A stretch of DNA of 64,000 bases, taken from Chloroflexota bacterium. GTDB lineage: Bacteria > Chloroflexota > UBA6077 > JACCZL01. The stretch covers positions 1 through 64,000 of the forward strand of contig JADZEM010000219.1 of NCBI GenBank assembly GCA_020850535.1, given 5' to 3'. Position numbers and translations under genes: made by a program. Positions within the stretch are counted from its first letter, which is position 1. Every line of letters starts with the position of its first letter. The notes under the pieces are model-generated. The model did no database searches and was not told the DNA's origin. It saw only the letters and a list, made by a program, of their open reading frames with translations. Shown one piece after another: positions 1 to 64,000 of the stretch.

Positions 1-141
1 CGCATTCAGTCGCTGCGCGACGGTCGTCGGGAACGGCAGGCACTGGTGCGACTGGAGCGTCGCGCAGCGACTGCAGGATCGTAGGCGGGGCTTTCAAGCC
101 CCGACGCGGCGGCACGACACACCCAACATGCGATTGCCCTG
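1..141 (+). mobile_element. MITE-like repeat, copy A (left end cut by window)
   Basis: Right two thirds of a repeat family found eight times in the window. It holds the internal GTCGCTGCGCGAC-type inverted repeats (about 10-24 and 58-72), the hairpin GGGGCTTTCAAGCCCC (about 88-104) and the terminal repeat AACATGCGATTGCCCTG at 125-141. No coding sequence. The left terminal repeat would lie before base 1. Confidence 0.8.
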
Positions 142-187
142 GCAGGGCATGGCGTCCCCTTGACAGCCGCCATCGAGCATGGTAGGA

Positions 188-207
188 TCGTCTACCGTAT
201 ACGATAT
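188..207. promoter_or_regulatory. Candidate GntR operator
   Basis: A perfect 8-bp palindrome CGTATACG (196-203) sits 38 bp before the preferred start of the GntR gene. FadR-type GntR proteins typically bind short palindromes with a GT-N(0-3)-AC core, which this fits. The octamer TACGATAT (200-207) recurs at 2496-2503 before the solute-binding protein gene, so one regulator may act at both places. Assignment is inference from position and symmetry only. Confidence 0.4.
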
Positions 208-240
208 CCGCGCCAGACCACAGGTGAGGCCCTGCCCCCT

Positions 241-921
241 ATGCCCCTCGATGCTCTCCAGTTCAAGAGCAAGGCCCAGGCCGTCTACGACCTTCTCAGG
301 CAGCGCATCCTCGACTTCCACTACGAGCCGGGGCAGGCGCTCTCCATCGACGGGCTGGCACGCGAGCTGGGGATCTCGAAGATCCCGATCCGCGAGGCGA
401 TCAAGCAGCTGGAGGCCGAGCGGTTCGTCGAAACCGAGCTGCACGTCGGGGCGCGCGTCGCCCCGATCTCCGTCGCGCAGGCCGAGCAGATCTACCCGAT
501 CCGCCACGTCCTCTGCGATCTCGGGATGCGGCTGGCGTTCCCGCGCATGGACGAGCAGACGCTCACGCTTCTCGAAGAGCTGCAAGCCCAGATGGAGGTC
601 GCCACCCGCCAGCGCGACACCGCCACCGTCGACCGGCTCAACCGCCAGTTCCACCTCAAGATGGTCGAGGCGAGCGGCAACGCCGAGCTGCACCAGCTCT
701 ACCGCGAGCTGATGCACCGTTGCAGTCGGTTCCGGGCTGGCGTCTCGCTGCCGCATCACCGCGCCGTCGAGGTCATGACCGAGCACCGCGCCATTCTGGC
801 GGCGCTCCGGGCGCGGGACTTCGACGCCGCCATCAAGGCGTCTGACGATCACAGCCGGCGCTCGGCCGCCGAGATCATCGACAAGATGCGCGCGAAGGAA
901 GCCGCGCAGGCCGTGGTCTAG
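241..921 (+). CDS. GntR-family (FadR/FCD) transcriptional regulator
   Basis: A 226-residue one-component regulator. The N-terminal winged helix-turn-helix is clear (LARELGISKIPIREAIKQLE, about residues 37-56), including the PIREA motif typical of the GntR family. The rest is an all-helical FCD ligand domain with spaced His/Asp residues that usually bind a metal and an organic acid. I chose the ATG at 241, where family similarity begins; an in-frame ATG at 160 would add 27 unrelated residues and run through the candidate operator. It lies 63 bp before the enolase gene on the same strand and probably controls the sugar-acid catabolic operon to 8360. FadR-type regulators normally release DNA when bound by a pathway acid. 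Confidence 0.88.
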   Translation: MPLDALQFKSKAQAVYDLLRQRILDFHYEPGQALSIDGLARELGISKIPIREAIKQLEAERFVETELHVGARVAPISVAQAEQIYPIRHVLCDLGMRLAFPRMDEQTLTLLEELQAQMEVATRQRDTATVDRLNRQFHLKMVEASGNAELHQLYRELMHRCSRFRAGVSLPHHRAVEVMTEHRAILAALRARDFDAAIKASDDHSRRSAAEIIDKMRAKEAAQAVV

Positions 922-984
922 TCCGCACAGCCCGGCCACCGGTGCTTCTGGACGCACTCTGGACTCAATGGAGAGGACGCCAGC

Positions 985-2160
985 ATGAAAATCGTTCGCG
1001 TCGAGGCGATCCCCCTGGCAGCCACCTTCGAGCAGATCTACGGCGGGCTTGACCGGGTGCCCCGCCACATGCTGTTCCCGAGCGCCAACTTCGCCAACGT
1101 CGGCGCGCCGCGGACCGGCCAGTACACCTGCCTCATCCGCATCGAGACGGACGACGGCCTCGTCGGGGTCGGCGAGGCGTACGGCCTGCGCGATCCCCGC
1201 GTGAGCGCGGCGGTCGTCGAGCACGTCCTCGCGCCGGCCCTGCTCGGGCGCGATCCGCTCCGCACCGAGGCGCTCTGGCAGGCGATGTTCGCCATCGGCG
1301 CCTTCCACACCGAGGGGTATCACACCCAGGCGGTGGCCGGCGTGGATATCGCACTCTGGGATCTGAAGGGCAAGGCGTTCGGCCAGCCGATCTCGGTGCT
1401 GCTCGGCGGGCCGATCCGCGACCGGCTCTGGTGCTACGCCAGCCCGGTCACCCTGTGCGATCCCGACACGGCCCGCGAGCGCGCCTGCGAGTTCCTGGCG
1501 AAGGGGTTCACGGCGGTCAAGGTGAAGGTCGGCGGGGCGCTGGCCGACGACGTAGACCGGGTCGCCGCCGTCCGCGAGGTCATCGGCCCAGCCATGCCGC
1601 TGCTGCTCGACGTGAACGCCGCCCTCGACGCGCGCGGGGCCATCGCCCTGGCGCGAGCGGTCGAGCCGTACGCCTGCTACTGGCTCGAAGAGCCGGTCCC
1701 ACCCGAAGACCTGACCGGGATGGCCCACGTCCGCCGCTCGGTCAATCTCCCCGTCGCGACGGGCGAGCAAAGCTCGAGCGTGTACACCTTCAGAGATCTG
1801 CTCCGCGCCGAGGCGGCCGACATCTTCATGCCGAACATCACCAAGGCGGGCGGCATCTCCGAGTGCCAGCGCATCGCCACCCTGGTCCACACCGAGAATC
1901 TGAAGGTGTCGCCGCACGGGGTCGGCTCGGGCATCGGCCTGGCGGCCACGCTCCAGTGGTGCGCGGCGATGCCCGGCTTCCTGATCTACGAGTACAACCA
2001 GCTGCTGAACCCGCTGCGCCACGACATCCTCAAGACACCCATCCTCTTCGAGGACGGCCACCTCCAGGCGCCGACCGGCCCCGGCCTGGGCGTCGAGCTG
2101 GACTGGGACAAGGTCGATGCGTTCCGGATGGACCGGCAGCCTGCAGGCGTCACCCGATGA
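985..2160 (+). CDS. Mandelate racemase/muconate lactonizing-type enolase superfamily enzyme
   Basis: A 391-residue enolase-superfamily protein, normal length for sugar-acid dehydratases. The N-terminal capping domain (about 1-130) is followed by the TIM barrel. Visible catalytic features are a VKVKV lysine strand (about 177-181), metal ligands in LLLDVN (about 208), LEEP (about 235) and ATGE (about 259), and SPHG with the general-base His (about 311). This pattern fits abstraction of a proton next to a carboxylate, usually dehydration of an aldonic or uronic acid; the exact substrate cannot be read from sequence. A GGAGAGGA ribosome site precedes the ATG. Its stop overlaps the start of the next reading frame by 4 bp (ATGA), so the two are probably translationally coupled. 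Confidence 0.9.
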   Translation: MKIVRVEAIPLAATFEQIYGGLDRVPRHMLFPSANFANVGAPRTGQYTCLIRIETDDGLVGVGEAYGLRDPRVSAAVVEHVLAPALLGRDPLRTEALWQAMFAIGAFHTEGYHTQAVAGVDIALWDLKGKAFGQPISVLLGGPIRDRLWCYASPVTLCDPDTARERACEFLAKGFTAVKVKVGGALADDVDRVAAVREVIGPAMPLLLDVNAALDARGAIALARAVEPYACYWLEEPVPPEDLTGMAHVRRSVNLPVATGEQSSSVYTFRDLLRAEAADIFMPNITKAGGISECQRIATLVHTENLKVSPHGVGSGIGLAATLQWCAAMPGFLIYEYNQLLNPLRHDILKTPILFEDGHLQAPTGPGLGVELDWDKVDAFRMDRQPAGVTR

Positions 2161-2486
2161 AGATCGAGCGCGTCGAGGCGGCCGACATCGCCGTCGGCCT
2201 GCACAGCGGCTCCGAGCCGGGCATCTCCGAGGCGGCCTACCTCCACCTGGCCGCCTCCACGCCGAACATGACGCTCGCCATCGACACCAGCGACCAGATC
2301 ATCGTCGACGACGTCATCACCCAGAAGCACCAGATTGTCGAGGGGCGGATGCCGGTCCCGACCGGCTCCGGGCTGGGCGTCGAGCTTGACCTGGACAAGC
2401 TCGCCCACTACCGCACCGATGAGATCCACGATGCCTACCTGGACCGCGAGCGACCAGACTGGTTCTCGGAGAAGCCGGCCTACTAG
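2157..2486 (+). pseudogene. Internally deleted enolase-superfamily gene (109 aa remnant)
   Basis: The frame begins MKIERVEA, the usual first residues of this superfamily, then jumps directly to ADIAVGLHSG and a normal C-terminus that includes TGSGLGVELDLDKL and ends RPDWFSEKPAY. Roughly 250 residues, meaning the capping domain and most of the barrel with all lysine and acidic ligands, are missing. The open frame and the ATGA overlap with the upstream stop are intact, so a 109-residue peptide may still be made, but it cannot be a working enolase. The junction falls at a VEA-A(D) sequence, which suggests a recombination deletion. It could have a new structural role, but I see no evidence for one. 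Confidence 0.75.
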
Positions 2487-2606
2487 CGGCCGACGTACGA
2501 TATGTGCGCTCACCTCACCGTCGAGGTCGAGCGACTGGCTCCGGTGGCCTTCCTGAAGTCGGGGGTCACCGTTCAGCGGCGCACAGGAGCGCCAGGGGGA
2601 GCACCC

Positions 2607-4193
2607 ATGCATCAGGACGTAGTGCAGCGCAGCCGGCGACGTTCCCGTCGTGACCTCCTACGGGCCGGCCTCGTCGTGTCGGTCGCCGCGCTCGCAGCCG
2701 CGTGCGCGCCGTCGACGTCGGCCCCGGCCAGGCCGGCCGAGACCAAGCCCGCCGACGCCAAGCCGGCTGAGAGTAAGCCGGCTGAGAGTAAGCCGGCTGC
2801 GCCGGCTGCCGCGGCCCAGCCGACCGCCGCCAAGCCGGCCGAGGCGGCGAAGCCCGCCGAAGCCGCCAAGCCGGCCGCCGCCCAGGCCGCCCCCGCCGCC
2901 AAGACCGGCGGCCCGGCCGGCACCGTCGTCGCCGCCCTTGGCCGCGACTACCTGGCCTATCCGGACGTCAAGGGCGCGATCCAGTTTTCGAACTGCTGGG
3001 GCGGGGCACGCATCCCGCTCATCGAGGGCTGGATCAAGGACTTCAACGCCATCTACCCTGGCATCAAGGTCGAAAGCGACCTCGCAGACTGCTCGCCGCT
3101 CCGCGAGAAGCAGGTCACGGCGCTGGCCGGCGGCGCGCCCCCCAACGTGATGATGGTCAAGTCCGACAACACCGCGTTCTTCGCCGAGCAGAACGCCCTG
3201 CTGCCCATCGACGACCTGATGGCCCGCGACAACGTCAAGAAGGAGTGGTACTACGCGGGTGAGCTGGCGAGCCGGACCTGGGAGGGGAAGACGTACGGCC
3301 TCCCCAACGTCACCGCCGGCGCCCTGCACATGCTCTTCGTCAACACCGGCCTGCTGGAGAAGATCGGCGTCGATCCGAAGAAGCCGATCCAGACCTGGCA
3401 GGATCTCGATGCGCTCGTGGAGCCGGCGAAGAAGGCCGGGCTGCTCGTGATGGACCCCGGCAAGATCTCCACCGGGATGTCGGCGCACCAGGTCTGGACC
3501 TACGCCAACGGCGGCAAGTACTGGGACGATGCCCTCAAGCAGATCACCTGGAACGACGAGGCCAGCGTCCAGGCCGCCGAGTGGCTCGTCCAGTTCGTCA
3601 AGGCGCAGGGCGGCAAGTACGAGAGCGTCGCCATCGCCAGCGATCCGAAGAACGTGATCCAGCCCGAAGACTGGGCCCCTGAGAAGTATGTCTGCTGCGT
3701 CAACGGCTCGTGGTGGTTCTTCCAGATGCAGCAGAAGAACCCCAACCTCAAGTACGCCGCCTACGACTTCCCGAAGAACGCCAACAACCCGGCCTCGAAG
3801 GGCGCCACCCCGACCACCGGCGGCTGGATGTTCTCCATCGCGCGGACCGGCAAGGATCAGGAAGCGGCCTGGGAGTGGGTCAAGTTCACGACCACCTCGA
3901 AGAACGCCTGCACCTTCGTCGAGAAGCAGAACCGGCCGTCGCCCGTCATCGCCTGCAACGAGAACCCTGAGCTGGCGAAGTCGAACCCGTACTGGTCGGT
4001 GGTCACGGGCAACCTCGCCAACAACATCTCGGTGCCGACAACCCCGATCCAGCCGCAGTTCGAGCAGATCTACCTGGACATGAACGAGGCGATCCTCTAC
4101 GAGCGGCAGCAGCCCAAGGCGGCGCTGGAGACCGGCGCTCGCCGTGCCCAGCAGTTGCTCGACGACTGGAACGCGAAGCGCAAGAAGAGCTGA
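2607..4193 (+). CDS. ABC sugar transporter, family 1 extracellular solute-binding lipoprotein
   Basis: A 528-residue secreted lipoprotein. The start RRRSRRDLLRAG resembles a twin-arginine signal, followed by a hydrophobic stretch and the lipobox LAAAC, so the mature N-terminal Cys should be lipid-anchored outside the membrane. A low-complexity Lys/Pro/Ala/Glu tether (about residues 40-105) leads into a periplasmic-binding fold with typical family 1 phrases such as ALAGGAPPNVMM. I chose the ATG at 2607, 6 bp after a GGGGGA ribosome site; an upstream in-frame start at 2502 would place 35 residues before the signal. It captures a sugar or sugar acid for the two permeases that follow. No ATPase gene is linked. 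Confidence 0.9.
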   Translation: MHQDVVQRSRRRSRRDLLRAGLVVSVAALAAACAPSTSAPARPAETKPADAKPAESKPAESKPAAPAAAAQPTAAKPAEAAKPAEAAKPAAAQAAPAAKTGGPAGTVVAALGRDYLAYPDVKGAIQFSNCWGGARIPLIEGWIKDFNAIYPGIKVESDLADCSPLREKQVTALAGGAPPNVMMVKSDNTAFFAEQNALLPIDDLMARDNVKKEWYYAGELASRTWEGKTYGLPNVTAGALHMLFVNTGLLEKIGVDPKKPIQTWQDLDALVEPAKKAGLLVMDPGKISTGMSAHQVWTYANGGKYWDDALKQITWNDEASVQAAEWLVQFVKAQGGKYESVAIASDPKNVIQPEDWAPEKYVCCVNGSWWFFQMQQKNPNLKYAAYDFPKNANNPASKGATPTTGGWMFSIARTGKDQEAAWEWVKFTTTSKNACTFVEKQNRPSPVIACNENPELAKSNPYWSVVTGNLANNISVPTTPIQPQFEQIYLDMNEAILYERQQPKAALETGARRAQQLLDDWNAKRKKS

Positions 4194-4217
4194 GGCCTGC
4201 CAGCGAGGGACATCCAG

Positions 4218-4267
4218 GCGCTGGGGATTTCGGCCGCTCGCCGGCGAGCGGCCGAAATCCCCAGCGC
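4218..4267. repeat. 50-bp perfect palindrome between SBP and permease genes
   Basis: Both arms (4218-4242 and 4243-4267) are exact reverse complements over 25 bp with no loop. It starts 24 bp after the binding-protein stop and ends 21 bp before the permease start. There is no T tract, so it is more likely an RNA stability or partial-termination hairpin than a full terminator. Such hairpins are known to raise binding-protein level over permease level in sugar ABC operons. Confidence 0.85.
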
Positions 4268-4288
4268 TGCCACCAGGAGACGCGTATC

Positions 4289-5233
4289 ATGGCTCAGGCC
4301 CGACCAGAACGGGCAGCCCCGACCACCGCCGACGCGGCCGGCGCGCGGCGCATCTCGCTCGCGCGTCGTGAGGCGCTCTACGGGTACGCCTTTATCTCGC
4401 CGTGGATCTTCGGGATGCTCGCGTTCACGGCCGGGCCGATCCTGGCCGTCTTCTACCTCTCCCTCACCGAGTACCCGATCCTCTCCGAGCCGACCTTCGT
4501 CGGCACGCGCAACTACGAGCGCATCTTCACCGACGACCCGCAGTTCCTGACCTCGCTCGTCAACACCGTGGTCTACGTCGGCATCCGCGTGCCGCTGCAC
4601 CTGTCGCTGGCGTTCGCGCTGGCGCTGCTGCTCAACCGCGCCGTGCGGGGCATCGGCATCTTCCGCACGGCCATCTACCTGCCGTCGATGATCCCGATTG
4701 TCGCCATGTCGGTGATCTGGCGCATCCTGCTCGATCCGCGCATGGGATACGTCAACTACTTCGGCGGCATGCTCGGGCTGCCAGAGATCAACTGGCTGAC
4801 CAGCGAGGCCTGGGTCAAGCCGGTCGTCGTGTTCGTCTCGCTCTGGCACGTCGGCATCCCGATGATCATCTTTCTGGCCGGCCTGGGCGGCATCCCGGAC
4901 CAGTTGTACGAAGCCGCCGAGATCGACGGCGCTGGCGCCTGGGGCAAACTCTGGAACGTGACGGTGCCGCTGATGACGCCGGTGATCCTCTACAACGTCA
5001 TCATCGACATCATCAACAGCTTCCAGGTGTTCGCCTACGCGTTCATCCTGACGCGCGGCGGCCCGAACGACGCCACCCTCTTCTACGTCCTGTACATCTA
5101 CCGGCAGGCGTTCCAGTTCTTCCAGATGGGGTACGCGTCGGCGCTCTCGGCGATCCTGTTCGCGATCGTGCTGCTGTTGACCATCGTCGTGCTGCGCTCC
5201 TCGCGCAACTGGGTGCATTATGAGCGCATCTAG
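4289..5233 (+). CDS. Sugar ABC transporter permease (MalF/UgpA type)
   Basis: A 314-residue inner-membrane permease. It has six hydrophobic segments and the cytoplasmic EAA loop that contacts the ATPase (YEAAEIDGAGAWGKLWNV, about residues 208-225). A ribosome site CCAGGAGA precedes the ATG. It forms the transmembrane heterodimer with the product of the next gene, whose start overlaps its end by 14 bp. The substrate is set by the upstream binding protein, so probably a carbohydrate or sugar acid used by the flanking enolase-family enzymes. No ATPase is encoded nearby; CUT1-type systems often share one ATPase encoded elsewhere. Confidence 0.92.
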   Translation: MAQARPERAAPTTADAAGARRISLARREALYGYAFISPWIFGMLAFTAGPILAVFYLSLTEYPILSEPTFVGTRNYERIFTDDPQFLTSLVNTVVYVGIRVPLHLSLAFALALLLNRAVRGIGIFRTAIYLPSMIPIVAMSVIWRILLDPRMGYVNYFGGMLGLPEINWLTSEAWVKPVVVFVSLWHVGIPMIIFLAGLGGIPDQLYEAAEIDGAGAWGKLWNVTVPLMTPVILYNVIIDIINSFQVFAYAFILTRGGPNDATLFYVLYIYRQAFQFFQMGYASALSAILFAIVLLLTIVVLRSSRNWVHYERI

Positions 5234-6104
5234 CCTCGCCGCCGGCCCGGCCCGCCCCCGACAACTGCTCTCCGGCAAGCAGCGGCGGACCCTCGACACC
5301 GTCCTGACGTTCCTGGCGCTCGGCGCGGTCAGCCTCATCATGCTGATGCCGCTCTACCTGATGCTGCTGATCTCGACGCGCCCGGCCGACAAGGCGTTCA
5401 CCTATCCGCCCGACCTCTGGTTCACCTACTTCACCCTGGACAACTACCCCGAGGCGCTGTTCCGGCTGCTGCCGTTCTCGCTCTACGTCAAGAACACCGT
5501 CATCATCGCCACCGCCGTCATCGTCGGCGAGATTCTGTCGTGCTCGCTGGTGGCGTACGGGTTCGCGCGGTTCCGCTTCCCCGGGCGGGACACCCTGTTC
5601 ATCATCCTGCTCGCGACCCTGCTGATGCCGTTCGTCGTGCGGCTGGTGCCGCTGTTCATCCTCTTCCAGAAGCTCGGCTGGATCAACACGTTCCTGCCGC
5701 TGATCGTGCCGTCGTTCTTCGGCACGCCGTTCTTCATCTTCCTGATGCGGCAGTTCTTCCTGACGATCCCGCCGGAGCTGGTGGACGCCGCCCGCATCGA
5801 CGGGGCCGGCGAGCTGCACATCTGGTGGCGGATCATGCTGCCGCTCTCGAAGCCGGCGCTGGCGGCCGTCGCCATCTTCGCCTTCCAGAACACCTGGAAC
5901 GACTTCCTCGGACCGCTGGTCTTCTTGCAGCGCGCGGACGTACGCACCATCATCCTCGGCCTGTACGGCTTGATGGGCATGTTCGTGGAGTGGCACCTCG
6001 TGATGGCCGCGGTGGTGGCCGCCGTGACGCCGCTGATCCTCGTCTTCTTCATCTTCCAGCGGTTCTTCGTCCAGGGCATCACCGTCAGCGGCCTGAAGGG
6101 GTAG
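5220..6104 (+). CDS. Sugar ABC transporter permease (MalG/UgpE type)
   Basis: A 294-residue inner-membrane permease of the MalG class. The long N-terminal helix is followed by a periplasmic loop (PPDLWFTYFTLDNYPEAL) and the conserved C-terminal half, with the EAA loop ELVDAARIDGAGELHIWWRI at about residues 181-200. The ATG lies inside the 3' end of the preceding permease (14-bp overlap), which points to coupled translation at equal amounts. It completes the channel with that partner. The product ends in SGLKG, typical of this class. Confidence 0.92.
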   Translation: MSASSLAAGPARPRQLLSGKQRRTLDTVLTFLALGAVSLIMLMPLYLMLLISTRPADKAFTYPPDLWFTYFTLDNYPEALFRLLPFSLYVKNTVIIATAVIVGEILSCSLVAYGFARFRFPGRDTLFIILLATLLMPFVVRLVPLFILFQKLGWINTFLPLIVPSFFGTPFFIFLMRQFFLTIPPELVDAARIDGAGELHIWWRIMLPLSKPALAAVAIFAFQNTWNDFLGPLVFLQRADVRTIILGLYGLMGMFVEWHLVMAAVVAAVTPLILVFFIFQRFFVQGITVSGLKG

Positions 6105-6111
6105 CCTCAGC

Positions 6112-6147
6112 ACTGTCATCCTGAGCCTGCGAAGGATCTCACCCGCC
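6112..6147. repeat. Single arm of GTCATCC palindromic repeat
   Basis: The segment contains TGTCATCCTGAGCCTGCGAA then GGATCTCACCCG. It matches one arm of the large palindrome at 22179-22352. It lies in the 167-bp spacer after the permease gene; the opposite arm is absent. Confidence 0.6.
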
Positions 6148-6271
6148 GACGGGAAAGCTTGGGAGATGCTCCGCTGCACTCAGCACGAGATGCGTCAGCG
6201 ACTGCGGCGCCGGACAATCCCATCGCAGACGGAGCCGTCCACAATGATCGTCGTGAGGAGATGAGGAACGC

Positions 6272-7369
6272 GTGAAGATCACCGACGTTCGTGTCACCAT
6301 CGTGCAGCACCCGATGCCGCCGCTCCACGGCGCGCGCTGGGGCGGCCAGCAGGCGATCTCGCTGGTCGAGGTCGTCACGGACGAGGGCATCGTCGGGTAC
6401 GGCTCGGCGCGCGCCCAGGGCGGCAGCGGCGGCCGGGCGCTGGCCGACCCGATCCTGACGGTCGCCGCGCCGAGGGCGATCGGCCAGGACCCGCTGAACC
6501 GCGAGCGCATCTGGCAGAGCCTCGCGAAGCTGGAGCGGGCCGGCTACCTGCCGATCTTCGCCACCAGCGCCATCGACGTGGCCCTCTGGGACATCGCCGG
6601 CAAGGCGCTCAACCTGCCCGTCTGGAAGCTGCTCGGCGGCTGCCGCGAGAGCCTGCCGGCCTACGCGTCGTCGGCCCACATGGAGAGCGTCGACGCCTAC
6701 CTTCGCGAGGTGGACGACATCCGCGAGCGCGGCTACGGCGCCTACAAGATCCACCCCACCGGCCGGGCGAACGAGGACATCGCGCTCTGCCGGGCCGTCC
6801 GCGAGGCGGTCGGGCCAGACTTCCCGCTGATGCTCGATCCCGGCGGCGTCTACACCCGCGACGAGGCGATGCGCGTCGGGCGGGCCATCGAGCGGCTGGG
6901 CTTCGTCTGGTACGAGGAGCCCCTGCGCGACTACGACTTCACCGGCTACGCCGAGCTGTCGCGGGCGCTGGACATCCCGGTCCAGGTGGCCGAGGTGGTC
7001 CCCGGGCACGCCAACCTCTCGACGGAGTACATCCTGCGCGGCGCCGGCGACCATCTCCGCTCGGACGTCTACTGGAAGGGCGGCATCACCGGCGTCCTGA
7101 AGACCGCTCATCTGTGCGAGGCGTTCAACATGCCGCTCGAGATCCACCACGGCGCCAGCCCGATCATGAACTGGGCCAACCTGCACGTCTCGCTGGCGAT
7201 CCCGAACTGCGGCTGGTACGAGGTGCTGGTGCCCGAGGACCGCTACGACTACGGCCTCATGGCCTACGCCAACCCCGGGCCAGACGGGCTGATGCACGCG
7301 CCGACGACCCCCGGCCTCGGCGTCGAGATCGACTGGGAGTGGACGCGCGCCCACTCCGTGCCCCTGTGA
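6272..7369 (+). CDS. Enolase superfamily (mandelate racemase/MLE-type) enzyme
   Basis: A 365-residue enolase-superfamily enzyme starting at GTG, with a GAGGAGATGAGG ribosome site just upstream. It has the capping domain and barrel, with YKIHP (Lys about 159), LMLDPGG (Asp about 188), YEEPL (Glu about 214), VAEVV (Glu about 240) and IHHGAS (His about 291). The KxH motif in place of KxK, together with the HHGAS loop, sets it apart from the enzyme at 985-2160, so the two probably catalyse different steps or handle different epimers. It is the first gene after the transporter, 10 bp before the dehydrogenase gene, and completes an import-and-dehydrate cassette. Substrate unknown. Confidence 0.88.
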   Translation: MKITDVRVTIVQHPMPPLHGARWGGQQAISLVEVVTDEGIVGYGSARAQGGSGGRALADPILTVAAPRAIGQDPLNRERIWQSLAKLERAGYLPIFATSAIDVALWDIAGKALNLPVWKLLGGCRESLPAYASSAHMESVDAYLREVDDIRERGYGAYKIHPTGRANEDIALCRAVREAVGPDFPLMLDPGGVYTRDEAMRVGRAIERLGFVWYEEPLRDYDFTGYAELSRALDIPVQVAEVVPGHANLSTEYILRGAGDHLRSDVYWKGGITGVLKTAHLCEAFNMPLEIHHGASPIMNWANLHVSLAIPNCGWYEVLVPEDRYDYGLMAYANPGPDGLMHAPTTPGLGVEIDWEWTRAHSVPL

Positions 7370-7379
7370 GTGTGAGCTG

Positions 7380-8360
7380 ATGAAAGTTATCGTGCCGGAC
7401 TTCCTGGTCGAGCGGCTGGCGCCAGAGATTGCGAACGTCGTGCCGGGCGCGGAGACGGTCGGCATCAGCGGCGACGGCGAGATGCAGGGCTCGCCTGTTG
7501 GGGCCGAGGTGATCCTGCGCTACTTCCCGAACGACCGCGTCCTGAAGGCGTTTGGCGCGCCGGTCATCGCGCGGCTGCTGCGAGAAGCGCCGACGCTCCG
7601 CTGGTTCCAGTCGCATGGGGTGGGCGTTGACGGCCTGCTGAACGAGGAGATCATCGCCAGCGACCTGCTGCTGACGAACGGTGCATCGATCCACACGGTC
7701 CCGATGGCCGAGATGACGATGGCCCTGGTGCTGGCCGCCACCAAGCGGCTGCCGGATCATGCCTTCGATCAGGTCGAGCGCCGCTGGGGCCGCCGCCCCA
7801 AGCGCGAGCTGCGCGGCAGCACCGTCGGGATCGTCGGGCTGGGGCGTATCGGGGAGGAGGTCGGGCGGCTGTGCGCCGCGTTCGGCGCGCGGGTGGTCGG
7901 GCTGCGGCGCACGCCCACCCCCGAGCCGCCACCAGGTGTCGAGCGCGTGTACGGCCCGGACGGCCTCGACCGGCTGCTGGCCGAGTCCGACTACGTCATC
8001 CTGGCGCTGGCGCTGAACGCCACCAGTCGGGGGCTGCTGGGCCGCCGCGAGATCGGCCTGATGAAGCCGACGGCGATCCTCGTCAACGTGGCGCGCGGCG
8101 ACGTGGTGGACGAGCCGGCCTTGATCGATGCGCTCCGCGAGGAGCAGCTCGGCTACGCCTGCCTCGACACGTTCCAGAAGGAGCCGCTCCCCAAAGACAG
8201 CCCGCTGTACGATCTGCCGAACGTCTTCATCACGCCCCACAACTCAGCCTCGTCGCCACACATGGAGGCGCGGGTCATCGCGCTGTTCCTGGACAACCTG
8301 GGCCGGTTCGTGCGCGGCGAGCCGCTGCTGAACGTGGTAGACAAGCAGCGCGGCTACTGA
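7380..8360 (+). CDS. D-2-hydroxyacid dehydrogenase (NAD(P)-dependent)
   Basis: A 326-residue member of the D-isomer-specific 2-hydroxyacid dehydrogenase family. The nucleotide fold shows GIVGLGRIGEEVG (about 145-157). The catalytic set is present: Arg in NVARGDVVDE (about 238), Glu in TFQKEPLP (about 267) and His in TPHNSAS (about 286). It interconverts a 2-oxo acid and a D-2-hydroxy acid in the cytoplasm and could process the keto acid produced by the upstream dehydratases. The ATG lies 10 bp after the enolase stop. It is the last gene of the operon that begins near 985. Confidence 0.88.
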   Translation: MKVIVPDFLVERLAPEIANVVPGAETVGISGDGEMQGSPVGAEVILRYFPNDRVLKAFGAPVIARLLREAPTLRWFQSHGVGVDGLLNEEIIASDLLLTNGASIHTVPMAEMTMALVLAATKRLPDHAFDQVERRWGRRPKRELRGSTVGIVGLGRIGEEVGRLCAAFGARVVGLRRTPTPEPPPGVERVYGPDGLDRLLAESDYVILALALNATSRGLLGRREIGLMKPTAILVNVARGDVVDEPALIDALREEQLGYACLDTFQKEPLPKDSPLYDLPNVFITPHNSASSPHMEARVIALFLDNLGRFVRGEPLLNVVDKQRGY

Positions 8361-8423
8361 CGCGCGCTGAACGACCGTCTCACAGCTCGAATCACCGTAG
8401 CGCAGTCGAGGGCTGATGACCCT

Positions 8424-8453
8424 GCACGACGCGCCCATCGTGCAATCGCCCTG
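8424..8453 (+). mobile_element. MITE-like repeat, copy G (right-end remnant)
   Basis: Only the right extremity remains: GCACGACGCGCCC followed by the terminal repeat ATCGTGCAATCGCCCTG. It matches the right ends of copies A, B and C and lies in the spacer between two convergent genes. Confidence 0.65.
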
Positions 8454-8495
8454 CGAACACCCTGAGCGAGACGCTCGAACAGGGCCGCCCACGGG

Positions 8496-9230
8496 CTACG
8501 ATGCGGCGGCTGCGCGCAGGTACGGCAGGGCCACGCTCGGCGTGTCCGACGTGATGCTCTCGACGCGCCAGTCCAGCAGCAGCCGCACATCGTCCTGGGT
8601 GTTCCCGAGCCAGCCCGTGACGTGCAATCCGGCCGCGTGGGCCGCGTCCACCGTGGCACGCGTGCTGGTCTTGTGGGGGATGCACGCGCCGGCGCACTGA
8701 AGCGAGATCGCCGTGGCCAGGAAGTCGGGCGTGTCGTACCGGCCGATGAATGCGCGCGGGATCTCGGGGGCGATCCGCCGCATGATCTCCAGGGCGGCCG
8801 GGTCGAACGACGCGACCTCGGTCCGCGCGACGATGCCGGACCGCTCGATCAGCTCCACCAGCTTCGCCGCGACGATCTCGAGGTGCTCGGGTGCGTCCGT
8901 TTTGATCTCGATCTGGTAGTGCTGGCTGCCGAACGCATCCAGCACGTCGGCCAGGCGCGGCACGCCGGCCGGCTCGGGCCAGTCCGGGAAGGCCGCCCGC
9001 GCGTCGAGCGCCGCCAACTCGCGGGCCGTAAAGTCGGACACCGGGCCGTGGCCGTTGGTGGTGCGGTCCACATCCGCATCGTGGATCACCATCAGCTCGC
9101 CGTCCGCCGAGAGACGCACGTCCAGCTCGAAGGCCGTCACCCCGACGCGCTGGGCGTAGGCGAAGCCCGTCAGCGTGTTCTCGGGGGCCTCGCCCTTCGC
9201 GCCGCGATGTCCGTACAGCAGTGGCGTCAT
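8496..9230 (-). CDS. ugpQ: Glycerophosphodiester phosphodiesterase (UgpQ-like)
   Basis: A 244-residue cytoplasmic GDPD-family TIM barrel, the usual length for UgpQ. The signature GHRGAKGEAPENT near the N-terminus and ELDVRLSADGELMVIHDADV (about 34-55) supply the two catalytic His and the acidic metal ligands. It hydrolyses glycerophosphodiesters to glycerol-3-phosphate and an alcohol. It lies downstream of two Ugp-type permeases on the same strand with a 22-bp gap, which supports the glycerophosphodiester role. No binding protein or ATPase is next to it. Confidence 0.88.
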   Translation of the reverse strand: MTPLLYGHRGAKGEAPENTLTGFAYAQRVGVTAFELDVRLSADGELMVIHDADVDRTTNGHGPVSDFTARELAALDARAAFPDWPEPAGVPRLADVLDAFGSQHYQIEIKTDAPEHLEIVAAKLVELIERSGIVARTEVASFDPAALEIMRRIAPEIPRAFIGRYDTPDFLATAISLQCAGACIPHKTSTRATVDAAHAAGLHVTGWLGNTQDDVRLLLDWRVESITSDTPSVALPYLRAAAAS

Positions 9231-9252
9231 GCCGTGCTCCTCAAGAGAGACC

Positions 9253-10146
9253 TCACCCCTTGATGCCCGAGGTCACGAACGTCGAGATGATCCGCTTCTG
9301 CGCGAAGGCGTACAGCGTCAACGGCGGGATCGTCGCCAGCGTCGCCGTCGCCATCATCGCGCCCCACAGCTGCGTCGAGTCCGAGTTCCGCGCGAAGAAC
9401 TGCATCCCGACGGCCAGCGTCTTCGTGTTGATCTCGTTCAGCACCAGCAGCGGCCAGATGTACTGGTTCCAGGCCGCCAGAAACGCCAGGATGGTGACCA
9501 CGGCGATGGCCGGCCGCACGTTCGGCATGACGATGCGCCAGAGGATCGTGGCCGGGCCGGCCCCGTCGATGCGGGCGGCGTCGAACAGCTCCTGGGGCAG
9601 CGTCATGATGTACTGGCGCAGCAGGAACACGTAGAACGCCGTGTGCGCGACGGACGGCACGATGACGCCGAGGCGCGTGTTCAGCCAGTCGAGCTTCGCC
9701 ACGATCAGGTAGCTGGGGATGACCGTCACCACGAACGGGACGATCATCGTGCCGAGCACCAGCGAGAAGCAGAGCCGCCGACCAGGGAAGTCGAGCCGGG
9801 TGAACGCGTAGGCGGCCGGCAGGCTGACCGCCAGCTTCCCGAGCGTCGTCGCCACGGCGATGATGGTGCTGTTGAAGAACCACCAGCCGATCGGGAACGC
9901 CCTGAACGCCTCCGGGAAGTTGTCGAACGTCGGCGCGTCGGGGATCAGGTGGACGCCCGGTCGGAAGACCTCGGGGCCGGGCTTGATCGCCGTCGAGAGC
10001 ATCCAGAGCAGCGGAAAGATCGTCAGCAGGCAGAGCAGGATGACGATGGCGTGCAGCCCGGCGTGGCCCAGCCGCTGCGCGAGCGGCACGGGGCGGCGGG
10101 CGGCCAGGACCGGCTGCGCCGTGGCAAGCCCCTCCAGACTACCCAT
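9253..10146 (-). CDS. ABC transporter permease (UgpE/MalG type)
   Basis: A 297-residue membrane permease with the MalG-class arrangement: an N-terminal helix, a long periplasmic loop (FRPGVHLIPDAPTFDNFPEA), then five helices with the EAA loop LFDAARIDGAGPATILWRI. It ends TSGIKG like its class. Its start overlaps the upstream permease by 8 bp, and it is followed by the phosphodiesterase gene, so it probably imports glycerol-3-phosphate or glycerophosphodiesters. The substrate assignment rests on context alone. Confidence 0.88.
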   Translation of the reverse strand: MGSLEGLATAQPVLAARRPVPLAQRLGHAGLHAIVILLCLLTIFPLLWMLSTAIKPGPEVFRPGVHLIPDAPTFDNFPEAFRAFPIGWWFFNSTIIAVATTLGKLAVSLPAAYAFTRLDFPGRRLCFSLVLGTMIVPFVVTVIPSYLIVAKLDWLNTRLGVIVPSVAHTAFYVFLLRQYIMTLPQELFDAARIDGAGPATILWRIVMPNVRPAIAVVTILAFLAAWNQYIWPLLVLNEINTKTLAVGMQFFARNSDSTQLWGAMMATATLATIPPLTLYAFAQKRIISTFVTSGIKG

Positions 10147-11095
10147 AGTGCACGTGCCTCTCGACGAATCGGAACTGGAGCCAGGTCAGCAGGATCACCG
10201 CCAGCGAGAGGACGATCGCCACGGCGCTGGCCACGCCGATCTGGAAGTACCGGAACGCCTGCTGGTACAGGTAGAAGACGAGGTTGATCGAACGGTCGAA
10301 TGGGCCGCCGTCGGTCAGCACGCTGATCGCGCTGAAGACCTCGTCGTTGACGAAGATGATGGTGGTGACCAGGATGAAGAAGAACGTCGGGGTGATCAGC
10401 GGCCAGCGGATGTAGCGGATCAGCGCCCAGCCGCCCGCGCCGTCAATCGAGCCGGCCTCGACGTACTCCTCGGGCACCGCTTCGAGCGCCGCGAGGTAGA
10501 GCAGCAGGTTGAACCCGAGCACCTTCCAGGTCGAGACGATGATCACGCACCAGATCGCCGTCTGCGGGTTCGAGAGCCAGTTGATCCTGCTCCCGCCGGC
10601 CGCCATGATGAACTGGTTCAGCACGCCCTGCAGCGGGTTGAAGATCCACAGCCAGACCAGCGCCGCCACCGCGAACGAGATGACCGTCGGGGTGAACAGC
10701 ATCAGCCGGTAGACGCCCTGTGCGCGCGAGCGGCGGATCGGCCAGAGCAGCAGCGCCAGCCCCAGCGGCAGGAAGACCTTGATCGGCACCAGGGCCAGCA
10801 CGTAGACAACGGTCTGCCAGATGGCGAGCCGGAAGCGCGGATCCTCTGGCAGGCGGGTGTAGTTGCTGGCCCCGACGAAGCGCCAGTCTGGCGAGACGAA
10901 GTTCCAGTCGTACAAAGACAGGTACGCCGAGTAGATGAGCGGCCAGTAGATGAACGCGAGCATCAGCGCGAGCAGCGGCGCGATGAACAGGTAGGCGACG
11001 CCCGTCTCAGCGGTCAGGAGGCGTCGCCCACGGGTCCGACTCACGGCGCCGCCTGCGCTGCTGGCGCGCGGAAGGTCTGCGTGGGAAGTTGCCAC
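10139..11095 (-). CDS. ABC transporter permease (UgpA/MalF type)
   Basis: A 318-residue membrane permease whose first helix is VAYLFIAPLLALMLAFIYWP and whose EAA loop is YVEAGSIDGAGGWALIRYI. I chose a GTG start at 11095, preceded by GAGGGGG about 9 bp upstream; the longer frame (from 11251) adds 52 residues of low-quality sequence without a ribosome site. It pairs with the permease at 9253-10146 (8-bp overlap). No solute-binding protein gene precedes it, which is unusual for a Ugp system; it must use a binding protein and ATPase encoded elsewhere. Confidence 0.85.
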   Translation of the reverse strand: MATSHADLPRASSAGGAVSRTRGRRLLTAETGVAYLFIAPLLALMLAFIYWPLIYSAYLSLYDWNFVSPDWRFVGASNYTRLPEDPRFRLAIWQTVVYVLALVPIKVFLPLGLALLLWPIRRSRAQGVYRLMLFTPTVISFAVAALVWLWIFNPLQGVLNQFIMAAGGSRINWLSNPQTAIWCVIIVSTWKVLGFNLLLYLAALEAVPEEYVEAGSIDGAGGWALIRYIRWPLITPTFFFILVTTIIFVNDEVFSAISVLTDGGPFDRSINLVFYLYQQAFRYFQIGVASAVAIVLSLAVILLTWLQFRFVERHVHYG

Positions 11096-11380
11096 AGTCG
11101 CTCGCCCCCTCACAGATCGGTGTCGGCAGTGGAGCGCTGGCGGCCAGGGCGAGGGACTGCGCTGCGCCCGCCGCTCCCGGAAACCGTGCACCGCTGTCGA
11201 ACTGTACCCGGACGTGCTGGCATCGCTCCAGCCGTCGCGGGGGCTATCCACACCGGAGACTGAAGGCGACGGCCATATTGCGCTCGTGGCGGCCCAACGC
11301 CCGTCCCCGCCGTCGGCGCATGGGGTGACGGATGGCGTGTATCCGTCGCCTCAGCCCGAGCTTGCGAGGGATCGGGCGGG

Positions 11381-11983
11381 TCAGCATCCGGTCGCCTCCA
11401 GCCCCAGCGCCGCGCACAGCTCTGAGACGCTGTGCTCCTGCCAGTGCCGCCGATACTGCGATTCGTGCATGAACGACCGTGAGAGCATCCGGTCCACGTA
11501 CAGGTGGCCCTGCAAGTGATCTGTCTCGTGCTGGAGGATGCGGGCGTACCAGCCGCGCGCCTCGATGGTGACCGGCTCGGCATGCTCGTTCAGGCCGCTG
11601 ACGCGCACGGCGGCGTGGCGCTCCGTCAGCGCCACGAAGCCGGGCAGGCTCAGGCAGCCCTCGAAGAACAGGCGGGCAGACTCGTCAGTAGACATGATGA
11701 TCGGGTTGGCGAGGACGTGGAACGGGACCGGCTCGCGCTCGCGCTCGGCCAGCCGCTCCGGCGCGAGGATGCGCTGATACTCCTCGCGATCCTCGATCAC
11801 CAGCAACTGGATCGGCTCGCCGACCTGCGGCGCGGCCAGCCCGACGCCCGGCGCGTCCCGCATCGTCTCCCACATCAGGCCGATCAGCCGGCGGATCTCG
11901 GCAGAGCGGATCTCAGCTTCGGAGAGCGGGCGCGCCACCTGCCGCAAGACCGGCTCGCCCACCTGCACAATCTTCAGGATCAC
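11381..11983 (-). CDS. def: Peptide deformylase
   Basis: A 200-residue metalloprotease that removes the formyl group from new N-terminal methionines. All three family motifs are visible: GVGLAAPQVG (about 46-55), EGCLSLPG (about 107-114, metal-binding Cys) and QHETDHLQG (about 151-159, HExxH with two metal His). It starts at GTG, and its ribosome site AAGGGA overlaps the stop of the upstream molybdenum hydroxylase gene (3-bp gap), so the two are co-transcribed. It is not next to fmt, the usual neighbour, so it may be a second copy; that cannot be tested here. Confidence 0.92.
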   Translation of the reverse strand: MILKIVQVGEPVLRQVARPLSEAEIRSAEIRRLIGLMWETMRDAPGVGLAAPQVGEPIQLLVIEDREEYQRILAPERLAEREREPVPFHVLANPIIMSTDESARLFFEGCLSLPGFVALTERHAAVRVSGLNEHAEPVTIEARGWYARILQHETDHLQGHLYVDRMLSRSFMHESQYRRHWQEHSVSELCAALGLEATGC

Positions 11984-11986
11984 GGA

Positions 11987-14260
11987 TTATCCCTTCCCCG
12001 GTGGGGCGGCCCGGATCGCTCGCCAGAGCTTCTCAGCCGTCAGCGGCGTCTGGAGCGTCGTCACGCCCAGCGGCGCAAGGGCGTCCAGCGCGGCGCTCAG
12101 CACCGTCGGCGGCACCCCGATCGGCCCGGCCTCGCCGATGCCCTTGACGCCGAGCGGGTTCAGCGGCGAGGGTGTCACCGTGTTTCCCAGGAGCCACGGC
12201 GGGATGCTGGCGGCGGTCGGGATGGCGTAGTCGAGCAGCGAGGCGCTGAGCACCTGGCCCTCGTCGTCGTAGGCCATCTGCTCGGAGACGGCCTCGCCGA
12301 GCCCCTGCGCCAACGCCCCGTGCCGCTGGCCCGTCGCCACCAGCGGGTTGACCACCACGCCGAAATCGTCCACGACGGTGAACCGCTCGATGTTCAGCCG
12401 GCCGGTCTCCCAGTCGATGCTCACCAGGGCGACGTAGGCGCCGGAGGTCGTCGGGCCGTTCAGCGGCGACTCGAACCAGACATCCGCCTGGAGGGTCGCT
12501 TCGGCGCCCGGCAGCGCGGCAAGCTGCTGAAGCGTCACCGCGCGCTCGGGCGTCCCGATGATGTGGGCCGAGCCCTGCTCCCACTCGACATCCTCGCGGG
12601 CCACTTCAAGCTCGCGGGCGGCCAGCTCCAGCGCCCGCTCGATGGTCTCGTCGGACGCCATGACCGCCGCGCCGCCGCCCGTGACCATGCTGCGGCTGCC
12701 GAACGTTCCAGTGCCCGTCGCGATCAGGCTGGTGTCGCCCTGCTGCACCCGTACCTGCTCGAACGGTACGCCGAAGCGGTCCGCCACCACCTGGGCGAAG
12801 ACCGTCTTGTGCCCCTGGCCCTGCGTCGAGGAGCCGACCGTCACCACGATGCGGCCATCGCTCTCGACCTGGACTTTGCCGCTCTCGCCGCCGGCCCCGG
12901 TCTGCTCGATGAACGTCGTCACGCCCAGCCCGACCAGCTCGCCGGCCGCCCGGCGACGGTCGCGCTCGGCCTCCAGCAGGGCGTAGTCGGAGAGCTTCAG
13001 CGCCGTGTCCAGCAGCCGGGGGTAGTCGCCGCTGTCGTAGGGCGAGCCGCTGGGCGTGGTGTACGGGAACTGGTCCGGCTGGATGAAGTTGCGACGACGC
13101 AGCTCGGCCGGCGGCACGCCCAGCGCACGGGCCGCCGCTTCGATCAGCCGCTCGATGATGGCCGCTGCCTCTGGCCGGGCCGCGCCACGGTACGCCCCGC
13201 ACGGGTTCGTGTTGGTGAAGACGGCGGCGGCCTCAGCCTCCAGCGCACCGATCTGGTACGCGCCGGTCCCGAACGCCGAGATCCGCAGGAACATGCCGGC
13301 GTTCCCGGCGTGGAGGTAGGCCCCGAGGTTGCCGGTCGTACGGACGCGGACCGCCAGCACCCGGCCATCGGCGTCGAGGGCGGCCTCGGCCTCGTCCACC
13401 TGCTCACGGGCGTGCTGGGTCGTGAGCATGTCCTCGATACGGGTGGCCGTCCACTTGACCGGCCGGCCCAGGCGCAGCGCCGCCGCCGCGATGACGAGGT
13501 CGTCGCGGTACATGCTGCCCTTCAGCCCGAAGCCGCCGCCCACGTCCGGCGCCACGACGCGGATGCGCTCGGCGTCGATGCCAAGTCCGGACGCCAGCGA
13601 GAGCCGCAGCCGGTGCGGAGCCTGGCTGGAGGCCCAGACCATCAGGTTTCCTGATTGGTCAGGACTGACCAGCAGGCCGCGCGGCTCCATCGGCACGCCG
13701 GCGATCCGCTGATGCTCGACGCGCGCCGCCACCCGATGGGCTGCCCGCGCGAACGCCCCGTCCACGTCGCCGTAGGTCTTCGTCACCCGGTACGAGACGT
13801 TGCCCGGCACCTCGGCGTGCAGGCGGGGAGCGTCCGGTCGGAGGGCAGCGGCCGGCGTGCCGACGCCCGGCAGCGGATCGTACTCGACATCCACCAGGGC
13901 GGCGGCGTCCTCGGCGACGCTCCGCGCCTCGGCCACGACCACGGCCAGCGGCTCGCCCACGAAGCGGACGGTGTCGGTGGCGAGCGGCGGCGCGACCGCC
14001 CCCAGCGCTCCGGGGACGGCCGGGGGGATCGGCGGCATCTGACAGTCGAGGTCCGTGTGGGTGAAGACGGCGACGACGCCCGGCAGGTCGCTGGCCGCCG
14101 CCGCGTCGATCCCGACGATCCTGGCGTGCGGATACGGACTCCGCACGAAGACGGCGTGCAGGCAGCCGTCCACCCGCAGGTCGTCCACGAAAGCGCCCTC
14201 GCCTCGCAGCAGACGCGGATCCTCGACCCGCTTCCGGGGTGTGCCAACGTTGCTCACCAC
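11987..14260 (-). CDS. Xanthine dehydrogenase/CO dehydrogenase-type molybdopterin-binding large subunit
   Basis: A 757-residue CoxL/XdhB-class molybdenum hydroxylase subunit. The N-terminal a/b hammerhead domain (RVEDPRLLRGEGAFVDDL at about 9-26) is followed by molybdopterin-binding repeats: GGGFGLKG, a CGAYRGAARPEA loop and STQGQGHKT. The active-site Glu lies in KGIGEAGPIG near the C-terminus. AYRGA resembles the form-II or aldehyde-oxidase loop rather than the AYRCSFR of true CO dehydrogenase, so CO oxidation is unlikely. Such enzymes normally need FAD and 2Fe-2S subunits; neither is in the window. I chose the GTG at 14260 (14257 is also possible), behind TTGGAGG, because the longer frame overlaps the MATE gene in another register. 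Confidence 0.85.
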   Translation of the reverse strand: MVSNVGTPRKRVEDPRLLRGEGAFVDDLRVDGCLHAVFVRSPYPHARIVGIDAAAASDLPGVVAVFTHTDLDCQMPPIPPAVPGALGAVAPPLATDTVRFVGEPLAVVVAEARSVAEDAAALVDVEYDPLPGVGTPAAALRPDAPRLHAEVPGNVSYRVTKTYGDVDGAFARAAHRVAARVEHQRIAGVPMEPRGLLVSPDQSGNLMVWASSQAPHRLRLSLASGLGIDAERIRVVAPDVGGGFGLKGSMYRDDLVIAAAALRLGRPVKWTATRIEDMLTTQHAREQVDEAEAALDADGRVLAVRVRTTGNLGAYLHAGNAGMFLRISAFGTGAYQIGALEAEAAAVFTNTNPCGAYRGAARPEAAAIIERLIEAAARALGVPPAELRRRNFIQPDQFPYTTPSGSPYDSGDYPRLLDTALKLSDYALLEAERDRRRAAGELVGLGVTTFIEQTGAGGESGKVQVESDGRIVVTVGSSTQGQGHKTVFAQVVADRFGVPFEQVRVQQGDTSLIATGTGTFGSRSMVTGGGAAVMASDETIERALELAARELEVAREDVEWEQGSAHIIGTPERAVTLQQLAALPGAEATLQADVWFESPLNGPTTSGAYVALVSIDWETGRLNIERFTVVDDFGVVVNPLVATGQRHGALAQGLGEAVSEQMAYDDEGQVLSASLLDYAIPTAASIPPWLLGNTVTPSPLNPLGVKGIGEAGPIGVPPTVLSAALDALAPLGVTTLQTPLTAEKLWRAIRAAPPGKG

Positions 14261-14381
14261 GCGCTCGCCTCCAACCACGCCAGGGGATGGTGCATGCCAC
14301 CCCACGGGATGGTGCACGGACAGTGGTGGTGTACCCCATTCAGCAGGCTGGCTGCCGCCGAGGCCGGGAATCGCGCTGGCG

Positions 14382-15842
14382 CTACGTCCGACCCCAGGCT
14401 GTCCGGTAGACCGCCACCCCGACGATGCTCCCGATGGCCAGCATGCCGAGGGCCGTGGCCACGAAGATACCGGCCAACCCCCAGCCGAGCAGATGGACGG
14501 CCACCCAGCCGCCGCCCGCCGCCACCAGCAGGCGCGCCGTCCCGCCGACCAGCGGCCAGAACAGCCGGCCGGCCCCCTGCGAGGAGAAGTAGAGCGCAAG
14601 GCCCAGCCCGAACAGGCCGTAGAACGGCCCGACGATCCGCAGATAGGTCGTCCCCGCCTCCAGGACGGCCGGGTCGGTGGTGAATGTGCCCAGCCAGAGC
14701 CACGGGACCAGCGCCGCCGCCAGCCCGATGCCGCCGGTGAGGCCGGCCGCCATGCACGAGCCGACCCAGGCGATCCGCTTGGCCCGCGCGGCCTGCCCGG
14801 CCCCGACGTTCATGCCGACCATCGTCACCAGCGCCGCGCCCAGCCCGAAGACCAGCGGGATCTGGAGATACTCCAGCCGGGCGCCCAGTCCGTACCCGGC
14901 CAGCGACGCCGTCCCGAACCCGCCCACCAGGCTGGTCAGCAGCATGATGTTGCCGTTGGTGAGGATCGTGTTGACGACGCCAGGGATGCCGACGCGCAGG
15001 ATCTCCCAGAAGGCCGCCCCTGAGAGTCTGATGCCGCGCAGGCGCGGCGTCACGGCGCTGCGCCCGCTCAGCAGGTACGCTGCCAGCAGGAGCGCGCGCA
15101 GCGCCAGCGTCGAGGTCAGTGCGATGGCCGCCCCCTGCACGCCGAGGGCTGGCAACGGACCGAACCCGAAGATCAGGCAGGGCGCCAGCAGGACGTGGAC
15201 GACCTCGCCGCCGATCAGCACAGCCGACGGGACCATCATCTGGCCGCTGCCGCGCAGGATGCTGGCAAGGCAGTTGAGCAGCCAGACGACACTCGCGCCG
15301 GCGAAGACGATGTTCGAGTAGGTGAGCGCGGCGTCCAGCGCGCCGCCGCTGCCGCCCATCGCCGTGTAGAGCAGCCGGCCGCCCAGCAGCGGACCGGCCG
15401 TGAAGAGGGCCGCGAAGACCAGCATGATGACCAGGGCGTGGGTCGCCAGGGCCTCCGCGCCAGCAGGGTCACGCCGCCCGAGCGCCCGCGCCACCGACGA
15501 CGAGATCCCGCCGCCGAGGCCGCCGGCCGACATCGTGGTCATCAGCATGATGAGCGGATAGACGAGGGCGACGCCGGCCAGGGCGTCCGCCCCCAACCAC
15601 CCGAGATAGAAGGCGTCCACGGCGCTCATGATCGCCTGCACCATCATCACCGCGATGTTCGGGGCGGCCAGTTTGAGGAGCGTCGAGGCGACCGGGGCCG
15701 TCAGGATCATGCGGGTGCGCGGCGGGAGCGCGGCTAAGCGGTCAGGCGCCGCCGCCGCGTGCGAGGCCGGAGCGGCGGCCACGCCGGGCAGCGTCGCGCC
15801 TTGAGCGGAAGACACCGACAGGGCCGGGTTGACAGACGACAT
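14382..15842 (-). CDS. MATE-family efflux transporter
   Basis: A 486-residue inner-membrane antiporter with about twelve hydrophobic segments in two related halves, normal for MATE proteins that export cationic drugs or metabolites using Na+ or H+. The beginning of the transport domain reads LLKLAAPNIAVMMVQAIMSAVD, and later GLGARLEYLQIPLVFGLGAAL matches the family. Divergent from the HxlR-type regulator at 15946 across a 103-bp spacer with overlapping promoters and a palindromic operator, so the regulator very probably controls it. The substrate is unknown. Confidence 0.9.
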   Translation of the reverse strand: MSSVNPALSVSSAQGATLPGVAAAPASHAAAAPDRLAALPPRTRMILTAPVASTLLKLAAPNIAVMMVQAIMSAVDAFYLGWLGADALAGVALVYPLIMLMTTMSAGGLGGGISSSVARALGRRDPAGAEALATHALVIMLVFAALFTAGPLLGGRLLYTAMGGSGGALDAALTYSNIVFAGASVVWLLNCLASILRGSGQMMVPSAVLIGGEVVHVLLAPCLIFGFGPLPALGVQGAAIALTSTLALRALLLAAYLLSGRSAVTPRLRGIRLSGAAFWEILRVGIPGVVNTILTNGNIMLLTSLVGGFGTASLAGYGLGARLEYLQIPLVFGLGAALVTMVGMNVGAGQAARAKRIAWVGSCMAAGLTGGIGLAAALVPWLWLGTFTTDPAVLEAGTTYLRIVGPFYGLFGLGLALYFSSQGAGRLFWPLVGGTARLLVAAGGGWVAVHLLGWGLAGIFVATALGMLAIGSIVGVAVYRTAWGRT

Positions 15843-15888
15843 GAGGACGCTCCGGCGCGGGTTTCGGGGAAGGAGGGTCGTGGGGACG

Positions 15889-15939
15889 ATTGTAGACGGC
15901 TAGTTACTTGTCTGACAATAGTCACTAGCATGGTATACT
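15889..15939. promoter_or_regulatory. Divergent overlapping promoters with palindromic operator (MATE / HxlR)
   Basis: On the minus strand, TTGTCA (15918-15913), 18 bp, then TACAAT (15894-15889) points toward the MATE gene. On the plus strand, CTGACA (15912-15917), 16 bp, then TATACT (15934-15939) points toward the regulator. Both -35 boxes lie inside TTGTCTGACAA (15908-15918), the centre of a longer imperfect palindrome (TAGTTAC to GTCACTA, about 15901-15927). HxlR dimers bind such sites, so one dimer would block both promoters. The TATACT ends 6 bp before the regulator ATG, implying a leaderless transcript. Confidence 0.7.
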
Positions 15940-15945
15940 GCGGCC

Positions 15946-16389
15946 ATGCCTCGTCTCTACGGTCAGCTCTGCCCGGTCGCTCGCGCGCTCGATCTGCTGG
16001 GCAACCGCTGGACGCTGCTCATCGTGCGCGATCTGCTGCGCGGGCGGGGCAGGTTCCAGGAGCTGACCGAGTCGCTGCCGGGTATCGCGCCGAACATCCT
16101 GTCGGACCGCCTCAAGCTGCTCGAAGAGGGCGGCATCGTCACCCGGCGCTTCTACTCCGATCACCCGCCGCGCGCCGAGTACGTCCTGACCGAGAAGGGC
16201 CGCGAGCTGGACGTGGTGGTCGGGGCGCTGGCGGCCTGGGGCGCGCGCCACGAGAACGCGCACTCGGTGCCGGTGCATCGGGCGTGCGGGCACCCCGTCA
16301 ACGTGTCCTACGTCTGCCCGGACTGCGACAAACTGCTGACTCGCGAGTCGGTCGAGCTGCAGTACCGGACGGCCGATCGGTCGAGCTAG
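15946..16389 (+). CDS. HxlR-family winged-helix regulator with C-terminal Cys/His motif
   Basis: A 147-residue regulator. The HxlR domain (about 1-105) starts with the family's conserved Cys-containing CPVARALDLLGNRWTLLIVR and has the recognition helix NILSDRLKLLEEGGIV. After it comes a C-terminal extension with CGHPVNVSYVCPDCDKLL, a CxH-xn-CxxC arrangement that could bind zinc. HxlR proteins often sense electrophiles or redox stress through the N-terminal Cys. No ribosome site is visible before the ATG, in line with a leaderless mRNA from the TATACT box 6 bp upstream. Probably regulates itself and the divergent MATE exporter. Confidence 0.9.
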   Translation: MPRLYGQLCPVARALDLLGNRWTLLIVRDLLRGRGRFQELTESLPGIAPNILSDRLKLLEEGGIVTRRFYSDHPPRAEYVLTEKGRELDVVVGALAAWGARHENAHSVPVHRACGHPVNVSYVCPDCDKLLTRESVELQYRTADRSS

Positions 16390-16393
16390 GCAA

Positions 16394-16563
16394 GCGGTCG
16401 GGGACTGAAGTCCCCGCCTACACGCATGCAGTCGCTGCGCGACGGCCGCCGGGAACGGCCGGCACTGGTGCGACTGGCGCGTCGCGCAGCGACGGCAGGA
16501 TGGTAGGCGGGGCTTTCAAGCCCCGACGAGGCCACACGACCCGCCCATCATGCAATCGCCCGG
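16394..16563 (+). mobile_element. MITE-like repeat, copy B (left terminus missing)
   Basis: Begins at GCGGTCGGGGACTGAAG, 5 bp after the HxlR stop, and runs through both internal hairpins (GGGACTGAAGTCCC near 16400 and GGGGCTTTCAAGCCCC near 16509-16524) and the GTCGCTGCGCGAC repeats to the right terminal repeat ATCATGCAATCGCCCGG. About 45 bp of the left end are absent, presumably lost or replaced by the gene end. Confidence 0.8.
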
Positions 16564-16618
16564 GGCTGCAGATCGCTTGCGTCCCCGGGCCCGCGGCCGT
16601 ATCGTTCATAGACCGACG

Positions 16619-17410
16619 ATGCCCAACGATTTCCTGCTCCCCCTCATCGATCCGACCGCCCCCCTCCCCGCCTCCTGGCCGTCCGGTGGCCTGGGCGCGT
16701 TCCTCCTGTTCCTGGTCCCGATTGGCGGCGGCATCCCGCTGGGCGTCCTGATGGGCCACCAGGCTGGCCTGTCGGCCTCGACCCTCGCCGCGATGTACTT
16801 CGTGTCAGACATCGTGATGGCCATCACCCACGAGCCGATGTTCTGGCTGCTGGCGTGGCTCGGGCGGGCGGTCCCGGCCTTCGGCAAGGTGCGCGACTTG
16901 TTCCACCGGGCCTCACAGGGGGCCGGCTTGAAAGAAGAGGGCGTTCACGGGCCGCTCGGGCTGATCCTGTTCAGCTTCACGGTAGACCCCGTCTCGGGGC
17001 GCGGCGCGGCGGCGGCGGCCGGCCACGGCTTCCTGAGCGGCTGGACGTTCGCCGTGCTCGGCGACATGCTCTACTTCGGCGTCGTGATGGCCGCCACGCT
17101 CTGGCTCCACGACGTGCTCGGCAACGATCAGGCGACCATCGGCGTGGTGCTGCTCTCGATCTGGGGGCTGTCCTGGTACATCCGGCGGCGTCGGCGGCCG
17201 GCCGCGCGCCGCCGTCCAGCGCCACCCTGCCTGCCCGACCCGGCCACCGACGATGCGCCAGCGCCCCGGCCGGTCCTCGTCCACACGGCGTCAGCACCGG
17301 CCGGGCCGGCTGCCCCGCGGCCCGGGCCGGCGATCCGCCTGCGCCCGGCCCGCGCAGCCCTGCCGACGTCGGCAAGCATCCGCAAGAGGCAGGGGCGCAA
17401 GCGCCGGTAG
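16619..17410 (+). CDS. Integral membrane protein of unknown function
   Basis: A 263-residue protein I do not recognise. About the first 190 residues hold four to five hydrophobic segments (for example LGAFLLFLVPIGGGIPLGVL and WTFAVLGDMLYFGVVMAATL) with short loops containing conserved-looking ITHEPMFW and FTVDPVSGRG. The last 75 residues are a very basic, Pro/Arg/Ala-rich tail beginning YIRRRRRPAARRR, likely cytoplasmic and disordered. I chose the ATG at 16619 because the longer frame begins inside the adjacent repeat. A transporter-like role is possible but not shown. It stands alone, convergent with the tautomerase gene. Confidence 0.75.
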   Translation: MPNDFLLPLIDPTAPLPASWPSGGLGAFLLFLVPIGGGIPLGVLMGHQAGLSASTLAAMYFVSDIVMAITHEPMFWLLAWLGRAVPAFGKVRDLFHRASQGAGLKEEGVHGPLGLILFSFTVDPVSGRGAAAAAGHGFLSGWTFAVLGDMLYFGVVMAATLWLHDVLGNDQATIGVVLLSIWGLSWYIRRRRRPAARRRPAPPCLPDPATDDAPAPRPVLVHTASAPAGPAAPRPGPAIRLRPARAALPTSASIRKRQGRKRR

Positions 17411-17446
17411 CACCCCCAGGGGCAGTACCTGTGGTAACGGACCCCG

Positions 17447-17632
17447 TCAGCGGTCGATGAACAGGCGTCCGCCCTTCGCCTTGTCCGTCCGGGGGATCTC
17501 GTGGATGATCACCACCACGGCCTCGGGATCGACGCCGCAGACCCGGACCATCGTCTCGGTGAACTCTTTGACGATCTGGCGCTTCTGATCGACGGTCCGG
17601 CCTTCGGCCAGTTCGAGGATGATCTCCGGCAT
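17447..17632 (-). CDS. 4-oxalocrotonate tautomerase-family enzyme
   Basis: A 61-residue protein with the size and pattern of the 4-OT subfamily. After Met removal the N-terminal residue is Pro (PEIILELAEGRTVDQK), the catalytic base in this superfamily, and an Arg sits near position 11, where the family has a substrate-binding Arg. The C-terminal IPRTDKAKGGRLFIDR matches the usual end strand. These enzymes work as small oligomers that tautomerise 2-hydroxymuconate-like acids. It follows the LLM monooxygenase and a small protein on the same strand, suggesting a role in breakdown of an organic compound. Confidence 0.88.
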   Translation of the reverse strand: MPEIILELAEGRTVDQKRQIVKEFTETMVRVCGVDPEAVVVIIHEIPRTDKAKGGRLFIDR

Positions 17633-17696
17633 CAGGAACCTCCGCTGTCGCGTCGGATGTGGCGCGGCAGTGTAGACCAGATGGCCCCCTGGTCGA

Positions 17697-17757
17697 GCGA
17701 GGCCGAGCGTCGGCGGCAGTAGCGCCCGGCGCTACTGCCGCCGACGCTCGGCCTCGC
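17697..17757. repeat. 61-bp perfect hairpin: 29-bp arms, 3-base loop
   Basis: The arms 17697-17725 and 17729-17757 are exact reverse complements and the loop is CCG (17726-17728). The right arm includes the last eight codons and stop of the small gene at 17732-17959, so the left arm is an inverted copy of that gene's 3' end. It lies in the 99-bp gap before the tautomerase gene, inside an apparent operon, and has no T tract. Confidence 0.9.
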
Positions 17758-17959
17758 GCACCGCTTCCTCGAAGTAGTCCGGGGCGGCGCAGAGAATGTC
17801 TCCTCGGCACCCCTCGTTCGCGAGGTACGCGTCGCCCAGGTAGACCGCCATCTGCTGCACCACCCGGCCCAGCTGCTCGCGCCAGGGGCGGCGCGGACGG
17901 CTCGGGCGGTGTGCGGGGTCGCCGCACGAGCACCGCTCATTCAGGAGAAGGAGGAGCAT
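17732..17959 (-). CDS. Small conserved-looking protein, unknown function
   Basis: A 75-residue protein. It starts MLLLLLNERCSCGDPAH, is basic and Pro/Arg-rich to about residue 28, then has a helical part (LGRVVQQMAVYLGDAYLANE) and a C-terminus with CRGDILCAAPDYFEEAV. Four Cys residues (CSC, C, C) could bind a metal or form disulfides. A GGAG ribosome site is 8 bp before the ATG. It lies 15 bp after the LLM monooxygenase gene on the same strand and before the tautomerase. The stop codon falls in the right arm of the long hairpin. No function can be assigned. Confidence 0.65.
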   Translation of the reverse strand: MLLLLLNERCSCGDPAHRPSRPRRPWREQLGRVVQQMAVYLGDAYLANEGCRGDILCAAPDYFEEAVREAERRRQ

Positions 17960-17974
17960 CGCAGTCGCTCCGCG

Positions 17975-19135
17975 TCAGCGGCTCGCGCCGACAGCCAATA
18001 GCTCGGAGGCGCGCCGCGCGGTCGTGACGGTCACGGGGCCGCCGTCAGCCTCGACGCTGCGTCCCAGGGCGGCGACGCGATCCGCGTCCACCCGCGCGAT
18101 CTTCTCGCGGATCAGTGGGATCAGCTCCCGGCCGTACTGGCGGGCGTCGTTCAAGGGGCTGAAGCCCCGAATCAGGAAGGTGGTCACGCCCAGCTCGTAG
18201 TAGTCCACCAGGGCGTCGGCGACCGTCTCCGGCGTCCCGACCAGCGCCGTGGTGTTGCCGCGCGCACCCGTCGCCTCGGCAATGGCCGTCCAGAGGCAGC
18301 GGTCGTGGACGGCACTTCGGGCGGCGGCGGCCAGCAGCCGCTGCGAGCCGACGTTCTGCGGGCGGGCGGGGGCCGGCCGCGAGGCGACAATCGAGCGGTG
18401 GATGACGCCCGCTCGCCACCAGGCCTCATCCTCGGTCTGGCCGAGGATCGGGCGGAAGGAGACCGAGAAGTTGACGGTCCGGCCCTCGCGGGCGGCGGCC
18501 TCGCGGACCCGCGCAATCGTCTGGCGGACGTCGGCCAGCGGCTCGCCCCAGACCATGTAGGTGTCGGCGTGGCGCGCCCCGACCGCGATGGCCGCGTCCG
18601 AGGAGCCGCCGAAGAAGATCGGCAGACGCGGCTGCTGGAGCGGCTTGATGTCGGACTCCGCCCCCTCGAAATGGTAGTACGCCCCCCGATGGGTGATCGG
18701 GCCGTCCTCGGTCCAGACGCGCTTGAGGATCTCCAGGTACTCGTCGGTGCGGGCGTACCGCTCGTCATGGGAGAGGTAGTCGCCGTCCTTGCGCTGGTCG
18801 GCGTCGCTGCCGCCGGAGATCATGTGAACGGCCAGCCGGCCCTCGGTCATCTGGTCGAGCGTGGCGAGCTTGCGGGCGGCCAGGGTCGGCGCGACGAAGC
18901 CCGGGCGGTGGGCCAGCAGCAGACCGATGCGCTCGGTCTGCGCGGCAGCGTAGGCGGCGACGAGGAAGCCGTCCGGCGCGTTCGAGTAGTACCCGACGAG
19001 GATCCGGTCGAAGCCGCCCTCCTCGTGGGCGCGGGCGGCCTTGCGGATGAAGTCGCGATCGAAGACCGGCGCGCGCGGCGTGCAGATCTCCGACGCGAGG
19101 CGGTTGCCGATCATACCGAAGATCTCAGCAGGCAT
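17975..19135 (-). CDS. LLM-class flavin-dependent monooxygenase (SsuD-like)
   Basis: A 386-residue bacterial-luciferase-fold enzyme, typical length for alkanesulfonate or related FMNH2-dependent monooxygenases. Characteristic stretches are EEGGFDRILVGYYSNAPD, GLLLAHRPGFVAPTLAARK, MTEGRLAVHMISGGSDADQ and the segment with RTDEYLEILKRVW. I chose the ATG at 19135, 3 bp after AGGAGGG; the longer frame adds 37 residues without support. It needs reduced flavin from a separate reductase, not seen here. Divergent from an SDR gene and upstream of a tautomerase, it probably belongs to a small catabolic unit for a sulfonate or similar compound; the substrate is unknown. Confidence 0.88.
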   Translation of the reverse strand: MPAEIFGMIGNRLASEICTPRAPVFDRDFIRKAARAHEEGGFDRILVGYYSNAPDGFLVAAYAAAQTERIGLLLAHRPGFVAPTLAARKLATLDQMTEGRLAVHMISGGSDADQRKDGDYLSHDERYARTDEYLEILKRVWTEDGPITHRGAYYHFEGAESDIKPLQQPRLPIFFGGSSDAAIAVGARHADTYMVWGEPLADVRQTIARVREAAAREGRTVNFSVSFRPILGQTEDEAWWRAGVIHRSIVASRPAPARPQNVGSQRLLAAAARSAVHDRCLWTAIAEATGARGNTTALVGTPETVADALVDYYELGVTTFLIRGFSPLNDARQYGRELIPLIREKIARVDADRVAALGRSVEADGGPVTVTTARRASELLAVGASR

Positions 19136-19213
19136 GAACCCTCCTGGACAGACGCGCGCGCGAGATGTCGGGCAGCGAGTGGGCTGGACGAGCCGGCCGC
19201 CCGGTCTGTTGCC

Positions 19214-19250
19214 ATACTCTACCATAGAACTAGAGAAAGTCAACAATCAA
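19214..19250 (-). promoter_or_regulatory. Promoter and inverted repeat upstream of LLM gene
   Basis: In this AT-rich island, reading on the minus strand, TTGACT is followed after 16 bp by TAGAGT, a plausible promoter directed at the LLM gene. The inverted repeat CTCTA-N9-TAGAG (19217-19221 and 19231-19235) overlaps it and could be an operator shared with the divergent SDR gene. No regulator gene is adjacent. Confidence 0.45.
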
Positions 19251-19336
19251 GCCGTTTCGGGCCGGTCTATCATCCTTCCGCACTGCTGCGCGCCCGGCCC
19301 TGGACCGATCCTGGCGCGCCGTCGAGGAGGACTGGC

Positions 19337-20125
19337 ATGGCAGATCGGCTGGCTGGCAAGGTCGCACTGGTGACCGGTGCGGGGTCGAGCGGCCCCGGCA
19401 TCGGCAATGGCAAGGCGACGGCCACCCTGTTCGCCCGTGAGGGGGCGAAGGTGGCGTGCGTCGACCGCGTCCTGGAGCGGGCCGCGGAGACGGTCGCGAG
19501 CATCGAGGCCGAGGGCGGCACGGCGTTCGCGCTCTCAGCCGACGTGACCCAGCGCGACCAGTGCGAGCAGATGGTCACGGCCGCCGTCGAGCGGTACGGC
19601 CGGCTCGACATCCTCCACAACAACGTCGGCGTCGGCTCGCGTCAGCCGATCTGGGAGATCTCCGAGGCCGAGTGGGACCGCGTGATGGACCTGAACCTCA
19701 AGTCGATGGTCTTCACGTCGCAGGCGGCGATCCCCCACCTGGAGGCCAGCGGGCACGGCGCGATTATCAACATCGCGTCTATCGCCGGCCTGCGCCACTA
19801 TCGGAACATCCCGGCCTACCAGGTGAGCAAGGCCGGGGTGATCGGCCTGACGATCTCGATGGCCGGCGATCTCGGCGAGCGCGGGATTCGGGTGAACTGC
19901 ATCGCGCCCGGGCAGGTCTGGACGCCGATGGCGGCGGCCCACATGAGTCCGGAGCGGCGGGCCGAGCGGGAGCGCTCCAGCATGCTCAAGACCGAGGGCA
20001 ACGCCTGGGACATCGGCTGGGCGGCGGTGTACCTCGCCAGCGAGGAGGCGCGCTGGGTGACCGGGCAGGTGCTGGTCATCGACGCCGGCGTGACGCTGAC
20101 GGTGCGCGGCGGCACCGGGGGCTGA
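19337..20125 (+). CDS. Short-chain dehydrogenase/reductase (SDR)
   Basis: A 262-residue classical SDR. It has a nucleotide-binding loop TGAGSSGPGIGNG (about residues 14-26), which is longer than the usual TGxxxGxG, the structural NNVG motif, a catalytic Ser in NIASIAG, and Tyr and Lys in YQVSKAG, so the full triad is present. It ends with the usual VTGQVLVIDAG. It reduces a carbonyl or oxidises an alcohol with NAD(P). GAGGAGG lies just before the ATG. It is divergent from the LLM monooxygenase and may act in the same catabolic route; substrate unknown. Confidence 0.9.
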   Translation: MADRLAGKVALVTGAGSSGPGIGNGKATATLFAREGAKVACVDRVLERAAETVASIEAEGGTAFALSADVTQRDQCEQMVTAAVERYGRLDILHNNVGVGSRQPIWEISEAEWDRVMDLNLKSMVFTSQAAIPHLEASGHGAIINIASIAGLRHYRNIPAYQVSKAGVIGLTISMAGDLGERGIRVNCIAPGQVWTPMAAAHMSPERRAERERSSMLKTEGNAWDIGWAAVYLASEEARWVTGQVLVIDAGVTLTVRGGTGG

Positions 20126-20148
20126 TGCCGTCCGGCCATGGACCGGGA

Positions 20149-20177
20149 GTGGGAGAGGCGGCAGCCGCCTCTCCCAC
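20149..20177. terminator. Hairpin between convergent genes
   Basis: Perfect 14-bp stem (GTGGGAGAGGCGGC at 20149-20162 and its reverse complement at 20164-20177) around a single A. It lies between the ends of the SDR (plus) and permease (minus) genes, so it is placed to stop transcription from both sides. There is no T tract. Confidence 0.6.
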
Positions 20178-20182
20178 GACAC

Positions 20183-21016
20183 TCAGGCGTTGACGCCGCC
20201 GGCCGTCACGCCCGACAGGAAGTAGCGGCGCACCAGCAGCGCGAACACGATCACCGGCAGCATCGTCAGGACGCCGCCGGCTGCAAGCTGGCCCCACTCG
20301 GCGCGCTGCTCGGTGACCAGGCCGCCGAGCGCCACCGGCATCGTCTTGGCCGCCTCGCCGCCGAGGATCAGCACCAGCACCAGCTCGTTCCAGGCCCCGA
20401 TGCCGGTGAAGACCGCCGTGGCGACCAGCCCCGGCGCGGCCAGCGGCAGGGCCACCCGGACGATCGACCCGATCCGCGAGCAGCCGTCGATCATCGCCGC
20501 GTCCTCGATCTCCGGCGGGATCGCCGCGAAGAACGCCCGCATCATCCAGATCACGAAGCTGATCCCGACGAGGCTGCCGGCGACGATCACCCCGAGGGCC
20601 GTCCCGAACAGGTTCAACTGCTGCAGGATGATGAACAGCGGCACCACCGCCACGTAGGATGGCACGATCCGCACGCTCAGCACCGTGAACGAGATCTGCT
20701 CGGCCGAGCCGACCGGGAAGCGAGCCAGGGCGTAGGCGGCCGGCGTCCCAAACAGCAATGCCACGAAGGTCGTGCCGAGGGCGATGAACGCGGTGTTCCA
20801 CATGACCTGCCCGAAGCCTGACGACTCGAACAGGTTGCGGTAGTTCTGGAGCGTCGGCACGAACACGAACTTCGGCGGGAGGGTGGAGGCCGTCACGCCG
20901 TCCTGAAACGACATCGTGGCGATCCAGTAGAGCGGGAAGATGAAGACGACCGTCATGGCGCCGGCCAGGGCGGTCAGCATGATCCGCCGGGTCGTGCGGC
21001 GGGCGGCGTACGTCAC
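20183..21016 (-). CDS. Sugar ABC transporter permease (MalG type)
   Basis: A 277-residue membrane permease beginning with a basic stretch and the helix ALAGAMTVVFIFPLYWIATM, followed by a periplasmic loop and five helices; the EAA loop is EIEDAAMIDGCSRIGSIVRV. I chose the GTG at 21016, with GGGAGG 6 bp upstream. A longer frame would start at 21172, overlap the preceding permease and run through a 12-bp tandem repeat. Last gene of the operon starting at 25130. Its ending, VTAGGVNA, is close to the class consensus. Confidence 0.88.
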   Translation of the reverse strand: MTYAARRTTRRIMLTALAGAMTVVFIFPLYWIATMSFQDGVTASTLPPKFVFVPTLQNYRNLFESSGFGQVMWNTAFIALGTTFVALLFGTPAAYALARFPVGSAEQISFTVLSVRIVPSYVAVVPLFIILQQLNLFGTALGVIVAGSLVGISFVIWMMRAFFAAIPPEIEDAAMIDGCSRIGSIVRVALPLAAPGLVATAVFTGIGAWNELVLVLILGGEAAKTMPVALGGLVTEQRAEWGQLAAGGVLTMLPVIVFALLVRRYFLSGVTAGGVNA

Positions 21017-21030
21017 GGCTGGCCTCCCTT

Positions 21031-21078
21031 CAGGTGGTCTGGCAGGTGGTCTGGCAGGTGGTCTGGCAGGTGGTCTGG
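21031..21078. repeat. 12-bp tandem repeat, four exact copies
   Basis: CAGGTGGTCTGG is repeated four times without change (21031-21078), just upstream of the GTG start of the permease at 20183-21016, in the spacer between the two permease genes. Translated on the minus strand in the permease frame it would give Pro-Pro-Ala-Arg units, but the ribosome site is downstream of it. Exact tandem copies can change number by slippage. Confidence 0.9.
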
Positions 21079-21146
21079 CGCGAGATCTCGTGCTTGCCGT
21101 GGCACGTCTGATGGCAAACACGGTCGGACACACGCACGTCGCGGCA

Positions 21147-22049
21147 TCATGCGGGCTGCTCCCGGCGCTCACTCAGGGCACGCATCATCACCCACGCCAG
21201 CAGCGAGATCACCGCCACCAGCACCATCGCCATCGCGGCGGCGTAGTCCAGACGGTAGAAGCGGAAGCCGGTCCGCCAGATGTACAGCCCGATGACCTCG
21301 GTGAGCCGGGCCGGGCCGCCGTCGGTGGTCGCGTAGATGATGGCGAAGACTTTCAGCACGTCCACCACGCCCATCAGCAGGGCGACCTGGCAGACCGGCC
21401 GCAGCAGCGGCAGCGTCAGGTGGCGGAACAGTTGGACGTCGCCAGCGCCGTCGAGGCGGGCGGCCTCGTACGGCTCACGCGGGAGCGAGAGCAACCCGGC
21501 CAGCAGGATGATGGCGAAGAATGGCGTCAGCTCCCAGACGGTGATGGCGATCACCGAGGACATAGCCGACTGGGGCGAGCCGAGCCAGTCCCGGCCGGTC
21601 GTCCCGAGCACGTAGTTGAGCACGCCGAGGATCGGGTGCATCATCAGGCGGAACGCCACGCCGACGACGACCGGCGAGATGACGTACGGCAGGATCAGGA
21701 CGCTGCGGAAGAACGCCTTGCCCCAGAGGTCGTCCGACGCGAGCAACAGCGCCACGCCCAGCCCCAGCAGGAACGAGCAGACCAGGGTGCTGGCCGAGAA
21801 GATGACGGTGTTTCGCACCGAGAGGCGCAGGGCGTTGTCGCCAAGCATCTCGGCGTAGTGTTTGAAGCCGACAAACGGATGGTCGGCGGCAGACCAGTCG
21901 CTGACGCTGACGTTGAGGGTGTAGATCAGCGGGAAGACGGCGAACAGGGCGAACCAGAGCATCGCCGGCGCGAGGTAGAGCCACGGGCCGAGGTTGAGCC
22001 GGTGGCTCGGGTTCGGGCGGGCGTGTGCCACCCGCGCAGGCTGGAGCAT
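21147..22049 (-). CDS. Sugar ABC transporter permease (MalF type)
   Basis: A 300-residue membrane permease with six helices (the first is YLAPAMLWFALFAVFPLIYT) and the EAA loop YEAARLDGAGDVQLFRHLTL. I chose the ATG at 22049, 5 bp after GGAGA; the longer frame from 22139 adds 30 residues that do not look like a permease start. It lies in an operon after the solute-binding protein (22461-23936), separated by a large palindromic repeat, and before the second permease. No ATPase is present. Confidence 0.9.
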   Translation of the reverse strand: MLQPARVAHARPNPSHRLNLGPWLYLAPAMLWFALFAVFPLIYTLNVSVSDWSAADHPFVGFKHYAEMLGDNALRLSVRNTVIFSASTLVCSFLLGLGVALLLASDDLWGKAFFRSVLILPYVISPVVVGVAFRLMMHPILGVLNYVLGTTGRDWLGSPQSAMSSVIAITVWELTPFFAIILLAGLLSLPREPYEAARLDGAGDVQLFRHLTLPLLRPVCQVALLMGVVDVLKVFAIIYATTDGGPARLTEVIGLYIWRTGFRFYRLDYAAAMAMVLVAVISLLAWVMMRALSERREQPA

Positions 22050-22178
22050 GGCGTTCTCCGAAAACTGAAGGCGGGAAGATGCCCCTGCGCCGCCGACGAG
22101 GCACGTACCTCTCGGCGGCGCAGGGGCGGACAGACTCACCAGATCGACAAGCCGTCAATGCTGCGCGCACGCCTCCCT

Positions 22179-22352
22179 GTCATCCTGAGTGAAGCGAGCC
22201 TGCGAGTGGAACGAAGGACCTCACCCGCTGACCGTCAGCCACTCGATGACCTGGTAGTCAGCGCTCTCCACCGAGTGAAGTGAAGGATCTCCCCCGCTGA
22301 CCGTCACCATCCGCGTCAGCGGGTGAGGTCCTTCGCTTCGCTCAGGATGACA
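22179..22352. repeat. 174-bp palindromic intergenic element with 12-bp exact ends
   Basis: The ends are TGTCATCCTGAG and CTCAGGATGACA, exact reverse complements. Inside are further arms: GAAGGACCTCACCCGCTGAC near the left end and GTCAGCGGGTGAGGTCCTTC near the right. A middle partial unit (22270-22303) repeats the theme. It fills the spacer between the binding-protein and permease genes of a minus-strand operon. Related arms occur at 6112 and 44877. No coding capacity. Confidence 0.85.
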
Positions 22353-22460
22353 TGGCAACGTGCACACGTCGCACCGGACGAGGGCCTGCCTCAGCTTGAA
22401 TCGGTCCGCCCAAACGTCCGTCTCACAGCGGCGTTCGCGCGGAGGAGTACGGGTAGGCGA

Positions 22461-23936
22461 CTACTTCTGGTAACCCTCGCGCTTGAGGATGGCGGCCACG
22501 GCGGCATCGGCGTCCTTGAGCGCGGTGGCCGAGTCCTTGACCCCCACGACGGCCGCGTTGATCTCGTCGCTGACCTTGGTCAGGATCTCGGCGGACGCCT
22601 TCACGCGCGGCACGTAGTCCGGGTTCCCCTTGTCGAGGATCTCCTTGAACATCGTGTACTGCGGGTACTTGGCGATGATCTCCTGATCCTTGTACATACT
22701 CTCGCGGAAGGCCGCGCCGCCCGCGAAGATCCACGGCTTGGCGTTCTCCTTGGCCGTCATCCACTCGATGAACTGCCAGGCCGGCTCGCGCTGCTTGCTG
22801 AGCGAGGAGATCGCCAGCAGGTGCGAGGAGGTCTCCGGGCGCGGCCCCTTCGGGCCGGCCGGCGCGACGGCATACCCGAACTTGCCGGCGAACTGGGACT
22901 GGGCCGGGTCTTCGAGCAGCGGCGTGATGATGGTCACGTCGTTGGCCATCGCCGCAACGCCGGTCTGCAGCTCCTTGACGATCTCGCCGTAGCTCTTGTT
23001 GGAGGCCGGCGAGCCGAACTTCTCGATCTTCAGGAAGGCGTCGAGGGCGTTCTTCGCCTCCGGGTCGGTCAGGTGGGTCTTGTACTCCTTGTCGAAGACG
23101 ATGCCGCCGTAGGAGTAGAGCCAGCCCATCCAGTCGTAGGCTGCCGAGCCGCCGGCGCGGTTGCGCTGGGAGAAGCCGAACTGGTTCTTCTCCTTGACGG
23201 TCAGCTTCTCGGCGGCAGCGGTCATCTCGTCAACGGTCGTCGGGACTTTCAGGCCGGCGGCGTCGAAGAGGTCCTTGCGGTACGAGAGCATCCGCTCCTC
23301 GATCATGATGGCGATGCCGTACAGCTTGTCCTTGACCGTGCCGATGCCCCGGGCCAGTTTGAGGAAGTCGTCCAGGTCGTACGACTTCGAGACCATCTCA
23401 TCCAGCGGGACGACGATGCCGGCCTCGGTCCAGTAGCCGACCGTCTGGGCGCTGTTCATCCAGACGATGTCGTACTCGCCCTTCTTGGCCTGGAAGTCGA
23501 TGTTGACCTTGTCGTTGATCTGCGGCAGATCGAACTCCGAGGTCTTGATCTCGACGTTCGGGGCCTTCTCCTTGTACGCCTTCAGCATCTCCTTGGTGGC
23601 GATCCAGGACGGATGTCCAGCCAGCCCGATCATCGAGAGGGTGACGGGGCCGCCAGACTTGGCGGCGGGCGCGGCCTGGGCCGGCTTGGCGGCTTCGGCT
23701 GGCTTGGCCGCCTCAGCGGGCTTCGCGGCCGCGGTGGTCGGCTGGGCCGCGGCGGCCGGCGCGGCCGGCTTGGTCTCGGCAGGCTTCGACTCGGCCGGCT
23801 TGGCCGGAGCCGTGGTCGAGCCCTGGCCGCCGCAGGCAGCGGCCACCGGCAGGGCAGCCGTCGCGAGGGCGGCCATCAGGAAGTGGCGGCGCGAGCAACG
23901 CTGCTCGAACGATGGGGTGGGGGTGACGCGAGCCAT
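22461..23936 (-). CDS. ABC sugar transporter, family 1 solute-binding lipoprotein
   Basis: A 491-residue lipoprotein. The N-terminus CSRRHFLMAALATAALPVAAAC combines a twin-arginine-like pair with a lipobox, so it is exported and lipid-anchored. A Lys/Pro/Ala/Glu linker (about residues 43-95) closely resembles that of the binding protein at 2607-4193. The binding fold follows, with DIVWMNSAQTVGYWTEAG as a typical ligand-cleft region. AGGAGGAG lies 6-7 bp before the ATG. It delivers its sugar to the two permeases downstream. Co-oriented with the epimerase upstream, and probably under the divergent LacI regulator. Confidence 0.9.
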   Translation of the reverse strand: MARVTPTPSFEQRCSRRHFLMAALATAALPVAAACGGQGSTTAPAKPAESKPAETKPAAPAAAAQPTTAAAKPAEAAKPAEAAKPAQAAPAAKSGGPVTLSMIGLAGHPSWIATKEMLKAYKEKAPNVEIKTSEFDLPQINDKVNIDFQAKKGEYDIVWMNSAQTVGYWTEAGIVVPLDEMVSKSYDLDDFLKLARGIGTVKDKLYGIAIMIEERMLSYRKDLFDAAGLKVPTTVDEMTAAAEKLTVKEKNQFGFSQRNRAGGSAAYDWMGWLYSYGGIVFDKEYKTHLTDPEAKNALDAFLKIEKFGSPASNKSYGEIVKELQTGVAAMANDVTIITPLLEDPAQSQFAGKFGYAVAPAGPKGPRPETSSHLLAISSLSKQREPAWQFIEWMTAKENAKPWIFAGGAAFRESMYKDQEIIAKYPQYTMFKEILDKGNPDYVPRVKASAEILTKVSDEINAAVVGVKDSATALKDADAAVAAILKREGYQK

Positions 23937-24053
23937 GGCGGTTCTCCTCCTTGAGCCGAGCGTGCCCCGACACTGGGGCGCAGTCTGGGCCGAGCGGAAC
24001 GCGGAGCGCTCGCGGGCACGCTGGCGGCCGCGAGCCGAGGAGGCGGTCGGTGG

Positions 24054-25130
24054 CTAGCGAGCGACAGGCAGTTTGGCCGGGATGATCCCGACGTCCTGGC
24101 CTGCCAGCATGGCGAGGCCGTCGTCCACCGCGCGGAAGAAGTCGATCTCGGGGCGGTAGCCGAGGACGGCGCGGGCCTTCGCCGTCGAGATCTCATAGGC
24201 CTGGCGGAACGGGACCGGGGCCGGCCGCCACGGCAGATTGAGACGCTCGGAGAGGTGCTTCACGGCCTCCAGCGACGAGACCGGCCCCGGGCCGAGGATG
24301 TTGAAGACCTCGCCGACGGCGGCCGGGTTCTCCAGGGCCAGGACCGTGCCCTGCACGGCGTCGCGGACGTCCGTGGGGTGCGAGATGAACGGGCGGCCGT
24401 CCTGGTCCGTCAGCGCGATCAGCGGGTCGCCCTCAGACTGGAGCGGCTCGAGGTACTCCCAGGGCGTCGGGAGATGCTGGACCGAGACCCACAGGTAGTT
24501 GTTGTGGTTCTCCTTGGCGTACTTGAAGCGGCGAATCTGGGCGCTCAGCCGCCAGGTGGCCCCCGTCGCGCGCTCGTCAGGGCTGCCGACGCCGCCGTAC
24601 CGCACGATGGCCGTCGGCACCTGGAACTCGGTGAGGTAGTCCAGGCAGAGCCGCTCGCCGACGACCTTCGTCAGGCCGTACAGGTTGACGGGGTCTTGCG
24701 GGTGGCTCTCGTCCATCGGGCTGTAGCGGGGGTTGACCGCGGCGTAGGTGGCGTCCGTGCTGCTGAATACGAGCCGGCTCAGGTTGCCGTTCAGGCGGGC
24801 GCCTTCGAGGACGTGGAGTGTGGCGTCGACGTTCAAGTGCCAGTACTCGCTGACGCCCATGTCGCCAGCCTCTGGCCCCATCAGCGCGGCGAGGTGGCAG
24901 ATCGCATCCACCCCGGCGCAGGCCTGGATGACGGCCTGCTCGTCGCGCAGGTCGGCCTCGACGATCTCGGCATCCAGGCCGGCCAGCTTGGCGACGGCGG
25001 GATCGCCCGGCAGCGCCACCGCCCGGATGCGGTAGTCCCTGGCCCGCAAAGCCCGGCACAGGTTCGCGCCGATGCGCCCGGTCGCGCCGGTGACGAGGAC
25101 GAGGTCACCAGACTTCGGAGCACGCGCCAT
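24054..25130 (-). CDS. NAD-dependent epimerase/dehydratase (extended SDR)
   Basis: A 358-residue extended SDR. The Rossmann motif is TGATGRIGANL (about 15-25), followed by DLRDEQAV, HLAALMGPE, a Ser/Thr region FSSTDATYAAV and the active-site YGLTKVVGE, giving Tyr and Lys. Such proteins act on nucleotide sugars or on free sugars and sugar acids (for example uronate dehydrogenases). First gene of the minus-strand operon, followed by a binding protein and two permeases, so it likely acts on the imported sugar. The promoter and operator lie at 25256-25311. Confidence 0.85.
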   Translation of the reverse strand: MARAPKSGDLVLVTGATGRIGANLCRALRARDYRIRAVALPGDPAVAKLAGLDAEIVEADLRDEQAVIQACAGVDAICHLAALMGPEAGDMGVSEYWHLNVDATLHVLEGARLNGNLSRLVFSSTDATYAAVNPRYSPMDESHPQDPVNLYGLTKVVGERLCLDYLTEFQVPTAIVRYGGVGSPDERATGATWRLSAQIRRFKYAKENHNNYLWVSVQHLPTPWEYLEPLQSEGDPLIALTDQDGRPFISHPTDVRDAVQGTVLALENPAAVGEVFNILGPGPVSSLEAVKHLSERLNLPWRPAPVPFRQAYEISTAKARAVLGYRPEIDFFRAVDDGLAMLAGQDVGIIPAKLPVAR

Positions 25131-25255
25131 ACGACCTCCCAGCAGACAGCAGTGTCAGCGTGCTGGCCGCACGACGGGGCGGGCCAGCGGCGTGGCGAGG
25201 CAGGGGAACGCCGCATCGTTGCATCGAGCAACGAAGCGATTGCCAGCAGTGTGAT

Positions 25256-25311
25256 CGGTTCCGTAACCGGTTCCGATGGAGTACGCTATCACAGGTGCGA
25301 TAGGCTGTCAA
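25256..25311 (-). promoter_or_regulatory. Promoter with LacI-type operator
   Basis: On the minus strand TTGACA (25311-25306), 17 bp, then TAGCGT (25288-25283) points at the epimerase operon. Just downstream is the palindrome AACCGGTT (25265-25272), with a central CG as in many LacI-family operators, within two direct copies of CGGTTCCG (25256-25263, 25268-25275). CTATC-N8-GATAG (25286-25303) overlaps the -10 region. The LacI gene starts at 25435, divergent. The remainder of this 304-bp gap shows nothing else clear. Confidence 0.6.
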
Positions 25312-25434
25312 CCAGAGCGACACCCTTCAACGTTCCTGAAACGTCCGCCCGTCTGCCGCTTGACGGCGCATCCTGGCGGCTCCACAATCAGCGCGTGACG
25401 GCCGCGTTGACGGCGTCTGGACACCGGGGGGCTG

Positions 25435-26442
25435 ATGGTCACGATCATGGACATAGCCCGCCGGGCGGGCGTCTCGAAGGTCACCGTCTCGCGGGTGCTG
25501 AACAACCGCCCGGACGTGAGCGCCGAGACCCGCGAGCGCATCCTCCAGCTGGTCACGGAGCTGCGCTACACTCCTGACGCGCGGGCGCGCAGCCTGACCC
25601 ACCGGCGCACGCGGACGGTCGGCCTGCTGATGGACGATCTCACCACGCCGTTCATGCTGGAGTCGATTCGCGGCATCGAACGGGTGATGCGCGAGCGCGG
25701 CTACCAGTTGATCCTGGCGAACAGCGATGGCAGCCCCGAACGCGAGCGGGCAACCTTGCGCCTCTTTCGCGAGCACCGGGTGGACGGCATCATCGCGATG
25801 CCGTGCCAGTTCGAAAGCTCAGCCATCGAGGATGTGGCGGCGGACGGCACGCCGCTGGTGCTGGTCAATCGCTTTCTCCAGCACGCGAACCTGGATGCCG
25901 TGCTGAACGACAACTACGCCGTGGGACGGCTCGGCACGCTCCACCTGGGACGAGCAGGCCGACGCCGAATCGGGCTGATCCTGCGGCGACGCACCATCTC
26001 GACGGTCTTCGAGCGGCTGCGCGGCTACCGCGACGCCCTGGCCGAGCTTGGCCTGCCGTTCGACCCGTCGCTGGTGGTGAAGATCGCGGAGACGTTCGAG
26101 GGGAGCCGTGAGGCCACCACCCAACTGCTCGGGCTGGCCGAGCCTCCAGACGCGATCTTCGCCTACAACGACGCGGTGGCGCTGGGCGTCCTCAGCGTCC
26201 TGCGTGAGCGCGGGCTGCGCGTCCCCGCCGACATGGCGGTGCTCGGCGGGGACCAGTTGACGGGCGGCGATCAGCTCTGGGTGCCGCTCTCGACCATCGC
26301 GCAGCGCGGCGCGACCATCGGCGAGCGGGCGGCATGGCTGCTGCTCGCGCGGATCGAGAAGGGGCCAGCGGAGGAGCCGCGGCGGATGCTGGTGCCGCCC
26401 GAGCTGATCGTGCGGGCGTCGTGCGGCGCGGCAGGACCGTGA
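25435..26442 (+). CDS. LacI-family transcriptional regulator
   Basis: A 335-residue sugar-responsive repressor. It has the LacI helix-turn-helix MDIARRAGVSKVTVSRVLNN (residues 5-24) and the hinge helix region, then a type-1 periplasmic-binding-like core (TVGLLMDDLTTPFMLESI). It ends with a typical LLARIEKG and PPELIVRASC. ATG 25435 and ATG 25447 are both possible starts; the latter matches most family members. Divergent from the epimerase/ABC operon, whose promoter carries a CG-centred palindrome, so it probably represses that operon until its sugar is present. Confidence 0.92.
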   Translation: MVTIMDIARRAGVSKVTVSRVLNNRPDVSAETRERILQLVTELRYTPDARARSLTHRRTRTVGLLMDDLTTPFMLESIRGIERVMRERGYQLILANSDGSPERERATLRLFREHRVDGIIAMPCQFESSAIEDVAADGTPLVLVNRFLQHANLDAVLNDNYAVGRLGTLHLGRAGRRRIGLILRRRTISTVFERLRGYRDALAELGLPFDPSLVVKIAETFEGSREATTQLLGLAEPPDAIFAYNDAVALGVLSVLRERGLRVPADMAVLGGDQLTGGDQLWVPLSTIAQRGATIGERAAWLLLARIEKGPAEEPRRMLVPPELIVRASCGAAGP

Positions 26443-26456
26443 CGGTGGCCCGGGAG

Positions 26457-26592
26457 CCGGGAAGGCCCTCACCCCCCAACCCCCTCTCCCTGTGCGCGGG
26501 CGAGGGGGAGCAACGCCTGTCTCGTGTGTCTCCCCCTCGCCCGCGCACAGGACCGGTGGCCCGACTGGGTCGGGGGGTGAGGGCCTTCCCGG
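26457..26592. terminator. Nested double hairpin between convergent genes
   Basis: Outer arms 26457-26477 and 26572-26592 are exact 21-bp reverse complements (containing GGAAGGCCCTCACCCCCC). Inner arms 26490-26510 and 26530-26550 form a second exact 21-bp stem (CTGTGCGCGGGCGAGGGGGAG region). Placed between the ends of the LacI gene and the solute-binding protein gene, it can act on transcripts from both. The form resembles known intergenic repeat types rather than a simple terminator. Confidence 0.65.
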
Positions 26593-26615
26593 GCCTGGGC
26601 TGCTGACCCGCGTGT

Positions 26616-28148
26616 CTACGCCTGCGAGAACAGCGTCGTCAGCTCGGCCTTGGCCTGCTTCAGGCCGTCCTCCACGCTCACGTCGTTCGACCAGATCCGC
26701 TGGACGTACCCATCCCAGACCCGAGACGCCTCTGCGCCGCGCCGGCCCGGCCAGGCCGTCTCGCGGGTCAGGCCCTCGTTGAGCTGGGTGTACGCCGCCT
26801 CCTGGCCCGGCAGCGTCTGCACCGAATGCTTCGTGACGTTCAGGTAGCCCGTCTGCATCCAGATCTTCGTGCCCTCCTCGGAGGCCGCGAACTTCAGGAA
26901 GTCCCAGGCCGCCACCTGCTGATCCTTGTCCTTGGCGTAGCAGCCGATGTACGACCCGCCCGCCGACATCCGCCGAGGCTTGCCGGTGAACAGCGGGAAG
27001 GTGCTGGTGTTGAAGTCGAACGAGAGGTTGCGCCGGAACCCGCCCAGCGCCGCGACGCTCGCCATGAACAGCGGGAGCGTGCCGCCGCTGAACGCCGCGT
27101 TGTTCTCCTGCGAGGTGGCCGTAGACCAGAGGCCGGCCTTGTTCAGATCGGCGATCGTCTTCATGGCCGTGACGGACTCGGGGCTGTCGATGGCCGGGGT
27201 GTTGTCGTCGTTGAGGATGCGGCCGCCGGCGCTCTGGATCAGGCTCTGGGCCGGCCAGTCCGAGTTGGTCCCGACGCCGATGATCGGCGCATTGGTGACG
27301 GCCTTGATCTTCGGTCCCAGCTCCGCAAACGCGGCCCAGTCCTTGAACAGCGCAGCCGGCTCGACGCCTGCCTTCTTCAGGACATCGTTGTTGTAGTAGA
27401 TGACCGGGCAGGACAGCGCGTACGGGAAGCCCTTGCGCTTGCCGTTGAGTGTCACGAGGTTGACGGCGGCCGGGTTCATGTTGGCCAGCATCGTGTCAAG
27501 CTCGCCGGCCGGCGCGAGGTCTTCCAGGTTCGTCGTGTTGAGGGCCGCCTCCGCGAAGTTGATGAACGCCCACGGCGTCATCACCAGGGCCGGCGGCTTG
27601 CCGGCCGCCATGTCGGCCTGCGCCTTCTGGATGCTCTCCAGGTAGACGGTGCTGTCTACGCGGCTGTTGACCTTCACGCCGGTGTTCCTGGCGTTGTAGG
27701 CGTTCACGACCTGCTCGGCCGGGTGGACCTGGGCAGACGTCGCGCCGGGCGGGGTGGCCCAGATGTGCGAGAAGTCGATCTGCACGGTCCGGCCGGTGAA
27801 GACCGGGGCCTGCTGGGCGGCCGGCGAGGGTGCAGGCGATGCGGCAGCGGCCGGGGAGGCCACCGGCGCGGCAGCAGCGGGCGACGCGCTGGCCGCCGGC
27901 GAGGCCCCAGCAGCAGGGGACGCCGCGGCAGCGCCGGCCGGCGAGGCGGCCGGCGCCGGCGACGCCTGCCCGCCGACCGCGACGGGCGGCGGCGCCGAGG
28001 TGCCGGCCGGCTTGGGGGCGGTGGTCGGCGCGGCGGGCGCGGGCGGTGCGCTGCAGGCCGAGAGCAGGGCCGCGCCGGCCGTGGCCAGGGCGCCAAACAC
28101 GAACGAGCGTCGGGCTACGCGGCGATTCGCGATCTGGTGCAGAGACAT
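26616..28148 (-). CDS. ABC transporter family 1 solute-binding lipoprotein (orphan)
   Basis: A 510-residue exported lipoprotein. The signal RRVARRSFVFGALATAG ends in the lipobox LLSAC. An unusually long Ala/Pro/Ser linker of near-repeats such as ASPAAGASPAAS (about residues 35-115) follows, then the binding fold (IWATPPGATSAQVHPAEQVV). I chose the ATG at 28148; the longer frame runs through spacer. It has no adjacent permease or ATPase and follows the SorC/DeoR regulator on the same strand (253-bp gap), so the two are probably functionally linked. It must use permeases encoded elsewhere. Confidence 0.88.
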   Translation of the reverse strand: MSLHQIANRRVARRSFVFGALATAGAALLSACSAPPAPAAPTTAPKPAGTSAPPPVAVGGQASPAPAASPAGAAAASPAAGASPAASASPAAAAPVASPAAAASPAPSPAAQQAPVFTGRTVQIDFSHIWATPPGATSAQVHPAEQVVNAYNARNTGVKVNSRVDSTVYLESIQKAQADMAAGKPPALVMTPWAFINFAEAALNTTNLEDLAPAGELDTMLANMNPAAVNLVTLNGKRKGFPYALSCPVIYYNNDVLKKAGVEPAALFKDWAAFAELGPKIKAVTNAPIIGVGTNSDWPAQSLIQSAGGRILNDDNTPAIDSPESVTAMKTIADLNKAGLWSTATSQENNAAFSGGTLPLFMASVAALGGFRRNLSFDFNTSTFPLFTGKPRRMSAGGSYIGCYAKDKDQQVAAWDFLKFAASEEGTKIWMQTGYLNVTKHSVQTLPGQEAAYTQLNEGLTRETAWPGRRGAEASRVWDGYVQRIWSNDVSVEDGLKQAKAELTTLFSQA

Positions 28149-28401
28149 TCTGATTCCGTTCGCGGCAGAACGCCGCTGGCCTGCCAGCGGACGCAGGCGC
28201 GCCTGTCCCACACAGGCCGCTCTGCCGCCTCTCCCTTCTGTTGAGACTGCGCTCACGAGGCCGCGCGCACCGCGTACGTCAGGGGCCACCCGACCGGTGC
28301 GTTGCCGCCTCTGCGGTGCATGCCGTGGACTCCGCTCGCCGTCGAGCGGCCTGGACAGGGTGCGTGTTCCGGCTGCCGACCCGTGCGCTGCCGATGCAGC
28401 G

Positions 28402-29361
28402 TCAGGCGTCGTCAGATAGGGCCAGGACGGCGTCTGCACCGACGTCGTCGATGACCAGCGAGGCGATCAGGCCGCCGCGCAAGGCAGCATGGACTGCCGC
28501 CGCCCGCCGCGGGCCGTTGGTCACGCCGACGACGTGGGCGCATCGTCGGAGCACATCCAGGTCGATGCTCAAGACACGGTCTCGATACTCAGTCGCGCAC
28601 TCCCTCCCGTCACGATCGAAGAATCGTCCACAGATCTCGCCGACAACGCCGCTGCGTCCTAGATCCGCCAGTTCGGCCGGACGGAACACGCCTTGCTCCA
28701 CGAAGATCGAGTCGGCGAGCGTCCCGATCCCCACGAAGGCCAGGGTCAGGGTGTCGAACAGCTCCCAGACGAGGCGGATGTGGGCGTGGGCCAGCAGCAT
28801 GTCGCGGGCCTGCCGGTCCTGCACGACGGCCGGCGCGTTCACGGTGTAAAACGCGCCCTGGAGCCGCCGCGCCAGCTCGCGGCTGATCTCCAGCCCGTCG
28901 ATGGCGGTCGTCTGGGGGCCGATGTTGCCCATCATCGGCAGGATCGTCACGTGCTGGGCGGCCTCGGCCGGGGCCATGAAGCTGACGAGCGCCGCGAGGG
29001 TCCGTCCGCCTGAGACGCCGACCGTCGCGCCAGCACCGATCAGCTCGGACGCCGCCGCAGCCGCGAAGTAGCCGACTGTCCGCCCGACGTTCGCCGCCGA
29101 GCGGCCAGTGGTCCGGATGACCACCGCGTGGCGCACGCCGAAACGGTCCTGGAGGGCCGCCTCGCGCTGGCGGTCACGCGGGTCGTAGGGGCTGACCGAG
29201 ATCTGGACGAGGCCCCGGTCGCGCGCGCTCTTGAGCAGGCGCGAGACGGTGGAGCGGGAGACGCCGAGGAGGTCGCCGATCTCGCGCTGGTCGAGCTGAT
29301 CGAGGTAGTACATCCGCGCAGCGGAGGCGAGCAAGTCGTCCGAGTCGTCAGGAACAGCCAT
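28402..29361 (-). CDS. SorC/DeoR-family sugar-binding transcriptional regulator
   Basis: A 319-residue regulator. The N-terminal helix-turn-helix (LDQREIGDLLGVSRSTVSRL, about 23-42) is followed by the SorC sugar-phosphate-binding domain, with GGRTLAALV, a TILPMMGNIG segment and GIGTLADS as usual landmarks. I chose the ATG at 29361, about 9 bp after GGAGAGAG; an alternative ATG at 29400 would run into a direct repeat that looks like an operator. It sits before the orphan binding protein and probably responds to the phosphorylated form of the sugar taken up. Confidence 0.88.
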   Translation of the reverse strand: MAVPDDSDDLLASAARMYYLDQLDQREIGDLLGVSRSTVSRLLKSARDRGLVQISVSPYDPRDRQREAALQDRFGVRHAVVIRTTGRSAANVGRTVGYFAAAAASELIGAGATVGVSGGRTLAALVSFMAPAEAAQHVTILPMMGNIGPQTTAIDGLEISRELARRLQGAFYTVNAPAVVQDRQARDMLLAHAHIRLVWELFDTLTLAFVGIGTLADSIFVEQGVFRPAELADLGRSGVVGEICGRFFDRDGRECATEYRDRVLSIDLDVLRRCAHVVGVTNGPRRAAAVHAALRGGLIASLVIDDVGADAVLALSDDA

Positions 29362-29388
29362 CAGACGGCGCTCTCTCTCCAGGGCCGC

Positions 29389-29411
29389 ACAGATGTGCAT
29401 GAACAGATGTG
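29389..29411. promoter_or_regulatory. Candidate SorC operator (direct repeat)
   Basis: ACAGATGTG occurs twice with 14-bp spacing (29389-29397 and 29403-29411), 28-50 bp upstream of the SorC start. Such paired sites suit binding by a tetrameric SorC protein and hint at autoregulation. Inference from position. Confidence 0.4.
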
Positions 29412-29499
29412 TACGCCTGCGAGGGAGCGTACCATCCGTCCCGGAGGGTGTCAAGTGACGCGCTCAAGCGTCGGTGGGAATGTGTGAGCGTTCAGTTGT

Positions 29500-29563
29500 C
29501 AGTCATCAGTTGTCAGTGCTGAATGCCTCTCACCGATCGCTGACGACTGACAACTGATGACTG
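29500..29563. terminator. 18-bp inverted repeat after the riboswitch-controlled gene
   Basis: CAGTCATCAGTTGTCAGT (29500-29517) and its exact reverse complement (29546-29563) flank 28 bp. It begins 11 bp beyond the stop of the 82-residue protein gene (minus strand) and could end its transcript before the SorC gene. The arms also contain smaller direct repeats of CAGTTGTCAGT, so it may be a repeat-family member. Confidence 0.55.
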
Positions 29564-29573
29564 GCCACTCGTC

Positions 29574-29822
29574 TCAGTACTGGCGGTCGCCGGACGCCTC
29601 AACGGCCCAACGGCGGCGCTCCTCTGCCAACGGACGCCACTCTTCGGCGGCGCTCGTCGTGGTGAAGCGGGGGAACCAGCGCCCCTTGAGGCCGATGGTC
29701 GCGGTGGCAGGGCGCTCGACGGTCTTCGCAGCCGTTGACGTCGTCGTGTCGGCGTCATCCGACGTGAAACAGGCGCGGTCGAGACGGCGGTACCAGATAG
29801 CCTGGGCGGTTTCGCGATGCAT
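29574..29822 (-). CDS. 82-residue protein of unknown function under a c-di-AMP riboswitch
   Basis: A small soluble-looking protein with no signal peptide or membrane segment. The N-terminal helix (HRETAQAIWYRRLDRACF) is followed by a Thr/Asp/Ala-rich middle, a TIGLKGRWFPRFTTT segment, and a Trp/Arg/Glu-rich C-terminus (EEWRPLAEERRRWAVEA). I recognise no family. The ATG is preceded by GAGGAG about 10 bp upstream, and this ribosome site is enclosed in a hairpin directly after a ydaO-type riboswitch, which strongly supports it as a real regulated gene. Usual targets of this riboswitch are cell-wall hydrolases, potassium or osmolyte transporters; this product resembles none of them. Confidence 0.65.
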   Translation of the reverse strand: MHRETAQAIWYRRLDRACFTSDDADTTTSTAAKTVERPATATIGLKGRWFPRFTTTSAAEEWRPLAEERRRWAVEASGDRQY

Positions 29823-29824
29823 GG

Positions 29825-29857
29825 GCGCACGCTCCTCGTGATGTGGAGTGGGTGCGC
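29825..29857 (-). promoter_or_regulatory. Hairpin hiding the ribosome-binding site
   Basis: On the minus strand GCGCAC (29857-29852) pairs with GTGCGC (29830-29825), and CTCC (29848-29845) pairs with GGAG (29835-29832), which is part of the GAGGAG ribosome site. It lies between the riboswitch and the ATG, so ligand state could control translation. Seen directly as complementarity; the switching itself is inference. Confidence 0.65.
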
Positions 29858-29859
29858 TT

Positions 29860-30110
29860 CCTTCACTGGGCCTACGGGGTTAGCTGTCGGGTTCGGATCG
29901 GAAGCGTCGAGATCCTACGCGCCGGCGAGGCACGATTCACCCCAGGTCAAGACCTTGACGCGCGCATCAGGGGCTGATGCGCATCATCCACGCCGGCCGC
30001 GTTGCTCGGGCCAGTGCGGATTCGGGTCCCCCGCCCTGCCGCCCCTCGGGGCTGGCAAGCTCGGCCGGGTCGTTCTGGGAACTCGCTCCTTTCACATCCT
30101 CGGGTCGCAG
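29860..30110 (-). promoter_or_regulatory. Cyclic di-AMP riboswitch (ydaO/yuaA type)
   Basis: Read on the minus strand, the conserved blocks occur in the right order: GGGGGACCCGAA (about 30034-30022), GGGGTGAATC (about 29943-29934), GTAGGATC (about 29918-29911), then CCGAACCCGACAGCTAACC (about 29896-29878) and GTAGGC (29873-29868). These are the invariant parts of the ydaO aptamer, in particular the CGAACCCGnCAGCTAAC segment. A variable hairpin arm (GATGCGCATCAGCCCCTGATGCGCG region) lies between the first two blocks, as in the family. Boundaries are approximate. It precedes the 82-residue protein gene. In known cases, high c-di-AMP turns expression off. Confidence 0.88.
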
Positions 30111-30450
30111 GGTCTCTGAGGGTTGAGCCTCGCTGCGCGACGATGTGCGGAGAGGCGTTGGCGTGACCGGTGTGGTGAGGGCGTCAATTGCCCCCTGGTC
30201 CCATGCGCCAACAGACACCAACAGTATAGCAGTCGATTCCGGGGCCTCCCCGAACGCGCGTCTCGGACGCGCTACGAGAGACGAGCCGTCGCAAGAGGTA
30301 ACGCACGGACCGTGCCCCTGGGGGATCACCCACCTGGGTCGTTGCTGCTTGGGCCGTCGGGGGTGAGGTCAGCCTGGCCGGGACCGCCGCTGCTGCTGCG
30401 TCGGGGTGTACTAAAATCTCCTGCATGCTCGCCGGACAGCGCCGTTCAGC
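30111..30450. other. Spacer upstream of riboswitch and CoA transferase
   Basis: No gene seen. On the minus strand a TATACT box (30228-30223) lies about 110 bp before the aptamer and may be the riboswitch promoter's -10; no good -35 is seen. On the plus strand TAAAAT (30412-30417), 34 bp before the CoA transferase ATG, is a possible -10. The rest is unremarkable. Confidence 0.4.
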
Positions 30451-31758
30451 ATGACCGCCCACCTGCTCGCCGGCGTCCGCGTCGTCGATCTGACCTGGGC
30501 GCTGTCGGGTCCGTTCTGCACCCTCCTGCTGGCTGGCCTGGGTGCGGACGTCATCAAGATCGAGAACCCGGCCGGTCCGGACTCCTCCCGTACCAACGCA
30601 CCGTTCCTCGGGCGAGACGGCCTCAGCGTCCTGCAGCGCCACGAAGACGACATGTCGCTCGGGCATATCGTGCGCTCGCGCGGGAAGCGGGCGGTCACGC
30701 TCAACCTGAAGCATCCGCAGGGCCGCGAGGTCTTCGCCGATCTGGTGCGCGATGCTCACGTGGTGGTCGAGAACTTCTCCCGTGGCACGCTCGACCGGTT
30801 GGGCGTCGGCTACGCCTGGGGTGCCGGCATCAACCCGGCCATCGTCTACTGCTCGATCAGCGGCTTCGGCGCTGACGGCCCGCCCGGCGGCGGCAAGGCG
30901 ATGGACGTGGTGATTCAGGCGTTGAGCGGCCTGATGCTGGCCAGCGGCAACGCCGACGACCCTCCCATCCGCAACGGCGTCCCGCTGGGCGACCTGACCG
31001 CGCCGCTGTTCGCCGCGATCGGCATCCTGGCGGCGCTCCGGCAGGCCGAGCAGACAGGCGTCGGGCAGCAGGTGGACGTCTCGATGCTCGGAGCGCTGAC
31101 GTCGCTGGTGGGCGCGGAGCCGTTCGACGCGATGGCCCGCTGCGGCGTCCCCGTCCGGACCGGCCCGAAAATGACCCGCCTCGTGCCGTTCGGCATCTTC
31201 CAGACGGCGGACGGCTTCGTCACGCTGACCGCGCCGACCGACCGTCAGTTCGCGGACATCGTGGGGGTGATGGGCCAGCCCGGCCTGCTGACTGACGAGC
31301 GCTTTCGCACCCGCGACCGCCGCGTCGCGAACGCGCAGGCGTTGGAAGAGATGGTGGAAGCGTGGACGCGCTCCCACACCACGGCGGAGGTCGTGACGCT
31401 GCTGGACGCGGTCGGCGTGCCGGCGGCCGAGGTCCGCGACCCGCGCGAGGCCGTCCACGACGAGCGGGTCTTGCGGCGCGGGGAGATCGTGCCGCTGCGC
31501 CACCCGACGTACCGTCCGGCCCTGGCCGCCACCGAGGGGTCAGCGGCCGGCCGCTCAGCGGATGCCGCCGCCCCGGGCGAGCCGGCTGGCGACGCCGAGG
31601 TCTACGGCACCGGCCTGCCCATCCGCTTCTCGGCCGCCGAGGCTGGCTACGCCCGGCCGGCCCCGTGGGTCGGCGAGCACAACGACGAGGTCTACGGCGG
31701 CCTGCTGGGCTACACCCCCGAGCGGCTCGCCCGGCTGCGAGCAGACGGCGTCATCTGA
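30451..31758 (+). CDS. CaiB/BaiF family CoA transferase (family III)
   Basis: A 435-residue cytoplasmic enzyme that moves CoA between carboxylic acids. The N-terminal LAGVRVVDLTWALSGPFCTL and LGADVIKIENPAGPDSSR match family III, and the catalytic Asp lies in KAMDVVIQALSGLM (about residue 152). GFGADGPPGGGKAMD corresponds to the usual active-site approach. Family members interlock as ring-shaped dimers. The gene stands alone, convergent with a small acidic protein gene 10 bp away. The CoA donor and acceptor cannot be told from the sequence. Confidence 0.9.
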   Translation: MTAHLLAGVRVVDLTWALSGPFCTLLLAGLGADVIKIENPAGPDSSRTNAPFLGRDGLSVLQRHEDDMSLGHIVRSRGKRAVTLNLKHPQGREVFADLVRDAHVVVENFSRGTLDRLGVGYAWGAGINPAIVYCSISGFGADGPPGGGKAMDVVIQALSGLMLASGNADDPPIRNGVPLGDLTAPLFAAIGILAALRQAEQTGVGQQVDVSMLGALTSLVGAEPFDAMARCGVPVRTGPKMTRLVPFGIFQTADGFVTLTAPTDRQFADIVGVMGQPGLLTDERFRTRDRRVANAQALEEMVEAWTRSHTTAEVVTLLDAVGVPAAEVRDPREAVHDERVLRRGEIVPLRHPTYRPALAATEGSAAGRSADAAAPGEPAGDAEVYGTGLPIRFSAAEAGYARPAPWVGEHNDEVYGGLLGYTPERLARLRADGVI

Positions 31759-31768
31759 GCCGACCGCC

Positions 31769-32143
31769 TCATCGGCCGTCGGCTCGCTCGGGCACGTGGT
31801 CGTCGTCGTCGACGTCTTCGTCGTCGTCCTGCATCAGGTCGTCGGCCGGCAGCTCCTCGCCGAACCGCTCGCGCCAGAACTGCCGCGCCCCCTCCGGATC
31901 GGATTCGAGCAGCTCATCCAGCCTGAGCAGATCCTCGTCCGTGAGCTGGGCCAGCCGGGCGACGGTCTCCGCCGAGGCGTCAACCGCCTCCGGCTCCTCG
32001 TCATCGTCGTGCCCGTTGGTCAGGGCCACGCCGCGCCCACCGCGACCGTGCACCAGCAGCTCCAGAAGCTGCGCCGCCAGCGCGAGCTCCTCTCCTGGCA
32101 GCTGGTCGACCAACTCGTGTAAACGTCTGCGTTCATCCGCCAC
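31769..32143 (-). CDS. Small acidic protein, unknown function
   Basis: A 124-residue protein. The N-terminal half is helical (RRRLHELVDQLPGEELALAA), similar in style to small regulatory or antitoxin-like proteins, and the C-terminus is very acidic, with a DDDEDVDDDDHVPE stretch. I chose the GTG at 32143 because GGAGG lies 8 bp before it; the ATG at 32158 overlaps that ribosome site. It is divergent from prolyl-tRNA synthetase. I see no toxin partner next to it, so a toxin-antitoxin role is not supported. Confidence 0.6.
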   Translation of the reverse strand: MADERRRLHELVDQLPGEELALAAQLLELLVHGRGGRGVALTNGHDDDEEPEAVDASAETVARLAQLTDEDLLRLDELLESDPEGARQFWRERFGEELPADDLMQDDDEDVDDDDHVPERADGR

Positions 32144-32245
32144 GCAGCGCACCTCCATCCTGCCAGGGTGTACACCATCGAGTCTGCTATTGCCAGTCGC
32201 AAGCCCGACTGCGCTAACGTTGTACTGACGCAGTGAGGAATCGTG

Positions 32246-34015
32246 ATGACCGTTTCACGTTGGAGTCGGCTGTTTGCGCCGACGCTCAAAGAAGCTCCCG
32301 TCGATGCCGTCGCCGTCTCCCACCGCCTGCTGGTACGGGCCGGGTTCGTTCGGCAACTGGCGGCCGGCATCTACAGCTACCTGCCGCTGGCGATCCGCAC
32401 GCTGGCGAAGGTCGAGGCCATCATCCGCGAGGAGATGGAGCGCATCGGCGGTCAGGAGTTCCGCCTGCCGGCCCTCCACCCGGCCGAGATCTGGCGGCAG
32501 AGCGGTCGGTGGGAGGTCATGGGCGACGAGATGTTCCGTCTGACCGACCGCCGGGGCAGCGAGTATGGCCTGGGGATGACCCACGAGGAGATCTTCACCC
32601 TGCTGGCCCGTGATGAGCTACGCAGCTATCGCGACCTTCCGCAAGTCTGGTACCAGATCCAGACCAAGTTCCGAGACGAGCCACGCCCGAAGTCCGGCCT
32701 GCTGCGGGTCCGCGAGTTCCCGATGAAGGACGCCTACACCTTCGACCTCGACCAGGCCGGGCTGGACGCCGCCTACGACGATCAGCGCGCCGCCTACGAG
32801 CGCATCTTCCGACGTTGCGGCATCCCGACCGTCATGGTGCAGGCGCACTCGGGGGCGATGGGCGGCAGCGGCTCGGCGGAGTTCATGGCGCGCACGGACG
32901 CCGGCGAGGATCTGGTGGCGGCCTGCACCTCGTGTGACTATGCCGCCAATGTCGAGACGGCCATCGCGCGGATCGAGGCGGCCGGCGCGCCAGACCCGGC
33001 CGATCTGCGTGACACGCCCGAGCGGTTCGCGACGCCCGGCGTGGTGACCATCGACGCGCTGGCGTCGCCGCCGTACAGCGTCGCCCCGCATCGTCAGCTC
33101 AAGACGCTGATCTACGTCGCGGACGGCACGCCGGTCGTGGCGGTCGTGCGCGGCGATCACTCCCTGAGCGAGGCGAAACTCCAGACGGCGACGGGCGCGA
33201 GCGTCGTGCGCCCTGCTGCCCCCGAGGAGATCGTCCCGCTGATGGGGGCGCATCCTGGCTCGCTGGGGGCGGTGCGGTTCACGGGGGCGACGGTCCTGGT
33301 GGACACGGTGCTGGCCGAGGCCGCCGGCATGGTGACCGGGGCCAACGACGACGGCGTCCACCTGCGCGGTGTGGATGTCCAGCGCGACGTGCTGCCGTTC
33401 GGGCTGGCCGGGCAGGATGGCGCGGCCGGCGCACGGGCGATCGATCTCCGCACCGTCCAGCCTGGGGAGGGCTGCCCCCGCTGCGACGGTCACCTGGAGG
33501 TCTTCAAGGCGCTGGAGCTGGGGCACATCTTCAAGCTTGGCGCCAAGTACTCGACGCCGCTCGGCGCGAACGTGCTGACGGCGGACGGCGCGAGCGTCCC
33601 GATCTTCATGGGCAGCTACGGCATCGGCGTCGGGCGGGTGATGGCGGCGGCCATCGAGCTGCACCACGACGACGACGGCATCATCTGGCCGTGGAGCATC
33701 GCGCCGTATCACGTGCAGTTGCTGACGCTCGGGCGCGAGCCGGCCCTGGCCCAGTGCGCCGAGGAGGTGCTGGCGATGCTCCAGGCGGCCGGCCTGGACG
33801 TGCTCTACGACGACCGCGACGCGCGGGCCGGCGTGAAGTTCAAGGATGCCGACCTGCTGGGCCTGCCACTGCGGCTGAGCATCGGGCAGAAGGGGCTGGC
33901 GCAGGGCGCCGTCGAGTGGAAGGAGCGAGACGGCGGGGCGGTCGAGCTGACGCCGCTGGCGGAGCTGCCGGAGCGGCTGCGGGCGTCGATCGAGCGACGC
34001 AGCCGGACCCGGTAG
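32246..34015 (+). CDS. proS: Prolyl-tRNA synthetase (bacterial type)
   Basis: A 589-residue class II aminoacyl-tRNA synthetase, full length. It shows motif 2 ([17 protein letters not shown], about 144-160), a YbaK-like editing insertion (about 230-390, with [17 protein letters not shown]) that clears mischarged alanine, motif 3 ([15 protein letters not shown], about 457-471) and the C-terminal anticodon-binding domain. Charges tRNA-Pro in the cytoplasm; essential. GAGGA precedes a GTG-ATG pair (32243/32246); either could be used and I take the ATG. No T-box leader is visible in the 100-bp spacer. Confidence 0.95.
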
Positions 34016-34124
34016 CGACTCCTTGAGACAGCGGCTCAGGCTCGGGCGGAATCGAGCTGTTCGTTGTTGGCGACGACCTCCTGCGCCCTGGCATAGCTTT
34101 CGATCAGCAACTGCTGCGGCCTGA

Positions 34125-35558
34125 CTACTGCGCCACCGGCGGCTTCCGGCCGAACCAGGGCTTTGCCGCCTCCAGCTGGCTCCCCAGCCGGATCAGCGCG
34201 GCCTCGTCGCCGAACGGGGCCACCAGCTGCACCGCGATGGGGAAGCCCGTCGCGCTCTGCCCGAGCGGCAGCATCATGGCCGGCTGGCCCGTCAGGTTGA
34301 ACCAGACGGTGAACGGCGAGAAGGTGAACACCCGCCGCCAGTACTCGTGGACGTCGTCCATCATCATGTCGATCCACCCGAGCTTCGGCGGGAGCGTCCC
34401 CAGGCCCGGCGTCAGCAGCAGGTCGTACTGCTGGTGGAACGCCGCCATCTGCCGCCCGAGCCGGTGCATCGTCTGGGTGGCGCGCACGTAGTCCGCCGCC
34501 GACGTCTGCTCGCCAAGCTGACCGGTCGCCCAGGTGACGTTCTCGACCTCGCCCTGCCGGGCCGAGCGCCCCTTCGTGGGGTGGCTCCCGAGGTTGACCA
34601 CCGTGTTGACGGCGGCAATCGTCAGGAAGGTCGGGACGACCAGCTCGCCGTCAACCTGCGGGTCGGCCTCCTCGACATGGTGCCCCAGGTCGGCGCAGAG
34701 CTTCGCCGTCATCTGGAGCGTCTCCAGGTACTCGGGGGCGACCGGCGCACCGTTCGGGGCCTTCGTGGTGAAGGCGATCCGCAGCGTGCCGGGATCGGCC
34801 CCGGCCTCCTGTGCGAACGGCCGCCTCGGGGCTGGCGCAGCGTAGGGATCGCCCAGGCCAGGGCCGGAGATGGCGTCCAGCAGCGTCGCGGTGTCCCGCA
34901 CGGAGAGGGTGACGGCATGCTCGGTGGAGCAGCCGCCCAGCCCTTCGCCCGAGTAGGGGGACTGGGTGTTCCGGCCGCGCGTCGGCTTCAGGCCCACCAG
35001 ACCGCAGCAGGCGGCAGGGGCGCGGATGCTGCCGAAGCCATCCGAAGCGTGGGCCATCGGGAGCATCCGCGAGCCGACCGAGGCCGCCGCCCCGCCAGAC
35101 GAACCGCCCGAGATGCGGGTGGTGTCCCAGGGACTCTTCGTCGGGCCGTAGGCGCGCGGCTCGCAGGTCAGGGAGAGGCCCAGCTCGCAGGAGTTCGTCC
35201 GGCCGAAGATCACCAGCCCGGCCTGCTTGAGCCGCTGAACGTGCTCGCCGTCCTGCGCCACCACCGGCGTATCCTTGAAGAAGTCCGACCCGCGCGTGAC
35301 GACGTCGCCGGCCTGCCAGCCGGCCAGATCCTTGAGCAGGTATGGGACTCCCGTGAACGGCCCCACCGGCAGCCCATCCGCGATGGCCGCGCGGGCGCGG
35401 TCGTCGGCCCGGCCGATGACGGCGTTGACCGCGCCATTGCGGGCCTCGACGCGCTCGATGGCGGCATCCAGCAGCTCGGCGGGTGAGACCTGCTTCCGGC
35501 GAACCAGCTCGGCCAGCCCCACGGCATCGTACTGTTCGTACTCGGCGAATCCAGCCAC
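34125..35558 (-). CDS. Amidase signature-family hydrolase
   Basis: A 477-residue amidase. The signature Ser-cisSer-Lys triad is visible: Lys in YLLKDLAG (about 76), the cis-Ser in ISGGSSGGAAASV (about 152) and the nucleophile Ser in DGFGSIRAPAACCGLVGLKP (about 177). It hydrolyses a C-N amide bond, probably of a small amide; it lacks neighbours gatB/gatC and so is unlikely to be the tRNA amidotransferase subunit. FFKDTPVVAQDGEHVQRLK matches the substrate-entry region of stand-alone amidases. The gene stands alone, convergent with proS and divergent from the histidine kinase. Confidence 0.9.
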   Translation of the reverse strand: MAGFAEYEQYDAVGLAELVRRKQVSPAELLDAAIERVEARNGAVNAVIGRADDRARAAIADGLPVGPFTGVPYLLKDLAGWQAGDVVTRGSDFFKDTPVVAQDGEHVQRLKQAGLVIFGRTNSCELGLSLTCEPRAYGPTKSPWDTTRISGGSSGGAAASVGSRMLPMAHASDGFGSIRAPAACCGLVGLKPTRGRNTQSPYSGEGLGGCSTEHAVTLSVRDTATLLDAISGPGLGDPYAAPAPRRPFAQEAGADPGTLRIAFTTKAPNGAPVAPEYLETLQMTAKLCADLGHHVEEADPQVDGELVVPTFLTIAAVNTVVNLGSHPTKGRSARQGEVENVTWATGQLGEQTSAADYVRATQTMHRLGRQMAAFHQQYDLLLTPGLGTLPPKLGWIDMMMDDVHEYWRRVFTFSPFTVWFNLTGQPAMMLPLGQSATGFPIAVQLVAPFGDEAALIRLGSQLEAAKPWFGRKPPVAQ

Positions 35559-35767
35559 GGACGCCCTCCTTCACGCACGGCCCGGGTCACACTCTGGGCA
35601 GCGGGAGAGCGCCCGGGCGGGTGATGCGGCCGGATTCTAGCCAGCCGTGGCGGGTGCGGTCACCTGGGGCCATACCAAACGCTCGGAGATACCCGTTTTG
35701 CTCTGTACAATGGGCAGCGGCCGGAGCCAGGAGTGCGCGGTCGCCAGGTTCCGCGAGGATAGGGTCG

Positions 35768-37945
35768 ATGCTGGTACGGGAGCGGGGCTACCACGCCGAA
35801 GGTCGCCGCACCATGGCGGCGCGCGTGCGCCGTGGATTCCGGCCCACCGAGCGCTACGCCCGGCTCGCACTGATCACCATCGGCACCGTACTGCTGGTCC
35901 TGGCGACGGCGTACTATCGGCTGCTGGGGATCAGGCCGCCCCTGGACTCCCTGCCGGCCCTCGTCGTGGCGACGGTGCTGTGCGTCACGCTGACGGTCCT
36001 CTACTGGCTCGGCTGGGATCGTGCCCGCTACGGGCACCTGATGCTCGTCGCGCCGATGGTGGGCGGAACGCTCACCATCTCGTCGTCGGGCGCGCCGTGG
36101 TATCTGCCCCAGGCGATCCTGATCCCCAGTGCACTGGCGATGGTCCTGGCCGGGCCGGCCTGGGTCGTGGGCACGTACGTGGTGACGGCAGCCATCCTGC
36201 TCGTCCGGGCCGGCCCCCTGGTGGCGCAGCTGGGCCTGGGTCAGGTGCTGGCCTCCGTCATGTGCGTCAGTTGTCTGGTGGTCAGCCGACTGATGATCGA
36301 CGCCGCCCGCCACGAGGCCGAACAGCGGGCAGATCAGGCCGAGCAGGCCCGCGCCGAGAGCGAGCGGCAGGCCGATGTCCTCCGCCACCAGCAGGCCTCG
36401 CTCAACTTCCAGGCGACGCTGCTCTCGGCCGTCGAGCAGCCGGTGGTGGCGAGCGACAGCACCGGCCGCATCACCTACTGGAACCACGCCGCCGAAGCGC
36501 TCCTGGGCTGGCAAGCTGATGAGGTGGTCGGGAAGCGCATCGCCGACCTGAACCCACCGCCGCACGAGCTGCCGAAAGACCCCGACTGGTGGTCTCGACA
36601 CCGCGAGCCCGGGCCATCCGTCCGCGAGCTGACCGGCGCCCGGCGCGACGGCTCGACGTTCCCCTCGTCGCTCACCTCCTGGCCGATCTTTGGCCCTGAC
36701 GGCGAGGCGATCGGGCGGGTCACAGTGCTGGCCGATCTGACCGAGCGCCTGGAGGCCGAGCGGCAACGCGACCTCTACCAACAGGGCGAGAAGCTCCGGG
36801 CGCTCGGTCAGATGGCCGGCGGCGTCGCGCACGATCTCAACCAGGCGCTGGGCGTGGCCTCCGGGTACGTGCAGCTCGCGCAGGACGAGCTTCGAAGCCT
36901 GCCGCCGTCCCCCGAGCGCGCCCGGCTGCTCGAACACCTGACCACCGCCGCCCAGGCCACCGTCCAGGGCGCGGACACCGTCAAGCGGCTCCTGGCGTTC
37001 GCCCGCCAGCAGGAGATCGGCGAGCCCGAGATCGTGGACGTGAGCACCGTCGTCGAAGAGGCCGCCCGCTTCACCGCGCCCCAGTGGCGGGATCGCGCAC
37101 AGGCTGACGGCCGCCCCATCGAGCTGACGCTGGACATCAGCGGCAAGCTGCACGTGCGCGGCTGGGCGGACTCGCTGCGCGAGGCGCTGGTGAACCTGAT
37201 CTTCAACGCCGTCGACGCCATGCCCGAGGGCGGAGCGATCCACATGACGTCGAGCCGCGAGGGCACGATGGTCGTCGTCGCCGTATCCGACACCGGGACC
37301 GGCATGCCGCCGGATGTCCAGGCGCGCATCTTCGAGCCGTTCTACACGACCAAGGGCGAGGCCGGAACCGGCCTCGGCCTCGCGATGGTCTTCGGCATTG
37401 TCGAGCGGCTGGGCGGCAAGATCGGCGTCCGCTCAGCGGAAGGCCAGGGAACGACGTTCACGCTGCGCCTGCCAGTGGCAACCGAGCTGGCAGCGGCCCC
37501 TGCGCCTGCGGAGCACCCTGCTGAGGCGCCGCCTGCCCGCATCCTGGTGGTGGACGACGAGCCGCCGCTGGCGATGCTCCTGGCCGTGGCGCTCCGCCGT
37601 GCGAAGCACCAGGTCGATACCGCGCCGAGCGGCGAACGGGCGCTCGATCTGCTGGCGGCTGCGCCGTACGACATGGTGATCTCGGACTTGAGCCTGGGCG
37701 CCGGCATCAACGGTTGGTAGCTTGCCGACGAGGTCTACCGCCGCTGGCCGGCCCTGCTGTTCGTGCTGGCCTCCGGCTGGGGCGCAGTCATCAACCAGGA
37801 AGAGCTGCAAGAGCACGATGTCGATGCCGTGCTGGCCAAGCCGTACCAGCTGGACCGCGTGCGCGATCTGGTCGCCCAGCTTCTGGCCGAGCGCGATCCT
37901 GCGCGGCCGGCCCCGGGATCAGCACGAGCGCCGCACGCGGACTAA
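35768..37945 (+). pseudogene. Hybrid sensor histidine kinase with in-frame amber stop in the receiver
   Basis: The frame codes for six N-terminal membrane segments (about 30-195), a coiled coil rich in Gln/Ala/Glu, a PAS domain (about 225-335), a HisKA domain with MAGGVAHDLNQALG (His about 354), an HATPase with DTGTGMPP and TGLGLAMVFGIV, and a receiver starting RILVVDDEPP (about 606). The phospho-Asp is in SDLSL (about 640). At codon 651 (37718-37720) TAG interrupts the frame exactly where related receivers read GWELA, meaning GAG to TAG. The same frame continues for 74 more codons, including AVLAKPYQL with the conserved Lys, to TAA at 37943-37945. The 650-residue product keeps the kinase but lacks the end of the receiver. 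Confidence 0.85.
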
Positions 37946-38129
37946 ACGCCGGGTGATCCGCGACATGCTGTACAGTGGAAGCAGGCGCGTGACGAGCTGA
38001 TCGAAGGTGGCGGCGCGCTGGCGGCTCCTCAAGGGTGGAGTGGAGTGCTGAGTCGCCCGCATCGGCGTGCCGTCATGTCACCTCGTCGACTGGCGGCGTG
38101 CGGAACGGCGGCGACGCCAGGAGGAGCAC

Positions 38130-38675
38130 ATGGCACTCTGCCTGCACGATCTGGACGCAGCGACGCGACTGTACATGCTGGATGAGCTCGACGCCGATCT
38201 GGCGTCAGGCACGCTGTACCGAAGTCCGTTGCTGAGTGACGCTGGCGCCAGTCACTATCCGGTGATTCTCCGCGCCAGCCTGGCAGATGGCACCGAGGAA
38301 ACGCTGGCACAGGCGCTGGGTGCGATCAAGGCCATCCAACCACCAGCCAGACTGCCGCAGTTGCACGGTGAGGATGTCGAAAGCGCAACGCAGGCAGTGT
38401 CCTCTACGCTCGCTGAGCGGGAGTTTCACCGGTTCTATCTCCGGGGCCTCTGCTGCCGCGCGATTGCCGAGGGCATCGACTCGTTGGCAATCTATCGCGC
38501 CCGACCTGCCGATGGGGGCCGGGCATCGACGGATGCCATGGTGGGAGTACGAATCGCGGTGCGTTCCCTGCTCGAAGACCTACGTGGAACCTTTCGGATC
38601 ATGCCCCCGCACGGCCTGCCCCAGTGCCGAGACCCGGGCCTCAGCCTGCGACTCCCCGAGCCACACACTCCGTGA
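38130..38675 (+). CDS. Conserved-looking hypothetical protein
   Basis: A 181-residue soluble protein beginning MALCLHDLDAATRLYMLDEL, which I believe is a style of protein found in Chloroflexota, though I cannot name a function. The central part has EFHRFYLRGLCCRAIAEGI and an IYRARPADGG stretch; the last 30 residues look loosely conserved. GGAGGAGC lies 2 bp before the ATG, which decides this start over an upstream one at 38067. The 184-bp gap before it holds no clear signal. It is followed by a long empty spacer. Confidence 0.75.
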   Translation: MALCLHDLDAATRLYMLDELDADLASGTLYRSPLLSDAGASHYPVILRASLADGTEETLAQALGAIKAIQPPARLPQLHGEDVESATQAVSSTLAEREFHRFYLRGLCCRAIAEGIDSLAIYRARPADGGRASTDAMVGVRIAVRSLLEDLRGTFRIMPPHGLPQCRDPGLSLRLPEPHTP

Positions 38676-39209
38676 ATCTTCGCCGCAACGCCTCGTGAAT
38701 CGACGATCCGATGCGATACCTCATCTTCAGCATGTCGCCTGTCGCTGATATGCTATGCTCGGAGAGGAAGCCGAGCGTCGTAGGGTCCTCGCAACGAGGC
38801 GCATCGGCCGCTCTGGTGCGCCCCATCGTCATCGGGTGGAATCGGGCGCTTCGGATGGCAGAGCAGGGAGTCGCTCTGCTGATGCTGCGCTGACGCGTGG
38901 TCGTCGGTCCTGTAGGCACGCATGGCATGGACCCGCTGGCCGGCCTGATGAGCCGAGCAGCGGCAGTGGACGGGAAGGTGGTCATCACCCCCTGATGTCG
39001 CCAGCGACGGCAGGCAGCATGGTGCTGCTGTCGGATGCTGGAACGGGGCCGTCATGCTCCGGCGTCGCCGAGGCCTTGCCGACCGCCCTGCCGTTCTGAC
39101 TGCCGCCCACGCGCCAGCCCGCAGGGTACGAACCCGAAAGGGACGAACCCGCACGGCGCACGCCTGCGCCGCGTGCGCCCGCTGCCGCCTCACCGCGAGG
39201 AATGTCACC
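38676..39209. other. 534-bp spacer without a recognisable gene
   Basis: Several overlapping open frames exist on both strands, but none has a ribosome site, family resemblance or consistent codon use. A TATGCT box (about 38750-38755) could be a -10 element. I see no repeat copy or structured RNA here. Confidence 0.4.
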
Positions 39210-39641
39210 ATGTTCGGTTTCTTCAAGCGCCCGTCCGCGCGTCCGTTGACCACGACCATTATGCACGCCGTCGAGCGCGACGGCCCGTCGTCCCCTGCCC
39301 CGCTCAACACCCTGCTGATGGTGGAGATGAGCGGGCGGTACTCTGACCGCAAGGTGACGTACTTCCGCGTCTTCGACCCGGCGACAGCCGCACAGCGCAT
39401 GGTGGAGGTGAAGCGGTATGCCGATCTGGACGCGTTCCAGAACCTGATCGTGCAGTCTGGGCACGTCGAGAGCGATGGCAAGGTCGTGGTCACGCGCGAC
39501 GTTCGGGCGCGAGGGGCACAGCCGGCTGCGCGGTCGGCAGCCGACCGCTCCCAGCATCTCGACGATGCCCACATCGTGGTCCATGGCGAGACCGGCGCGA
39601 GCGCAAACCCGAGGCCGAAGGTCTCGCCCAGCACGGACTGA
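39210..39641 (+). CDS. Hypothetical protein
   Basis: A 143-residue soluble protein that I do not recognise. It starts MFGFFKRPSARP; the core LLMVEMSGRYSDRKVTYFRV followed by a YADLDAFQNLIVQ segment reads like a compact alpha/beta domain, and the C-terminal 40 residues are low-complexity Ala/Asp/His-rich. GAGGA precedes the ATG by about 7 bp. It is followed, 135 bp later on the same strand, by another small gene. Confidence 0.65.
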   Translation: MFGFFKRPSARPLTTTIMHAVERDGPSSPAPLNTLLMVEMSGRYSDRKVTYFRVFDPATAAQRMVEVKRYADLDAFQNLIVQSGHVESDGKVVVTRDVRARGAQPAARSAADRSQHLDDAHIVVHGETGASANPRPKVSPSTD

Positions 39642-39776
39642 CACACCGCGTGGCAGCCATCCGGAGAGGCTCCACATCCACGGAGCCTCCGCATCCACCA
39701 CCTGCACCCGCCGTCCGTCGGCGCGGAATCCCGTACGGGCGCCCGCGCCCATCGGCGCTCGGCTGAAAGGTCAAGC

Positions 39777-40013
39777 ATGAGTAAGACCGGCAAGTTCTCG
39801 ACCCATCACGTTCCTGACGAAGGCACCTGGTACCAGACCGGCGACACCGTACGCCTCGAAGAGAGCGCCCGCCACATCCGGATCGTCAAGGATCCCGCGG
39901 GGGAATACGAGGTCCACGCCTGCCGCCACGCCACCGAGTACGGCAGCGACCCGCCGCTGCTGCGCGTCAGTCTGCGCCGGGGACCGATCCCCGAGTGGTC
40001 CGACCGTCCCTGA
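39777..40013 (+). CDS. Small hypothetical protein
   Basis: A 78-residue protein with mixed charge: GTWYQTGDTVRLEESARHIR, then IVKDPAGEYEVHACRHATEY. It has no signal or membrane segment. The ATG follows GAAAGGTCA, a weak ribosome site. The protein-like composition and codon usage support it as real, but no family is recognised. It lies just before MITE copy C. Confidence 0.6.
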   Translation: MSKTGKFSTHHVPDEGTWYQTGDTVRLEESARHIRIVKDPAGEYEVHACRHATEYGSDPPLLRVSLRRGPIPEWSDRP

Positions 40014-40080
40014 CGGCCAGCGCTCGTCACGAATCGGCATCTCAAGGGGCCGTCTTCGTAGCGTCGGAGCCAGCACGGCG

Positions 40081-40196
40081 GCCGGGAACAGCCGTCGTCC
40101 GGTCAGTCCGGGGCGTCGCGAGCGACTGCAGGATGGTAGGCGGGGCTTTCAAGCCCCGACGACGCTGCGCGACCCGCCCAACGTGCAATCGCCCTG
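40081..40196 (+). mobile_element. MITE-like repeat, copy C (right half)
   Basis: The right half of the family: a diverged CGTCGCGAGCGACTGCAGG, the hairpin GGGGCTTTCAAGCCCC (40142-40157) and the right terminal repeat AACGTGCAATCGCCCTG ending at 40196. The left half is missing or too diverged to align. Confidence 0.7.
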
Positions 40197-40303
40197 GCCT
40201 CCCGAGAACGATTCCCGAGCGACGGGCGGGATTCTGTACGATAGGAGGGCGGAACCGCGACCGCGATCAACGGGCGTCATCTGACTCGGCGGGCTGCCGG
40301 CCG

Positions 40304-40945
40304 ATGCGCGCAAGGAGCACGACCCTGGAAGCGAACCCGCCGGCCGACGTCCAACTCGTGGCGCAGAGCTCTGCTGACCGGCTGGCGCGTGCCATCTCGA
40401 TCGTCGGCGCGCCGCCCGTCCTGATCGTGCCGTTGATCGCCTTCGCAGCCTGGTGCAGCGAGGAGTCCGGCCCGCCCATCGTGCGGGGGGCGCTCGGGCT
40501 GTTCGCGGCGACGGCCCTGGTGCCGTGTCTGTTCATCTACGGCCTGTACCGCTCAGGCCGCATCTCGAACCCTGGCCTGCCGCGTCGCGCTGAGCGGCTC
40601 CAGCCAGCCCTTTTCGGCGTCCTCTGCGCGCTGGCAGCGTACCCAGTCCTCCGCAGCATCGGGGCGGCCCAGGTGTTCGTGCAGTTGGACGCGGGACTCC
40701 TGCTGCAGATGGTCTTCCTGGCGTTCGTGACGATCTGGTGGAAGATCAGCTACCACGCGGCAGGCTCGGCCGGGCTGGCGATGGTGATCCTGGCCTGGGG
40801 CGGCATGGTGGCCGCGTTACCCCTGGCGATGCTGGCCGTGGTGATCGGGTGGGCGCGGGTGCGGCTGGACCGGCACACGCCGGCCCAGGTGGCGGCCGGC
40901 TGGATGAGCGCGCTGCCGCTGATGTGGTGGATCTGGCCGAGGTAG
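40304..40945 (+). CDS. PAP2-like membrane protein (degenerate phosphatase motifs)
   Basis: A 213-residue protein with about six hydrophobic helices. The layout resembles a PAP2 lipid phosphatase: WWKISYHAAGSAG stands where PSGHA is expected, and ARVRLDRHTPAQVAAGW corresponds to the SRxxxxxHxxxDxxxG motif with the His retained. The first motif is not obvious and PSG is not kept, so phosphatase activity is doubtful. I list the ATG at 40304, which has a poor ribosome site; AAGGAG (40312-40317) is well placed for a CTG at 40325, an unusual alternative. Confidence 0.65.
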   Translation: MRARSTTLEANPPADVQLVAQSSADRLARAISIVGAPPVLIVPLIAFAAWCSEESGPPIVRGALGLFAATALVPCLFIYGLYRSGRISNPGLPRRAERLQPALFGVLCALAAYPVLRSIGAAQVFVQLDAGLLLQMVFLAFVTIWWKISYHAAGSAGLAMVILAWGGMVAALPLAMLAVVIGWARVRLDRHTPAQVAAGWMSALPLMWWIWPR

Positions 40946-41106
40946 CAAGCGCGCGGCGCGCCGTGTCCGCAGGCGTCTGCGCCCGAGCACCGTCCGACGC
41001 ACATCGCGCCGTTCCATGTGCGAGAATGCTGCGCCGTGACCGTACCGGCCCTGACCGTACCCACACGGTACCATCTCACGGTCGAATCCGCCCCTGGAGC
41101 CTGACG

Positions 41107-41511
41107 TTGCGACGACGCCTCCTGACCGTTCTTTCCGTCCTGCTGCTGGTAACGGCCCTGCATGCCTCACCAGCGGAGGCCCGTGACTTCAACCTCTCGT
41201 TCGTGCCGGGCAAGAGCTACGGCGTGGTCTCGGGCGCGGTCATCCGTGGCGAACGCGACAACTACGTCTTCGGCGCGCGCCCCGGCCAGTTCATCTCGGT
41301 GGCCGTCATGTCGGCGGAAGACAACGCCGTCGTCGAGCTGTCGATCCGCCAGTTCGGCGCGTGGGTCACCCTGGACGACCAGTACGAGACCCGTACACTC
41401 TACGGCGAGCTGCCAGAGTCCGAGGGGGGCCAGTACCGGCTGAGCGTCGGCGGGACGCGTGGGAACGCCACCTACGACATGTTCGTCGGGATCTCGGCAG
41501 TTGGGCCGTAA
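41107..41511 (+). CDS. Secreted PPC/lysozyme-inhibitor-like protein
   Basis: A 134-residue protein with a signal peptide (RRRLLTVLSVLLLVTALHAS, cleavage probably after AEA) and one beta-rich domain. VSGAVIRGERDNYVFGARPG and GQYRLSVGGTRGNATYDMFV match the pattern of PPC-fold domains seen in g-type lysozyme inhibitors and in peptidase C-terminal domains. No ATG is available at the signal; TTG at 41107, with GGAG about 8 bp upstream, fits best. The protein would act outside the membrane. Function beyond this fold guess is unknown. Confidence 0.65.
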   Translation: MRRRLLTVLSVLLLVTALHASPAEARDFNLSFVPGKSYGVVSGAVIRGERDNYVFGARPGQFISVAVMSAEDNAVVELSIRQFGAWVTLDDQYETRTLYGELPESEGGQYRLSVGGTRGNATYDMFVGISAVGP

Positions 41512-41643
41512 GGGCGCCCTCCGGAACCGCGCAGATCACACGTCGTTATGAGAGAATGAGCGTGGCGGCCTGCGGCGCGTGCGGGCCATCCAGCGGGCGT
41601 GGGTGCGCCGCCCCCGACGCGCCATCTCGAAGAGGAGAGGGCG

Positions 41644-42393
41644 ATGCCCGACCTGGAACATCTCTCCCTCTACGCAGATTGGGACGCCCGAGCAGGCGAC
41701 CATCTTGTGCGGAACTATCCGGCGCGGGGGCAGCGGACGCCCGAGCACGCCGTCCTTGAACGGCTCGCTGCCGAGGGCTGGAAGCTGGTCTCGACCGCAC
41801 CCACCACCTCCCAGCGGCTGCACGGCGAGCAGAGCCACCTGCTGAACTTCGAGCGCTCCCAGCCGAGCGCCCGCCGAGCCTCGGCCGGCCGAACGATGCG
41901 GATCATCGCTGGCGGCGGCGTCGTCAAGGTGATCCGCGCCTGCCCCTGGACGCACATCGGCGCGGAGGCCACCACGCCCAGGGGCCTGCACCTGAAGTTT
42001 CTCGGGGTGACCCGTCTCAAGCGCGGCGCGCCAGACTCCGAGCTGCTGGGCGAGTCGGAGTTCTCGCAGGAACGGTCAGCCGAGTTCACGGGGCTGGTCT
42101 CGATTCGCGGCTTTGACGACTTGACCGACGCCGCGGCGCCGCCCGACCTCTTCTGCCAGTTCGTGTACGGCAACGTGGACGGCACCTACCTGGACGATGT
42201 CCATGAGCCCGAGCGGCTGGACCTCAGCGAGGCCGGGCTGATCGTCGGGATGCCGTTCGGGACGGCGCATCTGGTGCCACGGGTGCCGCTGCGGCCGTCC
42301 CGCTTCGAGTACCTGATCTTCACGGGCGCTCCGGTGCTGTGCGAACGGAGCCGCATGCTGGTGCGGTACCGCTTCACCATCGCACCGTCGTAG
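41644..42393 (+). CDS. Hypothetical protein, 249 aa
   Basis: A soluble protein without recognisable family. The first 70 residues (EHLSLYADWDARAGDHLVRN, then a HAVLERLAAEGWKLVSTAP segment) resemble DUF4177-like small domains in which an ageing or updating value is read by a W-K-L-V strand. The rest is beta-rich (VSIRGFDDLTDAAAPPDLFC). The ATG follows AAGAGGAGAG at good spacing; the frame extends upstream but without a ribosome site. Convergent with the SDR gene that follows. No function is proposed. Confidence 0.7.
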   Translation: MPDLEHLSLYADWDARAGDHLVRNYPARGQRTPEHAVLERLAAEGWKLVSTAPTTSQRLHGEQSHLLNFERSQPSARRASAGRTMRIIAGGGVVKVIRACPWTHIGAEATTPRGLHLKFLGVTRLKRGAPDSELLGESEFSQERSAEFTGLVSIRGFDDLTDAAAPPDLFCQFVYGNVDGTYLDDVHEPERLDLSEAGLIVGMPFGTAHLVPRVPLRPSRFEYLIFTGAPVLCERSRMLVRYRFTIAPS

Positions 42394-42468
42394 GGGCCAG
42401 GGAACAAGGTTCAGGGAACAGACGCCCGGGAGACGAGGGGCGGGCCGGCAGGCCGATGCTCCGCCGCG

Positions 42469-43218
42469 TCAGTGAAAGCTCGCGCCGCCGTTGACGTGGA
42501 TCGTCTGGCCGGTGATGAAGCTGCTCTCGTCGCTGACCAGGAACAGGCAGGTGGCGGCGATCTCCTCCGGCGTGCCCTGCCGTCCCAGCGGGATGCCAGC
42601 CGCATTCGGCGGCCGGCCGGCGTACCATTCGGGGTTCGCGCGGGACGTGTCGATGCTGCCCGGCGAGACGACGTTGACCCGAATGTTGTCGGGCGCGAAC
42701 TCGGCGGCGAGGCTGCGCGCCAGCCCGATCAGCCCGTACTTGGCCGCTGACACCAGTGCGCGCCGCGGACCGCCAGCGAACGCGCCGACGCCCACGAAAA
42801 ACAGGATCCGGCCGTACTGGTTCGCCACCATGCTGTCGATGACGGCCCGCGTCAGGTAGAGCGCCCCGTCCAGCACCACGCCGCGCACCGTCTCCCAATC
42901 CTCAGCCGTCGTCTCGCGGAACGGCTTGTGCGGGCGGATCGCCGCGTTGTTGATCAGGATGTCGATGCGCCCGAAGGCGTCCATCGCCTGGGCCACCATC
43001 GCCTCGACCTGGTCCGGCTGGCCGACATCGGCGACGATTGACAGTGCCTTGACCCCGCGCTTCCTGGCCTCGTCGGCCACGGCGTCGGCCTCTGCCCGGT
43101 TGCTCCGCGCGTTGACGATCGCATGCGCGCCCTCGTCGGCCAGCCGCAGCACCGTCGCCCGCCCGATGTTACGGCCCGAGCCGGTGACGAGCGCCACCTT
43201 TCCGTCAAGCTTCCCCAT
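42469..43218 (-). CDS. SDR-fold protein lacking the usual catalytic Ser and Tyr
   Basis: A 249-residue SDR. The cofactor motif TGSGRNIGRA, the NNAA structural motif and a normal ending (ITGQTIHVNGGASFH) are intact. However, the strand that usually ends with the catalytic Ser reads RILFFVGVGAFAG, and the YxxxK site reads VSAAK, so Lys is kept but Tyr is replaced by Val. It may bind a cofactor without acting as a classical reductase, or use another residue. GGAGGGGG lies 7-8 bp before the ATG at 43218. A 60-codon frame ends 35 bp upstream on the same strand. Confidence 0.85.
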   Translation of the reverse strand: MGKLDGKVALVTGSGRNIGRATVLRLADEGAHAIVNARSNRAEADAVADEARKRGVKALSIVADVGQPDQVEAMVAQAMDAFGRIDILINNAAIRPHKPFRETTAEDWETVRGVVLDGALYLTRAVIDSMVANQYGRILFFVGVGAFAGGPRRALVSAAKYGLIGLARSLAAEFAPDNIRVNVVSPGSIDTSRANPEWYAGRPPNAAGIPLGRQGTPEEIAATCLFLVSDESSFITGQTIHVNGGASFH

Positions 43219-43253
43219 ATGTGTGCCCCCTCCCGAGCCGCCCATCGCCGCCG

Positions 43254-43436
43254 CTACTCGCGCCAGAAGTCGTCGCTCTCCAGGTACGGCCAGAACGGCC
43301 GGTCCTGCTGCTGAGCTGGATCGGCGGAAGATGCTGCCTCGTCGTCAGCTGCAGGGCGCTCGCCGTCGCTGCGCGCTGACTGGCGTGCAGCCGCCCGGAG
43401 CCACTGCTCGATGCTCTGGATCGTCGCGTCATGCAT
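43254..43436 (-). CDS. Possible small protein upstream of SDR
   Basis: A 60-residue frame, MHDATIQSIEQWLRAAARQS followed by an acidic Ala/Asp/Glu-rich middle and RPFWPYLESDDFWRE. GAGG lies 6 bp before this ATG. The frame could begin at 43508 instead. It ends 35 bp before the SDR start on the same strand. It is protein-like, with aromatic residues at the C-terminus, but unsupported by family similarity. Confidence 0.45.
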   Translation of the reverse strand: MHDATIQSIEQWLRAAARQSARSDGERPAADDEAASSADPAQQQDRPFWPYLESDDFWRE

Positions 43437-43540
43437 GGCTGCCTCGCCGCCTGACCACAGTCCACGGTCACCAGCAAAGTCCCAGTCTCGACCATTGTAC
43501 GCCGCCATCTCTGGCGAGGCTGCACGCCACGCTCCATCAT

Positions 43541-43757
43541 CAGGGCGATTGCATGTTGATGTCGTCGTGCCGCCGCGTCGGGGCTTGAAAGCCCCGCCTA
43601 CCATCCTGCAGTCGCTGCGCGACGCCCCGGTCTCACCAGACGACGCCGTTCCCGACGGCCGTCGCGCAGCGACGGCGTGACTGTAGGCGGGGACTTCAGT
43701 CCCCGACCGCCCGTTCCATGATGCTCCGGGGACACCAATGAACATGCAATCGCCCTG
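43541..43757 (-). mobile_element. MITE-like repeat, copy D (complete, reverse orientation)
   Basis: A complete 217-bp unit. CAGGGCGATTGCATGTT (43541-43557) and its exact reverse complement (43741-43757) form the ends. Inside are GGGGCTTGAAAGCCCC (43578-43593), GTCGCTGCGCGACG (about 43612-43625), CGTCGCGCAGCGACG (about 43663-43677) and GGGGACTTCAGTCCCC (43689-43704). No open frame of note. The flanking 10 bp on each side do not match each other. It lies just before the aldo/keto reductase gene. Confidence 0.9.
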
Positions 43758-43851
43758 CACGTGCGTGTCTGGTACTGGCGCGCGCTGCCGTCTCTGGGCG
43801 ACGATGACCGCGTACACCCCCGGACGCACGCACGGAAAGGACACCAACACG

Positions 43852-44733
43852 GTGAGCATGTCCAGCACCTCGCCGCGCATCACCCTGAACGACGGCTCGA
43901 CCATCCCCCAGATCGGGTTCGGCACGCTGAACGTGCCGCCAGACCGCAGCCCCACCCCGGAGAACACCCGGAAGACGGCCGAGGTCGTCAGGCTGGCCCT
44001 CGAGCTCGGGTACCGGCACGTCGACACGGCCCAGAGCTACGGCAACGAGCGCGGCGTGGGCGAGGCCATCGCCGCCGCTGGCATCCCGCGCGCAGAGCTG
44101 TACGTCACCAGCAAGCTCGGCAACGGCAACCACCGGCCGGACGACGTGCGCCGCTCGTTTGACGAGACGATGGCGAAGCTCAAGCTGGAGCGGCTCGACC
44201 TCTTCTTGATCCACTGGCCGCTGCCGACGCTCTACGACGGCGACTTCGTCTCGACCTGGAAGGCGATGGTCGGGCTGCTCGCGGACGGCCGGCTCACCAG
44301 CGTCGGCGTGTCGAACTTCCAGCCCAGCCACCTCGACCGCATCGTCGGCGAGACGGGGGCCGTGCCGGCCGTGAACCAGATCGAGGTGCACCCGTACTTC
44401 ACCAACGTCGCGGCCCGCGCGGCGTCCGCCCGGCACGGTGTGGCGGTCGAAGCCTGGAGTCCGCTCGGCCAGGGCGTGCTGCTGGACGATGGGGCGATTG
44501 GCCGGATCGCGGCGGCCCACGGGAAGACAGTCGCCCAGGTCGCGCTGCGCTGGCACGTCCAGCACGGCCACATCATCTTCCCGAAGTCCGCGCACCGCGA
44601 GCGGATGCAGGAGAACCTGGCGGTCTTCGACTTCGAGCTGTCGGCCGAGGAGATGGCGACGCTCGACGGGCTGGACCGGGGTGAGCGCGGGCGCACCGGA
44701 CCGAACCCGGACACGTTCGCGCCGCGCCTCTGA
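43852..44733 (+). CDS. Aldo/keto reductase
   Basis: A 293-residue NADPH-dependent TIM-barrel oxidoreductase. The catalytic tetrad is visible: Asp and Tyr in HVDTAQSYGNE (about 57 and 62), Lys in VTSKLGNGN (about 88) and His in LIHWPLP (about 120). The cofactor-binding IIFPKSAHRERMQENL is typical, with Lys and Arg that favour NADPH. I chose the GTG at 43852, 9-10 bp after AAGGA; an ATG at 43858 is close behind, and the longer frame from 43738 starts inside MITE copy D. It reduces aldehydes or ketones in the cytoplasm; substrate unknown. Confidence 0.9.
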   Translation: MSMSSTSPRITLNDGSTIPQIGFGTLNVPPDRSPTPENTRKTAEVVRLALELGYRHVDTAQSYGNERGVGEAIAAAGIPRAELYVTSKLGNGNHRPDDVRRSFDETMAKLKLERLDLFLIHWPLPTLYDGDFVSTWKAMVGLLADGRLTSVGVSNFQPSHLDRIVGETGAVPAVNQIEVHPYFTNVAARAASARHGVAVEAWSPLGQGVLLDDGAIGRIAAAHGKTVAQVALRWHVQHGHIIFPKSAHRERMQENLAVFDFELSAEEMATLDGLDRGERGRTGPNPDTFAPRL

Positions 44734-44876
44734 CCCGCGAGTCTGGCGCTCGGTCACCCTGCACGCATGGGTTCGTCATCTCGGCGACAGCAGCGCACAA
44801 GCATACCTCACCCTATCATCGCGCCCCCATGCGGCAGGCGCAGGGCAAGCGTCGCGGGGAACGAGCGCAACATACC

Positions 44877-44997
44877 CGTCATCCCGACCGTAGCGAGGAA
44901 CGAGCGGAGTGGAAGGGATCTTCCTCAGATCCGTTGCCCAGCCGACCGTGGAAGATCCCTCGACTGCGTTCGCACGCTCACGTCGCTCGGGATGACG
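44877..44997. repeat. Palindromic intergenic repeat (GTCATCCCGA family)
   Basis: Ends CGTCATCCCGA (44877-44887) and TCGGGATGACG (44987-44997) are exact reverse complements over 121 bp. The inside has GAAGGGATCTTCC and GGAAGATCCCTC arms. It is related in style to 22179-22352 and 6112-6147. The rest of the 44734-45169 gap shows no gene; a weaker related arm (GCTCGGGCTGACGA) follows at about 45019-45032. Confidence 0.75.
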
Positions 44998-45169
44998 GTG
45001 ACGGGAGCAGGTCACTCCGCTCGGGCTGACGAATGTGCCGTTGGCTTCCGCGTGGCCGAGTGCTGGATCGCACTATCCGTAAGCAGCGCACGGTCGTGTC
45101 CTCCGCCCAGCAGAGCGAGACCGGCCAGGGACCAGTCTCCACGCTACACAGCGATCGCGCCAGCCGGGC

Positions 45170-48100
45170 CTACCAGCCGCCAGACCCGCCCGAACCGACG
45201 AACGTCGGCCAGGAGCCGCAGTCATCCGTCACCGTGAAGCGGGCCATCGCTGCGCCGGCTGCCGTCCGCTGCACGACGAACGTCGTCTGGGTCGTGCCGT
45301 TCGGGTAGGTCACCGTGTACGGGCCGGCCCCGGCCGGCTGCCCGGGGATCTCGTAGGCGGCGCGCGTGGCCTGCTGGAACTGGATCGACTTCAGCGTGTT
45401 CGTCGCGAAGCCCGGGTGGCTGCTGGTCGAGACCGTCACCTGAAGCCGCCCCGTTCCGACCACAGCCGTTGCCATATTCACCCGAGGCCGAGGCGCGCAG
45501 GCGCTGCTCGGTGGCGGCGTCGGCGTAGTGGTCGGCCCGAGCGTCGCCGTGTAGACCACGTCTGTCACGCCAACGGTCACGTTCTGCTGCTGCGCGCCGC
45601 CGTGCCCCCAGCTCACGAACTGCTCGCCGCTGCCGGCCGTCACCCCGATGGTGTGCGTGGAGCCGGCAACCGTCGTCGTGCTGAACGGCGCGGTGTGGGT
45701 AGCGCTGTCGTAGAGGACTGCCGCGCCGGGCGGCAGCGTGTTGATGGTGACCTGGACCGTCTGTGGGTTCAGTTGCCGCGTGACGGTGGTGGTCAGGCCG
45801 CCGTTGTCCGTCGCCGTCAGCCGCACCTCGAAGAAGCTGCCGTCACCGTGGTCCGGCACGGTGAACTGGGCCGTCGCGCCGTTCAGCGTCACGAACGGGT
45901 GATCGTGGCAGGCCGCCCCGAAGCCCGGGCAGTGCTTGAGGATCACATCCCAGCGCAGGCCGCTTGTGGGGATCGTCCCGTCTTGCACGTCGGTGGCCGA
46001 GCCTGACAGCTGGATCACGTCGCCCACCTTGAACTGCTGGCTCACCGTGGGCGAGGTGATCGTCGGCGCCGGCGGCGCGTTCGGGATGCGCGGAGCCCAG
46101 GTCAGCCGCATCTCGGCGGCGCAGCAGTCATCCCAGTATTCGGCCATGACGGTGTGCTGCCCGGCCGTCATCGTCTTCGTGCCCACGACATTGTTGGCCG
46201 CCCCGCTGCCCCAGTCATCGACGATCTGCTCGCCGTCGATCCAGACGCGCGCGCCATCGTCGCTGCGAGCCGTGAAGTCGTAGACGCCGTCGCTGAAGGT
46301 GAACCGCCCGATCCACCGGACCGAGAAATGGTCGTCCCCGAAGCCGGCCGTCGGCGGGCCGCCGCCCCAATCGTGATTGATGGTCGCCTCGCACGCCTGG
46401 TACGAGGGCGCGCCCGCGAGCGTCTCGTTCTGGTAGTACTCGGCGCGGAACTGGCCGTCCGGGCACGAGAGCGGCGTGTACGAGCCGGCAAAGCGGATGC
46501 GCCGCAGCTCGCCCGGGCCGATGGCGAGGTACCAGAGCGATCCGTCCGAGGCCATCTCCAGCTGGACCGGGCCGCCCAGGTCCGTCGCGAAGACGTTCGG
46601 CGCGCCCTCCAACTGGTTGCTGGCATTGATGCGGACGCTGTTGATCCAGCCGCGCGCGTAGTCCAGGTAGAAGAGAGCGTTCTGGTAGGTTGGCGGGAAG
46701 ACGTTCGCGGTGTAGAACGTGCCGGCCAGCGCAGCAGCCTGCCAGCCGTCATGGTTCCACTCCAGAAGCGGCGCCTTCACAGCGCTCGGCCCCTGGCTGT
46801 AGAGCGCCGTGCAGACCGGAAACCCCTGATAGCCGGCCTGGACCTGCGAACCTTCGTAGCAGGGCCAGCCGGCGTTTGCGCCGGCCGGGATGACGTCGAT
46901 CTCCTCCCGCTCGGACCAGCCGACATCGCCGACAAACGGCATGTTCGTGCCCGGCTTCAGCACGATCCGGAACGGGTTGCGAAACCCCTTCGCCCACAGC
47001 TTCGAGTTCGTGTGGCCCGCGTTCCCGTTCCACCAGGGGTTCGAGCTGATGCCCTGGCCGGTATCCGTCACCCGCAGGATCTTGCCGGCCAGGCTGTCGC
47101 TGTCCTGGGCGCGCAAGGCCAGCGCGTCCACCACCCCGAAGTTCGCGGCGTCGCCCGTCGAGACGAAGAGGTAGCCGTTCGAGTCGAAGCGCAGCGAGCC
47201 GCCGTCGTGGGAGATGTCGTCGGCGGGGAGGCAGTCGGACGGGCCGGCCGGGCAGCCGCTCCCGGACACCGACCCGAGGATGACCTGCGCCGACGCCGGG
47301 TTCGCCGTGTTGCCGGCCAGCGTGTAGCGTACGACCCGGTTGGTCTTGGGGCCGGCCGGATCGGCGGCATTGTGCTCGTAGGTGTAGTACAGGTAGAAGT
47401 AGCCGTTCGAGCCGAACCCCGGGTGCAGGGCCAGCCCGAGCAGGCCACGGTCGTGGTAGCTGTTGACGCTTGAGCGGAGGTCGAGGACCGGGGTCGTGGC
47501 CAGCACGCCGTTCTCGACCAGCCGGACCAGCCCCTCCTTCTCCAGCACCAGCACCCGGTTACTGGTGGGCAGGAAGGCGAAGCCGGTCGGGAAGTTCAGG
47601 CCGCTGGCCATCGTCTCGTCGGCGAAGCCCGTGAGGACGGTGCCCGCCGCCGCGATGCCCACCCGCCCTGCCGCTGTCCGCGGGGCTGGGAGCGGGCCAC
47701 CCCAGACGCAGCCGGTGCCGTCCTGGCGGGCTTTGGCCTCGGCAGCGGCCATCGCGGCGGCCTCGGGGCCGATGCCGGTGGTGCGGGCCAGCCCGGCCTG
47801 GAGCATCGCCACGGCCACGGACTGGTTCGCCACCGTCTGGACGACGTAGAGCCGTCGCTTGCGGGCGTCGAACAGGTTGGCCGGATCGTCCCGGAGGATG
47901 ACGCCACGCCCGATCAGCGCCTGCAGCTGGGACCGGGCGGCCGTCCCGCACTCCGTCCCGAACGGCGGCGCGACGATCCCGAGGACGCCTGCGTAGACGC
48001 GCCGACCGTCGATGGTGACCTCGAAGGTGTCACCGTCGATGACGCGCACAAAGCCACGCGGCTGGAACGGCCCCGAACGTGGTTCGGGCGCACCACCCGG

Positions 48101-48226
48101 CATGAGCGATTGGTCGAGCGCGCTCACGGTGCCCAGCGTGAGCAACAGGATCAACAGGCCGCCCAGTATGGCGAACGGCGCGGCCAGTATGCGGCTCCGA
48201 CGCAGCCCCGACCTCCCCTGATCCAC
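45170..48226 (-). CDS. Secreted SNase-like / PQQ sugar dehydrogenase-like / PA14 fusion protein
   Basis: A protein of up to 1018 residues. A signal anchor (ILAAPFAILGGLLILLLTLG) is followed by a staphylococcal-nuclease-like domain (about 57-175: FVRVIDGDTFEVTIDGRRV through ARKRRLYVV). Next is a glucose/sorbosone dehydrogenase six-blade propeller (about 198-585: GLLGLALHPGF, SHDGGSLRFDSNGYLFVSTG, and GFRNPFRI), which binds PQQ and Ca in relatives. A PA14 domain (about 592-715: FRAEYYQNETL, DDGARVWIDGEQIVDDW) may bind sugars, and Ig-like beta domains follow. In the nuclease part the PE after GI is PP and the first Arg is lost, so nuclease activity is doubtful. The frame starts GTG at 48226, but AGGGGAGG lies inside it, before a CTG at 48205, which may be the real start. 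Confidence 0.85.
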   Translation of the reverse strand: MDQGRSGLRRSRILAAPFAILGGLLILLLTLGTVSALDQSLMPGGAPEPRSGPFQPRGFVRVIDGDTFEVTIDGRRVYAGVLGIVAPPFGTECGTAARSQLQALIGRGVILRDDPANLFDARKRRLYVVQTVANQSVAVAMLQAGLARTTGIGPEAAAMAAAEAKARQDGTGCVWGGPLPAPRTAAGRVGIAAAGTVLTGFADETMASGLNFPTGFAFLPTSNRVLVLEKEGLVRLVENGVLATTPVLDLRSSVNSYHDRGLLGLALHPGFGSNGYFYLYYTYEHNAADPAGPKTNRVVRYTLAGNTANPASAQVILGSVSGSGCPAGPSDCLPADDISHDGGSLRFDSNGYLFVSTGDAANFGVVDALALRAQDSDSLAGKILRVTDTGQGISSNPWWNGNAGHTNSKLWAKGFRNPFRIVLKPGTNMPFVGDVGWSEREEIDVIPAGANAGWPCYEGSQVQAGYQGFPVCTALYSQGPSAVKAPLLEWNHDGWQAAALAGTFYTANVFPPTYQNALFYLDYARGWINSVRINASNQLEGAPNVFATDLGGPVQLEMASDGSLWYLAIGPGELRRIRFAGSYTPLSCPDGQFRAEYYQNETLAGAPSYQACEATINHDWGGGPPTAGFGDDHFSVRWIGRFTFSDGVYDFTARSDDGARVWIDGEQIVDDWGSGAANNVVGTKTMTAGQHTVMAEYWDDCCAAEMRLTWAPRIPNAPPAPTITSPTVSQQFKVGDVIQLSGSATDVQDGTIPTSGLRWDVILKHCPGFGAACHDHPFVTLNGATAQFTVPDHGDGSFFEVRLTATDNGGLTTTVTRQLNPQTVQVTINTLPPGAAVLYDSATHTAPFSTTTVAGSTHTIGVTAGSGEQFVSWGHGGAQQQNVTVGVTDVVYTATLGPTTTPTPPPSSACAPRPRVNMATAVVGTGRLQVTVSTSSHPGFATNTLKSIQFQQATRAAYEIPGQPAGAGPYTVTYPNGTTQTTFVVQRTAAGAAMARFTVTDDCGSWPTFVGSGGSGGW

Positions 48227-48450
48227 ACGATCCGAGCGCCGCGGTGCACCCGCTCAGATCAGCAAACGAGCAACGAAGACCTCGACACGTCTGCCCCAAC
48301 TGTCGCGTCAACGCATCGGCAGTGTACCACAGTCAGGTGATCAACGTAAGGCGCTACCGCTCACAGCGTAGTCACAGTAGTCACGGTGCGGTCACCCGCC
48401 ATTCACCAGCCTGAGGATGCCGATACCGGTACTCCCCTGGCGTCACCCCT
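48227..48450. other. Spacer upstream of the PQQ fusion gene
   Basis: No gene seen. Short GTCAC repeats (around 48371-48403) could be a regulator site. The 10-bp sequence CGTCACCCCT at 48441-48450 is the left copy of the direct repeat flanking the tandem MITE pair. Confidence 0.4.
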
Positions 48451-48668
48451 CAGGACGATTGCATGTTCATTGGTGTCCCCGAAGCATCATGGAACGGGCG
48501 GTCGGGGGTTGAAAGCCCCGCCTACAGTCATTCCGTCGCTGCGCGACGGACACCGGGCACGGACAGGGACTGGTGAGACTACAGCGTCGCGCAGCGACTG
48601 CAGGACGGTAGGCGGGGCTTTCAAGCCCCGACGCGGCGGCACGACGAGGCCATCATGCAATCGCTCCG
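48451..48668 (+). mobile_element. MITE-like repeat, copy E1
   Basis: A complete unit of about 218 bp with left end CAGGACGATTGCATGTT and a slightly decayed right end ATCATGCAATCGCTCCG. Internal hairpins and GTCGCTGCGCGACG repeats are as in the other copies. It is separated from copy E2 by 10 bp (48669-48678) and is nearly identical to it across the centre. Confidence 0.9.
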
Positions 48669-48678
48669 GTTCGTGACT

Positions 48679-48896
48679 CAGGGCGATTGCATGTTCGCTG
48701 GTGTTCCCGAAGCATCATGGAAGGGGCGGTCGGGGGTTGAAACCCCCGCTTACAGTCACGCCGTCGCTGCGCGACGGACACCGGGCACGGACAGGGACTG
48801 GTGAGACTACAGCGTCGCGCAGCGACTGCAGGATCGTAGGCGGGGCTTTCAAGCCCCGACGCCGCCGCACGACGACATCAACATGCAATCGCCCTG
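48679..48896 (+). mobile_element. MITE-like repeat, copy E2
   Basis: A complete 218-bp unit in the same orientation as E1. Ends are CAGGGCGATTGCATGTT (48679-48695) and AACATGCAATCGCCCTG (48880-48896). Directly after it comes CGTCACCCCT (48897-48906), an exact copy of the 10 bp before E1, so the pair behaves as one insertion with a target duplication. It lies about 90 bp before the kynureninase start. Confidence 0.92.
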
Positions 48897-48989
48897 CGTC
48901 ACCCCTGGCGGCCGTTGCCAGTCCACCCGCTCCTGTGGGAGCATGCCTGCACTCCCGACAAGTTCAAGGGCGGCGCGAGGTGGTGCGTG

Positions 48990-50276
48990 ATGGGACGATT
49001 CGACGACGCGCGGGCAGCGGCCCGCGCGCAGGACGCCGCCGACGAGCTGGCCTCCTTCAGGGGTCGGTTCGCCTGCCGGCCGGGCACGGTCTACCTGGAC
49101 GGTAACTCGCTCGGGCTGATCTCGGCAGAGGCCGAGGCGGCGGTGCTGGCGGCCCTGGCGGACTGGAAGCAGTACGGCATCGACGGCTGGCTCGGCGGCG
49201 AGCGGCCATGGTTCACCCTCGGGGAGGAGCTTGGCGCACGGCAGGCCCGGCTCGTCGGGGCGCTGCCACACGAGGTCGTGGTGACCGGCTCCACCACCGT
49301 CAACCTGCACGCGCTGGTGGCGACCTTCTACGGCGCATCGCCGCAACGGACGCGGATCGTCGCCAACACGCTGGACTTCCCGTCAGACCTGTACACACTG
49401 GCCTCGCAGATCCGCCTGCGCGGCCTGGACCCGGCCGAGCACCTGACACTGGTTCCCTCGCCGGACGGCCGCACGATCCGCGAGGACGACCTGATCGCGG
49501 CCCTGGACGAGCGCACGGCGCTGTTGGTGATCCCCTCGGTGCTGTACCGGAGCGGTCAGCTGCTGGACATCGCCCGGCTGACGGCGGCGGCCCACGAGCG
49601 TGGGGTGCTCGTCGGCGTGGACTGCTCGCACTCGGCGGGGGCGGTCCCGCACACGCTCCATGACTGGGGCGTGGACTGGGCGGTCTGGTGCTCGTACAAG
49701 TACCTGAACGGCGGCCCGGGCGCGGTGGCCGCGCTCTACGTCCACGAGCGGCATCATGGGACAGCCCCCGGGTTGGTCGGCTGGTGGGGCTCGGACAAGG
49801 CTCGCCAGTTCGACATGGCCCAGGAGTTCACGCCAGCGTCGCACGCCGGCGCGTGGCAGATCGGGACGCCGCCGGTCCTGGGGGCGGCAGCGCTCTACGG
49901 GGCGCTCGGGGTCGTTGAGGAGGCCGGCCTGTCGCACATCCGGGCGAAGTCGCTGGCGCTGACAGGCTACCTGATGGAGTTGGCGCGCGAGCACCTGTCA
50001 GACCCGCCGTATGGCTTCACCATCGGCACCCCGAGCGAGTCCGAACGGCGGGGCGGGCACGTGGCACTGGAGCACCCGCGGGCGGTGCAGTTGTGCAAGG
50101 CGTTGAAGGTGCGCGGGTTCGTCCCCGACTTCCGCCCCCCGAACGTGATCCGGCTGGCGCCCATCGCCCTCTACACGAGCTTTGACGAGGTCTGGCAGGC
50201 GGTGGACGCGCTGCGGCAGATCGTGGAACGGGGCGAGCATCAGCAGCTCGCGGCGGCCCGCGAGCCCGTCGCCTGA
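48990..50276 (+). CDS. kynU: Kynureninase
   Basis: A 428-residue PLP enzyme of aminotransferase fold type I that cleaves kynurenine (or 3-hydroxykynurenine) to anthranilate and alanine. The start of the fold reads VYLDGNSLGLISAEAEA, the PLP-binding Lys is in WCSYKYLNGGPGAVAALYV (about 237), and SHSAGAVPHTL supplies cofactor contacts. The C-terminus with HVALEHPRAVQLCKAL and PDFRPPNVIRLAPIALY is characteristic. The ATG at 48990 follows GAGG. No other tryptophan-degradation gene is near; its upstream region is occupied by two MITE copies. Confidence 0.92.
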   Translation: MGRFDDARAAARAQDAADELASFRGRFACRPGTVYLDGNSLGLISAEAEAAVLAALADWKQYGIDGWLGGERPWFTLGEELGARQARLVGALPHEVVVTGSTTVNLHALVATFYGASPQRTRIVANTLDFPSDLYTLASQIRLRGLDPAEHLTLVPSPDGRTIREDDLIAALDERTALLVIPSVLYRSGQLLDIARLTAAAHERGVLVGVDCSHSAGAVPHTLHDWGVDWAVWCSYKYLNGGPGAVAALYVHERHHGTAPGLVGWWGSDKARQFDMAQEFTPASHAGAWQIGTPPVLGAAALYGALGVVEEAGLSHIRAKSLALTGYLMELAREHLSDPPYGFTIGTPSESERRGGHVALEHPRAVQLCKALKVRGFVPDFRPPNVIRLAPIALYTSFDEVWQAVDALRQIVERGEHQQLAAAREPVA

Positions 50277-50277
50277 C

Positions 50278-50544
50278 CTACGACGCGGGACGAGACACCC
50301 GCTCGCCGCGAGCCAGGGCCAGCAACTCGACACCCTCCAGCACCGTTTCGGCCGAGAGGTCGGCGTCCTCCGGCCCTCGCTGAGGAGTGAACGCGAGGAC
50401 CGCGAGCGGACGAACCGCTTCCTCACCCTGCTCGCTGAGAACGGCTTCCAGCAATGACCGCGCCTCAGCAAGGGTGTCGAACTCACCGAGGCGATTGCCC
50501 GTGCTGTCATCCCATACTTCGTAGAATTCGGGTTGGGCGGCCAT
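50278..50544 (-). CDS. Small protein of a two-gene unit, unknown function
   Basis: An 88-residue soluble protein: FYEVWDDSTGNRLGEFDTLA, then a helix EARSLLEAVLSEQGEEAV and a segment LAVLAFTPQRGPEDA. This is a beta-alpha-beta pattern with an acidic surface. GGAGCG lies about 4 bp before the ATG at 50544, which decides this start. It begins 28 bp after the stop of the 141-residue gene upstream on the same strand; its stop faces the end of kynU, 1 bp away. No family recognised. Confidence 0.65.
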   Translation of the reverse strand: MAAQPEFYEVWDDSTGNRLGEFDTLAEARSLLEAVLSEQGEEAVRPLAVLAFTPQRGPEDADLSAETVLEGVELLALARGERVSRPAS

Positions 50545-50572
50545 ACACGCTCCACGCTCACTGTAGCACGCG

Positions 50573-50998
50573 CTACCGATGTGGACGTTCGTCCTCCGCG
50601 CGCAGTCCTGGACCGTATCGGACTGACACGGTCCATTTGATGAATCGGGCGGCATCCCCACGATCGAGCATGTCGCCATCCTGACGATTCAGGAGCCAGT
50701 GTCCAGATCGCCCTGGCCCAACATATTGAAGTTGGGCATCGTCTGGGATGATGATCTCCGCAACGAATGCGCCGATTCGCCAGTCTCGCGCCTGGCCAAC
50801 ACGGACGGTGGCCCGAAGGCTGTCGAAAACGGACAAGCCGGCCCATTCACGTTCAAGATGTGGAGCGTGAAGCCGCACGGGTTTCCCCAGTGCCGCTTGC
50901 GAGAAGAAATCGTCTACGGACGGCGATCGTGCTACCACCAGCCGGAAGAAGTGACGTGGCAGGGTCTGACCCCCAACAGGCTGTCGTCTGAGCGCCAT
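50573..50998 (-). CDS. Hypothetical protein, first gene of a two-gene unit
   Basis: A 141-residue protein beginning MALRRQPVGGQTLPRHFFRL. The middle is RSPSVDDFFSQAALGKPVRL and later DSLRATVRVGQARDWRIGAF, followed by DDAQLQYVGPGRSGHWLLNR. The alternation of short strands and basic/aromatic residues suggests a compact alpha/beta fold. I do not recognise the family. It lies before the 88-residue gene in an apparent operon and after the GH5-like gene (which ends at 51017 and is read from 52492). A toxin-antitoxin-like pair is conceivable but not demonstrated. Confidence 0.6.
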   Translation of the reverse strand: MALRRQPVGGQTLPRHFFRLVVARSPSVDDFFSQAALGKPVRLHAPHLEREWAGLSVFDSLRATVRVGQARDWRIGAFVAEIIIPDDAQLQYVGPGRSGHWLLNRQDGDMLDRGDAARFIKWTVSVRYGPGLRAEDERPHR

Positions 50999-51016
50999 CG
51001 TCGCGCACGACCTGGG

Positions 51017-52492
51017 CTACCGGCCGACCGTGAACTTCGCGGCGTTGTCGTTCCAGTCGTGGACCTTGCCCCAGCCCGGGGTGAACACGCCCACCTTGAC
51101 GGTGTACTCGCCTGGGGCGGCGCTCGGCGGCACGGCGAAGATCGTGGTGAACGCCTTGGTCTCGCCAGGGCCGAACGACTGGTTGTCGAACGCCTGCTGG
51201 TGCACCTTCTCGCCGGCCGGGCTGTAGATCTCGACGTCCACCAGCACGCGAATCCCCGCCGTGGACGTCACCTTCACGTCTACGGGGAGCCGGCCGCCCG
51301 GCGCGATCCGCGACTGCGCCGCGAACGCCGAGGAGTTGAAGCCGAGACGCTGGGTTGGCGGGGCTGGAGACGGCGGCAGCGCGGCCGTCACCCGGGGGCC
51401 GAGATCGTCGTGCTTGCCCGCGAAGATACGGACCGAGTTCCAGTCGATATCCAGCTTGTCGAAGGTGGACTCTGGGTAGAGCGACCACGCCCACGCGCCG
51501 GCGTACCCCTTGGAGTAGAAGTCTTCCAGGCGGATGTGCGGCGCTTCGACATCCGACCCGAGGTAGAACTCGCCGATCACCAGCGGCCCGTCAAGACCGT
51601 GCTTGCGGCGGACGTCCTCGTAGGTGGTGCAGAGGGCGCACCAGTCGCCGGGCTGCATGTAGTCGTACCAGTGGGCCTGGTAGTAGTCGAGGCCGAGGCC
51701 CTTGATCATCGGCAGGCCGTCGAGCATGGCCATCCCGACCGTCGCCAGGGCTTTCGAGTTGGCATGAATCGAGTTGACCACCTCGCGGACCGTCTCGCGC
51801 ATCGACGACTCGGAGACCTTCTCCTTCCAGACGTCGAAGTCTGGCTCGTTGAAGACCTCCCAGGACATCACGCGGGGGTTGTCGGCGTAACGCGCGAAGA
51901 GCGGCCCGAGCACGTTCGCCAGCTGCCGCCGCTGGGCGGGATCGTTCAGCCAGGACTGGGGCAGGTGCGACGGCGCGGAGAACAGCACGAAGACGTAGGT
52001 GATGTCGTTGGCCTCGGCCAGCTCCAGGGCGGCGTCGAAATCCTGGTAGATGGCCGGGTTCAGCCCGGTCGGCATGCCGGAGCCGTCGCGCTCGATCTGC
52101 CAGGCGTCGCCCTCGAAGGTCCACCAGCGGACGACGTTGACGCCGTTAGCCTTGGCATTGGCAAGGCGGTCGTTGATGCTGGCGCGCGAGTCCGGCGAGC
52201 TGACGCCATCCCCACTGCCACCGCCGAAGTCGCGGCCCCACTTGGCCCAGGCCATGTTCGCCCCGAGCAGGTACCAGTCCTGGCCCTGCCAGGAGATGCG
52301 GCTGCCGGGCGGCAACGCGGCGGCAGAACGCGCGGCAGTCGGAGCACCTGGGGCGCTGGCCTGGAGCGCCGGCGCGGCCTGCGCGGCGCTGGCCCGGAGG
52401 GCCGGCACGACGTCTGGCGTGTTGGCGTGGGCGGCCGGCGCCAGCGGCGCAAGCCCGACGAGGAGCAGCAGAGCAACTATCGCACGACGCAT
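51017..52492 (-). CDS. Secreted GH5-like glycoside hydrolase with C-terminal beta domain
   Basis: A 491-residue exported enzyme. A signal peptide (MRRAIVALLLLVGLAPLAPA) is followed by an Ala-rich linker and a TIM barrel. The acid/base Glu lies in SWEVFNEPDFD (about 215) and the probable nucleophile Glu in LVIGEFYLG (about 307), both at clan-A positions, as in mannanases and cellulases. A CARDB or Ig-like domain (about 385-491, SRIAPGGRLPVDVKVTSTAG) follows and may bind polysaccharide. Substrate (mannan, cellulose or other) is not certain. I chose the ATG at 52492 because the signal begins there. Confidence 0.85.
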   Translation of the reverse strand: MRRAIVALLLLVGLAPLAPAAHANTPDVVPALRASAAQAAPALQASAPGAPTAARSAAALPPGSRISWQGQDWYLLGANMAWAKWGRDFGGGSGDGVSSPDSRASINDRLANAKANGVNVVRWWTFEGDAWQIERDGSGMPTGLNPAIYQDFDAALELAEANDITYVFVLFSAPSHLPQSWLNDPAQRRQLANVLGPLFARYADNPRVMSWEVFNEPDFDVWKEKVSESSMRETVREVVNSIHANSKALATVGMAMLDGLPMIKGLGLDYYQAHWYDYMQPGDWCALCTTYEDVRRKHGLDGPLVIGEFYLGSDVEAPHIRLEDFYSKGYAGAWAWSLYPESTFDKLDIDWNSVRIFAGKHDDLGPRVTAALPPSPAPPTQRLGFNSSAFAAQSRIAPGGRLPVDVKVTSTAGIRVLVDVEIYSPAGEKVHQQAFDNQSFGPGETKAFTTIFAVPPSAAPGEYTVKVGVFTPGWGKVHDWNDNAAKFTVGR

Positions 52493-52758
52493 GAGCAGTG
52501 CATCTCGACCTTCCCACCGAGCGGGTGACTGGCGCGAGCCTCGTAGCGCGGGGACGTGTCCCCCGCCCATTTCCATCGTCTCGGGCGCGGGATGTACCGC
52601 CGCACGATGGGGACGGACATCTTGCCGCCTTGTTAAACGCCAGAGAGCGGCAGACGGTCACACAATCTCGGGCCGGCCCCGGAAATCCGCACACACGGCG
52701 GCGCCGACGCTCGGTGTCGGGATGGGCGCCCAATTGACGGGCGCCCTCAGGAACGACA

Positions 52759-52790
52759 GAGGCCCGCTCCCAGGATCGGGAACGGGCCTC
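52759..52790 (-). terminator. Hairpin terminator after AhpD-like gene
   Basis: GAGGCCCG (52759-52766) pairs with CGGGCCTC (52783-52790), with an inner TCCC/GGGA pair. It lies 36 bp beyond the stop of the minus-strand AhpD-like gene and before the GH5-like gene. The flank is not strongly T-rich. Confidence 0.6.
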
Positions 52791-52825
52791 GGCGGGTCAG
52801 TTGACAGGCTGGAGGGTAGGCAGAC

Positions 52826-54010
52826 TCAGGACTCCGGAACCCACGGCTCCCCGAGCGTCAGCATCAGCCGGTTCGCCCAGCTGAAGAACGACGCCGCCTG
52901 CGCGATGTCCAGGATCTCAAGCTCGGCCAGCCCCAGCGACCGCAGCTTCTCGACCTGGGCCGTCGTCGCGGCGGACGGCGTGCGCGCCAGCTCGACCGCG
53001 AAGTTCACCTCCGCCGTCCAGCGGTCGTCCAACCCGAGATCGATGCCCGGGCCAACGCCCTTGTCCAACAGCCGGTCCACATCCTCCTCGCGCTTGCTGA
53101 GCTGGGCCGAGAGCCGCGCATGGACCGACGCGCAGTAGATGCAGCCATTCAGCCGAGAGGTCGCCGCCGCCGCCAGCTCGCGCTCGGGGCGCGGCGCGCC
53201 GCCGTGGGTGTAGAAGATGCCGAGGTCGGTGGCCGTCCGCTCGGTCAGCACGTCGGCGTCGAGCGCCAGCAGCCGGAAGTACGGCGAGTTGCCGCGCCGC
53301 CCCTCCAACGCCGCCGCCTGCTTCGGCGAGGCGTCGGCCATGTCCAGCGGCTCCAGCCAGGGCGTCCACTCCAATTGCGCCCGCGTGAAGACTGGCGGGC
53401 TGTTCAGCTTGCCGGGCCGCACGATGGTCGCGGGGGGCAGCGTGCCGGGGGTCGCAGCGGCGGCCGGCGGGCCGGCCGGGATGTCGCTGAGCGGGCCGCT
53501 CGTGCCGCCGATCAGCTTGAGCGCCGTGATGACGCGGACCTGGAAGCTCACGAAGGCGATGATCTGCGAGAGCACCACGATCTCGACCGTCGCGAGGCCG
53601 GCATCGGCCAGCAGCTGGAGATGGTCGGAGGTCGCATCGACCGGGTGCCGCGAGAGCAGCTCGGCGTGGCGCAACGCCGCCCGCAGCCGCGCCGGCACCG
53701 ACGCGCGCACCTGGCTGTACGAGCGGGCCGCCGTCACGATCTCCGGGCCGCCGCCGGACGCCACCAGCCGCGCCTCGTAGTGGGCGGCGGCCTCGGTGGC
53801 CGCGTGGATCGACGCCACGCGCAGGGCGATGGCGAACCGCTCGACCGGGCTCAGCCCGACCGGCTCCGCAGGATCGAAGAGGGCGGTGTAGCTGCCCTGG
53901 GCGTGCTCGGTGGCCTCCGGGCGCTGGGCGCGCAGCTCGGCGATGGCAGAGCCGGGCGCGACGCCGGCAAGGGCGCTGATGATGTCAGTGGCAACAGGGG
54001 CTGCGGTCAT
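52826..54010 (-). CDS. AhpD/carboxymuconolactone decarboxylase-like two-domain protein
   Basis: A 394-residue protein with two related AhpD/CMD-like helical domains. The C-terminal domain carries the redox motif NGCIYCASVHARLSAQL (CxxC followed by His, about residues 287-303), as in alkylhydroperoxidase D, which would cycle disulfide and thiol. The N-terminal domain lacks the CxxC. The linker (about 178-205) is Ala/Pro-rich. It likely acts in peroxide or aldehyde defence in the cytoplasm. The gene stands alone; the hairpin downstream would end its transcript. Confidence 0.85.
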   Translation of the reverse strand: MTAAPVATDIISALAGVAPGSAIAELRAQRPEATEHAQGSYTALFDPAEPVGLSPVERFAIALRVASIHAATEAAAHYEARLVASGGGPEIVTAARSYSQVRASVPARLRAALRHAELLSRHPVDATSDHLQLLADAGLATVEIVVLSQIIAFVSFQVRVITALKLIGGTSGPLSDIPAGPPAAAATPGTLPPATIVRPGKLNSPPVFTRAQLEWTPWLEPLDMADASPKQAAALEGRRGNSPYFRLLALDADVLTERTATDLGIFYTHGGAPRPERELAAAATSRLNGCIYCASVHARLSAQLSKREEDVDRLLDKGVGPGIDLGLDDRWTAEVNFAVELARTPSAATTAQVEKLRSLGLAELEILDIAQAASFFSWANRLMLTLGEPWVPES

Positions 54011-54151
54011 GGACCCTCCTCACTGGGCTCTCGGTTCAGGGTTGAGCGTGCTTCCCCAGGCTCAACGCCGCTGGGCACAGAATCATTCCCGAGTTTGCCG
54101 ATTCGGTGGCACGGCATTGTACGTTACGCGGGCGCTCCGGCGGGCAGGCCG

Positions 54152-54649
54152 TCAGCTCACGCGGATGCCGCAGTAGCCGCAGTAACGCGCGTTTGCCGGC
54201 AATTGCCGGCCGCAGGTGCGGCAGACGATCGTGTCGGCGGCGGCGGAGGCCCGCGGCTCGAGATACGCCCGCGGCTCGGGATACGCCCGCGGCTGCGGCG
54301 GCCGGGCGCTCCGGGCTGCCCGGGCCTCGGCAACCACCCGCTCGACCATCGACCAGTCACCCGGCGGCTGGTCGACCGCCACGCACGCAGGCTCGTCCAG
54401 GTAGCCGGCTGAGGCCAGTGCGCCGCACTGCGCCATCGAGACGGTCGGGCCGCCGGCGATCGGATACCCGCGCTGGCGGCTCGCCTCCTCGTGCTCGCGC
54501 TCGACCTGCTGCAGCAGCGCCACGACGCCCGCCGCGTCGCTCAGCCCCTGCGCGGAGAGGCAGCGCGCCCAGCGCAGCAGCTCGTACTGCTCGGCGGAGG
54601 ACTCGCCGCTGCCCACCAGCGACTCGACGTTCGTCGGCAAACGCACCAT
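54152..54649 (-). CDS. Zinc-ribbon domain protein
   Basis: A 165-residue protein. The N-terminal part is helical (EQYELLRWARCLSAQGLSDA, and an EREHEEASRQRGY segment). A low-complexity segment made of PRAYPEP/PRAYLEP/PRAS repeats (about 118-135; encoded by an 18-bp tandem repeat at about 54252-54297) joins it to a C-terminal zinc ribbon CRTCGRQLPANARYCGYCG, with four Cys in two CxxC pairs. No catalytic residues are visible; it may act as an adaptor. It sits 47 bp after the Lon gene on the same strand. Confidence 0.75.
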   Translation of the reverse strand: MVRLPTNVESLVGSGESSAEQYELLRWARCLSAQGLSDAAGVVALLQQVEREHEEASRQRGYPIAGGPTVSMAQCGALASAGYLDEPACVAVDQPPGDWSMVERVVAEARAARSARPPQPRAYPEPRAYLEPRASAAADTIVCRTCGRQLPANARYCGYCGIRVS

Positions 54650-54696
54650 CAGCTCATCTCCGCCCTCGGCCGGTCACCACCGCGCGGGGCCAACCG

Positions 54697-57600
54697 CTAC
54701 CGCCCGGCCCGGCCGGCTTGCGCCGCGCCGCGCGCCCGACGCGGTGTCCCCGACTGAGGTTTCGCCGGCTGCTGTTTCGCCGGCTGCAGCGCGTGCTGCA
54801 GCACGTCCTCGGCGGTGTCCACGAAGACCGTCTCCAGCTCGTCACGCAGCTCGGGCGGCACGTCCTCCAGGTAGTCGCGCTCGTTCTGGCGCGGCAGCAG
54901 CAGCGTCTTGATGCCGGCCCGGTGCGCGGCCAGCACCTTCTCCTTGACCCCGCCGATGGGCAACACCTTCCCGCGCAGGGTCAGCTCGCCGGTCATGGCC
55001 AGGTCCGAGCGAACCGGGCGGCCGGTCGCCAGCGAGGCCAGGGCCGTCAACATCGTCACTCCTGCTGACGGTCCATCCTTCGGGATCGCCCCGGCCGGCA
55101 CGTGCAGGTGGATGGTGGCATCCTCGAAGACCCGGCCGTCCAGCCCGGCGCACGGCGGCGCGGCCTGCCCCGCCGGCTCCGACGCGCCGCCCCTACCAGT
55201 ACGGGCCTTCCCGTTCTCGCCCTTGCCGTTTGCGGAGCTGACGGCCGGGCCGGCCAGCGCGCTGCCGTAGGCCCGCACGTAGGAGAGCGCCGCCTGGGCG
55301 CTCTCGCGCATCACGTCGCCCAGCATACCGGTCAGGATTAGCTGCTCGGACTTGCTGGGGATGCAGGTCGCCTCGACAAACAGCACGTCGCCGCCGACGG
55401 GCGTCCAGGCGAGGCCGGTCGCCACGCCGGGCCGCTGGGTCCGCTCGGCCACCTCATCCACGAAGCGGGGCCGGCCGAGGTACTTGACCACCTCGTCTGG
55501 CGTCAGGTTGACCGGCTCGGTGCGCCCCTCGGCGATCTCCCGCGCCACCTTGCGGCAAAGCGTGGCGATCTCCCGGTCGAGGTTCCGGACGCCGGCCTCG
55601 CGGGTGTAGCCTCGGATCACCGTCCGCAGGGCCTCGTCCTCGAACGACAGCTCCTCCGGGCGCAGACCGTGGGCGGCCAGCTGCTTCGGCACGAGGTACG
55701 TTCGCCCGATCTGCACCTTCTCAGCGTCGGTGTACCCCGACAGCTGGAGCACCTCCATCCGGTCACGCAGGGGAGCCGGAATCGTGTCGAGCGTGTTGGC
55801 CGTCGTCAGGAAGAGCACCTGCGAGAGGTCGAACCCGACATTCAGATAATTGTCAGTAAAGCTGTTATTCTGGGCCGGGTCCAGCACTTCCAGCAGCGCC
55901 GACGAGGGGTCGCCCCGCCAGTCCGCGCCGACCTTGTCGATCTCGTCCAGCATGAAGACGGGATCGCGGGCCTCGGCGCGGCGGATCGCCTGGATGATCC
56001 GCCCGGGCAGCGCGCCGATGTAGGTGCGACGGTGGCCCCGGATCTCAGCCTCGTCGTGGACGCCGCCGAGCGAGATCCGCACGAATTTCCGGCCCAGCGC
56101 CCGCGCAATCGACTGCCCGAGGCTGGTCTTCCCGACGCCCGGCGGCCCCACGAAGCAGAGGATCGGCTCGCGGGCCACGCGGTCCGTGGGCGTCTCGGAC
56201 TGGGTGTTCGGCCCAGGAGTCTCGGCGCTGCCATCCGCGACCACCTCGGCGGCGCGGGCCAGACGGTCCTGGCGCAGCTTCTTGACCGCGAGGTACTCGA
56301 GGATGCGGTCCTTGATCTTCTCCAGGTCGTAGTGGTCCTCGTCGAGGATCGTACGGGCCTTCGGCACGTCGATCTCGCCGCCGGTCAGGCGGTTCCAGGG
56401 CAGGCTGGCCATCCAGTCCAGGTAGGTCCGGATGATGCCGTGCTCCGGCGAGGCTGGCGGGACGTTCTGGAGCCGGTTCAGCTCGCGCTCGGCCTCGCGG
56501 CGGGCCTCCTCGGGCAGGCCAGCCGCGTCGATGCGCTGGCGCAGCTCGGACGGGTCGCCGCTCTGATCCTCCTCGCCAAGCTCGCGGCGGATGGCCCGCA
56601 GCTGCTCGCGCAGGAAGTACTCCCGCTGAGCCTTCGTCATCCGCTCGCGGGTCTCGGTGGTGATCTTCTGGCCCAGCTCGCGGATCGCCAGCTCGTGCTG
56701 GAGCAGTTCGACCAGCCGCCGCAACTTGGCGTCGAGCACGTCCTGTTCGAGCAGCTCCTGGCGAACCGTCCCCGAGAGCGGCGCCGTCGAGGCGACGAGG
56801 TACACCAGTTGGCGGGGATCTTCGAGCGCCTCGGCGGCCGGCATGATCTCGCTCGGCAGCTCGTCCACCAGCGGGATCAGCCGGCGAAACAGGTCGAGCA
56901 CGGCCCGGCGCAGCCCCTGCGTCTCGACGCCCGAAGACGGCGTCTCCTTCGAGACGGCGACCTCGGCCTTGAGGTACGGCTCGGTCTGCACGAACGTGCC
57001 GAGACGCACCCGCTCGACGCCCTGAATCATCAACCGGATTGTACCGTCAGGAGCACGGACCATTTGATGGATCACGCCGGCCGTGCCGATACTGTGAAGG
57101 TCGTCCGGCCCGGCGTTCTCGACGGCGTCCGAGGTCTGCGCCACCAGCGCGACAAGCCGGTCGCCGCGCATCACGTCGTCGATGAGCTTGATGGAGCGCT
57201 CCTGCCCGACGAACAGCGGCATGACGGCCAGCGGGAAGACGACCGTCCCGCCGCGCAACGGCAGGATCGGCAGGATGCCTGGGATGACCGGGCTGCTCGG
57301 CGAAGGGCCGTCGCCAGTGGCCACCTCCACGGCCGGCCCGGATTCGGCGGGCGCATCCTCATCGCCGGCGTAGGTGGCCTCACCGTCGCGGGCCTCGCCG
57401 TAGCGGGCGACAGGCCGCGCGTCGCCGGCCTGGGCGTTCGCCTGGGGAGCATCGGCGTCGGTCCGGGCCGCATCGGCGTCGGTCCGGGCCGCATCGGCGT
57501 CCATCTGGGACACATCGGCTCGCCGCCGGCTGCCGGCCGTCGCACGGCTGCCGTTCGTCGCACGGGTACCGGACGGCTTGCGCCTCCTGGGTGCGTCTGG

Positions 57601-57708
57601 CTGTGCGCCCTCGGCGGCTGGCTGTTGTTGCTGCTGCTCCGCGGGCTTCCGGGCCCGGCGCGCCCGGGCTGGCCGCGTCTGCTCCGACTCCGGTCGTTCA
57701 GGATCCAT
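54697..57708 (-). CDS. lon: ATP-dependent protease Lon (extended form)
   Basis: A 1003-residue Lon, about 200 longer than usual. The extension (1 to about 140) is low-complexity with QQQQQ and DADAART repeats. The N-terminal substrate domain starts at about 141 (ILPILPLRGGTVVFPLAVMP). Walker A is GPPGVGKTS (about 515-525) and Walker B lies in VFMLDEIDKVG. The protease domain has the catalytic Ser in PKDGPSAGV (about 880) and Lys in GGVKEKVLAA (about 922). Insertions occur before Walker A (about 490-508, SAETPGPNTQSETPT) and between the ATPase and protease parts (about 812-845, Gly/Lys/Asn/Ala-rich). Its start overlaps the hsp20 stop by 11 bp. It degrades damaged or regulatory proteins. Confidence 0.93.
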   Translation of the reverse strand: MDPERPESEQTRPARARRARKPAEQQQQQPAAEGAQPDAPRRRKPSGTRATNGSRATAGSRRRADVSQMDADAARTDADAARTDADAPQANAQAGDARPVARYGEARDGEATYAGDEDAPAESGPAVEVATGDGPSPSSPVIPGILPILPLRGGTVVFPLAVMPLFVGQERSIKLIDDVMRGDRLVALVAQTSDAVENAGPDDLHSIGTAGVIHQMVRAPDGTIRLMIQGVERVRLGTFVQTEPYLKAEVAVSKETPSSGVETQGLRRAVLDLFRRLIPLVDELPSEIMPAAEALEDPRQLVYLVASTAPLSGTVRQELLEQDVLDAKLRRLVELLQHELAIRELGQKITTETRERMTKAQREYFLREQLRAIRRELGEEDQSGDPSELRQRIDAAGLPEEARREAERELNRLQNVPPASPEHGIIRTYLDWMASLPWNRLTGGEIDVPKARTILDEDHYDLEKIKDRILEYLAVKKLRQDRLARAAEVVADGSAETPGPNTQSETPTDRVAREPILCFVGPPGVGKTSLGQSIARALGRKFVRISLGGVHDEAEIRGHRRTYIGALPGRIIQAIRRAEARDPVFMLDEIDKVGADWRGDPSSALLEVLDPAQNNSFTDNYLNVGFDLSQVLFLTTANTLDTIPAPLRDRMEVLQLSGYTDAEKVQIGRTYLVPKQLAAHGLRPEELSFEDEALRTVIRGYTREAGVRNLDREIATLCRKVAREIAEGRTEPVNLTPDEVVKYLGRPRFVDEVAERTQRPGVATGLAWTPVGGDVLFVEATCIPSKSEQLILTGMLGDVMRESAQAALSYVRAYGSALAGPAVSSANGKGENGKARTGRGGASEPAGQAAPPCAGLDGRVFEDATIHLHVPAGAIPKDGPSAGVTMLTALASLATGRPVRSDLAMTGELTLRGKVLPIGGVKEKVLAAHRAGIKTLLLPRQNERDYLEDVPPELRDELETVFVDTAEDVLQHALQPAKQQPAKPQSGTPRRARGAAQAGRAGR
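57449..57501. repeat. 21-bp tandem repeat inside lon
   Basis: GCATCGGCGTCGGTCCGGGCC occurs twice in full (57449-57469, 57470-57490), followed by a partial third copy. It encodes the DADAART repeat in the N-terminal extension of Lon and could vary in number between strains. Confidence 0.85.
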
Positions 57709-58216
57709 GCTTATCTCTCTCTGTTCGGCGGCTCGCCTCCTGGCTGGCTGAACGGGCAACGTTCGCGTCGAGAGGCCGGCTGACGGGGATGGTGGTGGGG
57801 CGACTGGGGCTGACACGCTTCGGCAGGCGCAGCTCGAGCAGTCCGCGCTCGTAGCGGGCCTCGACGCCGTCGGGGTCGATGGTGCTCGGCAGCGGCAGCT
57901 CCAGGCGGACCTGTCCCTGCCGGATCTCGGCGGCGTGGTAGACGCCAGCGGCGTGGACCGCTGGCAGCCGCCGCTCACCCTCGACGATGAGGGCATCCTC
58001 GAAGAGCAGCACGTCCAGTTGCTCGTGATCGACGCCGGCCAGCTCGGCCAGCACGATGACCTCTGAAGCCGTCTCGATGATGTCCGTGGGGGGCCGCCAG
58101 GCCGGCTGACCCATGCTGACGCTGGCAGTGTGCGGCTGCCAGACGTCGGCGAGCGGTCGCGGGCGGCTGGCTGCCATGACGACCGCATAGCGGTAGCCCA
58201 GCCGGCGGTAACGCAT
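57698..58216 (-). CDS. Hsp20/alpha-crystallin small heat-shock protein
   Basis: A 172-residue chaperone. The alpha-crystallin domain spans about 45-145, with WRPPTDIIETASEVIVLAEL at its start and GVEARYERGLLELRLPKRV near the end, where YERGLLEL matches the A-x-x-x-n-GvL motif. It holds unfolding proteins without ATP. AGGAG is 8 bp before the ATG at 58216 (a GTG three codons earlier is also in frame). The stop lies inside the start of lon (11-bp overlap), so chaperone and protease are co-expressed. I see no CIRCE or HAIR element upstream. Confidence 0.92.
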   Translation of the reverse strand: MRYRRLGYRYAVVMAASRPRPLADVWQPHTASVSMGQPAWRPPTDIIETASEVIVLAELAGVDHEQLDVLLFEDALIVEGERRLPAVHAAGVYHAAEIRQGQVRLELPLPSTIDPDGVEARYERGLLELRLPKRVSPSRPTTIPVSRPLDANVARSASQEASRRTERDKHGS

Positions 58217-58342
58217 GGGGATCACTCCTGCGAGAAGGCAGATGGGCTGGCCAGTGGCATCCGGTGGCGTGTGATGCCAGGATATCGTGAGATGCTGGCA
58301 CGAATGATACCGTCCGATGCCCCTGCTGCTGCTGCGCCTTTG

Positions 58343-58559
58343 CAGAGCAATGGCATGATGTCGACATTGTGCTGCCGCGTCGGGGCTTGAAAGCCCCGCC
58401 TACCATCGTGCTGTCGCTTCGCGACGCCCCTGGCGTATCAGTCCCTGGCGTTCCCGGCGTCCGTCGCGCAGCGACGACGTGACTGTAGGCGGGAACTCCA
58501 GGCCCCGACCGCTCGTTTGATGGCGTTACGGGAACGCAAGCGACCGTGCAATCGTCCTG
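58343..58559 (-). mobile_element. MITE-like repeat, copy F (complete, older)
   Basis: A 217-bp copy in the same orientation as copy D. Its ends have diverged: CAGAGCAATGGCATGAT on the left and ACCGTGCAATCGTCCTG on the right. The hairpin GGGGCTTGAAAGCCCC (58382-58397) is intact, but the right one has changed to GGGAACTCCAGGCCCC. The greater number of differences suggests an older insertion. It lies in the 5' region of hsp20. Confidence 0.85.
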
Positions 58560-58673
58560 CGAGCCTCCCACCGACCCACTGCGTCCCTGCTGGCTGACGA
58601 ATATCTGCGAGATCCGGCTGGCCGGGGCGCATCGTCGCTACGACCGCACACCGTCTGACCAGGGAGCACCCCG

Positions 58674-58805
58674 ATGCACGCCTCCGCGACGCGGCGCTGT
58701 CTGAGGTTCCGGCTGGGCCACCTGTCCCTGGTGGAATGGCTGCTGGTGGCGCTCGGGCTGGCGCTGATCGTGGCCGGGCTGCCGGCGTTCGCTCCGCTCG
58801 GCTGA
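58674..58805 (+). CDS. 43-residue single-helix membrane peptide
   Basis: A very short gene. The product starts MHASATRRCLRFRLGHLSLV and then has one hydrophobic helix (EWLLVALGLALIVAGLPAFA), giving a positive-inside single-pass peptide. AGGGAG lies 7-8 bp before the ATG. Its stop is 63 bp from the end of the convergent permease gene. No family is recognised and the function is unknown; the ribosome site and clean membrane topology are the support. Confidence 0.5.
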   Translation: MHASATRRCLRFRLGHLSLVEWLLVALGLALIVAGLPAFAPLG

Positions 58806-58867
58806 GCGGGCCGTCGGGCCTGATTCGGGCTGCCGGACACGCCTCCGCGCTCCAACAGGATCGCCGC

Positions 58868-59866
58868 TCACCTCGGTCGCTGCGAGCGCGGGCTGAGGCG
58901 CGGGTCCAACGCGTCCCGCAGGGCGTCCCCCAGCAGGTAGAGGGCCAGGACCGTCAGGAAGATCAGTGCGCCCGGCCCCCAGACCAGCCAGGGCGCCCGT
59001 CCGAGCGCGCTGACGGCGTTCGTCAGCATGTTGCCCCACGAGGGGGTTGGCGGCATGATCCCCAGCCCCAGGAACGAGAGCGACGACTCGGCCAGGATCA
59101 TCGAGCCGACGTCGATGGCCGCCAGCGTCACCACCAGCGGCAGCAGGTTCGGCAGCAGGTGCCGCCGCATCAGCCGCCAGTCCGAGGCCCCGAGCGTCCG
59201 CGCCGCGCCGACGTACTCGCGGGTCCGCAGCGAGAGGGTCTGGCCGCGCACGAAGAGGGCGGCACTCGGCCAGGAGATCAGCCCCAGCACGGCCACCAGC
59301 ACCCACGGCCCCGGCTCGAACAGCACGGCGATCGTCAGCAACAGGAACAGCGACGGCGCCGACCGGATGGTGCTGGCGAGCCACTGGAGGGCGTCGTCCA
59401 GGCGGCCGCGGAAGTAGCCGGCCGCCAGCCCGACCAGCACGCCGAGGGTCAGATTGAGCGCCGCCGCCCCCAGCCCGACCGCCAGCGAGATCCGCGCAGC
59501 ATAGAGCAATCGCACGACCTGGCTGCGGCCAAGCTCGTCCGCCCCGAGCCACAGCGACGGCTGCCAGAGGTCCGGGCGGGCGTAGGCAGCACGGAGGTTC
59601 TGGGTCGTCGGGCCGACGCCGAAGAGCCAGGCGGACAGCACGTCGGCGGCGAGGCCGCCGACGGCCAGGAACGCCAGCACGGCGATGGAGGCGACGGCCA
59701 GCGGACTGGCGCAGAGCTGCCGCCAGACGCCGGGTCGGGGGCGGGCGGCGGGGAGGATCGAATCGAGACGGTCCCACTCGGGCCGGCGCAGGATGCGGGC
59801 GGGACGATGGATTGGCTCGCGGGGGGCGGGGGAGGCAGCACGGTCGTCTGGGTCGCGGAGGGCCAT
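58868..59866 (-). CDS. Dipeptide/oligopeptide ABC permease (DppC type)
   Basis: A 332-residue membrane permease with an N-terminal cytoplasmic stretch, then LAVASIAVLAFLAVGGLAAD, and further helices. LGADELGRSQVVRLLYAARI and EYVGAARTLGASDWRLMRRH (the EAA-like ATPase contact) are hallmarks of DppC/OppC. The start ATG overlaps the stop of the partner gene by 1 bp. It moves peptides, nickel or other solutes across the inner membrane. No DppD or DppF ATPase follows; the next genes are unrelated. Confidence 0.9.
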   Translation of the reverse strand: MALRDPDDRAASPAPREPIHRPARILRRPEWDRLDSILPAARPRPGVWRQLCASPLAVASIAVLAFLAVGGLAADVLSAWLFGVGPTTQNLRAAYARPDLWQPSLWLGADELGRSQVVRLLYAARISLAVGLGAAALNLTLGVLVGLAAGYFRGRLDDALQWLASTIRSAPSLFLLLTIAVLFEPGPWVLVAVLGLISWPSAALFVRGQTLSLRTREYVGAARTLGASDWRLMRRHLLPNLLPLVVTLAAIDVGSMILAESSLSFLGLGIMPPTPSWGNMLTNAVSALGRAPWLVWGPGALIFLTVLALYLLGDALRDALDPRLSPRSQRPR

Positions 59867-60825
59867 CACTCGTGCCCGACGCGTGGATCGGCCACGCTGT
59901 AGAGGATGTCGCGCAGGAGGTAGCTCACCAGCAGCAGCGCACTGGTCAGCAGCACCACACCCATGATGACGGGGTAGTCCTTGCCGCGCGCCGCCTCGAA
60001 CGCCAGCCGCCCCATGCCAGGCCAGGCGAAGACCTGCTCCACGACCAACGCGCCTGAGACCATCGCCGCCAGGACGCCGCCGAGCGCCGTGATGACGGGC
60101 GTCAGTGCGTTCCTGAGCACGTGCCGCCAGACCACGCCGCCGTCTGGAAGGCCCTTGCTGCGGGCGGTCCGGACGTGATCCTGGGCCAGCACGTCCAGCA
60201 CCTCGGTGCGGAGGTAGCGAGTGTAGTTGGCGATGCCCGCCAGACTGAGCGTCAGGACCGGCCCGACAAGGTGCAAGAGTCGGTCCCCAACGTCCCACTC
60301 GCCGGCCCCGACGCTGAGCATGCCGCCGACGGGGAAGAGTCGAAGCTGGACGGAGAGCGTCAGGATGAACAAGAGTCCGAGCCAGAACGGCGGGACGGCG
60401 TGCCCGCCGACGCTCAACACCCGAATGACCTGATCGACCCAGGTGCCGCGTCGGAGCGCTGCCGTCACGCCGAGCGGCACGCCGACCAGCAGCGCCACCG
60501 CCAGCGCCGCCAGTGACAGTTGCAGGGTGTTCGGCAGGGCTGAGGCGATCATCTGGCCGACCGGCCGCTTCGAGAGCAGCGACGAGCCGAGGTCGCCCTG
60601 GGCCACGCGCCCCACCCAGCGGACGTACTGCTGGGGGATCGGCTCGTCCACGCCGTAGGCAGCGCGCAGGGCGGCGATGTCCTCGGCGGAGAGGTCGCCG
60701 GAGCCGGCCAGCATCAGGCTGACCGGGTCGCCGGGCGCAAGGCGCACCAGCGCAAAGGTCAGCATGGTGACGCCCACCAGGGTGAGCGCCGCCTGGATCA
60801 GCCGCCTGACGATGAAGCGTGTCAC
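59866..60825 (-). CDS. Dipeptide/oligopeptide ABC permease (DppB type)
   Basis: A 319-residue membrane permease with six helices. MTRFIVRRLIQAALTLVGVT at the N-terminus, LGLDQPIPxQY-like GVDEPIPQQYVRWVGRVAQG, and the ATPase-contact EVLDVLAQDHVRTARSKGLP all match DppB/OppB. It pairs with the permease at 58868-59866. Located after the solute-binding protein (82-bp gap with an inverted repeat). The substrate is probably a peptide, but members of this family also carry nickel, glutathione and sugars. Confidence 0.92.
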   Translation of the reverse strand: MTRFIVRRLIQAALTLVGVTMLTFALVRLAPGDPVSLMLAGSGDLSAEDIAALRAAYGVDEPIPQQYVRWVGRVAQGDLGSSLLSKRPVGQMIASALPNTLQLSLAALAVALLVGVPLGVTAALRRGTWVDQVIRVLSVGGHAVPPFWLGLLFILTLSVQLRLFPVGGMLSVGAGEWDVGDRLLHLVGPVLTLSLAGIANYTRYLRTEVLDVLAQDHVRTARSKGLPDGGVVWRHVLRNALTPVITALGGVLAAMVSGALVVEQVFAWPGMGRLAFEAARGKDYPVIMGVVLLTSALLLVSYLLRDILYSVADPRVGHE

Positions 60826-60855
60826 AAAGGCTCCGCCTTGCGGAGGATCGTGGGG

Positions 60856-60896
60856 CGTGGATCGTGGAAGCCTACCCCCACGAACTACGATCCACG
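60856..60896. repeat. Inverted repeat in the SBP-permease spacer
   Basis: CGTGGATCGT (60856-60865) and ACGATCCACG (60887-60896) form a 10-bp stem around 21 bases, inside the 81-bp gap between the binding-protein stop and the DppB-type start. Additional GGATCGTGG copies nearby suggest a repeat origin. It is another operon hairpin behind a binding-protein gene. Confidence 0.6.
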
Positions 60897-60906
60897 ACCT
60901 ACGACT

Positions 60907-62679
60907 CTACGTCCGGATCCACCACTGCTCGACGTTGTGCCAGTAGCTGTTCTGGACGTTCGGGAAGGGGCCGGGCTGGACGTTCTGGAACTTCTTGTTG
61001 ACGAAGAGCAGCGTGTTGCCGGCGAAGCCGAAGTTGTACGGCTGGTCGTCGCTGAGCTTCTGGTTGAACGCCTTGTAGGCGGCGAGGCGCTCGGGCTGAC
61101 CGCAGGAGGTGCGGCCCGTCTCCAGGGCCCGATCGACCTCGGCGCTCCGATAGCCGACCTGGTTCTGGCCGCTCTTGACGCCGCTCGAATGCCAGGTGCC
61201 GTAGGCGTCCGGATCGACGCCCATCGACCAGCCGAGGATCACGGCATCGTAGTCGCGCCCGCCCTGCTCGCCGTAGACCGGGTCGCGGCCCTTGTTCAGC
61301 CGGTCCGTCAGCGCCTCGAACGACTCGGTGCGGGGGGTCACCTCGACGCCGATCTGCCTGTACTGCTCGGTAGCTACTTGAAGAAGCGTCTCGCGGATCT
61401 TGTTGCCGGAGTTGGTCAGCATGGTGAGGGCGAGTCGCTGGCCGTCCTTCTGGTAGACGCCGTCCGGCCCCTGGGTGTACCCCTCGGCCTCGATCATCGC
61501 GCGGGCCCTGGCCGGGTCGTAGGCGTACTCCTGGAGGCCGGCCCGGTCGTAGGCCCAGGAGACGGGCGGGGTGTGGGCGTAGACCTTCTGGCCCTGCCCG
61601 AGCAGGACCGAGTCGATGACGGCCTGGGTATCGAGGCCGTAGGCGAGCGCCTGCCGGATACTCTTGTTCTGGAGGAACTCCTTGCCACCGCGCAGCTGAT
61701 TCCAGCCGATGTAGGTGTAGCCCGGGCTGAGGAACGAGTAGAAGGCGAGGGTGTCGATCTGCTTCAGGCCGTCAACGTCCTTCGGCTCGGCGCGGGCCAG
61801 GTCGATCTCGCCGGTCTTGAGCGCGGCGGCCATCGCCGTGGCATCCGGATGGACCTTGTAGACCCACTCGTCCAGGTAGGGGCCGCCGAACGCGAACCGC
61901 TCGTTCTTCTTGAGCACGATGCGGTCGTTCTGCTTCCATTCGGAGAAGACGAACGGGCCGGTCCCGACAACCGGGGCGTTGTTCTCAGCAGCCTCGTCGA
62001 GGTTCTTGTTCGGATCGGCGGGGTCCAGATACTTGCCGAAGACGTGGCGCGGGATGATCCCGAAGAGGCCCAGCTCGGTGAGGGCCGGGCAGAACGCCTT
62101 CGCCAGTGTGACCGTCAGCACGTTGCCATTGACCGTGATGCCGGCGATCTCGGTCGCCTTGCCCTCGGCGTACTCGCGCGCGCCGACGATGTCCTGAAAG
62201 AGGTTCTTGCGGACGGACTTCTTGGACCGCATGACCGCCTCGGCCGTCATCTTGAAGTCGTCGCCGGTGAACGGCGCGCCGTCGCTCCAGGTCACACCGC
62301 TCCTGAGGGTGAAGGTCAGGCCCAGGCCGTCCGGCGACATCTCGAAGCGCTCGGCGAGGCGCGGCAGCGGCTGGCCGGACTCGGGATCGACGCGGATCAG
62401 CGACTCGTAGACGCGGCCCCAGACCTCGGCGGACGGGACGTCGCTGCTGAGGACCGGGTTGAGGACTTTGGCGTCCGAGATCGCGCCGACGACGACGCGC
62501 CCACCAGCGACCGGTGTGCCGGCCGCCAGTGTGGCTCCTGACACACCAGTGCTCGCCGATCCTGGCGCGCCGGCGCTCGGCGCAACCCCTGTGGCCGGCG
62601 CGCAACTGGTGACGATCGTCAGCGACGCCAGCAGCAGCATCACGACGCGTGACAGCCGCGGCATGCAGCGATGCAGCAT
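60907..62679 (-). CDS. Peptide ABC transporter solute-binding lipoprotein (family 5)
   Basis: A 590-residue DppA/OppA-type lipoprotein. The signal SRVVMLLLASLTIVTSC ends in a lipobox Cys (about residue 26), then a Ser/Gly/Ala linker. Family 5 features include VVVGAISDAKVLNPVLSSDV, LAERFEMSPDGLGLTFTLRS and TWSDGAPFTGDDF. GGGAGGGAACCG just before the ATG at 62679 sets the start. It captures the solute and hands it to the two permeases downstream on the same strand. No ATPases are linked. Confidence 0.92.
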   Translation of the reverse strand: MLHRCMPRLSRVVMLLLASLTIVTSCAPATGVAPSAGAPGSASTGVSGATLAAGTPVAGGRVVVGAISDAKVLNPVLSSDVPSAEVWGRVYESLIRVDPESGQPLPRLAERFEMSPDGLGLTFTLRSGVTWSDGAPFTGDDFKMTAEAVMRSKKSVRKNLFQDIVGAREYAEGKATEIAGITVNGNVLTVTLAKAFCPALTELGLFGIIPRHVFGKYLDPADPNKNLDEAAENNAPVVGTGPFVFSEWKQNDRIVLKKNERFAFGGPYLDEWVYKVHPDATAMAAALKTGEIDLARAEPKDVDGLKQIDTLAFYSFLSPGYTYIGWNQLRGGKEFLQNKSIRQALAYGLDTQAVIDSVLLGQGQKVYAHTPPVSWAYDRAGLQEYAYDPARARAMIEAEGYTQGPDGVYQKDGQRLALTMLTNSGNKIRETLLQVATEQYRQIGVEVTPRTESFEALTDRLNKGRDPVYGEQGGRDYDAVILGWSMGVDPDAYGTWHSSGVKSGQNQVGYRSAEVDRALETGRTSCGQPERLAAYKAFNQKLSDDQPYNFGFAGNTLLFVNKKFQNVQPGPFPNVQNSYWHNVEQWWIRT

Positions 62680-62846
62680 CGGTTCCCTCCCCCGGGTTGT
62701 CCATGCAACGGTCGGCACGCGGACCGTGCCTTGCCCCCACATGGCCTAACGCCAAACTCACGCCGGGGGTGACAAACTGCCAGGGGAAGGGAACCGTGGT
62801 CGGCGCCGGATCATCAGCGCCGGTTCGTCGGCACCTGGGGGCTGCG

Positions 62847-63002
62847 TCAGGACGTCTCCGTGCCCTTGCCGCCGCCCTCGCTGGGCGACTCCGGCTTCAC
62901 GTCGAACTCGTCTCTGAAGGGTCGCTGCTGATCGGGGTCGCTCTCGGTGTGCTCCAGGCCTTCCTGCTCCAGCCTCGGGTCGTCGGTTCGAGTGTCCTGC
63001 AT
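62847..63002 (-). CDS. 51-residue acidic hydrophilic protein
   Basis: A short gene with GGAGG 7 bp before the ATG. The product is very hydrophilic: MQDTRTDDPRLEQEGLEHTE, then SDPDQQRPFRDEFDV and a Ser/Gly/Glu-rich tail with no hydrophobic core, so it is probably disordered. It lies between the family 5 binding-protein gene and a sugar permease, all on the minus strand, with 167 bp to the former's start. Function unknown. The ribosome site and lack of internal stops are the evidence. Confidence 0.5.
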   Translation of the reverse strand: MQDTRTDDPRLEQEGLEHTESDPDQQRPFRDEFDVKPESPSEGGGKGTETS

Positions 63003-63116
63003 CTGCTGACCTCCGCGGGAACGCACGTGAGTTCTTCGACGAAGATCGTGCTTCCCCTCAGAAGTCTCGGTGCACCGGCTGTGCCAGCATCAGCGCGAAC
63101 GATGGGTGTCTCGCGC

Positions 63117-63941
63117 TTACCGGCCGCCCATGCCCGTCAGCGCGACCCCGCGCACGAAGTACCGCTGCAAGAACAGGAACACCAGCAGGATCGGGATGAT
63201 GCTCATCACCGTTCCCGCCATCAGGTAGTTGAACTGCCCAGCCGCCTCGTCCCCGAAGTACCGGATCCCCACCGTCAGCGTCCGCATCGTCTCCTTGTTC
63301 GTCACGATCAGCGGCCACAAGAATGCGTTCCACTGCGTCATGAACGCGAACACCGCCAGCGTCGCCAGGGCCGGCCCAGAGAGCGGCAGGATGATGTACC
63401 GGTAGATCCCAAAATACGAGCAGCCGTCGATGCGGGCCGCCTGCTCCAATTCTGGCGGGATCGACAGGAAGAACTGCCGCAGCAGGAACGTCCCGAACGC
63501 GCTGAACGCCGCCGGGATGATCAGGGCCATGTAGGTGTCCACCCACCCGAGCCAGGACATCAGCAGGAAGTTCGGGATGATGGTCACCTGCCCGGGGATC
63601 ATCAGCGTCCCCAGGTACAGCAGGAACAGCTTGTTGCGGCCCGGGAACTGGAGCCGCGCGAACGCGTACCCCGCGAACGACGACGTGATCAGCTCCAGGA
63701 TCGTCACCGTCACCGTCACGACGATCGTGTTGAGCAGGTAGCGCCCGAACGGCACCAGCTTCAGGACGGCCGGGTAGTTCTCCCAGATCGGCGGCGAGGG
63801 GAACCAGACCGGCGGGTAGATCAAGACCTCAGAATCGGACTTGAGCGAGGTCGAGATCATCCACAGGAACGGGAACAGCGCCCAGAACGAGCCGACGGTC
63901 AGGGCGGCGTAGGCCAGCACCATCTGGAGCCGCCGGCTCAT
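63117..63941 (-). CDS. Sugar ABC transporter permease (MalG/UgpE type)
   Basis: A 274-residue membrane permease from the ATG at 63941 (a GTG at 63965 and an open frame to the window edge also exist, so the true start could lie further upstream). First helix LAYAALTVGSFWALFPFLWM; periplasmic loop SEVLIYPPVWFPSPPIWENY; ATPase contact ELEQAARIDGCSYFGIYRYI. Its partner MalF-type permease and binding protein are presumably just beyond the window. Last gene of that operon, since the small acidic gene follows after 114 bp. Confidence 0.9.
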   Translation of the reverse strand: MSRRLQMVLAYAALTVGSFWALFPFLWMISTSLKSDSEVLIYPPVWFPSPPIWENYPAVLKLVPFGRYLLNTIVVTVTVTILELITSSFAGYAFARLQFPGRNKLFLLYLGTLMIPGQVTIIPNFLLMSWLGWVDTYMALIIPAAFSAFGTFLLRQFFLSIPPELEQAARIDGCSYFGIYRYIILPLSGPALATLAVFAFMTQWNAFLWPLIVTNKETMRTLTVGIRYFGDEAAGQFNYLMAGTVMSIIPILLVFLFLQRYFVRGVALTGMGGR

Positions 63942-64000
63942 GCTGCCAGCCTGCCGCCCCGCCACGGCGTCAGCCTGCGTGCGGACCTCAGCTCCAGCAG

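Follow-up and report, generated by a model that had tools for sequence, protein, structure and literature searches.

Background

Among the characterised c-di-AMP riboswitches, that of kdp in B. thuringiensis turns expression OFF through termination (PMC6488665), as does that of rpfA in Streptomyces (PMC10117811). The riboswitch of nlpC in C. glutamicum is likely translational and was OFF by reporter, and pairing of a CTCC motif with GGAG of the ribosome site was suggested as its mechanism (PMC9960051). A 2024 review places ydaO among the riboswitches able to occlude the ribosome-binding site (RBS) upon ligand binding (PMC10907184). In the literature searched, a scope that left the founding 2013 paper outside, no c-di-AMP riboswitch was described as ON.

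In this work a stretch of 64,000 nt from a Chloroflexota bacterium (contig JADZEM010000219.1, positions 1 to 64,000; the window) was analysed, in which a ydaO/yuaA aptamer with a ribosome-site hairpin had been predicted on the minus strand in front of a small gene.

The aptamer and its host genome

A cmscan of the window matched the Rfam model RF00379 at full length (model positions 1-134) at 30076-29855 of the minus strand with 56.0 bits and an E-value of 2.7e-10, above the gathering threshold of 38 bits. This was the sole Rfam match above gathering within the 64 kb; when 1.2 kb was searched, the E-value was 5e-12. The conserved blocks are all kept, in agreement with the original prediction, and the modest score is explained by an insertion in the peripheral region. 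By its match to the model the element is a genuine c-di-AMP riboswitch, for which ligand binding is predicted. The aptamer and the candidate promoter element upstream of it are:

29855-30076, minus strand: c-di-AMP (ydaO/yuaA) riboswitch aptamer, RF00379, with a peripheral insertion of about 70 nt
30223-30228, minus strand: candidate −10 element TATACT, from sequence, without a good −35

TATACT-like sequences are also present upstream of two other aptamers (L002 and L034); in the window this motif was missed by a promoter consensus scan.

The genome carries three c-di-AMP aptamers: that of the window, one preceding the gene of a 3D/SH3-domain protein (L001) and one preceding an MFS transporter gene (L002). 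It also encodes one DAC domain (PF02457, diadenylate cyclase; 140.7 bits). The other two genomes of the family have the MFS-associated aptamer only. The MFS-gene aptamers depart from the core consensus, with CCGAGCCCAAYGCTYACC in L002 and L034 and CCGAGCCCGACGCTGACC in L035 versus the usual CCGAACCCGTCAGCTAACC. Departing cores are thus common to three genera (L002, L034 and L035 from genomes G000, G002 and G001, respectively), and these aptamers may differ in the affinity or specificity of ligand binding.

A pseudoknot that shares bases with the ribosome-site hairpin

The loop immediately 5' of the CCGAACCC block can pair with the 3' tail in nearly every aptamer of the class, and the resulting pseudoknot has a median length of 8 bp including G-U pairs (64 loci). 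The corresponding pseudoknot of the window, which did not figure in the original prediction, and the hairpin over the ribosome site involve the following elements:

29900-29906, minus strand: 5' strand of the pseudoknot, CGCUUCC (loop), seven Watson-Crick pairs with 29861-29855
29855-29861, minus strand: 3' strand of the pseudoknot, GGAAGCG, whose final GCG also opens the arm of the RBS hairpin (3-nt overlap)
29852-29857, minus strand: 5' arm of the ribosome-site hairpin, GCGCAC, paired with GUGCGC in the local fold
29845-29848, minus strand: inner arm CUCC, paired with GGAG of the Shine-Dalgarno site (29835-29832) in the local fold
29832-29837, minus strand: Shine-Dalgarno site GAGGAG, 9 nt 5' of the ATG, from sequence
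29825-29830, minus strand: 3' arm GUGCGC between the Shine-Dalgarno site and the start codon, from the local fold; same position in L032

The GCG that ends the 3' pseudoknot strand also begins the hairpin arm GCGCAC, so the two helices compete for these bases if the pseudoknot reaches the length seen in the relatives; a shorter, 4-bp pseudoknot (GGAA/UUCC) is able to coexist with the full RBS stem. The predicted local fold returned the GCGCAC/GUGCGC and CUCC/GGAG pairing originally proposed around GAGGAG, and in it the hairpin covers the Shine-Dalgarno site and the spacer before the ATG at 29822. Its z-score was −1.4 and 17 of 200 shuffles folded equally well, so that the window alone is no proof of the hairpin.

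A homologous locus, L032 (also numbered L076), was found in genome G008 (JAJPGT010000029.1, Centralia_MAG_106) from another family of the same order. Downstream of its aptamer (80 bits) comes GGAAGCGCAC...GUGCGCCAAUG, which is the stem of the window at an equal distance from the start codon; the locus keeps GGAAGCGCAC...GUGCGCC(A)AUG and shares with the window both this stem and the 7-bp pseudoknot. In these two loci the usual CUCUUUC/GARAGAG is replaced on both strands by CGCUUCC/GGAAGCG, and the survey of the class found this loop and tail in no other locus. The stretches enclosed by the arms are unrelated in sequence (about 20 versus 43 nt), and the 43-nt one contains an additional hairpin; the extra hairpin within the L032 stem is strong. 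The local fold of L032 had a z-score of −2.95, and none of 200 shuffles was as good.

Stems this long that join the tail to the region before the start codon arose in 2.5 % of the window shuffles and 1.8 % of the L032 shuffles, and one chance 6-bp stem among the approximately 50 non-direct loci surveyed would, by our estimate, be unsurprising. The weight therefore rests on conservation and not on the stem alone: that both arms are preserved although the sequence they enclose is unrelated speaks most strongly for a function of the predicted hairpin. Fifteen loci with the tail pattern were checked genome-wide, and only L076 (L032 itself), L083, L088 and L090 were c-di-AMP aptamers, the last three being without the RBS stem of the window. 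In the survey of 138 aptamers, tail/spacer stems of 4-5 bp at L177, L189 and other loci were rejected as too short in comparison with chance.

No intrinsic terminator was found after the aptamer in either the window or L032. A translational expression platform is likely in the window, since no terminator was found and L032 has kept the platform; the sequestration of the Shine-Dalgarno site is predicted by folding and is conserved there as well. The proposal that the switch may act on translation is thus supported as to the mode of control, while the novelty that it implied is reduced, because the nlpC riboswitch had been reported as likely translational (PMC9960051).

Direction of switching

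The best explanation as a whole, with a probability that falls a little short of even, is that the aptamer and the hairpin act together as an ON switch on the initiation of translation at the 82-aa ORF. In the absence of c-di-AMP, GCGCAC of the 3' tail would pair with GUGCGC between the Shine-Dalgarno site and the ATG and keep translation low. Binding of c-di-AMP would stabilise the aptamer and the pseudoknot, which would take the GCG of the tail and break the stem, and translation would go up. The ON direction is the weak step of this explanation and two loci, the window and L032, are few for such a model. That the switch of the window is ON can be proposed tentatively, and still more tentatively that a c-di-AMP riboswitch turning translation ON via three shared bases exists in at least two families of the order.

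In 36 terminator-type relatives the tail showed more complementarity to the loop and 3' arm of the terminator than shuffled tails did (mean z −1.19), with p<=0.05 in 39 % of these loci. The tail would therefore be antiterminator-like in the relatives and free without ligand, ligand leading to termination (OFF); by the same logic, since ligand frees the terminator there, it would free the RBS in the window (ON).

The calculated folding energies modestly favour the ON direction. With the tail blocked as in the pseudoknot, the cost of opening the RBS decreased from 11.8 to 9.8 and from 14.5 to 9.3 kcal/mol in the window, and from 10.6 to 8.3 and from 11.3 to 10.1 kcal/mol in L032, so that the sign agrees in all four comparisons and the size is modest. 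The mean accessibility of the Shine-Dalgarno site under the same block was inconsistent (for the window 0.29 to 0.43 in one comparison and 0.28 to 0.23 in the other, for L032 a drop), as the CUCC/GGAG pairing persists along with other pairs. The stem probability in L032 was 0.91 in the unconstrained fold and 0.02 with the aptamer held apart and a longer coding sequence.

A translational OFF switch appears doubtful, yet it has to be weighed most seriously among the alternatives. The ligand-bound aptamer, with the short GGAA/UUCC pseudoknot, would then stack on the RBS hairpin and stabilise it, and the free RNA would misfold, with the 5' arm of the hairpin engaged in other pairing, and leave the RBS open, or else c-di-AMP would expose CUCC to block GGAG, as suggested for nlpC of C. 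glutamicum. Such a pseudoknot of 4 bp is fully compatible with the whole stem (stem pairs at 0.99-1.0), but pseudoknots of the class typically comprise 7-8 bp, which would consume the GCG of the stem. Precedent also speaks for OFF, as the characterised c-di-AMP riboswitches in the literature searched all repress (PMC9960051, PMC6488665) and the nlpC riboswitch, likely translational, has a proposed mechanism that likewise involves CTCC/GGAG. Against it, the RBS stem is already formed in the unconstrained leader, with pair probabilities of 0.94-0.96, and hence no open free state is predicted.

If the ON reading is true, this would be a natural ON version in which some genes are induced, not repressed, at high c-di-AMP, and one aptamer would have been rewired by shifting a few bases between the pseudoknot and the ribosome site. 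An OFF switch would make the locus one more case of translational control by c-di-AMP beyond the Actinobacteria, its target being an orphan.

The 82-aa ORF and its surroundings

The region downstream of the hairpin contains:

29574-29822, minus strand: 82-aa ORF, orphan, presumed target; best of six frames, Shine-Dalgarno site well spaced
29492-29569, no strand assigned: heptamer-repeat element that follows the 82-aa ORF; it has inverted arms and is dispersed, with 39 near matches genome-wide

The coding signal of the ORF is weak to moderate: its codon score was 14.2, real segments having a mean of 46 and wrong frames of −48, and a score as low was obtained for 10.8 % of real segments and one as high for 7.2 % of wrong frames. 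An alternative 117-aa frame (29513-29866) was rejected on its codon score of −81. No homologue of the 82-aa protein was detected in the two same-family genomes or in all 16 genomes of the order, and searches of a 61-genome sample of relatives, 84,980 species genomes, viral contigs and plasmids returned only the protein itself at E<=0.001. Seven matches in the relatives with E-values of 0.0015-0.007 were attributed to chance; they lie in unrelated places and several contain stops. No match above chance was obtained in Pfam, NCBIfam, PHROGs or PDB, and the product is, as first described, without a recognised family. Modelling of the single sequence with AlphaFold gave two helices with a pLDDT of 64 and a pTM of 0.25, a model that carries no usable information. 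The product of L032, in turn, has 145 aa and is a member of a new domain family that does not include the 82-aa protein; a relation as a diverged or truncated member, suggested by the W/R-rich N-terminus and a 'PRFTT' likeness, was rejected (hhalign probability 0.1 %, no BLASTP alignment).

With neither homologue nor family, the suggestion that the product is a new effector of c-di-AMP signalling found no support, and the frame, whose conservation downstream of the aptamer had been set as a test, is not conserved in the family or the order. As a conjecture, a soluble protein acting in osmotic or envelope stress would be compatible with the regulon.

It is unlikely that the riboswitch is real and the ORF a remnant or spurious frame, the true target having been lost or being located further downstream (the SorC-type regulator and the solute-binding protein). 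The absence of homologues in all searches, the intermediate codon score and the repeat that comes after the ORF would agree with such a history, but the frame is the best-scoring of six, its Shine-Dalgarno site and ATG are well placed in the switch hairpin and the layout of L032 matches. In favour of this reading, the neighbouring SorC-type gene is likewise unconserved in the family: neither of the two family genomes has an ortholog, and synteny gave no information there. Against it, that gene is separated from the ORF by more than 200 nt, past the repeat, and has a candidate −35 element of its own (TTGACA, 29454-29449). The repeat is of the (CTGACNA)n heptamer type, had no near matches in the control and yields spurious weak microRNA matches in Rfam.

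It is very improbable that the element is functionless, a decayed aptamer or a likeness due to chance, since the long insertion and a score below that of most relatives (up to 112 bits) are outweighed by the E-value of 2.7e-10, the complete conserved blocks and a 7-bp pseudoknot with both sides replaced in common with L032.

Other genes behind c-di-AMP riboswitches

The L032 product contains an uncharacterised all-helical domain of about 100 aa (AlphaFold pLDDT 86), for which Foldseek gave no PDB fold match at E<=0.001; the L032 protein has no Pfam or NCBIfam match. The domain forms the C-terminal part of riboswitch-controlled MFS proteins in the family of the window, stands alone behind a c-di-AMP riboswitch in G008 and G022, and in G003, G009 and G013 stands alone next to a permease-like gene with no riboswitch detected. 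It is present in 12 of the 301 genomes of the phylum sample, including the following loci:

G008, C90, 55235-55669: L032/L092
G000, C63, 9788-10147
G002, C104, 29020-29379
G001, C446, 2951-3313
G022, C70, 4169-4492
G003, G009 and G013: L102-L104

The association of this domain with the riboswitch is a better lead for a new member of the c-di-AMP regulon than the 82-aa ORF.

Small PII-type receptor-like proteins (PstA/DarA-like by eye) are encoded behind c-di-AMP riboswitches at L018, L058, L072, L073 and L027, which, if so, would mean feedback on the c-di-AMP receptor itself. Trehalose-phosphate-synthase-, glycosyltransferase- and GH57-like genes, also judged by eye, follow many riboswitches of the class (L014, L026, L036, L040, L043, L022, L041 and L074), pointing to control of compatible-solute synthesis.

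Comparison with known c-di-AMP riboswitches

The window resembles the ydaO/yuaA (kimA) class, RF00379, in the complete aptamer, the pseudoknot between loop and 3' tail and the cyclase domain in the genome. It differs in its platform, which is an RBS hairpin without a terminator, and in its target, an orphan small ORF in place of the transporter, osmolyte and cell-wall genes of the class. The terminating type, represented by B. subtilis ydaO and B. thuringiensis kdp, has an intrinsic terminator after the aptamer, where none was found in the window.

In the direct-type leaders, such as L026 and the first L083 aptamer before a transporter, the start codon is close and the terminator absent, as in the window. 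There, however, the Shine-Dalgarno site lies inside the pseudoknot strand and ligand should block it, whereas in the window a separate hairpin stands between. The L083 locus (Acidobacteria MAG nzgw76) carries two c-di-AMP riboswitches, at 365-549 and 4594-4732 of a 6-kb contig, with transporter-like genes downstream, and by its sequence the first of them is a simple translational OFF layout.

The riboswitch of C. glutamicum nlpC is similar to that of the window in having no canonical terminator, a control that is probably translational and a CTCC motif complementary to GGAG. It is OFF and precedes the gene of a wall peptidase, whereas in the window the pseudoknot strand shares bases with the RBS stem, which would point to ON.

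Follow-up and report, generated by a model that had tools for sequence, protein, structure and literature searches.

An abundant MITE family with ISAs1-type ends, REP-like hairpins and tandem arrays in a Chloroflexota genome

Relation to Described Systems

The Correia/NEMIS, RUP, Nezha and MITEPye1 elements are short, non-coding and intergenic, have inverted ends and fold strongly. The element described here, from the genome of a Chloroflexota bacterium (GCA_020850535.1), resembles them in these respects, but differs in its ISAs1-type ends, its approximately 430 units, and its head-to-tail arrays with recurrent 10-bp spacers. With insertion sequences of the ISAs1 family it shares the end CAGGGCRATYGCAT and 10-bp target duplications; unlike them, it has no transposase gene, and its interior is unrelated beyond 17-26 bp. 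A partial survey of the literature, covering portions of PMC4133298, PMC3542288, PMC11578231 and PMC5756416 among others, yielded no description of an ISAs1-derived MITE. The TIME-COMP composites, formed by Tn3-derived MITEs, also have target duplications around a MITE pair, as presented in the available sections of PMC4133298 and PMC13367494; here, however, the payload amounts to only 10 bp, both copies point in the same direction as direct repeats, and the pair is only a candidate moving unit. Finally, the GTAG-type REPs and REP dimers (available part of PMC3733652) have the same GTAG tag, hairpin and inverted pairing as the interior of our element. According to the same part of that paper, GTAG repeats occur in Chloroflexi, and the GTAG-15 dimers located within long palindromes of A. 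variabilis are a close precedent. In our case, in contrast, no free REPs were present in the sample and no RAYT was found, and the hairpins lie inside an ISAs1-type MITE.

The family is very probably a MITE family of a known kind with a link to ISAs1, and its significance lies in its great abundance combined with a tie to one particular family of transposases. Its tandem arrays are unusual, and it has also captured REP-like hairpins.

Copies in the Analyzed Window

The window is the whole stretch of 64,000 nucleotides that was analyzed (positions 1-64,000, forward strand, of contig JADZEM010000219.1). The original prediction, made from the letters of this stretch, described a MITE-like family of about 217 bp with 17-bp terminal inverted repeats (TIRs), represented there by eight copies. 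The following features were identified, H1 and H2 being the two inner hairpins:

43541-43757, + strand: complete 217-bp MITE with perfect 17-bp TIRs, without target duplication
43541-43557, + strand: its left TIR, CAGGGCGATTGCATGTT, matching the 17-mer end
43741-43757, - strand: its right TIR, matching the 17-mer end
43577-43601, - strand: H1, GTAG-tagged REP-like hairpin, reading GTAGGCGGGGCTTTCAAGCCCCGAC on the - strand
43683-43707, + strand: H2, GTAG-tagged REP-like hairpin, reading GTAGGCGGGGACTTCAGTCCCCGAC
43609-43625, no strand: left central arm (element positions 69-85), pairing with the right arm
43659-43673, no strand: right central arm (element positions 119-133), pairing with the left arm
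48441-48450, + strand: target duplication CGTCACCCCT, left flank of the dimer 48451-48896
48451-48668, - strand: tandem-dimer unit, 218 bp, inner end mutated (CGGAGCGATTGCATGAT)
48669-48678, - strand: lineage B spacer of 10 bp, reading AGTCACGAAC in the orientation of the element, common to arrays elsewhere
48679-48896, - strand: tandem-dimer unit, 218 bp, ends intact
48897-48906, + strand: target duplication CGTCACCCCT, right flank of the dimer 48451-48896
58343-58559, + strand: complete, diverged copy (80%), left end CAGAGC, without target duplication
9-141, - strand: partial copy at the contig start (BLAST with the 217-bp copy)
16394-16561, - strand: partial copy, query positions 3-170 (BLAST with the 217-bp copy)
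40075-40196, - strand: partial copy, query positions 1-122 (BLAST with the 217-bp copy)
8424-8453, - strand: 30-bp end fragment, the weakest match (80%, E 0.04; BLAST with the 217-bp copy)

The modal unit length of the family is 217 bp. The 17-mer CAGGGCGATTGCATGTT has 11 matches in the window at up to three mismatches, against 0.11 expected from shuffled sequences, and the claim that the ends are shared beyond chance is thus borne out; perfect 17-bp ends on both sides are limited to the copies at 43541 and 48679. Four complete and three clear partial copies of the eight originally counted were recovered, while the one near position 8437 is reduced to the 30-bp match. As a single strand, the copy at 43541-43757 folds with -130.8 kcal/mol (z -9.4).

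Assignment of the element to an RNA family was rejected, the sole RNA family match in the window being an unrelated c-di-AMP riboswitch (RF00379, 56 bits; 29855-30076, - strand).

Abundance and Distribution

In the whole genome (7.65 Mb) 684 ends (347 + 337) were found at up to two mismatches, the reversed-pattern control giving none, and the hairpin pattern GTAGGCGGGG-N8-CCCCGAC occurred 667 times, its control once. This genome-wide count completes the check that had been proposed for the 17-bp ends and agrees with the description of the element as nested, nearly palindromic, non-coding and abundant. The hairpin pattern was absent from all 100 relatives searched (present in 1 of 101 genomes), the nearest of which belongs to another genus. 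A search with the full element in 61 genomes gave matches in the source genome, plus three short ones of 24-59 bases. The family is therefore present in several hundred copies and confined to the source genome among the relatives searched. The 17-mer also occurs, exactly and once in each, in two viral contigs of IMG/VR (L253 and L254).

A sample of 690,782 bp contained 176 of these hairpins; the units in it numbered 113 when partial copies are counted. As the sampled regions had been picked at known hits, only the ratio of these counts, and not their density, was used for scaling, which gives a genome total of about 430 units, or roughly one per 18 kb; the family is as abundant as had been predicted, but the figure of one copy per 8 kb derived from the window exceeds the genome average. 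Altogether, 80 fetched regions and the window yielded 194 units, 34 of which touch the edge of a region or contig. Many contigs start or stop within MITE arrays (e.g., L225-L232, L197, and L203), so the length and number of arrays are underestimated. Divergence among 130 units (of 135 full ones, only those of 205-230 bp being used) had a minimum of 1.8% and a median of 12.9%, without any identical pair; contigs would break at identical copies, however, and the assembly may therefore lack the most recent ones.

Target Duplications and Genomic Context

Duplications were sought as 10-bp flanking repeats with up to two mismatches around those arrays whose units are complete and whose flanks are available on either side. 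They were found in 26 of 39 single copies, 14 of 27 dimers and the only trimer, the chance level being 0.14% as estimated from shuffled flank pairs. The remaining 13 singles and 13 dimers had no duplication at this threshold; among them is the copy at 43541-43757, whose left and right 10-bp flanks agree at none of the 10 positions. The 42 near-exact duplications were all distinct, with a G+C content of 0.70, like that of the window. An origin of the copies as pieces of a larger duplicated segment, which would have refuted the original prediction, does not apply to single copies, given their unrelated flanks and target duplications; it applies in part to dimers, which have a 444-bp arrangement in common. 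That prediction made no mention of 10-bp duplications, of a connection with ISAs1 or of recurring spacers.

None of 78 arrays lay within genes predicted by our own codon-usage script, whose output is rough (coding fraction 0.77). With the same gene set, the 60 arrays having two neighbor genes were located between co-directional (30), divergent (18), or convergent (12) genes, compared with 304, 83, and 88, respectively, for all gene pairs. The suggestion that the hairpins act as intrinsic terminators had to be abandoned: a hairpin followed by a T run was found at no site of the window region 43300-49100, and arrays showed no excess between convergent genes.

Link to ISAs1 Transposons

The ends of the MITE (CAGGGCGATTGCAT) and its 10-bp duplication match the ISAs1 family. 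A genome of the same family as the source (G001) contains a 1256-bp element bounded on one side by the exact 17-mer and on the other by a version of it with one mismatch, and the gene inside it encodes an ISAs1 transposase (NCBIfam, E 5e-119); this copy lacks a 10-bp duplication, and the C-terminal part of its gene is out of frame. When named genomes were scanned, 80 ISAs1 relatives emerged, the best (62%) from a Thermomicrobiales MAG; the best transposase matches also make a Chloroflexota host probable. Of these relatives, 49 were examined. Inverted ends were present in 40 of them and, in 23, target duplications as well, scored as 10 bp in 22 cases and as 9 bp with a mismatch in one. All 46 ends of these 23 elements start with CAGGG. 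Both the end sequence and the duplication length of the MITE thus fit ISAs1. ISAs1 elements of Janthinobacterium sp. CG3 (L137, L138, L146) have ends that agree with bases 1-15 of the 17-bp MITE end.

In the source genome itself, PF13808 was detected at two places, both broken, and no intact ISAs1 transposase was found in the incomplete assembly. The remnants, one split by about 5.5 kb and frameshifted (C136) and the other truncated (C187), begin with CAGGGGGATTGCATAAC and CAGGGCGATTGTATAGT. Hence the expected transposase gene bordered by the same ends does exist in G001, but in the element's own genome only as two broken remnants, and movement may have ceased or may rely on an unassembled copy. 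By eye, ORFs within the split of C136 (L056 8582-15870) resemble the reverse transcriptase of a group II intron and a further transposase. PF01609 was found at six places, of which only one has a convincing MITE-like end, namely the broken ISAs1 gene of C136 together with its distant fragment. A pattern search for a 374-404-bp element bounded by perfect ends gave nothing. The MITE resembles the fetched ISAs1 elements over 17-26 bp only and thus did not arise by simple internal deletion from any of those seen.

Judging from these ends and duplications, the element appears to be mobilized in trans by an ISAs1-family transposase. Such a DDE transposase would bind the ends, move the element and produce the 10-bp target duplication. 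After insertion, many copies would turn into head-to-tail dimers and trimers, whose 10-bp spacers, equal in length to the target duplication, would derive from a few founders.

Tandem Arrays and Their Spacers

Spacer length was 10 in 53 of 75 adjacent pairs. We kept 58 head-to-tail junctions, having dropped 15 zero-length spacers, which stem mostly from units shorter than 217 bp, one spurious 14-kb spacer and one 21-base opposite-strand pair. At up to three mismatches, the spacer ATGCTGCTAC (lineage A) occupies 34 of these junctions and AGTCACGAAC (lineage B) 11; a further five spacers were each seen at two junctions, and the last three junctions are unassigned. Genome-wide, the end-N10-end pattern was found at 39 places, and the lineage A spacer adjoins an end at no fewer than 63 places (29 + 34; control 0).

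The units facing a spacer differ in their inner ends. The right-hand unit of lineage A has CAGTGC as its left end in 31 of 34 junctions, and that of lineage B has CGGAGC or CGGGGC there in nine of 11, while the facing inner end begins with CAGGGC in 32 of 34 and 11 of 11, respectively. These mutations, different in the two lineages, fall on bases that are invariant in the 46 ISAs1 ends. Lineage C (AGGGCAGCGC or the same ending in T) has CAGGAC in four of the six junctions listed; in minor spacer lineages the inner ends are often intact.

Two dimers (L054 2031-2464 and L076 4034-4484) have in common a 17-bp spacer, TAGTGGCAGGGGCGAGT, unlike the 10-bp lineages; their inner ends start with CAGGGC, and their outer duplications are exact.

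Possible Routes of Array Spread

Compared with singles, right-hand units of lineage A differ at positions 4-22 only, and left-hand units show a weak difference near the right end. Linkage of common variants more than 20 bp apart is near the shuffled level in array units (0.008-0.024 vs. 0.014), in contrast to singles (0.105-0.248 vs. 0.023 shuffled), and linkage to the spacer extends for about 20 bp only. Free recombination among all copies is the wrong description, as singles keep their subfamily linkage, most strongly those verified by target duplications; the two ends of singles are coupled (0.22-0.31, p 0.003-0.007). In the 25 dimers with two units of 205-230 bp, the two ends within one unit are not coupled, but the outer left region of one unit is coupled to the outer right region of the other (r2 0.109 vs. 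0.047), with p 0.025 in one of four tests, which would fail a strict correction.

One way to read these data is that a dimer moves as one composite transposon via its outer ends, the mutated inner end holding the pair together. A composite unit would explain the 10-bp duplications that flank whole dimers in 14 of 27 cases, and it agrees with the presence of identical spacers at different sites and with the inner ends described above, where a unit mutated within its first six bases, at invariant positions, faces an end that is nearly always intact. We regard this reading as possible but would sooner doubt than adopt it: the dimers do not appear to have a whole haplotype in common, the distinctive part of lineage A being restricted to positions 4-22 of the right-hand units and weak in the left-hand ones, and a defective left end could easily be present in a founder by chance, since 12 of 50 tabulated singles lack the left CAGGGC, although some of these are missed array members. 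Alternatively, a copy together with one flanking 10-bp duplication, either as a small circle or as a conversion tract, could recombine into resident singles, a reading to which we give a chance only a little short of even. The same nearly balanced judgment applies to its outcome, in which each hit would leave a head-to-tail dimer in place of a single, with the 10-bp spacer of the founder between its units. This accounts for the prevailing spacer length, the head-to-tail order and the restriction of spacer linkage to nearby bases; moreover, outermost ends coupled as in a single copy, together with uncoupled ends within a unit, are what recombination into a resident single predicts. A single at L076 13700-13916, with a near-duplication of its own (two mismatches), has the mutated end of lineage A without the spacer. 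Circle integration into resident MITESen1 copies has been speculated on (available part of PMC13367494). On the other hand, the coupling carries the statistical weakness stated above, no circle was seen, and no founder site with a spacer equal to its flank was found, the sole match being the neighboring unit of a trimer.

The usual final k-mers of assemblies are longer than 21-60 bp. This bears on the third reading, namely that assembly mosaics account in part for the structure of the arrays and their missing linkage. Mosaics could contribute, as many contigs end within arrays (the edge units mentioned above); linkage equilibrium is seen in array units and not in singles, and a mis-inserted loop would also give coupled outer ends. 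Nevertheless, linkage is lost within 21-60 bp, i.e., below such k-mers, intact duplications flank about half of the dimers, and no two of the 130 units are identical, which makes this reading unlikely. Taking transposition and recombination into resident copies together, we tentatively propose, with rather more doubt than confidence, two routes of spread: ISAs1-type transposition and a transposase-free one, in which a circle or conversion tract of a copy plus 10 bp recombines into resident copies. If both operate, copies whose own end is dead would keep spreading, the spacers would barcode the founder site, and array units would form a freely recombining population. With the 10-bp spacers as natural barcodes, the origin and spread of bacterial tandem MITE arrays can be tested by long reads.

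Inner Hairpins and Short Relatives

Among the 130 units, the 58 sites of H1 and the two arms contain no common variant (minor allele in at least 13 copies). H2 has common variants at four of its 25 sites, all in two co-changing stem pairs, whereas 50 of the remaining 134 sites are variable in this sense. Private changes are about equally frequent everywhere (0.002-0.006 per site and copy). The variable pairs of H2 are Watson-Crick in 96-98% of copies vs. 59-60% after shuffling; they represent essentially two alleles, and hence few events. This pattern fits a constraint on hairpins and arms in the copies that spread, rather than an equal one in every copy after insertion. With the constraint limited to copies that multiplied, hairpins and arms probably aid the spread of the element itself and not the host. 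Covariation between the arms of the long palindrome was considered and rejected: shuffling leaves the complementarity of mirror columns undiminished at nearly every variable position, and selection for pairing of a full-length hairpin is thus not supported.

The two GTAG-tagged hairpins in inverted order, with their covarying stem pairs, could also suggest a REP/REPIN family that depends on a tyrosine transposase for its movement. We consider this highly improbable, as no Y1 transposase is present (no PF01797 matches in the genome), no matching hairpin lies outside the elements in the 690,782 bases sampled, and the target duplications are located outside the TIRs and not at the hairpins. REP/RAYT mobilization as the cause of the present insertions was rejected on the lack of PF01797 in the assembled genome and of free REPs among the sampled bases. 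That conserved, covarying hairpins occur here without a RAYT suggests that selection can act on REP-like hairpins carried as cargo by a different element.

To call the hairpins required for transposition would be too strong, as copies of 108 bp with one hairpin and of 86 bp with none have duplications. The 108-bp relatives have no arms, and three of the ten 108-bp rows show duplications at up to one mismatch; the duplication of the 86-bp copy is exact. The 108-bp relative may be an older form that grew into the 217-bp element. Such relatives (L040 4857, L048 5853 and 16825, L226 424, L207 188, and others) have the same ends and often a different right half.
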